Shown here one piece after another: positions 1-35,741 of a DNA stretch of 35,741 bases. Positions within the stretch are counted from its first letter, which is position 1; each line of letters begins with the position of its first letter. The notes beneath the pieces are model-generated. The model saw nothing but the letters and a program-made list of their open reading frames with translations. It did not search any database and was not told the DNA's origin. Position numbers and translations under genes: made by a program. This DNA is from an uncultured Streptococcus sp. GTDB taxonomy: Bacteria > Bacillota > Bacilli > Lactobacillales > Streptococcaceae. Location of the stretch: the NCBI GenBank assembly GCA_945864085.1, contig CAMBAD010000015.1:1-35741 (forward strand), given 5' to 3'.

Positions 1-413
1 AGTTGGATTTTTAATTTTTCTCCACCGGATAGGCTAGCAATGGTTTGCGGACTGGTAAAACGGTCGCTATCGAATTGAAGTTGGTCAGCGTAGAGGTAGA
101 GTAGGCCATAATTCAGATTAGGCTCTATATCTCCAAAGAAGTAGTCGTTAAGGGTCAGCTCTGCTATTTCTCTAGGCAGTGATTGGGGGATATAAACGTG
201 GGAAGAATAGTGCTTCTGGATTTGGCCAGTTATTATCAGGTAGTTGGCTACTGAGTGTGAATCAATCAAGGCTTTTAAGAGGCTGGATTTTCCAGTTCCT
301 TCTTCCCCGATGATGGCAACCTTGTCGCCAGGGTTGATGTTTAGAGTTAGGTCGGAAACCAGTGGGCGCAGATCGGTTTGATGGGTAATGGTAAGGTCTT
401 TGATGTGTAGCAT
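1..413 (-). CDS. ABC-F family ATPase, N-terminal part (runs off window)
   Basis: The reading frame on the minus strand opens with ATG at 413 and is still open at base 1, giving 137 residues of the N-terminus. It shows a Walker A motif (GEEGTGKSS, residues 36-44), a Q-loop (YIPQSLP, about 75-81) and the ABC signature LSGGE (128-132). No membrane segment is visible, and the nucleotide-binding domain starts at residue 1, as in ABC-F proteins, which act on ribosomes rather than in membranes. Some ABC-F members protect the ribosome from macrolides, lincosamides, pleuromutilins or streptogramins; others are housekeeping translation factors. The start is preceded by an AAGGAG site 5 bases upstream. 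The attenuator-like leader upstream (see 431-597) is the arrangement seen for antibiotic-inducible ABC-F genes, which favours the resistance type. The part that would decide, the interdomain linker and second ATPase domain, is outside the window. Confidence 0.85.
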   Translation of the reverse strand, partial: MLHIKDLTITHQTDLRPLVSDLTLNINPGDKVAIIGEEGTGKSSLLKALIDSHSVANYLIITGQIQKHYSSHVYIPQSLPREIAELTLNDYFFGDIEPNLNYGLLYLYADQLQFDSDRFTSPQTIASLSGGEKLKIQ

Positions 414-430
414 AAAGTCTCCTTTGAAAG

Positions 431-459
431 AAAAAACACACTACCTACTTAGTAGTGTG
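431..459 (-). terminator. Conditional intrinsic terminator in the ABC-F leader
   Basis: Read on the minus strand, CACACTAC and GTAGTGTG form a perfect 8-bp stem (437-444 with 452-459) around a 7-base loop, followed by six U residues (436-431). It lies only 17 bases before the ABC-F start codon at 413 and downstream of that gene's promoter. It therefore terminates inside the gene's own leader and must be bypassed for expression. Confidence 0.8.
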
Positions 460-553
460 CTATGCCTGCTCAAAAAGACCCTATTCAGAGAATAGAAGGC
501 GCAAAAAATGGACACAAGAAAACTACTAAATAAGTATAGGACTTAGATTGTGT

Positions 554-571
554 TTACTTGTTACTGTCCAT
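554..571 (-). CDS. Leader peptide (uORF) MDSNK of the ABC-F gene
   Basis: ATG at 571 is followed by four codons and TAA, encoding MDSNK. An AAGGAG ribosome binding site (579-574) lies upstream, but only 2 bases separate it from the ATG, which is unusually tight and may make initiation slow. The uORF forms one arm of the leader hairpin. A role as an antibiotic-sensing leader peptide is inferred from its position; the peptide does not match a leader I know. Confidence 0.5.
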   Translation of the reverse strand: MDSNK

Positions 572-602
572 TTCTCCTTACCTCGCAATGCTATTTTTAC
601 TC

Positions 603-631
603 AGTATACCATACCTAGCCCTGCCTGTCAA
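603..631 (-). promoter_or_regulatory. Strong sigma-A promoter of the ABC-F transcript
   Basis: On the minus strand a perfect -35 TTGACA (631-626) is separated by exactly 17 bases from TATACT (608-603). The -10 is preceded by TGG, making it an extended -10. The predicted start is near 597. A near-consensus promoter in front of a terminator fits a gene transcribed constitutively and controlled by attenuation. Confidence 0.85.
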
Positions 632-850
632 TTTCTTTATGGCTGGAAGACAGAGAATATTGTTAAACTTTTAAAAAATAGGAAAGTTATGATAATATAG
701 GCTAATATCTGATTGGTAAAGAGGCTGAAAAAATAATTTGGAAAGGAATACCTATTTATTTCTTCTTCAATCGTATGTAGACAGCATTAAAATATTAAAA
801 TATATGTGTATTTATGGTAAAATAGATAAAAAGAGTTAGGGAGTAGGCTG
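632..850. other. AT-rich intergenic region, no gene seen
   Basis: Together with the ABC-F leader this makes a 437-base gap between divergent genes. No open frame with a ribosome binding site is visible. TATGGTAAAAT just upstream of the acetyltransferase start could be an extended -10 for that gene, but no convincing -35 accompanies it. Confidence 0.4.
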
Positions 851-1357
851 ATGGCAATACAGGGTATTCAACAAGAAGACCTACTAGAAATTGATGACAA
901 TCTTTGTCTGAGGCGTTACGATGGTGTTCATGATTTTGCTTTTGCTTGGCACCAAGACCTAGAGCTAGTCTGGCTGATTGACGGCGATAAGGAACTTTAT
1001 ACGCAAGACTTATTGGATCGGATGTATGCATTTCTTGCTGCAAATGGAGAGTGTTATTTTATCGAAGTTTTTGAAGGTAGAGAATTTGTCCCAATCGGAG
1101 ATGTAACCCTCTTTACCGATGATTTTGCCATCGCTATTGGTGATAAACGCTATTGGAAAGCAGGGCTTGGCTTTAAAGTGTTGAATCGTATGATTGAGCG
1201 GGCTAGGGAGCTAGAGTTTACAGAAATACTGGTCGAGGAAATCTATGATTGGAACAAAGGTTCTCGCAAGCTCTTTGAGAAATGCGGTTTTGAGGCAGTA
1301 GAAAAGACAGCAAAGGGCTGGTCTTATCGAAAAGTCTTGTGCAAACAGGAAAGATGA
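851..1357 (+). CDS. GNAT family N-acetyltransferase
   Basis: The product has 168 residues and a GNAT fold. It would transfer an acetyl group from acetyl-CoA to an amine; the substrate cannot be read from sequence. The acetyl-CoA loop is a degenerate version of motif A around YWKAGLG (about residues 104-110) with the following helix VLNRMIERA. The C-terminal part NKGSRKLFEKCGFEAVEK is the typical GNAT segment in which the Asn and the FxxxGF element shape the active site. A GGGAG ribosome binding site precedes the start. It is probably cytoplasmic and shares a short transcription unit with the next acetyltransferase, 59 bases downstream. Residues 20-60 (acidic, with several Trp) do not resemble a known specificity determinant. 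Confidence 0.8.
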   Translation: MAIQGIQQEDLLEIDDNLCLRRYDGVHDFAFAWHQDLELVWLIDGDKELYTQDLLDRMYAFLAANGECYFIEVFEGREFVPIGDVTLFTDDFAIAIGDKRYWKAGLGFKVLNRMIERARELEFTEILVEEIYDWNKGSRKLFEKCGFEAVEKTAKGWSYRKVLCKQER

Positions 1358-1370
1358 TAAATAAAATACT

Positions 1371-1390
1371 CTTAGTAGGCACCTACTAAG
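1371..1390. repeat. Perfect 9-bp inverted repeat between two acetyltransferase genes
   Basis: CTTAGTAGG and CCTACTAAG are separated by only CA. No T-run follows on the plus strand, so it is not a standard terminator there; on the minus strand the following bases are only weakly T-rich. It lies 26 bases before the next start codon and could be a DNA operator or an mRNA hairpin. The word CTTAGTAG also occurs in the ABC-F leader terminator (448-455), which may be chance. Confidence 0.6.
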
Positions 1391-1416
1391 AAAGCTTGAT
1401 TGTATGGAGGTCAGCT

Positions 1417-1857
1417 ATGAAGATTCGCTTGATGCAACTTGATGATTATGAAAAAATATATGAGCTATGGATGTCTTGTGTCGGTATGGGATTAAATAAT
1501 CTCGACGACTCAAAAGAGGGGATTGAAAAATTTCTTCAACGCAATCCTGATACCTGTTTTGTTGCGGAAGTAGAAGAGAGTATTGTAGGAGTAATTATGA
1601 CTGGAAGCGATGGTAGAAGAGGCTATATCTATCATACAGCTGTCAATCCGCAATACAGAAAACAAGGCATCGCCAAAAGTCTTGTTGACACAGCGATGAC
1701 TGCTTTACAGAGGATAGGTATCAACAAGGTAGCCTTGGTCGTTTTCGATAGAAATGAAATCGGAAATGGCTTTTGGGAGAGCCTAGGCTTTACCGTTCGC
1801 GACGACTTAATCTATCGAGATAAAGCACTCACAGAAATAGTTAGAATCGATACATAG
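1417..1857 (+). CDS. GNAT family N-acetyltransferase
   Basis: A 146-residue acetyltransferase with canonical motif A, VNPQYRKQGIAKSLVD (about residues 80-95, the Q/RxxGxG/A acetyl-CoA loop), and a C-terminal NGFWESLGFTVRDD segment. The size and pattern resemble the YpeA/RimI-like branch of GNATs, but the substrate is unknown. The start was set at ATG 1417 because GGAGG (1406-1410) lies 6 bases upstream. An in-frame ATG at 1396 would add seven residues but sits upstream of that site. A bidirectional terminator follows immediately. Confidence 0.82.
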   Translation: MKIRLMQLDDYEKIYELWMSCVGMGLNNLDDSKEGIEKFLQRNPDTCFVAEVEESIVGVIMTGSDGRRGYIYHTAVNPQYRKQGIAKSLVDTAMTALQRIGINKVALVVFDRNEIGNGFWESLGFTVRDDLIYRDKALTEIVRIDT

Positions 1858-1870
1858 AGCCCGATAAACA

Positions 1871-1908
1871 AAAACGAGCATCTCCAACTGCGGAAATGCT
1901 CGTTTTTT
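1871..1908. terminator. Bidirectional intrinsic terminator
   Basis: An 11-bp stem (1871-1881 with 1896-1906, core ACGAGCAT/ATGCTCGT) has A-rich left and T-rich right flanks, so it can end transcripts from both sides: the acetyltransferase from the left and the amino-acid transporter from the right. A further outer pairing, GAGCCC (1857-1862) with GGGCTC (1917-1922), may extend it. Confidence 0.85.
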
Positions 1909-1946
1909 ATCTTCAAGGGCTCGTTTTGTTCCCCTCCCTAGAGTTT

Positions 1947-2687
1947 TTACACGTTCAAAACTTTATCTAGGAAGTCCTTCAAACGTGGGTGTTGTGGGTT
2001 GTCGAAGATTTGCTCGGGTGTGCCGTCTTCAAGGAATTCACCGCCGTCTGTAAAGATAACGCGGTTGGCAACCTTGCGGGCAAAGCCCATTTCGTGGGTT
2101 ACGATTAACATGGTCATCCCTTGTTCTGCCAAATCCTTCATAACGTTCAGTACATCGCCGACCATTTCTGGGTCAAGGGCAGAAGTGGGTTCGTCAAAGA
2201 GCATGATGTCAGGATTCATAGCAAGGGCGCGTGCGATAGCGACACGTTGTTTTTGCCCACCTGAAAGACTGTCTGGCATAGCATCTCGCTTATCTGCAAG
2301 TCCGACCTTTTCCAACAATTCCATAGCGACTTTTTCAGCTTCTGCTTTGTCCATGAGTTTGTGCTCAGTAGGAGCAAAGGTGATGTTGTCGATGACAGTC
2401 ATATGAGGAAAAAGATTGAAGTGTTGGAAGACCATGCCGACATTTGCACGAAAGGCATCCACATCTGTTTTAGGGTCTGTTAAATCATAACCATCTACGA
2501 TAACAGATCCGCTAGTGATGGATTCTAATAGGTTCATGGTTCGCAGGAAGGTTGATTTACCAGAACCTGAAGGACCGATGATACAAACAACATCTCCTTC
2601 ATAGAATTTGGTAGTAATACCTTTTAAAACTTCATTGTCACCGTAGGACTTGTGCAGGTCGTGGACATTGATTTTTAATTGAGTCAT
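1947..2687 (-). CDS. Polar amino-acid ABC transporter, ATP-binding protein (GlnQ type)
   Basis: A 246-residue ATPase of the polar amino-acid uptake family (GlnQ/HisP/ArtP). Visible motifs are Walker [10 protein letters not shown] (about residues 38-46), signature LSGGQKQR (about 142-149), Walker B with [12 protein letters not shown] (about 161-172) and the switch-region histidine in IVTHEMGFA. It would energise import through the permease encoded immediately upstream. Its ATG shares its first base with the permease stop (TAATG at 2687), so translation is coupled. The gene is intact, but its partner gene is broken, so it may now be orphaned or work with another permease. Confidence 0.93.
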
Positions 2688-3745
2688 TATTTTCCTCCGT
2701 TTTCAAGTTTACGAGCCAAGCGTGTCAAGAGGGTAATCACTACCAAGTAGATAATCGCAAGAATAGCGTACATCCGGAAGGATTGGTAGTTGCGGGCGAT
2801 GATAATCTTACCTGCTTGGAAGAGCTCGACCAAACCGATTGCTGAGATGATGGTCGTATCTTTCAAAGTGATAACAAATTGGTTGATAAAGTTTGGAAGC
2901 ATAATCTTACCAGCCTGAGGTAGGATAATCTTGCGCATGGTTGTGCCATAAGAAATTCCCAAACTACGAGAGGCTTCCATTTGTCCAGCTGGAACGGCTT
3001 GGATACCACCGCGGACAATCTCAGCAATGTAGGCACCTGAATTGAGAGAGAGGGCGATAGTACCTGCCACAAAGTCATTGATAGGAGATTGTTGTCCTGT
3101 GATAGACTCAATGAGGTTCGGAATACCCCAGAAGATGAAGGCAGCAACAATCATCAATGGGATACCGCGAACCACATCTACGAAGACAGAAGCTGTAACG
3201 CGGAGTGTCTTGATTGGGCTAACTGCAAACATACCAAAGATAATCCCGATGACGATGGCAATGGCAAAGGAAAGTAGCGCAAGTCCGACAGTGATTCCAA
3301 GACCTGAAAGCAGCTGACCGTAGTTGTTTTGAAGTAGGCCCCAGATGGTTGTTTCATCGACGGTACTTGTTTGTTCTGTATTTTCTTCTTCAGAATTGAA
3401 GTATTTATTCATGATGGCATCGTACTCTCCAGATTCAACCAGAGCAGCTAAGCCATTGTTAAACATTTCAATCAGCTCAGGATTGTTGCCTTTTTTCACT
3501 GCAAAACCGTACTCTCCGGATTTTTCACCAGGAATTGGTGTTGCAAAGTCACGACCTTGCTGGATAGCGTAGAGGAGGACGGCTTCGTCGTCCATAAGGG
3601 CATCAATCGAACCTGAGTTTAAGCTGTCATACATAGTAGAAGCTTCATCAAAGGCTTTGAGATTGTAGCCGTATTTGGCCTTGTTGCTTTCTAAGAAAGT
3701 GTAAGAAGCAGTACCGTTTTTAGCACCGACAGTCTTGCCTTTCAA
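2687..3745 (-). pseudogene. Amino-acid ABC transporter binding/permease fusion, C-terminal fragment
   Basis: This holds the second half of a periplasmic-binding-type domain (continuing from SYEDLKGKTVGAKNG, then the hinge and lobe-1 return, up to about residue 120 of this fragment) followed by a five-helix inner-membrane permease domain (about residues 140-345) with the EAA loop (EASRSLGISYGTTMRKIILPQA). The full family member is about 500 residues with a signal peptide; here the first part lies in another frame at 3784-4188. The TTG at 3745 is only the first possible start inside the domain. The open frame itself reaches back to 3823 and reads as good binding-protein sequence (SSNILLAVKNGSDIASY), so translation from 3745 is unlikely to give a functional protein. 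The downstream ATPase overlaps the stop codon. Confidence 0.8.
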
Positions 3746-3783
3746 GTCCTCGTATGAAGCGATGTCGCTTCCATTTTTTACAG

Positions 3784-4188
3784 CTAAAAGAATGTTTGAA
3801 GATACGAAGTAATCTTGTTTGACTTAGTTGTTGCAATAATGATTTTTGTATCAAAATAAGGATCTGAGAAACTGAAAACCTTTTTACGTGCTTCTGTGAT
3901 GGTCGTACCCGCCATCAGGGCGTCTGCTGAACCAGACTGGACAGCATTGACCGCGGCATCAAAACCAGGGAAACTTTGGTTCATTGTCCAGCCAGAACGT
4001 TTGGCTACTTCATTGATAATGTCAACATCTAAGCCTTTGTAGGTCTGATCTGAGTCTTTAAATTCAAATGGTGCATAGGCATTATCAAAAACAATGTCAA
4101 TCGCATCGCTTGCTTTGACATTGGTAAAGACAAGAAATGCTGGCAGAATGGTTGCCAAAAGCATGAGCATTTTTTTCTTCATTTTCAT
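3784..4188 (-). pseudogene. Amino-acid ABC transporter binding/permease fusion, N-terminal fragment
   Basis: A 134-residue fragment: a signal peptide (KMKKKMLMLLATILPAFLVF, cleavage probably near VKAS), then the first lobe of a family 3 solute-binding domain (DNAYAPFEFKD, the GFDAAVNAVQSGSADALMAG segment, and FSDPYFDTKIIIATTK). The frame ends at TAG 3786-3784 after a short tail. It has its own ribosome binding site (AAAGGAG-like) and promoter, so it is probably still transcribed. On its own it would be a half binding domain with no membrane part. The break is not a simple one-base slip: the equivalent strand of the fold is encoded once here and again, diverged, in the next frame (see findings). 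Confidence 0.8.
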
Positions 4189-4212
4189 ACTCCTTTTTAA
4201 AAGATAATCGCT

Positions 4213-4242
4213 AGTATACCATAAAATCAGCTATTTTGCCAA
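4213..4242 (-). promoter_or_regulatory. Promoter of the broken amino-acid transporter operon
   Basis: On the minus strand TTGGCA (4242-4237) is followed after 18 bases by TATACT (4218-4213), preceded by TGG (extended -10). It lies about 25 bases before the start codon at 4188. Confidence 0.7.
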
Positions 4243-4354
4243 GTAGCTGTGTCATATCTTGTTACATGACCAGTTATTAAATTGTGAGAAAATTTAATAG
4301 TACTGAAATCTTTAGAAATACACTCGAATATTTCGCCATAAAATTAACTTATGA

Positions 4355-4360
4355 TAAAAT
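4355..4360 (+). promoter_or_regulatory. Extended -10 of uvrB, placed for a leaderless mRNA
   Basis: TTATGATAAAAT has TGA before the hexamer TAAAAT (4355-4360). The ATG of uvrB begins at 4367, so the predicted transcription start coincides with or just precedes the start codon. No Shine-Dalgarno sequence lies between. No clear -35 is present. Confidence 0.5.
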
Positions 4361-4366
4361 AGAAGT

Positions 4367-6355
4367 ATGATTAATCGAAACACTGAAAACAAATTTAATT
4401 TAGTATCAAAATACAGCCCTTCAGGTGACCAGCCTCAAGCCATTGAAACCTTGGTGGACAATATCGAGGGGGGAGAAAAGGCCCAGATTCTCATGGGGGC
4501 GACAGGGACTGGTAAGACCTACACTATGAGTCAGGTCATTGCCCGTGTCAACAAACCTACCCTAGTCATCGCCCACAACAAGACCCTAGCTGGACAGCTT
4601 TACAGCGAGTTCAAGGAGTTTTTCCCTGAAAATGCAGTCGAGTACTTCGTGTCCTACTACGATTACTATCAGCCAGAAGCCTATGTTCCATCCAGCGACA
4701 CCTATATCGAGAAGGACAGTTCTGTCAATGATGAGATTGACAAGCTCCGTCACTCTGCGACCTCAGCTCTGCTAGAACGCAATGATGTCATTGTGGTGGC
4801 CTCTGTTTCTTGTATCTACGGTTTGGGTTCACCCAAGGAATATTCAGATAGCGTAGTTAGCTTGCGGCCTGGACTTGAGATTTCCCGTGATCGCCTGCTC
4901 AATGATTTGGTAGATATTCAGTTTGAGCGCAACGACATCGACTTTCAACGCGGGCGTTTTCGTGTTCGTGGGGATGTAGTAGAGATTTTCCCAGCCTCTC
5001 GTGACGAGCACGCCTTTCGTGTGGAGTTTTTCGGGGATGAAATTGACCGCATTCGTGAGATTGAAAGCCTGACAGGTAAGGTCTTGGGCGATGTGGACCA
5101 CTTGGCGATTTTCCCTGCCACCCACTTCGTGACCAACGATGACCATATGGAAACGGCTATTGCCAAGATTCAGGCGGAACTGGAAGAGCAGCTCAAGGTC
5201 TTTGAAGCAGAAGGAAAACTCTTAGAAGCTCAGCGATTGAAACAACGAACCGACTACGACATCGAAATGCTGCGGGAAATGGGCTATACCAACGGAGTTG
5301 AGAACTATTCACGACACATGGACGGGCGAAGCGAGGGCGAGCCTCCATATACCCTGTTGGACTTTTTCCCTGAAGACTACCTGATTATGATTGACGAGAG
5401 CCACATGACCATGGGGCAGATTAAGGGGATGTACAATGGTGACCGCTCACGCAAGGAGATGTTGGTTAATTATGGTTTCCGCCTCCCGAGTGCACTGGAC
5501 AATCGTCCGCTGCGCAGGGAAGAATTTGAGAGCCATGTCCACCAGATTGTCTATGTGTCCGCGACGCCAGGTGACTATGAAATGGAGCAGACTGATACCG
5601 TTGTCGAGCAGATTATTCGGCCGACAGGGCTTTTGGATCCAGAAGTGGAAGTCCGTCCAACCATGGGCCAAATGGATGACCTCTTGGGTGAAATCAATGC
5701 CCGTGTTGACAAAGGCGAGCGGACCTTTATCACCACCCTGACCAAGAAGATGGCAGAAGATTTAACCGACTACCTGAAAGAAATGGGCGTCAAGGTCAAG
5801 TATATGCACTCGGATATCAAGACCTTGGAGCGTACGGAGATTATCCGTGATTTGCGTTTGGGTGTCTTTGATGTCCTGATAGGAATTAACCTGCTTCGTG
5901 AAGGGATTGACGTGCCAGAAGTTAGTCTGGTCGCTATCTTGGACGCGGATAAGGAAGGCTTCCTCCGTAATGAGCGGGGGCTCATTCAGACAATCGGTCG
6001 GGCGGCTCGTAACTCTGAGGGTCATGTGATTATGTATGCGGACAAGGTCACCGAGTCTATGCGGAAGGCTATGGAGGAAACAGCCCGCCGCCGTCAAATC
6101 CAGATGACTTACAATGAGGAACACGGCATCATTCCACAGACCATCAAAAAGGAAATCCGTGACCTGATCAGCGTGACCAAGGCTGTCACTCAGGACAAGG
6201 AAGAAGTGGTGGACTTCAATGCCCTCAACAAAGACGAACGCAAGGCCATGATCAAGAAACTGGAAGGTCAAATGCAGGAAGCTGCAGAAGTGCTTGACTT
6301 CGAACTGGCAGCCCAGATTCGCGATATGGTCATTGAGTTGAAGAATATGGGGTAG
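4367..6355 (+). CDS. uvrB: UvrABC excinuclease subunit B
   Basis: UvrB is the damage-verifying helicase-like subunit of nucleotide excision repair. It is loaded by UvrA and recruits UvrC for the two incisions. The 662 residues match the family length. Visible are Walker [10 protein letters not shown] (about 44-52), the beta-hairpin region [15 protein letters not shown] (about 93-107), the DESH-type Walker B (IDESHMT, about 343), helicase motif [11 protein letters not shown], motif [11 protein letters not shown] and a C-terminal UVR motif ([23 protein letters not shown]) that contacts UvrC. The start [10 protein letters not shown] agrees with streptococcal UvrB as I recall it, yet lacks a ribosome binding site, suggesting leaderless translation. 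A small gene follows 4 bases later. Confidence 0.97.
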
Positions 6356-6359
6356 GAGT

Positions 6360-6830
6360 ATGGACTTTTATGCCTACACACGATTACTAGGAAAAATTGA
6401 AGACAGTCCTGAACTGAGACAGGAATTTATTGATGTTTTCGATACCAAAAGTAAGCAAGACCTAGTTCGGTTTTGTCTACTTTATGGCAAGGAATTGCTG
6501 GCTACCTATCCCTATGAGGTATTACCTGTCATTGAACAGGGTTTTGAAGCCATGAAGGATTGGCTGGATGGTAAGATCAACTATCATCCTGCTAGAAACT
6601 CAAGTTTTGCCCTAAACCGACAGATTCGTGACGAAAAGGATAGGGTCCGAAAACGCTTCTACCAGACCATCTCTCAGCTTTTAGCCAGCCCTCATGTGCG
6701 ATTTCATGCTCTATGGGCAACAGATTTTGCCATTAGTCTCATCAATCGATTACATCCTGGCAATCTTGAACTTGTCCGTCAAGAGCGAAAGAAGCAAATC
6801 GAAATCTTGAATCGTTCCTCCCATCATTAA
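6360..6830 (+). CDS. Small helical protein, possibly Imm-5-like immunity protein
   Basis: A 156-residue, apparently all-helical cytoplasmic protein without signal peptide or membrane segment. Its ribosome binding site (TAGGAG) overlaps the uvrB stop, so it is co-translated with uvrB. Features seen: FEAMKDWLDGKI (about residues 61-72), a basic segment RDEKDRVRKRFYQTI, and HALWATDFAISLINRL near the C-terminus. The pattern (Trp before a short linker, then a helix rich in small residues and ending with a His-Ala-x-x-x-x-Asp segment) recalls the Imm-5-like immunity fold found in polymorphic toxin systems. No toxin gene is adjacent. The assignment is tentative; a uvrB-linked protein of unknown function is the safe description. 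A terminator follows. Confidence 0.7.
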   Translation: MDFYAYTRLLGKIEDSPELRQEFIDVFDTKSKQDLVRFCLLYGKELLATYPYEVLPVIEQGFEAMKDWLDGKINYHPARNSSFALNRQIRDEKDRVRKRFYQTISQLLASPHVRFHALWATDFAISLINRLHPGNLELVRQERKKQIEILNRSSHH

Positions 6831-6838
6831 AGATTCGC

Positions 6839-6872
6839 AAAACAGTAAATCAGCAAGGTTTACTGTTTTTTT
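6839..6872 (+). terminator. Intrinsic terminator of the uvrB unit
   Basis: AAAACAGTAAA (6839-6849) pairs with TTTACTGTTTT (6859-6869) across a 9-base loop and is followed by further T residues. Confidence 0.85.
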
Positions 6873-6945
6873 ACTCCTAATAATTAAGCTAGAAGTGTAT
6901 ACCCAGGGAACATTCAATCAATGTGGATTCTTCAATACAATTTAG

Positions 6946-6974
6946 TTGAAATAATCACTTAAAATAGCTATAAT
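6946..6974 (+). promoter_or_regulatory. Promoter of the M26-type metalloprotease gene
   Basis: TTGAAA (6946-6951), a 17-base spacer and a perfect TATAAT (6969-6974) lie 37 bases before the start codon. An AAAGGA ribosome binding site is at 7001-7006. Confidence 0.85.
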
Positions 6975-7010
6975 AGTCGAAGCAATTCAAAGAGATTATG
7001 AAAGGATATC

Positions 7011-10000
7011 ATGAAAAGAATCAGAAGTGAGAAGCAAGAACGCTTTGCTTTTCGTAAATTATCTCAAGGACTTGTCTCAGCTGCTGTAGCAAGTTTCTTT
7101 TTTGTGTCTGCCGTCGCAGGAGCAGCAGAGGTTCAGGCCCAGTCGATTCGCTACCAATATGTGACAGAGCAGGAGCTGACCGATACTGAAAAACAACGGT
7201 TGGTTCGCGATTTACCACGTCTGGCAGCAGAGACAGACGCTACCTATTATTTGGTTTACCGCCCAACCAGCCAGCCGCAGTCTGCTAGCACGACCAAGAC
7301 CTTGCCGCAAACAGGTCTTGTAGACAGTAGTCTAGCCCTGATGGCAGGTGTGACCCTACTCATTTTAGCAGTGAAAGTGGGCAAAAAAGGCAAGAAAGAA
7401 CTTGCAGGGGTTATCCTGCTGACAGCAACAGGAGCCAGCCTTTTGGCGCCAGCAGGTTCCGCAGTGACCAGTCAGCTATTGTCCAAGTATAACCATGCAG
7501 TAGAAGTCGCGACAGGACAAGCCTTGCCTGCACCGATGGACATCGAAGGTTATACCTATATTGGTTATGTGAAAGATAGCAGAGCAGTTGACACTGTATC
7601 TACTGAGACAGAGAACCCAATCAGCCAACCAGGTCAGGAATTAGTAACTGCCCTCCCAGAAAACGCCCCAAGTCTGGAACTCCCAGCAGTGGACATTCGG
7701 GAAGAAATAGTAGTAGAAAGCCAAGTCATTCCATTTGAAGAAGAGACCGTTTACTCTGCCGACCTACTTGAAGGAGTTAGCCAGATTAGCCAATCAGGTC
7801 AAGCAGGCGAACGAACTATTGAACGCAAGAATGTTTACGTCAATGGCCAACTGGTCCAGTCAACAGCCATTTCTGAGACCATAAGCAAGGCGCCTGTCAA
7901 CCAAGTAACCACAGTGGGTACAAAGGTTGTGACAGAAATTCTACCTGGTTCTGACAGTCGTCCACAACTGCCTATCACAGAAGAAGTCATCAGCCATACG
8001 GAGTCTATTCCATTTGAAACTCAGGAAGTTTATGATGAGTCCTTGCCAGATGGAACGCGTCAGGTGGTTCAACCAGGTCAAGCAGGTCAGAAAACCATTG
8101 ACAGTAAAAATACCTACATTGACGGTGTCTTGGTGAAGTCAGAGCTTGTGGGAGAGACAATCACCCTTGCACCTACTCCGCAAATTATACACATTGGTAC
8201 CAAACCAATTACACAAGTACCAGAAACAGCTCCGAGCCAAGAAGCGCTCCCAGCAGTTGTTTTGACTGAAGATACACAAGTAGTGACAGAAGCGGTTGCT
8301 TTTGAAACGCAGTTTGAATACGATGCGACTTTGGCTGAAGGTAGCCGTCAGTTGGTACAGACAGGTCAAGCAGGAGTTCGTACGATTGAAACCAAGAACT
8401 ACTATGCCGATGGTGTCTTGATTAAGTCTGAACAAGTATCCAATGCTGTCACCACAGCCCCAGTAGTTGAAGTGATTAAAATTGGTACCAAGAAAGCAGA
8501 TGTGATTACCAGCGAGACAGAGAAGCGGACCGAAGAGGTAGCCTTTGAGACCGAGTACATCGATACTGCTGATCTTTATGTAGGCGAAGAAGTTGTCAGC
8601 CGCCAAGGGGTTGCAGGCAGCAAGGAAGTTACAACGACCTATACCTTAATCAACGGTGTTCGTCAGGAAAATCCAACTCAAACAGAATCTCTTGTCCTAG
8701 CTCCAGTTTCTAAGCAAATTCTGCGTGGTACCAAGCCAGTTGAAGGAACAGAGACAGTCATCACTACTGAAGAAGTTCCTTTCCAGACCGAGTATAGCGA
8801 TGATCCAAATCTCTTAAAAGGCAAGACGCAGCTTCTCCAAGCAGGCGTAGTTGGTAGCAAGGAAATCACCACGACCTATCAGACCATTAAGGGAGTTCGC
8901 CAGGAAAATCCTACTATCACAGAAAAAATTGTACTTGAGCCAAAGGTTGAAAAAATTGCCAGAGGCACGAAAGTTGAACAGGTACCAGTCGTAACCATCA
9001 CAAATCTCCTTAAAAACGAAGATGCCAAGACTGTTACAGCGACCTATTCACTATCCAATCCAACAGGTAACTTTACCAGCGCTGTTGCCCTGCTTTACGA
9101 TGGTACAAACTTAGTTCAGCAGGTTGACATTACTGATCCGAATGGCAATCTCGAACTGACTGGTCTGGATTACTATACCGACTACACACTCAAAACCCGT
9201 GTACTCTATACCATGGACGGTCAAGCCAACCAGTCAGACCAGGAGACCATCTTAGAAAGTATCCGCGAATTTGAACTTCTGTATAAGAAGATTGAAATCA
9301 AGGATATTGACTCAGTGACCATTTACCGTCGAAAAGATGGTAGTTATGTTGGAAGCACCTCTCTAGCAGACCTGCCAGCTAGCACAGATGATCTCTTTGT
9401 CAAAGTAAGCTCTGACCGATTTAAAGAAATCTATCTGCCAGTAACCAATATTGTGGCAGATACAAAGGATGGTCGCGATGTCTATAAGGTGACCACATCG
9501 TTTGCAGAATTAGTAGAAGAAAAAGATGCAGCCTATGTAGCCAATCGTGATTTCTACATTGCTAAGATGGCAACTGATGCCAATACCTATACTTCCTTTA
9601 AAGAGTTGGTAGCGGCGATGAAAGCCAACCAAACAGGTACTTTCAAACTTGGCGCGGACCTCTACGCTGACGAAGTACCAGTTGGGGATGTAGGCTCCTA
9701 TGTTGGAAACTTTAGCGGTACTCTTATCGGTGCTAATGATGGGTACAATTTTGCCATTCACAACCTGAAAGCACCTCTGTTCCTAAACTTCTACGGTAAA
9801 GTAGAAAATCTTGACCTGAAGAATATTCAGCTCAATACCAGCATTCAACCTAAACTAGCAGCTCTTGCACACATTTCTGATAGCAATGCGCGTGTTACAG
9901 ATGTTTCTGTCGAAGGAACTATCAGAGGTAAGCAAGATGTTGCTGGATTGATTCACACAGCATACAATACTGTTTTCAAAAACGTTTCCTTCAAAGGTAG

Positions 10001-13000
10001 CATAGAATCTTATGGAACCAGTGCAACGACTGTCGGTGGTATTGTTGGACACGGTATTTTGGCAGCGGTCGTTGACGCAAAAGTTGACGCCACCATAACC
10101 CTGCCAGGAACTGAAAATCAAATTGTCGGCGGGATAGCAGGTCGTATGACGCTTCAACAAGATGTACCTAGATCAGCCACCATCCAAAATGCACACGTTC
10201 AAGGCGAAATCAAGACCAGCGAGACAGGAGCAATCATCGGAAGTGTCGCAGGAACCAACCAAAGTACCGTTCTTCCGAACTATGTTGGAAATATCAACAA
10301 TGTAGTCAATGAGATGGTAGGAGCACCGAGCGTAGTTGGCAAACCTGTCAATATGGACACTCGTATTGCCAATACCTTCTCAACAACAGCTGATACCCAT
10401 CCAAAAGTAACCCTGATTACCGCGGACCAAGCCCAAGAAAAAGTAGCTGCAATGACGACAATCACAACCAGTCTGGATGATTCTGGCTACATTAACTTCA
10501 ACGACTACTCCGTTGATTATTTGACAGTTGACAAGGCACAGGCTTCTCACAAGACAGCCTACCTCAACATGGAGAAAATTCTGCCATTCTATAACAAGGA
10601 ATTGCTGGTTTACTACGGAAATAAGATTGCAGTAGATGACAAACTCAACACCGAGCGCTTGTTGGACATTGTTCCTATGAAGGATGACCTCATCGTATCA
10701 GACATCTCTGGTGAAAAGGCAGCTATTAACAAGATTATGCTGCACTACGCAGACGGTACGATTGAGTATAAGACTGTTTCCTACAAGGAAGACTTTAAGA
10801 ACGGTCATGTGGCTGAATACGCTATTGCTGGCATGGATCTGATTTACACGCCAGAAATCTTCTTGGCTACTCGTGATAGTCTGGTTTCGGAAATTGTGTC
10901 TAGTCTGTCAAGCGTGACACTGGATTCACCAGAATTAAAGGCCTTAGTCGGATTCCCAACAACCTTTGACGCCAATCGCCAGACTGCAACCGCTAAGGAT
11001 TTCTATTTCTCAGATACGTTTGCGGAAGTGAAAGCTGACCTAGAAAATAATGTTCGCAAGTTATTGTCATCGAGTCTGAATGGCCAGGATGCCGCAACGG
11101 AAGCTTACTTCAAGGAGAGAATTACCAGCAATAAAGAGGCCTTCATGCTTGGTTTGACCTACTTGACTCGTTGGTATGCGATCAATTATGGCAGCTTTAA
11201 CACCAAGGATTTGACAATCTTTGAACCAGATTTCTTCGGCAAAGAAGCTGCGTCAGCTCTCGACACCATTCTTTCTATCGGCAATGCAGGCTATGAAGCT
11301 CTTCGTCCTTATAATAACGTGCAAACCTACGCTAATCACCTAGCGAAGCAGAATGGACAAGCTTCCGTCTTTGACCTTGTAGAAGCTTACCGTGCACGAT
11401 TCTTGCCAAATACGACGGACAATGACTGGTTTAAGCAAACAACCAAGGCCTATATTGTTGAAAGCAAGTCGCAGGTAGCAGAAGCCGCAGCCAAACAAGA
11501 GAATGCTGAAAAGCATAGCAAGTACGCCCTTGCTGTCTACGACAAGATTACCAATCCAAACTGGGCTTATCGTCAAATGCTCTTGCCACTCTTGACCCTG
11601 CCACAGGAAAATATCTTTATCATCAGTAACATGAATACCCTGGCTATCGGTTCTTACGAACACTATGTCAATGATTATTCAGATCCTGTTAAACGTGATC
11701 AGGTTCGTCAGAAGGTTGATTTGGCAGCGACCCGTCAACGAGACAACGCTGATTTCTGGTATAAGATTTTGGATGAAGAAAATCGTGATAAGCTTTTCAG
11801 AACTGTTCTGAACAACGAAGGCTTCAAAATGTATGGTCCAGATGGTCAGACCAGCTACCATAACTTGACTGCGAATGTTGATGCCATTCAGGATTATTAC
11901 GGTCCAATCAATAAGTGGTACGCAGAGGGTGCAACTAAGACAGCCTACGCGGATGGTAAGGAAACCTACTACGTAACCTATGATATGCTGGGTGATTATG
12001 GTACCACGCTGTATAGCCACGAAATGGTCCACAACCAAGATGGCTCAACCTATCTCCACGGCTATGGCCGTCGGATCGGACAGGGAATGGAAGTTTATGC
12101 AGATGGTTTGCTCCAAAACGTTTCTTCGCTTGATAAGATGATTCTTGGTTTCAACGCGGTCTTTACTGGGGATGTTGCCAACCGTGTCCACGTTGCAGAT
12201 CCAGCCTCTCGCTTCACTAACGAAGCAGATTTCAATGAATACTTCCACAACCAGTTTGATGTCCTCTACCTCTTGGACTACTTGGAAGGAATGGCTATTT
12301 TAGAAAAATCTGACGCTGTGAAGAAAGATTGGTTCCGCAAGATTGAGAACTACTACGTCCAAGCAGGTGGCGTCAATACTCATGCTGGAAACAAAGCACG
12401 TGAATTGACAGACGCAGAAGTAGCAGCCTTGCAGGATTTTGACGATTTGATTGACCAAAGTATCATTGATTACCGCCAGTATTTCGGGCTTTCTGGTGGT
12501 GCCAAGACCTTGACCAAAGAATGGACTCGCAATGGTTACCACAGTGTACCGATGTTTGCGGCAAACTACTCTGCTCTGTCAAATCCTTATGGCTCACCAG
12601 GTGATATCATGTTCCGCCGGATGGCCTTTGAATTGATTGCTGCCAAGGGCTATACAGAAGGCTTCATCCCTTATGCTTCTGGTCAGTTATCTGACTATGC
12701 TATGAGTCAAAACTCTATTATCTATGATACTTGGAACAAGAAAGATACTGGTCTTATTACCGACCAACACGTCTTGGAACAGGTCTTCAAGGGAGAATAT
12801 GCAACATGGGAAGACTTCAAGAAGGCCATGTTTGCTGAGCGTGTTGAGAAAGCAGAGGCAGGCAAACTCAAGCCATTTACCATGCAGTATGAATTAGGTG
12901 TGGCAAACTCGACCAAAGAAGTGACGGTAACGACCTATGCACAACTCCAGACTTTGATGGAAGAAGCTATGGAAGCTGATACAAATGGACGAATTTTCTA

Positions 13001-13109
13001 TTCAACCAATAATGTGAATCTCAGTCGTGTGCACGCTCTTAAGGTGAAAGTTTATCAGGCTCTGATGAATACAACAGATGACTTTAGAACATCTATTTTC
13101 AATCCATAG
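7011..13109 (+). CDS. Cell-wall zinc metalloprotease, M26 (IgA1 protease/Zmp) type with five G5 domains
   Basis: A 2032-residue surface protein. In order: a YSIRK-like signal (FAFRKLSQGLVSAAVASFFF, residues 12-31); an N-terminal LPQTG (98-102) followed by two hydrophobic segments (about 106-122 and 131-150), the inverted anchoring layout of streptococcal IgA1 protease and ZmpB; five G5 domains (about 231-306, 324-398, 420-495, 500-576, 579-655); a beta-rich spacer; a GLUG-like beta-helical M26 N-terminal region (about 880-1050); and the catalytic domain with HEMVH at 1670-1674 and the third zinc ligand Glu at 1694 in GYGRRIGQGMEVYADGL. G5 domains bind sugars or zinc and link surface proteins to the wall. 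Substrate cannot be deduced: IgA1 proteases cut the hinge of human IgA1, but related Zmp enzymes cut other host proteins. The gene stands alone between a strong promoter and a terminator. The S. suis IgA1 protease is the closest recalled relative. Confidence 0.93.
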   Translation: MKRIRSEKQERFAFRKLSQGLVSAAVASFFFVSAVAGAAEVQAQSIRYQYVTEQELTDTEKQRLVRDLPRLAAETDATYYLVYRPTSQPQSASTTKTLPQTGLVDSSLALMAGVTLLILAVKVGKKGKKELAGVILLTATGASLLAPAGSAVTSQLLSKYNHAVEVATGQALPAPMDIEGYTYIGYVKDSRAVDTVSTETENPISQPGQELVTALPENAPSLELPAVDIREEIVVESQVIPFEEETVYSADLLEGVSQISQSGQAGERTIERKNVYVNGQLVQSTAISETISKAPVNQVTTVGTKVVTEILPGSDSRPQLPITEEVISHTESIPFETQEVYDESLPDGTRQVVQPGQAGQKTIDSKNTYIDGVLVKSELVGETITLAPTPQIIHIGTKPITQVPETAPSQEALPAVVLTEDTQVVTEAVAFETQFEYDATLAEGSRQLVQTGQAGVRTIETKNYYADGVLIKSEQVSNAVTTAPVVEVIKIGTKKADVITSETEKRTEEVAFETEYIDTADLYVGEEVVSRQGVAGSKEVTTTYTLINGVRQENPTQTESLVLAPVSKQILRGTKPVEGTETVITTEEVPFQTEYSDDPNLLKGKTQLLQAGVVGSKEITTTYQTIKGVRQENPTITEKIVLEPKVEKIARGTKVEQVPVVTITNLLKNEDAKTVTATYSLSNPTGNFTSAVALLYDGTNLVQQVDITDPNGNLELTGLDYYTDYTLKTRVLYTMDGQANQSDQETILESIREFELLYKKIEIKDIDSVTIYRRKDGSYVGSTSLADLPASTDDLFVKVSSDRFKEIYLPVTNIVADTKDGRDVYKVTTSFAELVEEKDAAYVANRDFYIAKMATDANTYTSFKELVAAMKANQTGTFKLGADLYADEVPVGDVGSYVGNFSGTLIGANDGYNFAIHNLKAPLFLNFYGKVENLDLKNIQLNTSIQPKLAALAHISDSNARVTDVSVEGTIRGKQDVAGLIHTAYNTVFKNVSFKGSIESYGTSATTVGGIVGHGILAAVVDAKVDATITLPGTENQIVGGIAGRMTLQQDVPRSATIQNAHVQGEIKTSETGAIIGSVAGTNQSTVLPNYVGNINNVVNEMVGAPSVVGKPVNMDTRIANTFSTTADTHPKVTLITADQAQEKVAAMTTITTSLDDSGYINFNDYSVDYLTVDKAQASHKTAYLNMEKILPFYNKELLVYYGNKIAVDDKLNTERLLDIVPMKDDLIVSDISGEKAAINKIMLHYADGTIEYKTVSYKEDFKNGHVAEYAIAGMDLIYTPEIFLATRDSLVSEIVSSLSSVTLDSPELKALVGFPTTFDANRQTATAKDFYFSDTFAEVKADLENNVRKLLSSSLNGQDAATEAYFKERITSNKEAFMLGLTYLTRWYAINYGSFNTKDLTIFEPDFFGKEAASALDTILSIGNAGYEALRPYNNVQTYANHLAKQNGQASVFDLVEAYRARFLPNTTDNDWFKQTTKAYIVESKSQVAEAAAKQENAEKHSKYALAVYDKITNPNWAYRQMLLPLLTLPQENIFIISNMNTLAIGSYEHYVNDYSDPVKRDQVRQKVDLAATRQRDNADFWYKILDEENRDKLFRTVLNNEGFKMYGPDGQTSYHNLTANVDAIQDYYGPINKWYAEGATKTAYADGKETYYVTYDMLGDYGTTLYSHEMVHNQDGSTYLHGYGRRIGQGMEVYADGLLQNVSSLDKMILGFNAVFTGDVANRVHVADPASRFTNEADFNEYFHNQFDVLYLLDYLEGMAILEKSDAVKKDWFRKIENYYVQAGGVNTHAGNKARELTDAEVAALQDFDDLIDQSIIDYRQYFGLSGGAKTLTKEWTRNGYHSVPMFAANYSALSNPYGSPGDIMFRRMAFELIAAKGYTEGFIPYASGQLSDYAMSQNSIIYDTWNKKDTGLITDQHVLEQVFKGEYATWEDFKKAMFAERVEKAEAGKLKPFTMQYELGVANSTKEVTVTTYAQLQTLMEEAMEADTNGRIFYSTNNVNLSRVHALKVKVYQALMNTTDDFRTSIFNP

Positions 13110-13110
13110 G

Positions 13111-13145
13111 AAAAAATGAGTTGGTCTTGCACCATCTCATTTTTT
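13111..13145 (+). terminator. Intrinsic terminator after the metalloprotease gene
   Basis: AAAAAATGAG (13111-13120) pairs perfectly with CTCATTTTTT (13136-13145), with an inner TGGT/ACCA stem around a 5-base loop. It starts 2 bases after the stop codon. Confidence 0.88.
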
Positions 13146-13181
13146 GAGGTATACTGGAAGAAAATTCACGGAGGTAGAGAT

Positions 13182-13679
13182 ATGCTGATCAAACCCATGC
13201 AGACTGAGGAGGAGATTAGGGGCAAGGCTTATGTCCATTGGAAAGCCTGGCAGGAGGCCTATGCTGACTTATTACCGCAGGAATTTCTCCAAAAGACCTA
13301 CACGCTGGAACGCTGTCAGGACTGGGCCTTTCGCTATCCTCAGAATATCTTGGTAGCACTAGTGGATGAGCAGGTGGTTGGCTTTGCCTGCTACGGTGCC
13401 AGCAGTCAGGAGGACTTGCAGGAGGCTGGTGAGCTCTACGCCCTCTATGTTTTGGCGGACTACTACGGCCAGGGGATTGGCTACCAGCTCATGCAGGCGG
13501 CTTTGGGGAAAATGCAGAGCTACCAAACAGTTGTCCTCTGGGTGCTAGAAGGAAATACACGCGCCATTTCCTTCTATGAACGGGTCGGTTTCCGCTTCGA
13601 CGGTGTAACAAAAAAGGTAAATTTAGGAGCAGAACGAACAGAGTATAGAATGAGCCTAGAAATACACTCAGCAAACTAA
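13182..13679 (+). CDS. GNAT family N-acetyltransferase
   Basis: A 165-residue acetyltransferase. Motif A is clear: LYALYVLADYYGQGIGYQLMQAA without break, where YYGQGIG is the acetyl-CoA phosphate loop (about residues 94-100), followed by LWVLEGNTRAISFYERVGF, the usual C-terminal Asn and FYERxGF element. The start is ATG 13182 because GGAGG at 13170-13174 sits 7 bases upstream; a longer frame back to 13116 would run through the terminator hairpin. It resembles the streptococcal cytoplasmic GNATs of unknown substrate. It is monocistronic as far as can be seen. Confidence 0.82.
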   Translation: MLIKPMQTEEEIRGKAYVHWKAWQEAYADLLPQEFLQKTYTLERCQDWAFRYPQNILVALVDEQVVGFACYGASSQEDLQEAGELYALYVLADYYGQGIGYQLMQAALGKMQSYQTVVLWVLEGNTRAISFYERVGFRFDGVTKKVNLGAERTEYRMSLEIHSAN

Positions 13680-13984
13680 GAACCTATATTCACAAGTAAA
13701 ATACTTTTATGCAGGAGATAGTTTTTTGCTAATTACGGCAGTTTTTTGAGGGAATACTGACTGTATTTTGATAAAACGAACGATGGAGAGCTTAAAAACT
13801 AGCCTTAGATGGAAGTGCGGAACTGTGAATACAGGTTCTACCATCAGGCCCAGATTGTATTATCTTACTTTTCAGCCAAAACGACTAGAGTTGAACGACC
13901 GCTGTCTGATAGGAAGGAAGCTAGCTGGCCTCTTAGCTTCCAGAGGAAATCTCTGCTTATTCGCCTCTATTTTAGTAGACCTTC
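13680..13984. other. Intergenic region with two hairpins, possible decayed sequence
   Basis: A gap of about 370 bases before the next gene has no open frame with a ribosome binding site. It holds an 8-bp hairpin GGAAGCTA/TAGCTTCC (13916-13923 with 13934-13941) and right after it CAGAG/CTCTG (13941-13945 with 13951-13955). Short overlapping frames (for example 13768-14055) lack start signals, and their products look like non-protein sequence. It could be a decayed gene or an intergenic repeat; nothing here is recognised. Confidence 0.4.
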
Positions 13985-14013
13985 TTGCCCAAATGAATAG
14001 TTTAATATATAAT
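13985..14013 (+). promoter_or_regulatory. Promoter of the aldose-epimerase-like gene
   Basis: TTGCCC (13985-13990), 17-base spacer, perfect TATAAT (14008-14013), followed by a strong AAGGAGG ribosome binding site before the start at 14052. Confidence 0.7.
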
Positions 14014-14051
14014 CGATATATGAATATACAAAACAAATCAAGGAGGTCTAT

Positions 14052-14957
14052 ATGATTTTACTAACCAATGACCGATTGCGTGTTGAAATTGCGGAGCCAG
14101 GTGAGCGCCCTAATGATACCTTCCGTTTTGATCGGGCAGGCTTTATCTCAGATGTCACCTTGGACGGAGATACACATTTTGGCGCCAATGAGCCTATGAA
14201 TCTGCGGCATTTATCATCAGGAGGCAGGGGTCTATGCTGTGAGTTTTCAGGAGATTTTAGTGCAGGTGCAGGCATTGGAGAATACTTTCCAAAACTGGGT
14301 GTAGGCTTGATTAAGCAGGACAGCGACTTGGGCTATCAGTTTGCCCACAAGTATGAAGAAGTGATTCCTTATCCTGTATCTTACACCCACACAGCAACCA
14401 GCGCAACATTTTTCACCGAAGCAGTGGCATGTTTGGGCATTGCTGCGGAAGTCAAAAAGACCATTCGGATTGAGGAGAACATGCTCATCTTAGAAGCCAC
14501 CATAACAAATGTTGGCGACAAGGCTTTTGAAACAGAAGAATACTGTCATAATTTCCTCAGCATTGATGGAATGGCCATCTCACCCGACTACCGTCTGGAT
14601 TTACCAGATATGAATGACCTTGGACAGGAACGGTTAGAAGGTTTTGGCGGCTATGATCATAATAATTTCATCGCAGATGGTAAGGCGATTGCATTTGACA
14701 AGTGCGAAACGGATGTTTCTCTCAGTGTTTTATCTACCGAAAAAGCCAGTTTCACAGATACATTTACCTGGAAGTTGAGCCACAAGGGAGCGCAAGCTAG
14801 CGTGACAGGCATTGATAGCGTCAAGCCTACCAGCCTGTTACTCTGGGCGACAGATCATATCGTCAGTCCAGAAATCATTCAAACCATATACCTAGAACCA
14901 GGGCAAACGCATTCTTGGAATCGGAGATGGATCTTTGAAGCGGCACACCGTTGGTAA
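14052..14957 (+). CDS. Aldose 1-epimerase-like protein (galactose mutarotase fold)
   Basis: A 301-residue cytoplasmic protein with the beta-sandwich pattern of galactose-mutarotase-like proteins. Aldose epimerases interconvert alpha and beta sugar anomers; relatives act on hexose-6-phosphates or other carbohydrates. Supporting segments are the N-terminal FDRAGFISDVTLDGDTHFG, the middle ATITNVGDKAFETEEYCHNF with a conserved-looking His (about residue 168) in the position of the catalytic His, and the C-terminal IYLEPGQTHSWNRRWIF, the typical end of this fold where sugar-binding residues lie. The canonical GalM motifs are not exact, so sugar specificity and even catalysis are uncertain. It is monocistronic, between its own promoter and terminator. 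Confidence 0.7.
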   Translation: MILLTNDRLRVEIAEPGERPNDTFRFDRAGFISDVTLDGDTHFGANEPMNLRHLSSGGRGLCCEFSGDFSAGAGIGEYFPKLGVGLIKQDSDLGYQFAHKYEEVIPYPVSYTHTATSATFFTEAVACLGIAAEVKKTIRIEENMLILEATITNVGDKAFETEEYCHNFLSIDGMAISPDYRLDLPDMNDLGQERLEGFGGYDHNNFIADGKAIAFDKCETDVSLSVLSTEKASFTDTFTWKLSHKGAQASVTGIDSVKPTSLLLWATDHIVSPEIIQTIYLEPGQTHSWNRRWIFEAAHRW

Positions 14958-14963
14958 ACTACA

Positions 14964-14992
14964 GTCAGGGCTAGTCTGCCCTGGCTTTTTTT
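14964..14992 (+). terminator. Intrinsic terminator after the epimerase-like gene
   Basis: GTCAGGGC (14964-14971) pairs with GCCCTGGC (14978-14985, one G-U) around a 6-base loop and is followed by seven T residues. Confidence 0.9.
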
Positions 14993-15027
14993 GATAGAAT
15001 AAAACAAGACAGATTGGAGGAATGAAG

Positions 15028-15759
15028 GTGGAACAGCTATTTTTAGTGACCAATCAGACACAGCTAAAAGAGTACGAAAGTTTTGTCACAACTTATCACA
15101 ATACCTTGCAGACCTATATTATTTATTTGCAGGAGCAGTACCAGGTAGAAGACTTACCTCAAGCAATCATTTGGGCTGATGAGAAGGCTGCGACATGCTT
15201 TATACGAGAATGCCCTATCCCAGCCTATACAAACGATGTCCGAATGGTGATGACACCAGATAGAGAGGTTTGGAAAACAATTTATATCAAACAGGCAGAA
15301 AACTATCCCTCTAATCTCACAAAGCCGATAATAGAGCACTATCAATCCCTATCCGATAACCAACTCCTGCAAATTATCGGTCACGAACTGGCCCACCAAA
15401 GTGACTATTTTTTGGACTATGAAGAGGAGACCATGTGGTTTGAAGAGGGAATGGTAGAATATATCAGCCGTCGCTATTTTTTGACTGATGAAGAATTTGC
15501 TAAGGAGAAAAAGATTAATCAGCAATTAGTCACCATCTTCCAAGAGACATACGGCCATCATCCCCTATCAGAATTTGGTAGAAAAACTTACGAAGGCAAT
15601 TATGCCTCCATCTTTTATGAATATTGGCGCAGTTTCTTAGCCATAGATGGTTTGGTGGAAAAGTTTGGCAGTATCGAAGAAGTATTTAGTGAATACCATC
15701 GCTGGAATAATGAAAAGAGAGCAGTAGATTTGCTGACCTGGTTTGGAATTGAGATATAA
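15028..15759 (+). CDS. Cytoplasmic HExxH zinc peptidase-like protein
   Basis: About 243 residues with a clear gluzincin-type active site: HELAH (residues 119-123 from this start) with WFEEGMVEY 14 residues later, where the Glu before Gly is the probable third zinc ligand. There is no signal peptide or membrane segment, so it acts in the cytoplasm if at all. No substrate or named family is recognised; it resembles uncharacterised 'peptidase MA-like' proteins. The start chosen is GTG 15028, 7 bases after GGAGG (15016-15020). The ATG two codons upstream (15022) lies only 1 base from that site and is a poor alternative. The stop overlaps the ribosome binding site of the Nudix gene, so the two genes form an operon. 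Confidence 0.72.
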   Translation: MEQLFLVTNQTQLKEYESFVTTYHNTLQTYIIYLQEQYQVEDLPQAIIWADEKAATCFIRECPIPAYTNDVRMVMTPDREVWKTIYIKQAENYPSNLTKPIIEHYQSLSDNQLLQIIGHELAHQSDYFLDYEEETMWFEEGMVEYISRRYFLTDEEFAKEKKINQQLVTIFQETYGHHPLSEFGRKTYEGNYASIFYEYWRSFLAIDGLVEKFGSIEEVFSEYHRWNNEKRAVDLLTWFGIEI

Positions 15760-15768
15760 GGAGTTAAC

Positions 15769-16236
15769 ATGGCTAGAAAAGAAATGGTCACCTTGACCAA
15801 TATGTGCCTAATCGAAGACAAGGAGGGAAATATCGTCGTACAAATCCGCGACCCGAAGCGCTACCGCTGGGCTGGAGTGGCTTTTCCTGGTGGTCACATA
15901 GAGGAAAATGAGTGTTTTTATGATTCAGTTGTACGCGAAGTGTATGAAGAAACCGGCCTGACAATCAAGAAAGCGCAGCTGGTTGGAACCAAGCACTGGC
16001 CTGATGCCGAAGGTCACCGCTACATCGTTTTCCTCTACAAGGCAACGGAGTTTTCTGGACAAATCCACTCAACAGAAGAAGGCGAGGTTTGCTGGGTGAA
16101 AAAGACCGATTTGGCTGGAATGGACTTAGCTTATGATCTATTAGAGGTATTAAAGGTCATGGATGACCCAGATTTATCCGAGTTTTTCTATAGAAAAAAG
16201 GATTCGCAGGGAGAATGGGATAAATATTTCCGATAG
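15769..16236 (+). CDS. Nudix hydrolase, probable 8-oxo-dGTP diphosphatase type
   Basis: A 155-residue Nudix protein. The Nudix box is complete: GGHIEENECFYDSVVREVYE followed by ETGL (about residues 42-65), giving the GX5EX7REUXEEXGU pattern that binds the catalytic magnesium. The N-terminal VTLTNMCLIEDKEGNIVVQ and RDPKRYRWAGVAFPGG segments are typical of streptococcal MutT-like 8-oxo-dGTP diphosphatases, which remove oxidised nucleotides, but Nudix substrates are hard to assign from sequence. It is the second gene of an operon with the HExxH protein (9 bases apart, AAGGAG site spanning the upstream stop). Its own stop codon lies in the stem of the terminator. Confidence 0.88.
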   Translation: MARKEMVTLTNMCLIEDKEGNIVVQIRDPKRYRWAGVAFPGGHIEENECFYDSVVREVYEETGLTIKKAQLVGTKHWPDAEGHRYIVFLYKATEFSGQIHSTEEGEVCWVKKTDLAGMDLAYDLLEVLKVMDDPDLSEFFYRKKDSQGEWDKYFR

Positions 16237-16260
16237 AAACTGAAAAGTTTCTATTTTTTT
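16233..16260 (+). terminator. Intrinsic terminator overlapping the Nudix stop codon
   Basis: ATAGAAACT (16233-16241) pairs with AGTTTCTAT (16246-16254) across a GAAA loop and is followed by a run of T to 16260. Confidence 0.85.
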
Positions 16261-16310
16261 GCATAAAAATTCAAATTCAAGTTGACAAATGTATAAATAT
16301 AAAGTAAAAT
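16260..16310 (+). promoter_or_regulatory. Promoter with two ARG-box-like sites (first binding lipoprotein)
   Basis: TTGACA (16282-16287), 17-base spacer, TAAAAT (16305-16310). TGCATAAAAATTCA at 16260-16273 closely matches the ArgR/AhrC consensus (TGAATWWWWATTCA), and TGTATAAATATAAA at 16290-16303 lies inside the spacer. The two sites start 30 bases apart, about three helical turns. Repression by arginine through ArgR/AhrC is inferred. Confidence 0.7.
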
Positions 16311-16363
16311 AGCATAAACATACAGAAATATTCTATCTTGTGTTTAAATAAAGGAGATTTACG

Positions 16364-17179
16364 ATGAAACTAAAAAAACTATATACATTTGCAGCAGTTT
16401 GCCTGACCAGTACATTTTTAGCAGCCTGTGGCAGCACTTCTAATCAGGAAACCTCAACACTGCAGAAAATAGAGGAAAAAGGCAAGATAGTGGTTGCCCT
16501 GAATCCCGAGTTTCCACCATTTGAATATAAGGTTTTGGAAGATGGAAAAGATACCCTGGTTGGGGCAGATATTGAATTAGCCAAGGCTATTGCAGAAGAA
16601 CTGGGTGTTGAGGTAGAGTTCTCTACCATGAGTTTTTCAAATGTATTGGCCAGTGTCCAGCTAGGCAATGCAGACATGGCTATTTCAGGGATTTCTGCGA
16701 CGGAAGAACGTGCCAAAATCTATGATTTTTCCGAAGCCTACTACCAGTCAGTCAATAAAATGATTATCAAAAAATCAGATAATGCTCTCTATACCAACGC
16801 GGAAGATTTTCAAGGGGCTACGATTGGTACCCAGAAAGGCTCCATCCAAGAAGCTGTTGCCAAAGAAAGTTTTGCAGGGGCCACCGTTATCAGTTTGGAA
16901 AAAAATGGTGATTTAATTCAACAGTTGAAGACAGGGCAACTAGACGGCGTCATCTTTGAGGAACCTATTGCCAAGGCTTATATCGGTACAAATGATGATT
17001 TGCAGCTTGTTGATATGGCGATTGAAACCACGATTTCGGATTCTTATGCAGTAGCCCTTCCAAAAGGTAGTACAGAATTAAAAGCAAAGGTTGACAAGGT
17101 CATCAAAGAATTGGTAGAAAGTGGCCAAATGGCTCAATTTGTTGAAGAAGCCTACCAAAAATCAATCAGCAGCAACTAA
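16364..17179 (+). CDS. Amino-acid ABC transporter solute-binding lipoprotein (family 3)
   Basis: A 271-residue lipoprotein: a type II signal with lipobox LAAC (Cys about residue 22), then a family 3 solute-binding domain. Conserved segments are the ligand pocket PEFPPFEYK, VGADIELAKAIAEELGVE, the GNADMAISGISATEERAKIYDFSEAYY signature (where the Arg in TEER binds the ligand carboxylate) and the hinge IGTQKGSIQ. It captures a polar amino acid outside the membrane for an ABC importer, but no permease or ATPase gene is adjacent, so it must serve a transporter encoded elsewhere. The ARG-box pair at its promoter points to arginine or a related ligand. It is paralogous to the next gene. AAAGGAG precedes the start. 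No strong terminator follows. Confidence 0.9.
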   Translation: MKLKKLYTFAAVCLTSTFLAACGSTSNQETSTLQKIEEKGKIVVALNPEFPPFEYKVLEDGKDTLVGADIELAKAIAEELGVEVEFSTMSFSNVLASVQLGNADMAISGISATEERAKIYDFSEAYYQSVNKMIIKKSDNALYTNAEDFQGATIGTQKGSIQEAVAKESFAGATVISLEKNGDLIQQLKTGQLDGVIFEEPIAKAYIGTNDDLQLVDMAIETTISDSYAVALPKGSTELKAKVDKVIKELVESGQMAQFVEEAYQKSISSN

Positions 17180-17188
17180 TTTTCAAAA

Positions 17189-17241
17189 AGAATAAATATT
17201 CAAAAAATCCTCTTGACAAATGAATAAAAATACTATAAACT
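17189..17241 (+). promoter_or_regulatory. Promoter with two ARG-box-like sites (second binding lipoprotein)
   Basis: TTGACA (17213-17218), 17-base spacer, TAAACT (17236-17241). AGAATAAATATTCA (17189-17202, with a perfect GAATA/TATTC palindrome) lies upstream of the -35, and TGAATAAAAATACT (17221-17234) lies in the spacer, 32 bases apart. The arrangement copies that of the preceding gene. A 7-bp hairpin TGAATCA/TGATTCA (17251-17276) sits in the untranslated leader. Confidence 0.7.
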
Positions 17242-17304
17242 AGAGAAAGTTGAATCAACAACCTACTGCTGATTCAGTAAAGAAAAAGTAAAGGATACTA
17301 GAAA

Positions 17305-18117
17305 ATGAACTTCAAAAAACTAATGACTGTCATGACGACTTTCCTAGCAGGCTTAAGTCTGGCAGCCTGTTCGACAACCACTGATTCCGAGCAATCTACC
17401 CTTGAAAAAATCAAAGAGAAAGGGACCTTGGTTGTTGCAACAAGTCCCGACTATGCACCATTTGAGTTTCAAGCGCTTGTAGATGGAAAAAATGAAGTAG
17501 TTGGTGCGGATATTATGTTGGCGCAAAAGATTGCTGATCAGCTTGGCGTAACACTGGAAATTTCTTCCATGAGTTTTGAGAATGTATTGGCAAGTGTACA
17601 AAATGGCAAAGCTGATATTGCTATTGCCGGCCTCTCTTATTCTGACGAACGTGCTCAGGTATTTGATTTCTCTGAAAGCTATTACCAGATTTCCGATGTA
17701 TTGTTGGTCAAAAAATCGGATTTGGCTACCTTGACAAGCCTCGACACATTGACAGGTAAGACGTTGGCGGTTCAAAAAGGTTCAACACAGGAAACCTACG
17801 CCAAAGAAGAAATCAGCAATGCAAGCATTGTCTCTCTCACACAAATGGGAGAAGCGGTTAATGAACTCAAGTCTGGCAAAGTGGACGCGGTATTGATGGA
17901 TTCACCAGTTGCAGCAGGTTATGTTTCTCAAAACTCTGACCTGGCTATCGCAGCAATCGAATTTCCTACTATTGATGAAAATTCAAAAGTTATTGCCCTT
18001 CCAAAAGGAAGCAGTGAGTTGAAAGTTGAAATTGATAAGGTTATCAAGGAAGTGATTGCGAACGGTGAGTTTGACCTCTTCCTAGAAAAAGCAGCAACCT
18101 ACACAGCAGTTGAATAA
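17305..18117 (+). CDS. Amino-acid ABC transporter solute-binding lipoprotein (family 3), paralogue
   Basis: A 270-residue lipoprotein with lipobox LAAC (Cys about residue 22) and the same domain order as its neighbour: PDYAPFEFQ, VGADIMLAQKIADQLGV, GKADIAIAGLSYSDERAQVFDFSESYY with the ligand-binding Arg, then LAVQKGSTQ. By eye about half of the positions match the upstream protein, so the pair arose by an old tandem duplication. The pocket segment differs (SPDYAPF against NPEFPPF), so ligand preference may differ. It has its own promoter and ARG-box-like sites, an AAAGGA ribosome binding site and a strong terminator, so it forms an independent transcription unit. In pneumococcus, ArgR/AhrC-regulated orphan arginine-binding proteins of this kind (AbpA/AbpB) are known; correspondence here is inferred. 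Confidence 0.9.
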   Translation: MNFKKLMTVMTTFLAGLSLAACSTTTDSEQSTLEKIKEKGTLVVATSPDYAPFEFQALVDGKNEVVGADIMLAQKIADQLGVTLEISSMSFENVLASVQNGKADIAIAGLSYSDERAQVFDFSESYYQISDVLLVKKSDLATLTSLDTLTGKTLAVQKGSTQETYAKEEISNASIVSLTQMGEAVNELKSGKVDAVLMDSPVAAGYVSQNSDLAIAAIEFPTIDENSKVIALPKGSSELKVEIDKVIKEVIANGEFDLFLEKAATYTAVE

Positions 18118-18122
18118 TAATG

Positions 18123-18159
18123 AAAAAATCTTGCACTTTGATGGGTGCAAGATTTTTTT
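18123..18159 (+). terminator. Intrinsic terminator after the second binding lipoprotein
   Basis: AAAAAATCTTGCAC (18123-18136) pairs with GTGCAAGATTTTTT (18145-18158) across an 8-base loop with a strong T-run. Confidence 0.9.
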
Positions 18160-18203
18160 CTGAGAACACCAAGACTGGTTATGGCTCCTCTTTTTGATTA
18201 CTA

Positions 18204-18308
18204 ATACTCTTCGAAAATCAAAATCAGACGTTGTTGACTTGATTTGATGAACTTCAGTTCTATCTGCATCTGCGTCGCCTAGTCTGATTTTGATTTTCAT
18301 TGAGTATA
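18204..18308 (-). repeat. BOX-like intergenic repeat element
   Basis: About 105 bases. Read on the minus strand it begins TATACTCAATGAAAATCA, the boxA start, and ends GATTTTCGAAGAGTAT, the boxC end of streptococcal BOX elements; CGACGC typical of the 3' module is also present. The ends form a long inverted repeat (about 26 bases with few mismatches), so the RNA folds into a stable stem. It lies in the gap between the converging lipoprotein and glgB genes, and transcripts of the glg operon run through it after the glgB stop. Confidence 0.8.
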
Positions 18309-18324
18309 AAGACTATCAGTTGCC

Positions 18325-20172
18325 TTATTTCAGGCGTTCAAGATAAAAGCTGGTGAGACGCGGAACTGTGATAGTCGCTCCATTTTCATCTGGATACAGA
18401 CTAAAACTCTCGATTGGAATCGCATTGGACGAGAAGACCAGTTTGTACTCGCTGTCAGCTGGCAAAGCCAAGTGCACATCAAAAAGTTCCTGATCATTGA
18501 AATTATGGACGGTCAAAATTTCCTGCTCATCGCTCATGCGTGAAAAGGCGTAGAAACTAGCTTCACTATCAATCTTAATCCAGTTGAAGCCCTTGTCATA
18601 GGCCTGGTAATCATATTTCCAAAAGGCGTCATTTTCCCTGTAGAAAGTAGACAATGTTTTCATCATCTGGTAGAAGGAATCGTGGACAGGATAGAGTTTC
18701 AGCATCCAGTCCATTTCAGTATATTCATGCCATTCGCGGATATGCCCCCATTCATTTCCCATGAAAAGCAGTTTTTTCCCTGGATGGGCAAAGTAAAAAC
18801 TATAATACACCCGTGCCAGATGGAATTTGTCCTCATATTCCCCGTTCATTTTATTGATGATGGATAATTTTCCATGGACAACTTCATCGTGGGAAAGTGG
18901 GAGAAGGTACTGCTCGTTTTGGTTGTAGTACATACCAAAGGTGATTTCATTGGAGTGGTACTTGCGATACACAGATGGCCGACTTAAAAATTTTAAGGTA
19001 TCGTTCATCCAGCCCAGGTCCCATTTCATATCAAAACCGATACCACCTTGGTCCAAGGGGTGGGTCACTTTTGGATAGCTGGAGGAATCTTCGGCTATCA
19101 TGAGAACGCCCTTGTAGTCTGTGTGGACCATTGCATTCACTCGCTTGATGAAGTCAATGGCTCCCTGGTTAATTTTATCGTCTTCGGTTTCTCCGCGCCA
19201 ATAAAGCAGGTAGGATAAGGCGTCTACACGGATACCATCAAAGTGGAAATTCTCCAGCCAATATTTTAAATTAGAGAGGAGGAAGGAGCGGGTCAAGCCT
19301 TTTCCTAAATCGAAATTCGCTGTACCCCATTGGTGGTTTTCGCGGTCGTTTTCACGAGGATATTCATAGAGCCAGCTGCCATCAAATTGATAGAGCCCAT
19401 GCGCGTCTTTACAAAAATGTAATGGCACCCAATCCAGAATCACCCCGATCCCAGCTTGGTGGCACTGGTCTACTAGGTATTTCAGTTCATCTGGCTTACC
19501 ATACCTGCTCGTTGGACTATAGTAACCCGTTACTTGGTAACCCCAGGAAGCGTCCAGCGGATGTTCGGTAATAGGAAGCAATTCGATGTGTGTGTAGTTA
19601 TTCTCTTTGACATGCTCAATCAATAGCGGAGCAATTTCCTTGTAGGAATAAAAGGATTCAACTGGGGCTCCGGCTTCGTTCTTATTCGCTATTTTTTGCT
19701 TCCACGATCCCAAATGCACTTCGTAGATAGAAACTGGCTGTGTTTTGAAATCGTAGTTGACACGATGATACATCCACAAATCATCCTTGAATTTGTAACG
19801 CGGATTGTAGGTTGTTGAGGCTGTATTTGGGCGGACTTGACTGAAGAAAGCATAGGGATCCGCCTTATAGATGTCACGCCCATCATGTGTCACAATTAAA
19901 TATTTGTAGTCCACAAGTGATTTCAAGCCTTCGACATAGAGTTGGAATACACCATCAATTTCATGTTCCATTGGATGGCTGCGTTGCCATTGGTTAAAGT
20001 CTCCAACAAGGTATACTTCTCTTGCATTTGGTGCGTAGACACGGAATTGTGTGCCGAGTATTTTATTGCCTAGCTTGATGATATGAGCACCCATTTTTTC
20101 ATACAAGCTGGTATGCTCACCTGAGTTCATGTAGTATAGGTCTAATTCAGTAAATTCAGTAAATTCAGTCAT
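18325..20172 (-). CDS. glgB: 1,4-alpha-glucan branching enzyme
   Basis: GlgB cuts alpha-1,4 glucan and re-attaches it in alpha-1,6 linkage, the last step of glycogen synthesis. From ATG 20172 it has 615 residues: an N-terminal CBM48 domain (YLVGDFNQWQ), then a GH13 barrel with region I DWVPLHF, region II GIRVDAL (Asp nucleophile), region III IAEDSS (acid Glu) and region IV LSHDEVVHGK, then a C-terminal beta domain. The usual region I Gly is Leu here. The start was chosen for its GGGAGG site 5 bases upstream; a longer TTG frame to 20223 lacks support. The first codons carry a threefold 9-base repeat giving TEFTEFTEL. It is the last gene of glgCDAB, separated from glgA by 86 bases containing competing hairpins. 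Confidence 0.95.
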   Translation of the reverse strand: MTEFTEFTELDLYYMNSGEHTSLYEKMGAHIIKLGNKILGTQFRVYAPNAREVYLVGDFNQWQRSHPMEHEIDGVFQLYVEGLKSLVDYKYLIVTHDGRDIYKADPYAFFSQVRPNTASTTYNPRYKFKDDLWMYHRVNYDFKTQPVSIYEVHLGSWKQKIANKNEAGAPVESFYSYKEIAPLLIEHVKENNYTHIELLPITEHPLDASWGYQVTGYYSPTSRYGKPDELKYLVDQCHQAGIGVILDWVPLHFCKDAHGLYQFDGSWLYEYPRENDRENHQWGTANFDLGKGLTRSFLLSNLKYWLENFHFDGIRVDALSYLLYWRGETEDDKINQGAIDFIKRVNAMVHTDYKGVLMIAEDSSSYPKVTHPLDQGGIGFDMKWDLGWMNDTLKFLSRPSVYRKYHSNEITFGMYYNQNEQYLLPLSHDEVVHGKLSIINKMNGEYEDKFHLARVYYSFYFAHPGKKLLFMGNEWGHIREWHEYTEMDWMLKLYPVHDSFYQMMKTLSTFYRENDAFWKYDYQAYDKGFNWIKIDSEASFYAFSRMSDEQEILTVHNFNDQELFDVHLALPADSEYKLVFSSNAIPIESFSLYPDENGATITVPRLTSFYLERLK

Positions 20173-20177
20173 AGGTT

Positions 20178-20217
20178 CCTCCCTTGTTGAAAGGGAGCGG
20201 ACCGCGGTCACACTCCC
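20178..20217 (-). promoter_or_regulatory. Competing hairpins at the glgB ribosome binding site
   Basis: In the minus-strand RNA, CUCCCUU (20197-20191) can pair with AAGGGAG (20185-20179) across a 5-base loop; this stem buries the GGGAGG Shine-Dalgarno of glgB (20183-20178). The same CUCCC (20197-20193) can instead pair with upstream GGGAG (20217-20213), enclosing the palindrome GACCGCGGTC (20200-20209), and this frees the site. The two hairpins exclude each other, which is the layout of a translational switch. Function is inferred from pairing alone. Confidence 0.55.
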
Positions 20218-20258
20218 AATCAATTCTATTTTGACTTGCTTGATAAGATGTCGTTTGT

Positions 20259-21704
20259 CTAGCCAGAAATTTCACGGTAGAGCCAGATGTACTTCTCAGC
20301 AGAAGCTGTCCAGCTAAAGTCGCGTTCTATGGCTTGTTTGACCATTGCTTGCCAATCATCAGGACGATCGTAGTAGGTCTGAAGGGCTAAATCATATACC
20401 TGTCTCATATTGTAAGCGTCGCGACCGCCGAAGCTAAAGCCTGTTCCAGTCTTGCTTTCAATATTGTAAGGTGTGACTGTGTCGACCAAACCACCTGTTT
20501 CACGTACCAATGGTAGGGTTCCATAGTGCATAGAAATGAGTTGGCTGATTCCGCACGGTTCAAACATAGATGGCATGAGGAAGAGGTCGCTGGCTGCATA
20601 AATCTGGTGAGCCAGAGGTTCGTTGTAACCGCGATAGAAGGCAAACTTCTCAGGATAGGCTGCCTTGAAGTGGTTAAAGGCATTTTCAATATCAGGCTCA
20701 CCGTTACCCAAGATTACAAATTGAACATGGGCCTGTAAGAGATGGCTGAGTACCTCTGTCAGGAGATAGAAGCCTTTTTGCCATGTCAAGCGTGACACGA
20801 TACCAATCATCAGGACATGTTCATCCTGCGGTAGGGCAAATTGGGCCTGAAGAGCCAGTTTATTGGCTTTTTTATCTGCCAGATTTTCCAAGCCATAATT
20901 TTTAACCAAGTAATGATCGGTCTGACTATCCCAACTATCGTAGTCGATACCATTGACAATCCCAACGAGATCATGCTTGCGCAACTCTAGCACATGTTGC
21001 ATATTTTCGCCAAATTCTTCTGTCAGAATTTCTCGAGCATAGGTATCTGAAACGGTTGTGACCTTATCAGCATAGAGAATACCCAGCTTCATAAAGCTGA
21101 TACACTCATCGTGAAAACGAGCGATACCATCGAGATAGTAACCGTAGTCCATTCCCAGGGCTGACCAAAGGGCTTGCTTGTTGAAAATCCCTTGGAAAGC
21201 GAGGTTGTGAATGGTAAAGACATGTTTGATAGCCCGAAATTCCTCACGATAGCTATAGAAGGTGCGGCAGAGGAATGGCATGACAGCCGCGTGCCAGTCG
21301 TGCGAATGAATCACATCTGGGAAGAAATTGAGGGCTTCCAGGAGGCGACAGGTTGCATGCTGGAAGAATCCGAAGCGTATCGCGTCATCATCATAACCGT
21401 AGAGTTCATCGCGTTCAAAGAAATCACGGTGTTCGATGAAGTAGAACGTAACCCCATCCACTACCTGACTGTAAACATTAGCCATGGACTGGATGTCACC
21501 AGCGCGGACATCGTAACTAGAAACGTAGTCAAAATCAGAATGATTGTTGATAGCAATCTTTTTATAGAGCGGAAGCACTACGCGGACATCCATCCCCTGT
21601 TTTACCAATTCTTTGGGCAAGGAACCGATAACATCGGCCAAACCACCTGTCTTGATGAACGGAAGTCCTTCGGATGCTACAAATAGAACAGATTTTTGTG
21701 TCAT
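20259..21704 (-). CDS. glgA: Glycogen synthase (ADP-glucose)
   Basis: GlgA adds glucose from ADP-glucose to the non-reducing end of glycogen. The 481 residues match the bacterial GT5 family length. Visible are the ADP-glucose-binding KTGGLAD (residues 18-24), the HSHDWHAA segment (about 135-142) and the C-terminal EPCGISQLISMHYGTLPLVR, containing the catalytic-domain Glu, followed by ETGGLVDTV. Its start lies 8 bases after the glgD stop, so the two are co-translated. It is the third gene of the operon. Confidence 0.96.
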   Translation of the reverse strand: MTQKSVLFVASEGLPFIKTGGLADVIGSLPKELVKQGMDVRVVLPLYKKIAINNHSDFDYVSSYDVRAGDIQSMANVYSQVVDGVTFYFIEHRDFFERDELYGYDDDAIRFGFFQHATCRLLEALNFFPDVIHSHDWHAAVMPFLCRTFYSYREEFRAIKHVFTIHNLAFQGIFNKQALWSALGMDYGYYLDGIARFHDECISFMKLGILYADKVTTVSDTYAREILTEEFGENMQHVLELRKHDLVGIVNGIDYDSWDSQTDHYLVKNYGLENLADKKANKLALQAQFALPQDEHVLMIGIVSRLTWQKGFYLLTEVLSHLLQAHVQFVILGNGEPDIENAFNHFKAAYPEKFAFYRGYNEPLAHQIYAASDLFLMPSMFEPCGISQLISMHYGTLPLVRETGGLVDTVTPYNIESKTGTGFSFGGRDAYNMRQVYDLALQTYYDRPDDWQAMVKQAIERDFSWTASAEKYIWLYREISG

Positions 21705-21712
21705 ATCGGCTC

Positions 21713-22828
21713 CTAGATAATTTGATGTGCCTTGATGTAGGAAGGATTGTTTTCGCTTCCCTTAATATCAATCGGATGGATAATCTTGGTTGCCTTATCA
21801 ATAATGGCGTTTTCAATATTAGCGCCACTCTTAATAGTCACTCCATTCAAGATTAGAGAGTTTTTAATGACAACACCTTCCTCAATGACAACATCACGGT
21901 CAATAACAGAGTTTTCTACCTGACCATTGATATTGGCACCATTTGAGATGAGGCACCGTTTTACTTCTGCAAGTGGTCCGTAGAGGGTAGGAGAGGAGTC
22001 ACTTGTTTGTGTGTGGATTGGCCAATCATGTTTGAAGAGGAGCTTGCGTGTATCTTGGTCAATCAACTCAAGCTGAGTCGTAAAGTAAGACTCAACGCTA
22101 TTGATACATGCAACAAAATCACGGTGTGCATAGCCTTTGATGACATATTGGTCAACAACATCTTTTAGAATATCCTTCAGCCAATAGAGTGATGAAACCT
22201 TGTTGGCACGTTGAATCAGCTCGATGAAGGTTGCGCGTTTCATGAAATAAGCTTCCAGCGAAACAGGACGGTTTTTGTATTTACCGTGATTCTCTTCAAA
22301 AGCGATGACACGTTTGTTATCATCAAACTTGAGTGTCTGGCAACCGATGAAGTTTTCCTTGGCGTCAGAGACATTTTTATAAAGAACAGTCACATCAGCC
22401 TTGCTTGCAAGATGTTCTTCCATCAGTTTAGAATAATCTTGGCTGTAGATGAAGTAAGAAGGGGCAATCAAGACATATTCTTTATCAGAATTTTCAATGA
22501 AATGAAGGTTATCTGAAAAGGCGTTAATATCATGTTGGTAAACAGAGTTCGGGTCTGTCACGCTATTAAGGAGGCGGAGAGAGCCGCGTTTGCTGTTGAT
22601 ATTGTAATGCTTACCTGTTCCTACGTGCTGGATGGTAGAGCGCATTTTCGCAGGCATGTAGACCTGAAACTCAGTGATACCAGAGTTAGACATGTTGGAC
22701 AAGACAAAGTCGATTAGGCGGTAACGACCCAAAAATCCGAAGGCTTGAACACCACGGTGATTCATAATATCACCAAAATGTACATTGTTACCGTCAATAT
22801 TTACAATTCCCAGAGTATTTCTTAGCAT
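21713..22828 (-). CDS. glgD: GlgD, regulatory subunit of ADP-glucose pyrophosphorylase
   Basis: A 371-residue paralogue of GlgC. It keeps the nucleotidyltransferase fold (GRYRLIDFVLSNMSNSGI, about residues 33-50) and a C-terminal left-handed beta-helix (VENSVIDRDVVIEEGVVIKNS), but the N-terminal GGxGTRL catalytic loop is replaced by VNIDGNNVHFG, so it cannot bind pyrophosphate normally. In Firmicutes GlgD forms a heteromer with GlgC and raises its activity or changes its regulation. Only 12 bases separate it from glgC, fitting equal expression of the two subunits. Confidence 0.94.
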   Translation of the reverse strand: MLRNTLGIVNIDGNNVHFGDIMNHRGVQAFGFLGRYRLIDFVLSNMSNSGITEFQVYMPAKMRSTIQHVGTGKHYNINSKRGSLRLLNSVTDPNSVYQHDINAFSDNLHFIENSDKEYVLIAPSYFIYSQDYSKLMEEHLASKADVTVLYKNVSDAKENFIGCQTLKFDDNKRVIAFEENHGKYKNRPVSLEAYFMKRATFIELIQRANKVSSLYWLKDILKDVVDQYVIKGYAHRDFVACINSVESYFTTQLELIDQDTRKLLFKHDWPIHTQTSDSSPTLYGPLAEVKRCLISNGANINGQVENSVIDRDVVIEEGVVIKNSLILNGVTIKSGANIENAIIDKATKIIHPIDIKGSENNPSYIKAHQII

Positions 22829-22840
22829 AGCAGTCCTTTC

Positions 22841-23968
22841 TTACTTGTTCACATTCTTATCAATCAAGAGGATATTATCAATGTCACCAGAAAGTTTGAT
22901 ACCGTCAGCAATTTTCACATTTTCAGCTACGATAACATAATCTAGTTCCACACCTTCACCTACGATTGCACCAGGTAGAAGGACAGAATTTTTCACAACT
23001 GCATCCTTGTTAACCTGAACATCTGTTGAAATGACTGAATGTTCGATGTAGCCATCAATAATCGCGCCTTTGTCGATATAGGCAGATTTGACAGTGGCAG
23101 TAGCACTGATGACTTGGGCAGGCGAACCCTTGTCTTCGGAGTAGATTCTCCAAGAGCGGTCTGACAGGTCTAAATCACCAGAATGGTCGATCAAGTCCAT
23201 GTTTGACTCCCAGAGACTATTGACAGTACCAACGTCCTTCCAGTAGCCACGGAATGGGTGAGCAATTAAGGTCCGACCGTCTTCTAAGTATTTTGGAATG
23301 ATGTCGTGTCCGAAGTCATGAGAAGAGGTTTCAGACTTATCATCTTCTTGGAGGTATTTTTTCAAGGTCTTCCAAGTGAAGATGTAGATACCCATAGAGG
23401 CTAGATTGCTTCTAGGATTTGCTGGTTTTTCTTCAAATTCCTCGATACGGTAGTCTTCATCGGTATTCATGATACCGAAGCGAGAAGCTTCCTTGATAGG
23501 AACCTCGATAACAGCGATGGTTGCGTCAGCCTTTTTCTGAATATGGGTATCCAAGAGTTTGTCGTAATTCATCTTGTAGATATGGTCCCCAGACAAAATC
23601 AGGACATATTCTGGCTCGTGAAGATCGATGAAATCAATATTCTGTGTAATGGCGTCGGCAGTACCCTTGTAGAGTCCAAAGCCTTCAATCTTTTCGCTTG
23701 GCGGCAATACAAAGACACCAGAACCTTGCACATCCAGTCCCCAACGTTGTGATTGAGCAACGTAAGAGTTAAGCAAAACTGGCTCGTACTGGGTCAAGAC
23801 ACCGACGATGTCAATACCAGAGTTTGCGCAGTTACTGAGAGGGAAGTCGATGATACGGTACTTTCCACCGAATGCAACTGCTGGTTTGGCGACTTTCTTG
23901 GTCAAACCTTCCAGACGAGTCCCCCGTCCACCAGCAAGAATCATAGCTAACATTTTATTTTGAGCCAT
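22841..23968 (-). CDS. glgC: Glucose-1-phosphate adenylyltransferase
   Basis: GlgC makes ADP-glucose from glucose-1-phosphate and ATP, the committed step of glycogen synthesis. The 375 residues include the catalytic loop [19 protein letters not shown] (about residues 13-31), the substrate segments [10 protein letters not shown] and [17 protein letters not shown], and a C-terminal beta-helix of hexapeptide repeats. It is the first gene of glgC-glgD-glgA-glgB, directly downstream of a promoter overlapped by a cre-like site. An AAGGAG ribosome binding site precedes ATG 23968. Confidence 0.97.
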
Positions 23969-23999
23969 CTAACCACTCCTTAATATATATGATAATAGT

Positions 24000-24037
24000 A
24001 TTATAGCATAGTGACAAAAAAAGTGAAAGCGTTTACT
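24000..24037 (-). promoter_or_regulatory. glg operon promoter with overlapping CcpA (cre) site
   Basis: On the minus strand a perfect TATAAT (24005-24000) is preceded by TGC (extended -10). The -35 position, 17 bases upstream, is a weak TTTCAC (24028-24023). The sequence TGAAAGCGTTTACT at 24024-24037 matches the cre consensus TGWNANCGNTNWCA at 13 of 14 positions and overlaps the -35. CcpA bound there would block polymerase, so repression of glycogen synthesis on preferred sugars is inferred. Confidence 0.75.
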
Positions 24038-24041
24038 AGGC

Positions 24042-24061
24042 AAAAATTGAAAAATTTTCAA
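24042..24061 (-). terminator. Weak AT-rich terminator candidate after the LysR gene
   Basis: TTGAAAAATTTTCAA (24047-24061) is a palindrome with minus-strand T residues after it (24046-24042). The stem contains only two G-C pairs, so termination is probably partial. Confidence 0.35.
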
Positions 24062-24101
24062 CTTTACTTTCAAAATGCTTTCACAAAGATATTATAATAA
24101 T

Positions 24102-25025
24102 TTATTTTACCTGTTTGGGCTGGTTAAATTTGGTTTCTTCTAGTAGATAATTGATAAATTTTTCCCCCATATCCGACAGAAGAGCCTTTTCGTGCTTGAT
24201 GTAGACCAACTCTATCTGATCGTCATATTCTAGGGGGATGGAGATGATGTTGTCCCCGTTCAAATCAGAGTTTAAAATACCAGTAGCAATCGTATACCCA
24301 TCCAGTCCAATCAAGAGATTAAAGAGCGTGGCGCGGTCTGAAACAACGATCGATTTCTTGTGGTGTTCCTGCGAGAGAATTTCCTCTGCGAAATAGAAGG
24401 AGTTGTGAATCCCTTGCTCATAGCTCAGATAGGGAAAATCAGCCAATTCTTCTAAGCTAATGGATGTTTTTGTAGCCAGCACACTGTTCTTGCTGACGAA
24501 GACATGCGGCCTTGCAGTAAATAAGTGAGTATAGGACAGGCGGTTGTCGTCTAAGAGTTTTAATAACACCTCGCGGTTGAAGTTGTTCAGGAAGAGGACA
24601 CCGATTTCAGACCGAAAATTTTTCACATCATCAATAATCTCCCAGGTCCGTGTCTCACGCAAGAAAAGCTCATAATCTTCCATCTCAGTTTCCTTTAAAA
24701 GCGAAACAAAGGCATTGACCACAAAGGCGTAGTGTTGGGAAGAAACGCTGAAGAGCTGGCGTCTGGCGTTGGGATTTTTATACCGATCTTCTAACAATTC
24801 TGTCTGCTCGATAATCTGGCGGGCATAAGACAGAAATTCCATCCCATCCTTGGTCAAGGTAATTCCTTTGGGATTGCGGTAGAAAATCTTAATTCGCATT
24901 TCTTTTTCCAAGTCACGGACAGCGTTGGACAGGCTTGGTTGGGTGATAAAAAGTTGCTTGGCAGCTTCGTTCATGCTGCCTGTCTCTGCTATTTTTATGA
25001 TATAAAGTAATTGTTGGATTCTCAT
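24102..25025 (-). CDS. LysR-family transcriptional regulator
   Basis: A 307-residue LysR-type regulator. The N-terminal winged helix-turn-helix is clear (residues 1-60: TGSMNEAAKQLFITQPSLSN is the recognition element), followed by a linker helix and a type 2 periplasmic-binding-like effector domain (about 90-300). It resembles streptococcal LysR proteins linked to sulfur amino-acid metabolism (CmbR/HomR/CysR group), but that is recall, and the target genes cannot be read here. It is divergent from pyrK with only about 55 bases between its start codon and the predicted pyr transcription start. No good ribosome binding site precedes the ATG, and TGATACAAT lies so close that the mRNA may be leaderless. 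Confidence 0.9.
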   Translation of the reverse strand: MRIQQLLYIIKIAETGSMNEAAKQLFITQPSLSNAVRDLEKEMRIKIFYRNPKGITLTKDGMEFLSYARQIIEQTELLEDRYKNPNARRQLFSVSSQHYAFVVNAFVSLLKETEMEDYELFLRETRTWEIIDDVKNFRSEIGVLFLNNFNREVLLKLLDDNRLSYTHLFTARPHVFVSKNSVLATKTSISLEELADFPYLSYEQGIHNSFYFAEEILSQEHHKKSIVVSDRATLFNLLIGLDGYTIATGILNSDLNGDNIISIPLEYDDQIELVYIKHEKALLSDMGEKFINYLLEETKFNQPKQVK

Positions 25026-25031
25026 GTTTCC

Positions 25032-25037
25032 ATTGTA
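25032..25037 (-). promoter_or_regulatory. Extended -10 of the LysR gene
   Basis: On the minus strand TGATACAAT contains TACAAT (25037-25032) with TGA before it. The start codon at 25025 is 6 bases after it, where transcription would begin. No -35 is convincing. It faces the pyr promoter, whose -35 begins 8 bases away. Confidence 0.45.
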
Positions 25038-25044
25038 TCATGAA

Positions 25045-25073
25045 TTGACAAAAAAAATGAAAAAATGTATAAT
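25045..25073 (+). promoter_or_regulatory. Promoter of the pyrK-pyrD unit
   Basis: Consensus TTGACA (25045-25050), exactly 17 bases, then consensus TATAAT (25068-25073). The predicted start near 25080 is just before the PyrR attenuator. Confidence 0.92.
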
Positions 25074-25082
25074 GCAGACAAT

Positions 25083-25280
25083 AAATCCTTTAACTGAGTC
25101 CAGAGAGGCGAAGAAGGGAACGTGATAAATAGAGAATGGGAAAGGCAACCTGTCTCATAAGAATTGGTTCACCTGCCAGTCGCTAGAAATAGTGATTGTT
25201 TGACCAATCCTTAACAAACAGGAGTCTAAGCTTCCCACTCCCTCTTTTCGTGTAACCTTGCTTTCCCAGCAAGGTTTTTT
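25083..25280 (+). promoter_or_regulatory. PyrR-dependent attenuator upstream of pyrK
   Basis: The leader contains the PyrR-binding loop GTCCAGAGAGGC (25098-25109) in a hairpin closed by CCTT/AAGG (25087-25090 with 25114-25117). An antiterminator can form between TGGGAAAG plus CAA (25137-25148, one bulged G) and 25258-25268, breaking the terminator. The terminator stem is AACCTTGCT/AGCAAGGTT (25254-25262 with 25268-25276) followed by TTTT. PyrR with UMP stabilises the first hairpin and so favours termination when pyrimidines are plentiful. The pyrR gene is not in this window. Confidence 0.9.
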
Positions 25281-25327
25281 CTCTATCGGCGTCCTTGTGT
25301 TCTGTCTAGCGTAGAATAGGAGAAATG

Positions 25328-26101
25328 ATGATTTTAAAAGAACTGATGTTGCTTGTGGACCAAGTCCAGTTGGCACCACGGATATTTGCTATGACCTTGC
25401 AGGGGGATATGGTTGGCGAGATGAAGATGGGGCAATTTATCCATATTCGCGTGCCTGATGATTCCATGCTCTTGCGCAGACCGATTTCCATTTCTGAGAT
25501 TGATAGAAAACGGTCCCAGTGCCGAATCATTTATCGGGTGGAAGGTCAGGGGACGGATGTCTTCTCCAAGATGGTTGCAGGGGAGCAGTTGGATGTCATG
25601 GGACCTCTTGGGACAGGTTTTGAGGTGGACTTTCTCAAGGCGGGTGACCAGATTCTCATTATTGGTGGGGGTATCGGTGTTCCTCCCCTGGTCGAAGTAG
25701 CCAAACAAGCTGCGCTTCGTGGTGTCAATGTCACGTCAGTCATTGGCTTTGCCACGAAAGAGGCAGTGATTTTGGAGGAAGAACTGGCTCGCTACGGACA
25801 GGTCTATGTCACAACAGATGATGGTTCCTATGGAGAAAAAGGGTCTGTCGCACTGGTGGTGGATCGCTTGTCAGAGGAGTTTGCTGCTATTTACTCCTGC
25901 GGGGCGCCTGGGATGATGAACTATGTAGACCAGCGCTATCAGGACCATCCCCACGCCTATATTTCGCTCGAAGCCCGCATGGCCTGTGGCATGGGTGCTT
26001 GTTGTGCCTGCGTTGTCAAGCCCAAGGTTGGGCAAGAGCATGAGAATAAGCGGGTCTGCAAAGAAGGACCTGTCTTTGCGACAGGTAGCCTGATTTTATA
26101 G
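25328..26101 (+). CDS. pyrK: Dihydroorotate dehydrogenase B electron-transfer subunit
   Basis: PyrK passes electrons from dihydroorotate, oxidised by PyrD, through FAD and a [2Fe-2S] cluster to NAD+. The 257 residues show the FAD-binding RRPISIS (about 49-55), the NAD-binding GGGIGVPPL (about 113-121), and a cysteine cluster ACGMGACCACVV followed by a fourth Cys in KRVCKEGP. ATG 25328 is preferred over the adjacent ATG 25325 because AGGAG (25318-25322) is 5 rather than 2 bases away. pyrD follows after 9 bases, giving stoichiometric synthesis of the heterotetramer. Confidence 0.96.
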   Translation: MILKELMLLVDQVQLAPRIFAMTLQGDMVGEMKMGQFIHIRVPDDSMLLRRPISISEIDRKRSQCRIIYRVEGQGTDVFSKMVAGEQLDVMGPLGTGFEVDFLKAGDQILIIGGGIGVPPLVEVAKQAALRGVNVTSVIGFATKEAVILEEELARYGQVYVTTDDGSYGEKGSVALVVDRLSEEFAAIYSCGAPGMMNYVDQRYQDHPHAYISLEARMACGMGACCACVVKPKVGQEHENKRVCKEGPVFATGSLIL

Positions 26102-27077
<976 letters not shown>

Positions 27078-27089
27078 AAAATAAACTAT

Positions 27090-27198
27090 CTCCTTTAACT
27101 AAGTCCAGAGAGGCTAGAAAGGTGTCATGTATCATGCTTGAGGGTGGGACTTTCAGGCTGACTTCGTGTACCTCCCTGTCCAATCTGACAGGGTTTTT
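27090..27198 (+). promoter_or_regulatory. Second PyrR-dependent attenuator, upstream of pyrF
   Basis: The PyrR loop GTCCAGAGAGGCT (27103-27115) sits in a hairpin with outer CCTTT/AAAGG and inner CTA/TAG pairs. A terminator CCCTGTC/GACAGGG (27174-27180 with 27187-27193) is followed by five T residues. This copy controls pyrF and pyrE separately from pyrK and pyrD. I did not find as clear an antiterminator pairing as in the first copy. Confidence 0.85.
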
Positions 27199-27217
27199 GT
27201 GTAGATGAAAGGAATTT

Positions 27218-27913
27218 ATGAAAGAGAAACGACCAATAATTGCCTTAGATTTTGCCAGTAGAGAGGAAGTTCAGTCTTTCCTTGAACAGTTTCCAACCCA
27301 TGAAAAACTTTATGTGAAGGTGGGAATGGAATTGTACTATGCGGAAGGACCGAGTGTTATTACTTATCTGAAAGACTGCGGTCACAGCATTTTCCTAGAC
27401 TTAAAACTACACGATATTCCAAATACGGTAGAGTCAGCCATGCGTGTTTTAGCAAGGCTGGGGGTCGATATGACCAATGTCCATGCTGCTGGTGGTGTGG
27501 AGATGATGCAGGCGGCTCGGAGAGGGTTGGGGGCGGATGCCATTTTGATTGCGGTAACCCAGCTGACCTCTACTTCTGAGGAGCAAATGCGAAATGACCA
27601 GAACATCCAGACTAGCCTGCAAGAGGCTGTTGTCCACTATGCCCAAAAGGCAGCTCAAGCTGGCTTAGATGGGGTGGTTTGCTCGGCTCACGAGGTGTCC
27701 TTGATTAAGGGAGCTACACAGTCTGGTTTTGTCTGTCTGACACCAGGGATTCGCCCAGCAGGCGGAGATGTTGGTGACCAAAAGCGGGTCATGACACCAG
27801 TTGAGGCCGCGCGAATCGGCAGTGACTATATCGTGGTTGGTCGTCCGATTACAAGGGCAGAACATCCTTACCAGGCCTATTTGGCGATTATGGAGGAATG
27901 GAATCGTGGATAA
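27218..27913 (+). CDS. pyrF: Orotidine-5'-phosphate decarboxylase
   Basis: PyrF removes the carboxyl group of OMP to give UMP, the last step of the pathway. The 231 residues show ALDFAS at the N-terminus, [11 protein letters not shown], the catalytic [12 protein letters not shown] (DxKxxD, about residues 59-70), CLTPGIRP and VVGRPITRA for phosphate binding. The ribosome binding site is GAAAGGAA. The end of the gene overlaps the GTG start of the pyrophosphatase-like gene by 8 bases. Confidence 0.97.
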
Positions 27914-28232
27914 GATTTATCAGATTATAATTGATAGACCTATCGGGTATATTGATAAATTTGGCAATCAGTATCCCATCAATTACGGCTACATCCCGAA
28001 TCTATTGGCTGGAGATGGTGAAGAGCAAGATGTTTACATCATTTCCAAAGCTGTTCGGCAGCCCTTGACAGCTTTCGAGGGGAAATTGGTCGCGATTATC
28101 CATCGCAGAGATGATGTTGAGGATAAGTGGGTTCTGACAGGTCTTGATGAAAAACTTACCGTGACAGAAATAAAAGAGAAAACCAATTTCATTGAACAGT
28201 ATTTTGATTCATGGATTGAAATGGTGGACTAG
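27906..28232 (+). CDS. Short inorganic pyrophosphatase-like protein
   Basis: A 108-residue protein, shorter than typical family I pyrophosphatases (about 170), but with their core: YPINYGYIP (residues 23-31), [10 protein letters not shown] (36-45, replacing DGDPVDVLV, so acidic residues D37, E39 and D42 stand where three metal-binding Asp are expected) and DDVEDKW (69-75), like the Asp-Asp-Lys metal/phosphate motif. It would hydrolyse PPi to phosphate. The GTG start at 27906 overlaps the pyrF stop; GGAGG at 27892-27896 is 9 bases upstream. A longer frame from 27801 lies entirely inside pyrF and is rejected. Placement before pyrE suggests removal of the PPi made by PyrE. Activity is inferred. 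Confidence 0.78.
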
Positions 28233-28364
28233 GAGAAGGCTGTAAGAATTCAACAGGGATAAATATTTTATAGGGTTCATAGATTGAACCAATGCTTTAG
28301 GAGTGACAGGCTATTCGGCGGGATGGTCATGTTGGAATGGTACGCATTTAGAAGGAGGTCTATT

Positions 28365-28997
28365 ATGACACTAGCAACAGAAATCGCATCACACTTATTG
28401 GATATTAAGGCAGTTCATCTGCGTCCTGAAAAGCCATTTACTTGGGCTTCAGGGATCAAATCACCGATTTACACTGACAATCGTATTACCCTGTCTTATC
28501 CTGAAACACGCAATCTGATTGAAGCTGGCTTTGTTCAGCGAATTGAGGAGGAGTTTCCAGGGGTTGAAGTGATTGCTGGAACTGCGACAGCAGGGATTCC
28601 ACACGGTGCTATTATTGCTGACCGTATGAATTTGCCATTTGCCTATATTCGTAGCAAACCAAAAGAACACGGGGTTGGCAATCAATTGGAAGGTCGTATT
28701 GTCAAGGGCCAAAAAATGGTTGTAATTGAGGATTTGATTTCGACAGGCGGTTCAGTGTTGGATGCGGTTGCGGCCGCAGAGCGCGAAGGAGCAGATGTGC
28801 TTGGTGTGGTGGCTATTTTCACTTATGAACTACCAAAAGCAGACCGTAATTTTGACAATGCAGGTGTAAAATTGGTGACGCTCAGCAATTATTCAGAGTT
28901 AATCAAGGTAGCAAAAGTGCAGGGCTATATCAATGCAGATGGCTTGACCTTGCTGAAAAAATTCCGTCAAAACCAAGAAACATGGCAGGAAGAATAG
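28365..28997 (+). CDS. pyrE: Orotate phosphoribosyltransferase
   Basis: PyrE joins orotate and PRPP to give OMP and pyrophosphate. The 210 residues show [12 protein letters not shown] (about 27-38), [10 protein letters not shown], the flexible-loop [15 protein letters not shown] and the PRPP motif [12 protein letters not shown] (about 122-133). ATG 28365 has AAGGAGG 7 bases upstream; a longer frame from 28284 lacks one. The 132-base gap before it holds no gene but a short GGTTCA/TGAACC hairpin near 28275. It is probably transcribed with pyrF. Confidence 0.96.
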
Positions 28998-29046
28998 GGT
29001 CTAGGGACTAGGCACATGATTTCTGGGAACTTATCCTGTAAAATGG

Positions 29047-29052
29047 TATAAT
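29047..29052 (+). promoter_or_regulatory. Extended -10 of the glycosyltransferase-ung unit
   Basis: TGGTATAAT has a perfect TATAAT (29047-29052) with TGG upstream. The -35 position (TGGGAA) is weak. It lies 49 bases before the start at 29102. Confidence 0.55.
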
Positions 29053-29101
29053 GGTTGGTAACTATTTTTGAAAGACAAACCGTCTGTACGAGGAGAAAAT
29101 C

Positions 29102-30034
29102 ATGATTTCAGTTATTGTGCCTTGTTTCAATGAAGAAGAGGCGATTCCCTATTTTTACGATGCCATGGAAAAGGTTCGTATTGAGATGGGAGATACCTTT
29201 GAATACATTTTTATCAATGATGGTTCAAAGGATAAGACCCTGCAAGTATTGCGTAGCCTTTCTGGTCAAGACCGTTGGGTTCGCTATATTTCATTTTCCA
29301 GAAATTTTGGTAAGGAAGCGGCTCTTTATGCTGGCCTGCAGGCTGCCAAGGGAGAGTTGATAACCGTCATGGATGTGGACCTGCAGGATCCGCCTGAAAT
29401 GCTCATCCAGATGAAGGCCATGCTGGCAGCTGACCCTGATTTGGATTGTGTGGGTACTCGGCGTGTTAGCCGAGTTGGGGAGCCACCGATTCGCAGTTTT
29501 TTCGCCAAACTGTTCTACAAATTGATGAATAAAATCAGCCAGGTTGATGTGGTCGATGGCGCGCGTGATTTTCGTCTCATGCGCCGTCACATGGTCGACG
29601 CTATTTTGTCGGTTTCAGAATACAATCGTTTTTCAAAGGGAATCTTTGCCTGGGTTGGCTTTGAGACAGAGTATCTACCCTACGAAAATGTGGAACGGGT
29701 TGCTGGGGAAACCAGCTGGTCTTTTTGGAAACTCTTGTCCTATTCCATTGAAGGGATTATCAATTACTCTGATACACCACTGAACATTGCGTCTTATACA
29801 GGTGTCTTTAGCTTTCTTCTTTCTCTTTTATTGATGGTGGTCATCGTGATAAAAACGCTGGTATTCGGAGATCCGACCATTGGCTGGCCATCAACTATTT
29901 GCATTATCCTCTTTTTGGGAGGTTTGCAGCTGATGACCATCGGTATTCTTGGGAAATATCTGGCCAAAGTATTTCTGGAGACCAAGAAAAGACCGATATA
30001 TGTGGTAAAAGAAAGAAGTTCAGATGAGGGATAG
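29102..30034 (+). CDS. Membrane-anchored family 2 glycosyltransferase (GtrB/CsbB type)
   Basis: A 310-residue enzyme with a cytoplasmic GT-A domain and two C-terminal membrane helices (about residues 228-254 and 262-287). Motifs are [10 protein letters not shown] (residues 4-13), INDGSKDKT, the metal-binding DVDLQDPPE (about 91-99) and RDFRLMRR. The layout is that of polyprenyl-phosphate glycosyltransferases (GtrB, CsbB, GacI), which load a sugar on undecaprenyl phosphate for later transfer to a surface polymer outside the cell. Which sugar and which polymer cannot be told. No flippase or GtrC-like partner is adjacent. GAGGAG precedes the start, and ung begins 2 bases after its stop. Confidence 0.88.
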
Positions 30035-30036
30035 TT

Positions 30037-30690
30037 ATGGAACATTCAGCATGGCATGAGGCTATTAAGCAGAAACTGCCAGAGCATTATTTTAGGAAAA
30101 TCAATCAGTTTTTAGACCATGTGTATGCTGCTGGAACGGTTTATCCGCCGCGTGAAAAGGTATTTGCAGCAATTCAGACAACTGCTTTAGAGGATGTCAA
30201 GGTCGTTATTTTGGGCCAGGATCCTTACCATGGGCCAGGGCAGGCGCAAGGTTTATCTTTTTCCGTTCCGCAGACCATTCCTGCTCCGCCCTCTCTTCAA
30301 AATATCCTCAAGGAATTGGCAGATGATATTGGTCCTAGGGAAGGCCATGACCTGACTGCTTGGGCAGAGCAAGGCGTCCTCCTGCTCAATGCCTGCTTGA
30401 CAGTGCCTGCTGGACAGGCTAATGGCCATGCTGGGCAGATTTGGGAAGCCTTTACGGACGCTGTGATCCAGGTTGTCAATGATGTGAATCAGCCTGTGGT
30501 CTATATCCTCTGGGGCTCCTATGCCCGCAAGAAGAAGGCTCTGATAACCAATCCCAAACACCTGATTATTGAGTCTGCCCATCCAAGTCCCCTATCAGCC
30601 TATCGAGGCTTCTTTGGAAGTCGCCCTTTCTCAAAAACCAATACATTTTTAGCTTCCCAAGGCTTAGCAGGAATTGATTGGCTCAAATAA
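30037..30690 (+). CDS. ung: Uracil-DNA glycosylase (family 1)
   Basis: Ung removes uracil from DNA and starts base-excision repair. The 217 residues match the family. The water-activating loop [13 protein letters not shown] contains Asp62, and the C-terminal [13 protein letters not shown] contains the catalytic His182 and the minor-groove loop. It is co-transcribed with the glycosyltransferase upstream (2-base gap). In pneumococcus, as I recall, ung is followed by a Nudix gene and pyrC; here pyrC follows directly. Confidence 0.97.
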
Positions 30691-30767
30691 TTGAGAGAAC
30701 ACCAGTCTATACGCCTATACAAAGTATAAAAGTTGACTGACTAATTCGGTAATACTAGGAGAAATTC

Positions 30768-32036
30768 ATGCTTTTAATTAAAAACGGTCGTGTTCTGGAC
30801 CCCCAGTCTGGATTGGATAAAATTTGTGATATCTTGATTAAAGACCAAAAAATCGTCAAGATTGCTGAAAAGGTTGAAGATGAGGCCGGTCAGGTTATAG
30901 ATGCGACAGGTCTGGTAGTCGCCCCAGGCTTGGTGGATGTTCATGTGCATTTTCGGGAGCCTGGTCAGACCCATAAGGAAGATATTCATACAGGTGCCCT
31001 GGCAGCCGCGGCAGGTGGCTTTACCTCCGTTGTCATGATGGCCAATACCAATCCGACCATCTCAACAGTGGAAACCCTCCAAGAGGTGTTGGCCTCTGCC
31101 CAAAAAGAAGCTATTCATATTTATAGTGTGGCGACCATTACGGATAAGTTTGATGGTCAGAACCTAACAGACTTCCCAGCCTTATTGGAGGCTGGAGCGG
31201 TGGCTTTTTCGGACGACGGTATTCCTTTGACAAATGCTGGCGTGGTCAGAAAGGCCATGAAATTAGCCAAAGAGCAGGGCTGCTTGATGAGCCTCCACGA
31301 AGAAGACCCTGATTTGAATGGCGTTTTGGGACTGAATGAGCAGGTTGCTGCCAAGCATTTCCATGTATGTGGAGCAACTGGCGTGGCAGAATACAGCATG
31401 ATAGCGCGTGATGTCATGATTGCCTATGAAACAGGAGCGCGGGTCCATATCCAACATTTATCCAAAGCTGAATCGGTCAAAGTCATCGAATTTGCCCAAA
31501 ATCTTGGTGCCAATGTAACAGCAGAAGTGGCACCACAGCATTTTTCACGGACGGAGGACTTGCTCCTATCCAAAGGGGCCAATGCCAAGATGAACCCACC
31601 TCTGCGGTTAGAAAGTGACCGCTTAGCAGTCATCGACGGACTGAAGTCAGGGGTTATTTCTGTTATTGCCACTGACCACGCGCCCCACCATGCAGACGAG
31701 AAAAATGTAGCAGATGTTACACAGGCCCCATCAGGAATGACAGGGCTAGAAACCTCGCTCTCCCTGGGCCTCACCCATCTGGTAGAAGATGGGCATCTCT
31801 CATTACTGGAACTCCTGGAAAAAATGACCATCAATCCAGCGAAACTCTATGGGTTGGATGCAGGTTATTTGGCTGAAAATGGACCAGCAGATTTGGTCGT
31901 ATTTGATCCAAATGCAGAGCGAATTGTGACGGCAAACTTCGCCTCCAAGTCAGCCAATTCTCCCTTTATTGGAGATAGCCTGAAAGGGCAAGTATGTTAT
32001 ACCATTGCCGATGGTGCCATTGTTTTTGGACAATAG
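30768..32036 (+). CDS. pyrC: Dihydroorotase
   Basis: PyrC closes carbamoyl-aspartate to dihydroorotate, the step before PyrD. The 422 residues are typical of the Gram-positive class I enzyme. Zinc-binding [11 protein letters not shown] (about residues 57-67), the MANTNPT segment, the IQHLSKAES histidine, and the catalytic ATDHAPHH (about 302-309) are all present. AGGAG lies before the ATG. No PyrR loop is visible in the 77 bases upstream, unlike the pyrK and pyrF leaders, so this gene appears not to be under the same attenuation. Confidence 0.96.
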
Positions 32037-32134
32037 GACCATCCTCAGTTTCAACAATCAAATAGATTGCTGGAGCTGTTTTTTTGTGCAATTAAATTTT
32101 TTACGAACTCTTTACAATGAATGCGATTTCAATG

Positions 32135-32163
32135 TTTTGATTTTTTGTAAAAAAGTGTATAAT
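32135..32163 (+). promoter_or_regulatory. Promoter of the surface 5'-nucleotidase gene
   Basis: A perfect TATAAT (32158-32163) lies 34 bases before the start codon. The -35 position 17 bases upstream reads TTTTGA (32135-32140), a weak match. Upstream, a short CAATC/GATTG hairpin and T-run (32054-32086) may weakly end the pyrC transcript. Confidence 0.6.
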
Positions 32164-32196
32164 AATAAAGTGATTACACAACAGAAAGGTTCATTT

Positions 32197-34194
32197 ATGA
32201 AAAAGAAAGATTTTCTCTTACCAGTATTGTCCACTTTGTTATTGTCACCACTTGTTTTAGCACAACAGGTACATGCAGAGGAAGCAACTGGTACAACCGA
32301 AGCACCAGTTGAGGCAGTTATTTTGCATACTAACGATGTCCACGGGCGTATTTTAGAAGATCGTGGAGTGATTGGTGATGCTAAGGCAGCAGCGGTCATT
32401 GAAGAAGAACGCGCTGAAGTAGCAACTACTATCGTCGTTGATGCAGGCGATGCTTTCCAAGGTCTTCCAATTTCTAACTCTACTAAGGGAGAAGATCGTG
32501 CAGCTATCATGAATGAAGTGGGTTACGACGCCATGGCGGTTGGTAACCATGAATTTGACTTCGGTATGGAGCAAGCCATCAAGTATAAGGAAACCCTCAA
32601 ATTCCCTCTTTTGAGTGCCAATACTTATGTTGATGGAGCGCGTGTCTTTGAGGCTTCAGCAATCATTGATAAGAATGAGACCGTTGAAGGTGACGAGTTT
32701 GTCGTAATTGGTGTCACTACACCAGAAACATCTACGAAGACCCATCCAAAAAATATTGAAGGAGTTACCTTTGCAGATCCTATCACAGAAGTGAACAAGG
32801 TGATTGATGAAGTTGAAGCGCGTGCTTTGGCAGATAACCGTGTGTACAATAACTATATCATTTTGGCTCACTTGGGTGTAGACACAACAACACCTGTTGA
32901 ATGGAGAGGCTCAACCCTAGCTCAGGCTCTTTCTGAAAACAGCAAATTGGCAGGTAAGCGTGTTATTGTCATCGATGGTCACTCGCATACTGTTCAGTCA
33001 ACCACTTATGGAAACAATGTGACCTACAACCAGACAGGTTCCTATCTCAACAACATTGGTAAAATCACTCTGAAGTCAGGTCAACTGCTTGGTCAAACCA
33101 GCCTGATTTCTGCCGCAGATGTAAAAGATGTTACACCAAATGCCAAGATTGCAGCCATGGTAGCTGACATCAAGGCTAAGTACGAAGCAGAAAATGCTCA
33201 AGTGGTTATTGAAAATAACCCTGTAGAATTAAATGGTGACCGCTCAAACGTTCGTGTTCGCGAAACAAACCTAGGTAACGCTGTAGCAGACGCGCTTTAT
33301 GAATATGGCCAAACAGGCTTCTCTAACAAATCAAGCCTCGCAGTGACCAATGGTGGGGGTCTCCGCGCAACGATTGCAAAAGATGAGCCTGTTACAAAAG
33401 GGGATATTATTGCAGTATTGCCATTTGGTAATATCATTTCGCAAATTACAGTGACAGGTCAGCAAATCAAAGACATGTTTACCAAGTCCTTGTCAGCTAA
33501 CCTGCAAGTTAATAAAGACACTGGCGAACTCATCTTGGACGAATACGGTTTCCCGCTTTTAGAAGCTAGTGGCGGATTCCTTCATTTTTCTGGTGCCCAA
33601 GTCATCTTTGATCCGACCCTTCCTGTGGAAGAGCGTGTACTCTACATCGGCATTCTTAACCCAGAAACAGGTGAATATGACCTCCTAGATCTTGATAAAA
33701 CCTACTACCTAGCAACAAATGATTTCCTTGCAGCTGGCGGCGATGGCTACACCATGCTCGGTGGTGCGCGTGAAGAAGGCCCATCTATGGACAGCGTCTT
33801 TGCAGCCTACTTAAAAACAGCAGATTTATCAGCTTATGAAGTAATCAATCCATACTCACGTTTGTTGTCTCTTAATTCAACTTTAGACACTGATGGTGAT
33901 GGCTACCCAGATTTCGTTGAATTTGTCTTTGGTACGAATCCAGAAGACCCAGCTTCAAACCCAGATGCCCTTCTAAATGAGCAACCACAACCTCAACCAG
34001 GTCAACCCATAGCAAAACCAGCCCCAGTTGATCAGCCTAAAGCGAGCGTAAAACCAGATTCAGTCAGTCCAGCTAACACTGCTAAAGCAGGTATCTTGCC
34101 AAATACAGGCGACCAATCAGGTCTAACTCTCAGCTTGTTTGGCCTAGGCCTTGCAGGTCTTGCGATGGCAGTTCGTCGCAGAAAAGAAAACTAA
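32197..34194 (+). CDS. Cell-wall-anchored 5'-nucleotidase
   Basis: A 665-residue surface enzyme: signal peptide (KKDFLLPVLSTLLLSPLVLA, cleavage near VHAEE); a metallophosphatase domain with ILHTNDVHGR (H44, N46, D47, H49), DAGDAFQG, AVGNHEFDFG (N117, H118) and DGHSHT, binding two metals; a C-terminal nucleotidase domain with FGNIISQ and FLAAGGDGY; a Ca-binding DTDGDGYPD loop (from residue 564) like a thrombospondin type 3 repeat; a Pro-rich stalk; and LPNTG (634-638), a hydrophobic segment and RRRKEN. It would strip phosphate from extracellular AMP or ADP, yielding adenosine, which dampens phagocytes; staphylococcal AdsA, S. agalactiae NudP and S. suis Ssads are relatives. The start at 32197 replaces a longer frame from 32005 that overlaps pyrC. 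AAAGG precedes it. Confidence 0.93.
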   Translation: MKKKDFLLPVLSTLLLSPLVLAQQVHAEEATGTTEAPVEAVILHTNDVHGRILEDRGVIGDAKAAAVIEEERAEVATTIVVDAGDAFQGLPISNSTKGEDRAAIMNEVGYDAMAVGNHEFDFGMEQAIKYKETLKFPLLSANTYVDGARVFEASAIIDKNETVEGDEFVVIGVTTPETSTKTHPKNIEGVTFADPITEVNKVIDEVEARALADNRVYNNYIILAHLGVDTTTPVEWRGSTLAQALSENSKLAGKRVIVIDGHSHTVQSTTYGNNVTYNQTGSYLNNIGKITLKSGQLLGQTSLISAADVKDVTPNAKIAAMVADIKAKYEAENAQVVIENNPVELNGDRSNVRVRETNLGNAVADALYEYGQTGFSNKSSLAVTNGGGLRATIAKDEPVTKGDIIAVLPFGNIISQITVTGQQIKDMFTKSLSANLQVNKDTGELILDEYGFPLLEASGGFLHFSGAQVIFDPTLPVEERVLYIGILNPETGEYDLLDLDKTYYLATNDFLAAGGDGYTMLGGAREEGPSMDSVFAAYLKTADLSAYEVINPYSRLLSLNSTLDTDGDGYPDFVEFVFGTNPEDPASNPDALLNEQPQPQPGQPIAKPAPVDQPKASVKPDSVSPANTAKAGILPNTGDQSGLTLSLFGLGLAGLAMAVRRRKEN

Positions 34195-34200
34195 GCTAGT

Positions 34201-34226
34201 AAACAGGGTCTTCGGACTCTGTTTTT
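34201..34226 (+). terminator. UUCG-loop intrinsic terminator after the 5'-nucleotidase gene
   Basis: AAACAG (34201-34206) and GTC (34208-34210) pair with GAC (34215-34217) and CTGTTT (34219-34224), with one G-U pair and a TTCG tetraloop, then T residues. The Maf ribosome binding site follows within 5 bases. Confidence 0.88.
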
Positions 34227-34239
34227 GACTGGAGGAAAC

Positions 34240-34887
34240 ATGCAAACTGTATTTCAATATCAAAAAGAAGGAAGCCCAGCAAACATCACTTCCTATGTCC
34301 TACTCAGCAACTCTCCTCGACGCAAGCAACTTCTAGACTTTCTCCAACCGCACATCCTGTCGGTCGATATTGATGAGCGAGGGATAGAAGAAAAGTTTAT
34401 GCAAGAGTTTGCTGCGGATGATTTCCTAACTCGTGCCGCAAAGACTTGTTGCGAGATTTCTAAGGCCAAATCGGACATGCCCCTGCTACCAAACCACCTT
34501 TATATCTCAGCAGATACCATAGTAGTGGCAGATGGCCAGATTTTCAATAAACCACGGGATTTGGCAGAGGCTGAGACCATGCTTCGTTCCTATTTTGGTA
34601 AGAGCCACCATGTGGTGACCTCGGTCTGCCTACGGACGACGCATTCTCTTGACGTTTTCTACACCCTGGCTAAGCTTGATTTTGTTGCTTATTATCCAGC
34701 GCTTGAGGAGGCAATTCAGTCCTACATTCATGACAACCAGCCCCTTGATAAGGCAGGAGCCTACGGCATTCAGGAGCTGGATCCCCGCTTTGTGGCAGGC
34801 ATTTCGGGTGACATCCATACCATTGTCGGGCTACCCGTTGCTGAGGTTTCACGCAGGATTTTTTCCAAAGAAGTTTTTGGAAAATAG
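34240..34887 (+). CDS. Maf-family nucleotide pyrophosphatase
   Basis: A 215-residue Maf/YhdE-type protein. Maf proteins hydrolyse non-canonical or excess nucleoside triphosphates to monophosphates and are linked to septum formation. Visible are the N-terminal LLSNSPRRKQLL (S-x-SPRR signature), ISADTIVVADGQIFNKP with the catalytic Asp, the Lys in DKAGAYGIQ, and the C-terminal GDIHTIVGLPV. The start is ATG 34240 because GGAGG (34231-34235) lies 4 bases upstream; an in-frame ATG at 34225 lies inside the terminator T-run. The N-terminal stretch of about 18 residues before the SPRR strand is longer than in B. subtilis Maf. Confidence 0.9.
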   Translation: MQTVFQYQKEGSPANITSYVLLSNSPRRKQLLDFLQPHILSVDIDERGIEEKFMQEFAADDFLTRAAKTCCEISKAKSDMPLLPNHLYISADTIVVADGQIFNKPRDLAEAETMLRSYFGKSHHVVTSVCLRTTHSLDVFYTLAKLDFVAYYPALEEAIQSYIHDNQPLDKAGAYGIQELDPRFVAGISGDIHTIVGLPVAEVSRRIFSKEVFGK

Positions 34888-34908
34888 CAGAGCAGACTAG
34901 CGAGTTTA

Positions 34909-34917
34909 TGGTATAAT
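34909..34917 (+). promoter_or_regulatory. Extended -10 upstream of the YkgJ-like gene
   Basis: TGGTATAAT with a perfect TATAAT (34912-34917) lies 22 bases before the start; no -35 is evident. Confidence 0.6.
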
Positions 34918-34938
34918 GAAGGTCGAAAAGGAGACTTT

Positions 34939-35427
34939 ATGACTGTAGATATTGAAAAATACAAAGAACTGGCCCAGCAAAAGCAGGGTGAACACCGAAA
35001 ATTTCTGGCAAATTTGAAGAAAAAAGCTCCTAAAAATCTGGACAAGCTTGTACAGGAAATCCATGCCCAAGTTTTTGCAGAAATTGACTGCACAGAATGC
35101 GCTAACTGCTGCAAGTCCTTGGGACCCTTGTTCACCGAGGCGGATATTACTCGCATTGCCAAGCATTTGCGCATGAAACTTCCTGTCTTTGAGGAGATGT
35201 ATTTGCGTGTGGACGAGGATGGCGACAAGGTTTTTCAAGCTATGCCCTGTCCTTTCCTGGGCGGTGACAATCTTTGCAGTATCTACGACGCTCGTCCTAA
35301 GGCCTGTCGTGAATTTCCGCATACGGATCGCAAGAAAATTTACCAGATTAACCATTTGACAATCAAGAATACGTTAATTTGCCCAGCTGCCTATCTTTTT
35401 GTTGAAAAATTACGGGAGAGGGTGTAG
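34939..35427 (+). CDS. YkgJ-type cysteine-cluster protein (putative zinc/iron-chelating)
   Basis: A 162-residue cytoplasmic protein of the YkgJ family (zinc/iron-chelating domain, function unknown). The cysteine pattern is CTECANCCKSLGP (about residues 51-63), CPFLGGDNLCSIYDARPKAC (about 103-122) and a late Cys in LICPAAY, enough to bind a metal or an Fe-S cluster. An N-terminal basic helix (residues 1-45) precedes it. AAAGGAG lies before the ATG. Pathway and partner are unknown. Confidence 0.87.
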   Translation: MTVDIEKYKELAQQKQGEHRKFLANLKKKAPKNLDKLVQEIHAQVFAEIDCTECANCCKSLGPLFTEADITRIAKHLRMKLPVFEEMYLRVDEDGDKVFQAMPCPFLGGDNLCSIYDARPKACREFPHTDRKKIYQINHLTIKNTLICPAAYLFVEKLRERV

Positions 35428-35433
35428 GGGGAG

Positions 35434-35462
35434 GAGGTTGGATTTTTGTTCAGCCTCTTTCT
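35434..35462 (+). terminator. Possible terminator after the YkgJ-like gene
   Basis: GAGGTTG (35434-35440) pairs with CAGCCTC (35451-35457, one G-U) across a 10-base loop, followed by TTTCTT. The T-run is interrupted, so this is moderate evidence. Confidence 0.5.
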
Positions 35463-35547
35463 TATATACAGTAGGAAAGAAGTTTTACCTCCTAGTGTGC
35501 TAGTCTCTGTTATTGGACCAATAAAAAAGGAAATCCGAATCAAATCA

Positions 35548-35556
35548 TGGTATAAT
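35548..35556 (+). promoter_or_regulatory. Extended -10 upstream of rbgA
   Basis: TGGTATAAT with a perfect TATAAT (35551-35556). The -35 region is purine-rich without a match. The predicted leader is about 60 bases. Confidence 0.6.
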
Positions 35557-35622
35557 ATAAAACAGTATCAAAATCTAAAGTAGAGTCTCACTACAAGGAA
35601 AGATTAGGAAAGGAAAAGAAAC

Positions 35623-35741
35623 ATGGCAATTATTCAATGGTTTCCGGGCCACATGTCAAAAGCCCGCCGTCAGGTACAGGAAAATCTCAAGCACGTTGAT
35701 TTCGTGACCATTTTGGTCGATGCTCGCCTGCCCCTATCCAG
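35623..35741 (+). CDS. rbgA: Ribosome biogenesis GTPase RbgA (YlqF), N-terminal part
   Basis: The first 39 residues are in the window: [15 protein letters not shown] and [14 protein letters not shown], the characteristic N-terminus of RbgA, a circularly permuted GTPase required for late 50S subunit assembly. The DARxPLSS segment is the start of the G-domain region that contacts the ribosome. AGGAAAAG lies before the ATG. The GTP-binding motifs proper are beyond the window. Confidence 0.93.

What the first reader, a model, noticed from the sequence alone, without database searches (positions are those of the whole stretch)
414..631. ABC-F gene with a complete-looking ribosome-mediated attenuator and a five-codon leader peptide
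On the minus strand the window shows a consensus promoter (TTGACA, 17 bases, TATACT), a uORF encoding MDSNK, a hairpin that includes the uORF (506-518 with 557-573), a 10-bp antiterminator pairing (522-531 with 447-456) and a terminator (431-459) just before the ABC-F start. This is the known logic of antibiotic-inducible ABC-F genes, but the peptide matches no leader I recall. The 2-base spacing between the ribosome binding site and the uORF ATG is odd. If real, the gene senses a ribosome-targeting drug and the leader is a new member of this class.
Basis: partly seen in the sequence, partly recalled or inferred. Interest (0 to 1): 0.75.

Follow-up and report, generated by a model that had tools for sequence, protein, structure and literature searches.

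The report
Ribosome-sensing switch before streptococcal ABC-F gene
In front of the gene for a likely ribosome-protecting ABC-F protein, streptococci carry a short RNA leader with a reading frame of mostly three to five codons, and this leader is predicted to be a switch in which a ribosome held up on that tiny frame, probably by an antibiotic, would let the gene be transcribed.

Summary
On the minus strand, 414-631 holds a promoter, a five-codon uORF (MDSNK, 571-554) inside a hairpin, an antiterminator strand and an intrinsic terminator, before an ABC-F gene cut off by the contig end. A short uORF recurs in 93 of 96 leaders and in 23 of 24 hand-picked divergent ones. The peptide varies (MNN, MKN, MDNNK, MDK, MIN and others); its shortness and place persist. 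The antiterminator beats 95% of shuffles in 78 of 85 distinct leaders and 16 of 23 divergent ones, with two-sided base changes. In the window, modelling a ribosome on the uORF turns the nascent RNA from terminator (0.96) to antiterminator (0.93); of the footprint positions scanned, only those on the uORF do this. The 'odd' 2-base spacing is explained: the conserved GAGGT lies 8 bases from the ATG. It works like the tiny-uORF attenuators of vmlR and cplR; the vmlR leader works with MDK (PMC9226507). So it is a new, genus-wide member of a known kind, before an ABC-F whose function my searches found not described. The inducing drug is untested.

The parts
603..631 (-). sigma-70-type promoter, TTGACA-17-TATACT with extended -10 TG
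   Evidence: 11 of 12 consensus matches; a site of 9 or more of 12 lies within 75 nt upstream of the uORF ATG in 90 of 93 leaders, 2 of the other 3 being cut too short to judge (no shuffle control was run for this count)
580..584 (-). Shine-Dalgarno GAGGT of the uORF, 8 nt from the ATG (a second AAGGAG lies at 574-579)
   Evidence: GAGGT at 8-10 nt in 89 of the 93 leaders with a uORF; the other 4 (L097, L108, L109, L117) were first mis-read at a nearer ATG and by reading have it 9-10 nt from the MNN ATG. Paired with 496-500 in the free fold
554..571 (-). five-codon uORF MDSNK with TAA stop
   Evidence: read directly; short uORF in 93 of 96 leaders and in 23 of 24 divergent ones; 78 of 8300 shuffled leaders have an ATG frame of up to 8 codons with GAGGT 6-10 nt before it
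566..576 (-). 5' arm of hairpin H1 (anti-antiterminator), covering the uORF start codon
   Evidence: pairs with 503-513 in the free fold
503..513 (-). 3' arm of hairpin H1
   Evidence: pairs with 566-576
522..535 (-). antiterminator 5' strand, ACTTATTTAGTAGT, held inside H1 in the free state
   Evidence: pairing score reached by 1 of 200 shuffles in the window; above 95% of shuffles in 78 of 85 distinct leaders
443..456 (-). antiterminator 3' strand, overlapping the terminator 5' arm and loop
   Evidence: two-sided base changes across types
435..461 (-). intrinsic terminator hairpin, followed by a T-rich run
   Evidence: 11-pair stem, loop of 5; P = 0.95-0.98 in the free folds
416..428 (-). 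region with the ABC-F Shine-Dalgarno (AAGGAG, 419-424), partly sequestered by 469-480
   Evidence: predicted helices 480-475 with 416-421 and 474-469 with 423-428; SD mean P(unpaired) 0.16; a possible second, translational layer
3..413 (-). N-terminal 137 codons of the ABC-F gene, cut by the contig end
   Evidence: ABC_tran domain PF00005, E 3.2e-9; a match to the rest lies on G000:C71:6202-7311

Best explanation
The 414-631 region is predicted to be a ribosome-mediated transcription attenuator in which a ribosome dwelling on a tiny uORF, five codons here, would open a hairpin, free an antiterminator strand and so let RNA polymerase read through a terminator into an ABC-F gene. Shown from sequence and comparison: the promoter, the uORF with its SD, the antiterminator and terminator pairings, their conservation through the genus, and the link of the strongest leader matches to this one gene. 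Predicted by folding: without a ribosome hairpin H1 traps the antiterminator and the terminator forms; with a footprint on the uORF the antiterminator forms first. Inferred: the usual cause of dwelling is a drug that stalls ribosomes at or just after initiation (pleuromutilin, lincosamide, streptogramin A), and the ABC-F relieves that stall. The peptide itself probably matters little; start codon, SD, shortness and distance to the antiterminator (mostly 27-37 nt from the start codon, farther in some clades) are what is kept.
Against: No induction, read-through or drug data exist here. Seven of 85 distinct leaders (L087, L090, L093, L094, L095, L097, L109; L095 is cut) and 7 of 23 divergent ones (L187, L188, L197, L203, L205, L207, L208) do not beat 95% of shuffles; in the divergent set the ribosome raises the antiterminator by more than 0.3 in 15 of 23. 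In some leaders (L040, L047; L189, L202) the nascent antiterminator already forms without a ribosome. L204 has no short uORF. RNAalifold found no consensus pair on the aligned 5' part, so H1 has no covariation test. Once the whole leader is out, folding favours the terminator plus SD-sequestering stem even with a ribosome on the uORF (T 0.98), and across 83 leaders folded to just past the terminator with a ribosome the medians are antiterminator 0.09 and terminator 0.66: the switch must be kinetic. L062 also turns for a footprint at +66. The re-dealing controls keep no account of relatedness. On the peptide: PMC9226507 found MRK less efficient than MIN, and PMC10201436 (passage) calls the identity of uORF(MIN) crucial for vmlR induction. 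On the protein: the complete relative P0001 scores 302.6 bits, under the NCBIfam ribosomal-protection cut-off of 380; a single-sequence search ranks YheS before VmlR, and Foldseek's E-values rank VmlR2, PoxtA, Uup, Sal(B), EttA, with VmlR 15th.
Confidence: 0.82

Rival explanations
1. The leader senses general trouble at initiation or early elongation (cold, starvation, slow recycling) and not antibiotics in particular; the ABC-F is a housekeeping factor that is raised whenever ribosomes linger near start codons.
For: The gene family is nearly genus-wide (246 of 284 genomes at E <= 1e-100); the source names shown among the 120 best relatives are generic (ATP-binding cassette protein, ABC-F, multidrug ABC transporter ATP-binding protein, YheS); none of 3419 plasmid records with a match reaches 60% identity; it falls below the resistance-family cut-off. 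The peptide is not conserved, so the sensor looks generic.
Against: The same architecture is experimentally drug-induced before vmlR and cplR (PMC9226507, PMC10201436, passages and sections read). The five closest structures by Z are resistance ABC-Fs, though EttA is within 3 Z units.
Confidence: 0.3
2. Amino-acid starvation attenuator: the uORF carries codons of a limiting amino acid (Asn, Lys, Asp) and an uncharged tRNA stalls the ribosome.
For: MNN (two Asn codons) is the commonest uORF, 43 of 93.
Against: Other leaders have MKN, MDK, MRN, MIH, MYI or MIN, with no amino acid after Met common to all; the gene is not biosynthetic.
Confidence: 0.04
3. Peptide-specific drug arrest as in ErmC or MsrD leaders: the nascent chain MDSNK with a bound drug arrests the ribosome.
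For: Ribosome-dependent attenuation of the ABC-F gene msrD in streptococci works through the MYLIFM leader (PMC10314930, passages read); uORF identity affects vmlR induction (PMC9226507, section 23; PMC10201436, passage).
Against: The peptide varies in sequence and length (3, 5 or 7 residues) while the architecture stays; 3-5 residues are short for macrolide contact (recalled).
Confidence: 0.08
4. A plain terminator of an upstream transcript with a fortuitous small frame; no regulation.
For: Intrinsic terminators are common, and such short frames occur in about 0.9% of shuffled leaders (78 of 8300).
Against: Genus-wide conservation of the uORF, the covarying antiterminator and a promoter directly in front.
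Confidence: 0.02

Closest known systems
vmlR leader, Bacillus subtilis (uORF MIN; PMC9226507, sections 18 and 23 and passages read)
   Same: Three-codon uORF inside a first hairpin that acts as anti-antiterminator, antiterminator against the terminator, intrinsic terminator before an ABC-F gene, partial sequestration of the ABC-F SD; variants MDN, MDK, MRK in Bacilli, MDN and MDK shown to work. Two divergent streptococci (L186, L191) have MIN itself.
   Different: Here the uORF SD is GAGGT and partly paired in H1 (in vmlR it precedes the hairpin); the window's clade has five codons; the complete relative P0001 shares 25% of aligned residues with VmlR; no induction data.
cplR leader, Clostridioides difficile (MR[I/M]) (PMC10201436, passages read)
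   Same: Tiny uORF sequestered in a 5' hairpin, terminator near the ABC-F start, transcriptional and translational layers.
   Different: In cplR the terminator hairpin itself holds the SD; here a separate helix (469-480 with 416-428) is predicted to do so.
lsaA (MAGN) and VmlR2 (MK[L/Q]) uORFs (PMC10201436, only the consensus seen in passages)
   Same: Very short uORF before an ABC-F gene, not conserved between families.
   Different: Their leaders' structures were not seen by me.
are5sc (MLV) and tiaA (MVGDDDISG) leaders, Streptomyces (PMC12421871, passages read)
   Same: uORFs at whose start codon lincosamides, tiamulin and pristinamycin IIA stall ribosomes; erythromycin does not.
   Different: Actinobacterial ARE5 proteins; overlapping uORFs in are5sc, nine codons in tiaA.
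msrD leader, Streptococcus (MYLIFM; PMC10314930, passages read)
   Same: Streptococcal ABC-F gene under ribosome-mediated transcription attenuation.
   Different: Arrest at the stop codon with a macrolide, in an operon with mefA (mobile: recalled). Here the peptide is not conserved and the gene is nearly genus-wide.

Membership tests
tiny-uORF ARE-ABCF attenuators (vmlR / cplR type) | uORF of very few codons (3-4 in the published cases) with its own SD, in a 5' hairpin | tested here: met
   3 codons in 63 of 93 leaders, 5 in 25 (the window among them), 7 in 5, 3 in 23 of 24 divergent ones; paired in H1. The window's five codons exceed the published 3-4
tiny-uORF ARE-ABCF attenuators (vmlR / cplR type) | intrinsic terminator between uORF and ABC-F start | tested here: met
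   461-435 plus T-run; hairpin above 0.5 in 83 of 83 free folds
tiny-uORF ARE-ABCF attenuators (vmlR / cplR type) | antiterminator exclusive with terminator and with the uORF hairpin | tested here: met
   window; 78 of 85 and 16 of 23 above 95% of shuffles
tiny-uORF ARE-ABCF attenuators (vmlR / cplR type) | induction by pleuromutilin, lincosamide or streptogramin A through uORF translation | not testable with these tools
   needs a reporter or term-seq
tiny-uORF ARE-ABCF attenuators (vmlR / cplR type) | NusG-dependent pause motif TTNTTT (seen in vmlR) | tested here: inconclusive
   TTATTT lies at 533-528 inside the antiterminator strand, but such a motif is frequent in T-rich DNA and no control was run
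antibiotic-resistance (ARE) ABC-F proteins | two ABC domains joined by a helical linker, no membrane part | tested here: met
   on the complete relative P0001: PF00005 in two stretches, linker helices 215-260 and 264-289 in the model; the window holds only the first 137 residues; membrane segments were not predicted separately
antibiotic-resistance (ARE) ABC-F proteins | score above the NCBIfam cut-off of the ribosomal-protection family NF000355 | tested here: not met
   302.6 bits against 380 for P0001; so the protein is not filed as a member, only as a near relative
antibiotic-resistance (ARE) ABC-F proteins | nearest fold is a resistance ABC-F and not EttA, YheS or Uup | tested here: inconclusive
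antibiotic-resistance (ARE) ABC-F proteins | protects ribosomes or cells from a drug | not testable with these tools
   no assay
peptide-arrest leaders (erm, msrD type) | conserved arrest peptide | tested here: not met
   eleven peptide types in 93 leaders
amino-acid attenuators | run of codons for the amino acid that the gene product makes | tested here: not met
   codons vary, gene is an ABC-F
a described Rfam family | match at gathering score | tested here: not met
   0 matches in the window

The most novel reading that the evidence does not exclude
The uORF is not a leader peptide at all but a one-ribosome-long measuring patch: its length is fixed by the ribosome footprint and the hairpin, its codons by base pairing, and it reports dwell time of any ribosome at a start codon. 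The ABC-F it controls would then be a genus-core initiation-stall rescue factor of streptococci, switched on by whatever stalls early translation, host-made or drug, and shutting itself off by clearing ribosomes from its own patch.
Probability: 0.3. Interest if true: 0.72.

Novelty: new member of a known kind. Interest (0 to 1): 0.5.

Why it matters
It gives a nearly genus-wide streptococcal ABC-F, named only generically in the sources I saw, a testable function: a likely inducible ribosome-protection factor. If induction is confirmed, many streptococci (the S. suis group among them) have a built-in, drug-switched answer to drugs of the pleuromutilin, lincosamide and streptogramin A type, which lists of acquired resistance genes may not show. 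The leader set, with eleven natural peptide types in 93 leaders plus more in divergent species, in one architecture, also makes an open question testable: PMC10201436 (passage) asks for a study of how uORF consensus relates to resistance and inducibility.

Tried and rejected
Amino-acid attenuation, peptide-specific arrest and a passive terminator were considered and disfavoured (see rivals). A described RNA family: none in Rfam at gathering score. A consensus secondary structure by RNAalifold on the aligned 5' part gave no pair, perhaps because clades place the H1 arms at different distances; the model R1 is therefore sequence only. Looking for the leader outside the genus: of 295 genomes of the order searched (a sample that also contains Streptococcus), the best match outside the genus has E = 2.4e-5 at 25 bits, and none was followed up, so no convincing case; the model may simply not reach further. 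The first automatic placing of the terminator went wrong in some loci and was superseded; still gives doubtful antiterminators for L081, L086, L093 and L094. The register rule mis-placed the antiterminator in several types; those rows were kept in its count. The control was not re-optimised over offsets and so was too lenient; one search repeats it re-optimised (0.845 observed, at most 0.839, 0 of 2000) and adds a free search (26.7 against at most 22.5, 0 of 2000). vgaF of S. suis (PMC8422772, passages read) is a different gene: a vgaC homologue of about 1386 bp; the NCBIfam Vga(F) model scores P0001 at 134.6 bits against a cut-off of 975. Papers opened without use: PMC9652813, PMC13339394 and PMC8632094 (passages), PMC10219788 (outline).

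Full report
What is there. The window is the start of contig C15 of a draft genome in 90 contigs; the nearest named relatives are Streptococcus. On its minus strand a good promoter is followed by GAGGT (584-580), a five-codon frame MDSNK (571-554), a hairpin over that frame, a strand ACTTATTTAGTAGT (535-522), a terminator (461-435) and an ABC-F start at 413. The region folds far better than its shuffles (z -4.98). The protein frame stops at the contig end; a match to the rest of the gene lies on contig C71.

The uORF is conserved as a short frame, not as a peptide. I took 96 leaders: the window, 5 named records and 90 unnamed loci, namely the 30 best and 60 that I picked from its list. Of these, 93 have a frame of 3 to 7 codons behind GAGGT; the 5 named records are probably the same genomes as 5 of the unnamed loci. 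The automatic reading named 4 frames MET; by eye these are MNN one start codon further on, so the tally is MNN 43, MKN 14, MDNNK 13, MDSNK 5, MYKKSIA 5, MDK 4, MDNKK 3, MDNNE 2, MRN 2, MYNNK 1, MDTDK 1. The three without are L095 and L121, cut by contig ends, and L061, whose 5' part is replaced while antiterminator and terminator remain. In 24 genomes with more divergent copies, picked by hand (42-51% identity), 23 have a three-codon frame: 17 with ATG (7 MNN, 4 MKN, 2 MIN, 2 MIH, MDN, MYI), 4 with TTG and 2 with GTG (assigned partly by eye); L204 has none. Dinucleotide shuffles of the leaders give an ATG frame of that size with GAGGT 6-10 nt before it in 78 of 8300 cases. MDK against MDNNK differs by six bases, which keeps the frame.

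The antiterminator is conserved and covaries. Searched without a fixed register between uORF and terminator, it beats 95% of shuffles in 78 of 85 distinct leaders and at least 198 of 200 in 69. Seven fail: L087, L090, L093, L094, L095 (cut), L097, L109. In the divergent set 16 of 23 pass. Re-dealing terminators among leaders, with the best helix sought anew each time, gives at most 22.5 against 26.7 observed over 39 leaders, and at most 0.839 paired against 0.845 over 28 strand types, 0 of 2000 in both; relatedness is not accounted for. Among 16 in-register types four pairs change on both sides. The MDK clade (TGATTGGTTGGTT with AGCTACCCAATCA), the MRN leaders and the divergent set (CTTTATCAAG with CTTGATAAAG) keep the pairing with largely different letters. 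H1 was folded, not tested for covariation.

The switch, by computation. In the window, with RNA polymerase just past the terminator and no ribosome, the terminator has probability 0.96 and the antiterminator 0.00; with a footprint on the uORF start codon they are 0.05 and 0.93. Sliding the footprint in 4-nt steps from -30 to +66 turns the window only at P-site offsets -6 to +14, evenly split at +10; L117 and L119 turn at -2 to +14, L043 at -2 to +6, while L062 turns also at +66 (five leaders scanned). Over 83 distinct leaders the nascent antiterminator rises by more than 0.3 in 77, and in the divergent set in 15 of 23. Against a purely thermodynamic switch: when the RNA is complete, the terminator and a helix that covers the ABC-F SD win again even with the ribosome in place, and in 83 leaders folded to just past the terminator the medians with a ribosome are antiterminator 0.09 and terminator 0.66. 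So the decision would be made co-transcriptionally, and a second, translational layer is possible, as described for vmlR and cplR. The natural variant L047 (MYNNK) weakens H1; its nascent antiterminator forms without a ribosome (0.94), though the terminator wins once complete (0.99). Its ABC-F carries an in-frame stop, so this copy may be decaying.

Distribution. The ABC-F family is found in 246 of 284 Streptococcus genomes at E <= 1e-100. The sequence-only leader model hits 185 of 284 at E <= 1e-6 and 222 of 284 at E <= 0.01, the weak ones unchecked. The 45 strongest places fetched (L140-L184) all have the ABC-F directly behind. No convincing match outside the genus turned up among 295 genomes of the order. 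An amino-acid ABC transporter gene of the kind upstream in the window (1947-2687, with two small genes between) ends just before the leader in L069, L082, L190, L197, L199, L205 and L208, by reading and not counted systematically; this favours orthology.

Against the literature. uORFs of 3-4 codons before resistance ABC-F genes are known: MIN, MR[I/M], MK[L/Q], MAGN (PMC10201436, passages; PMC9226507, sections 18 and 23). In B. subtilis the MDK and MDN versions of the vmlR uORF work at least as well as MIN, MRK less well (PMC9226507, section 23), so peptide identity is not wholly neutral. MDK is the uORF in the S. suis records DE406T and W153 (L021, L022; titles). Searches for a description of the streptococcal leader (listings read; open-access papers only) showed none; that does not prove there is none. 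Verdict: a genus-wide new member of a known kind, with a five-codon form in the window's clade.

Noticed in passing
L186 and L195, about 205 nt upstream of the ABC-F; also L185, L187, L191: A small basic frame of about 48 codons (MKHLDQLKKQ...SHNLGNR-like) lies between the leader terminator and the ABC-F in these divergent species, so the leader would control a two-gene unit there.
   Followed up: partly
L120 and L125, between H1 and the terminator: A repeat-like insert (ACTCAATGAAAATCAAAG...) that looks like a streptococcal BOX element (name recalled, not tested) sits in the antiterminator loop; the pairing across it is kept.
   Followed up: no
L045, L047, L054, L059 (ABC-F genes); L144: Four of the 30 best ABC-F matches have an in-frame stop, and the match in L144 falls into two overlapping pieces: the gene seems dispensable in some strains.
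   Followed up: no
window 2687-4188, minus strand: An amino-acid transporter gene appears as two frames (3784-4188 and 2687-3745), the second listed from a TTG; possibly interrupted or a sequencing error.
   Followed up: no
window 7011-13109, plus strand: A 2032-residue protein with LPQTG near its N-terminus and HEMVH in its C-terminal part, resembling streptococcal IgA-protease/Zmp zinc proteases (name recalled, not searched).
   Followed up: no
L061: The 5' half of the leader (promoter, uORF, H1 5' arm) is replaced while the antiterminator and terminator persist with compensatory changes; a natural uORF-less case.
   Followed up: partly
L082-L085, L089: A clade with a seven-codon uORF (MYKKSIA) whose stop lies 8 nt before the antiterminator; a ribosome at the stop would cover that strand, so only early stalls should switch it on (inference).
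   Followed up: no
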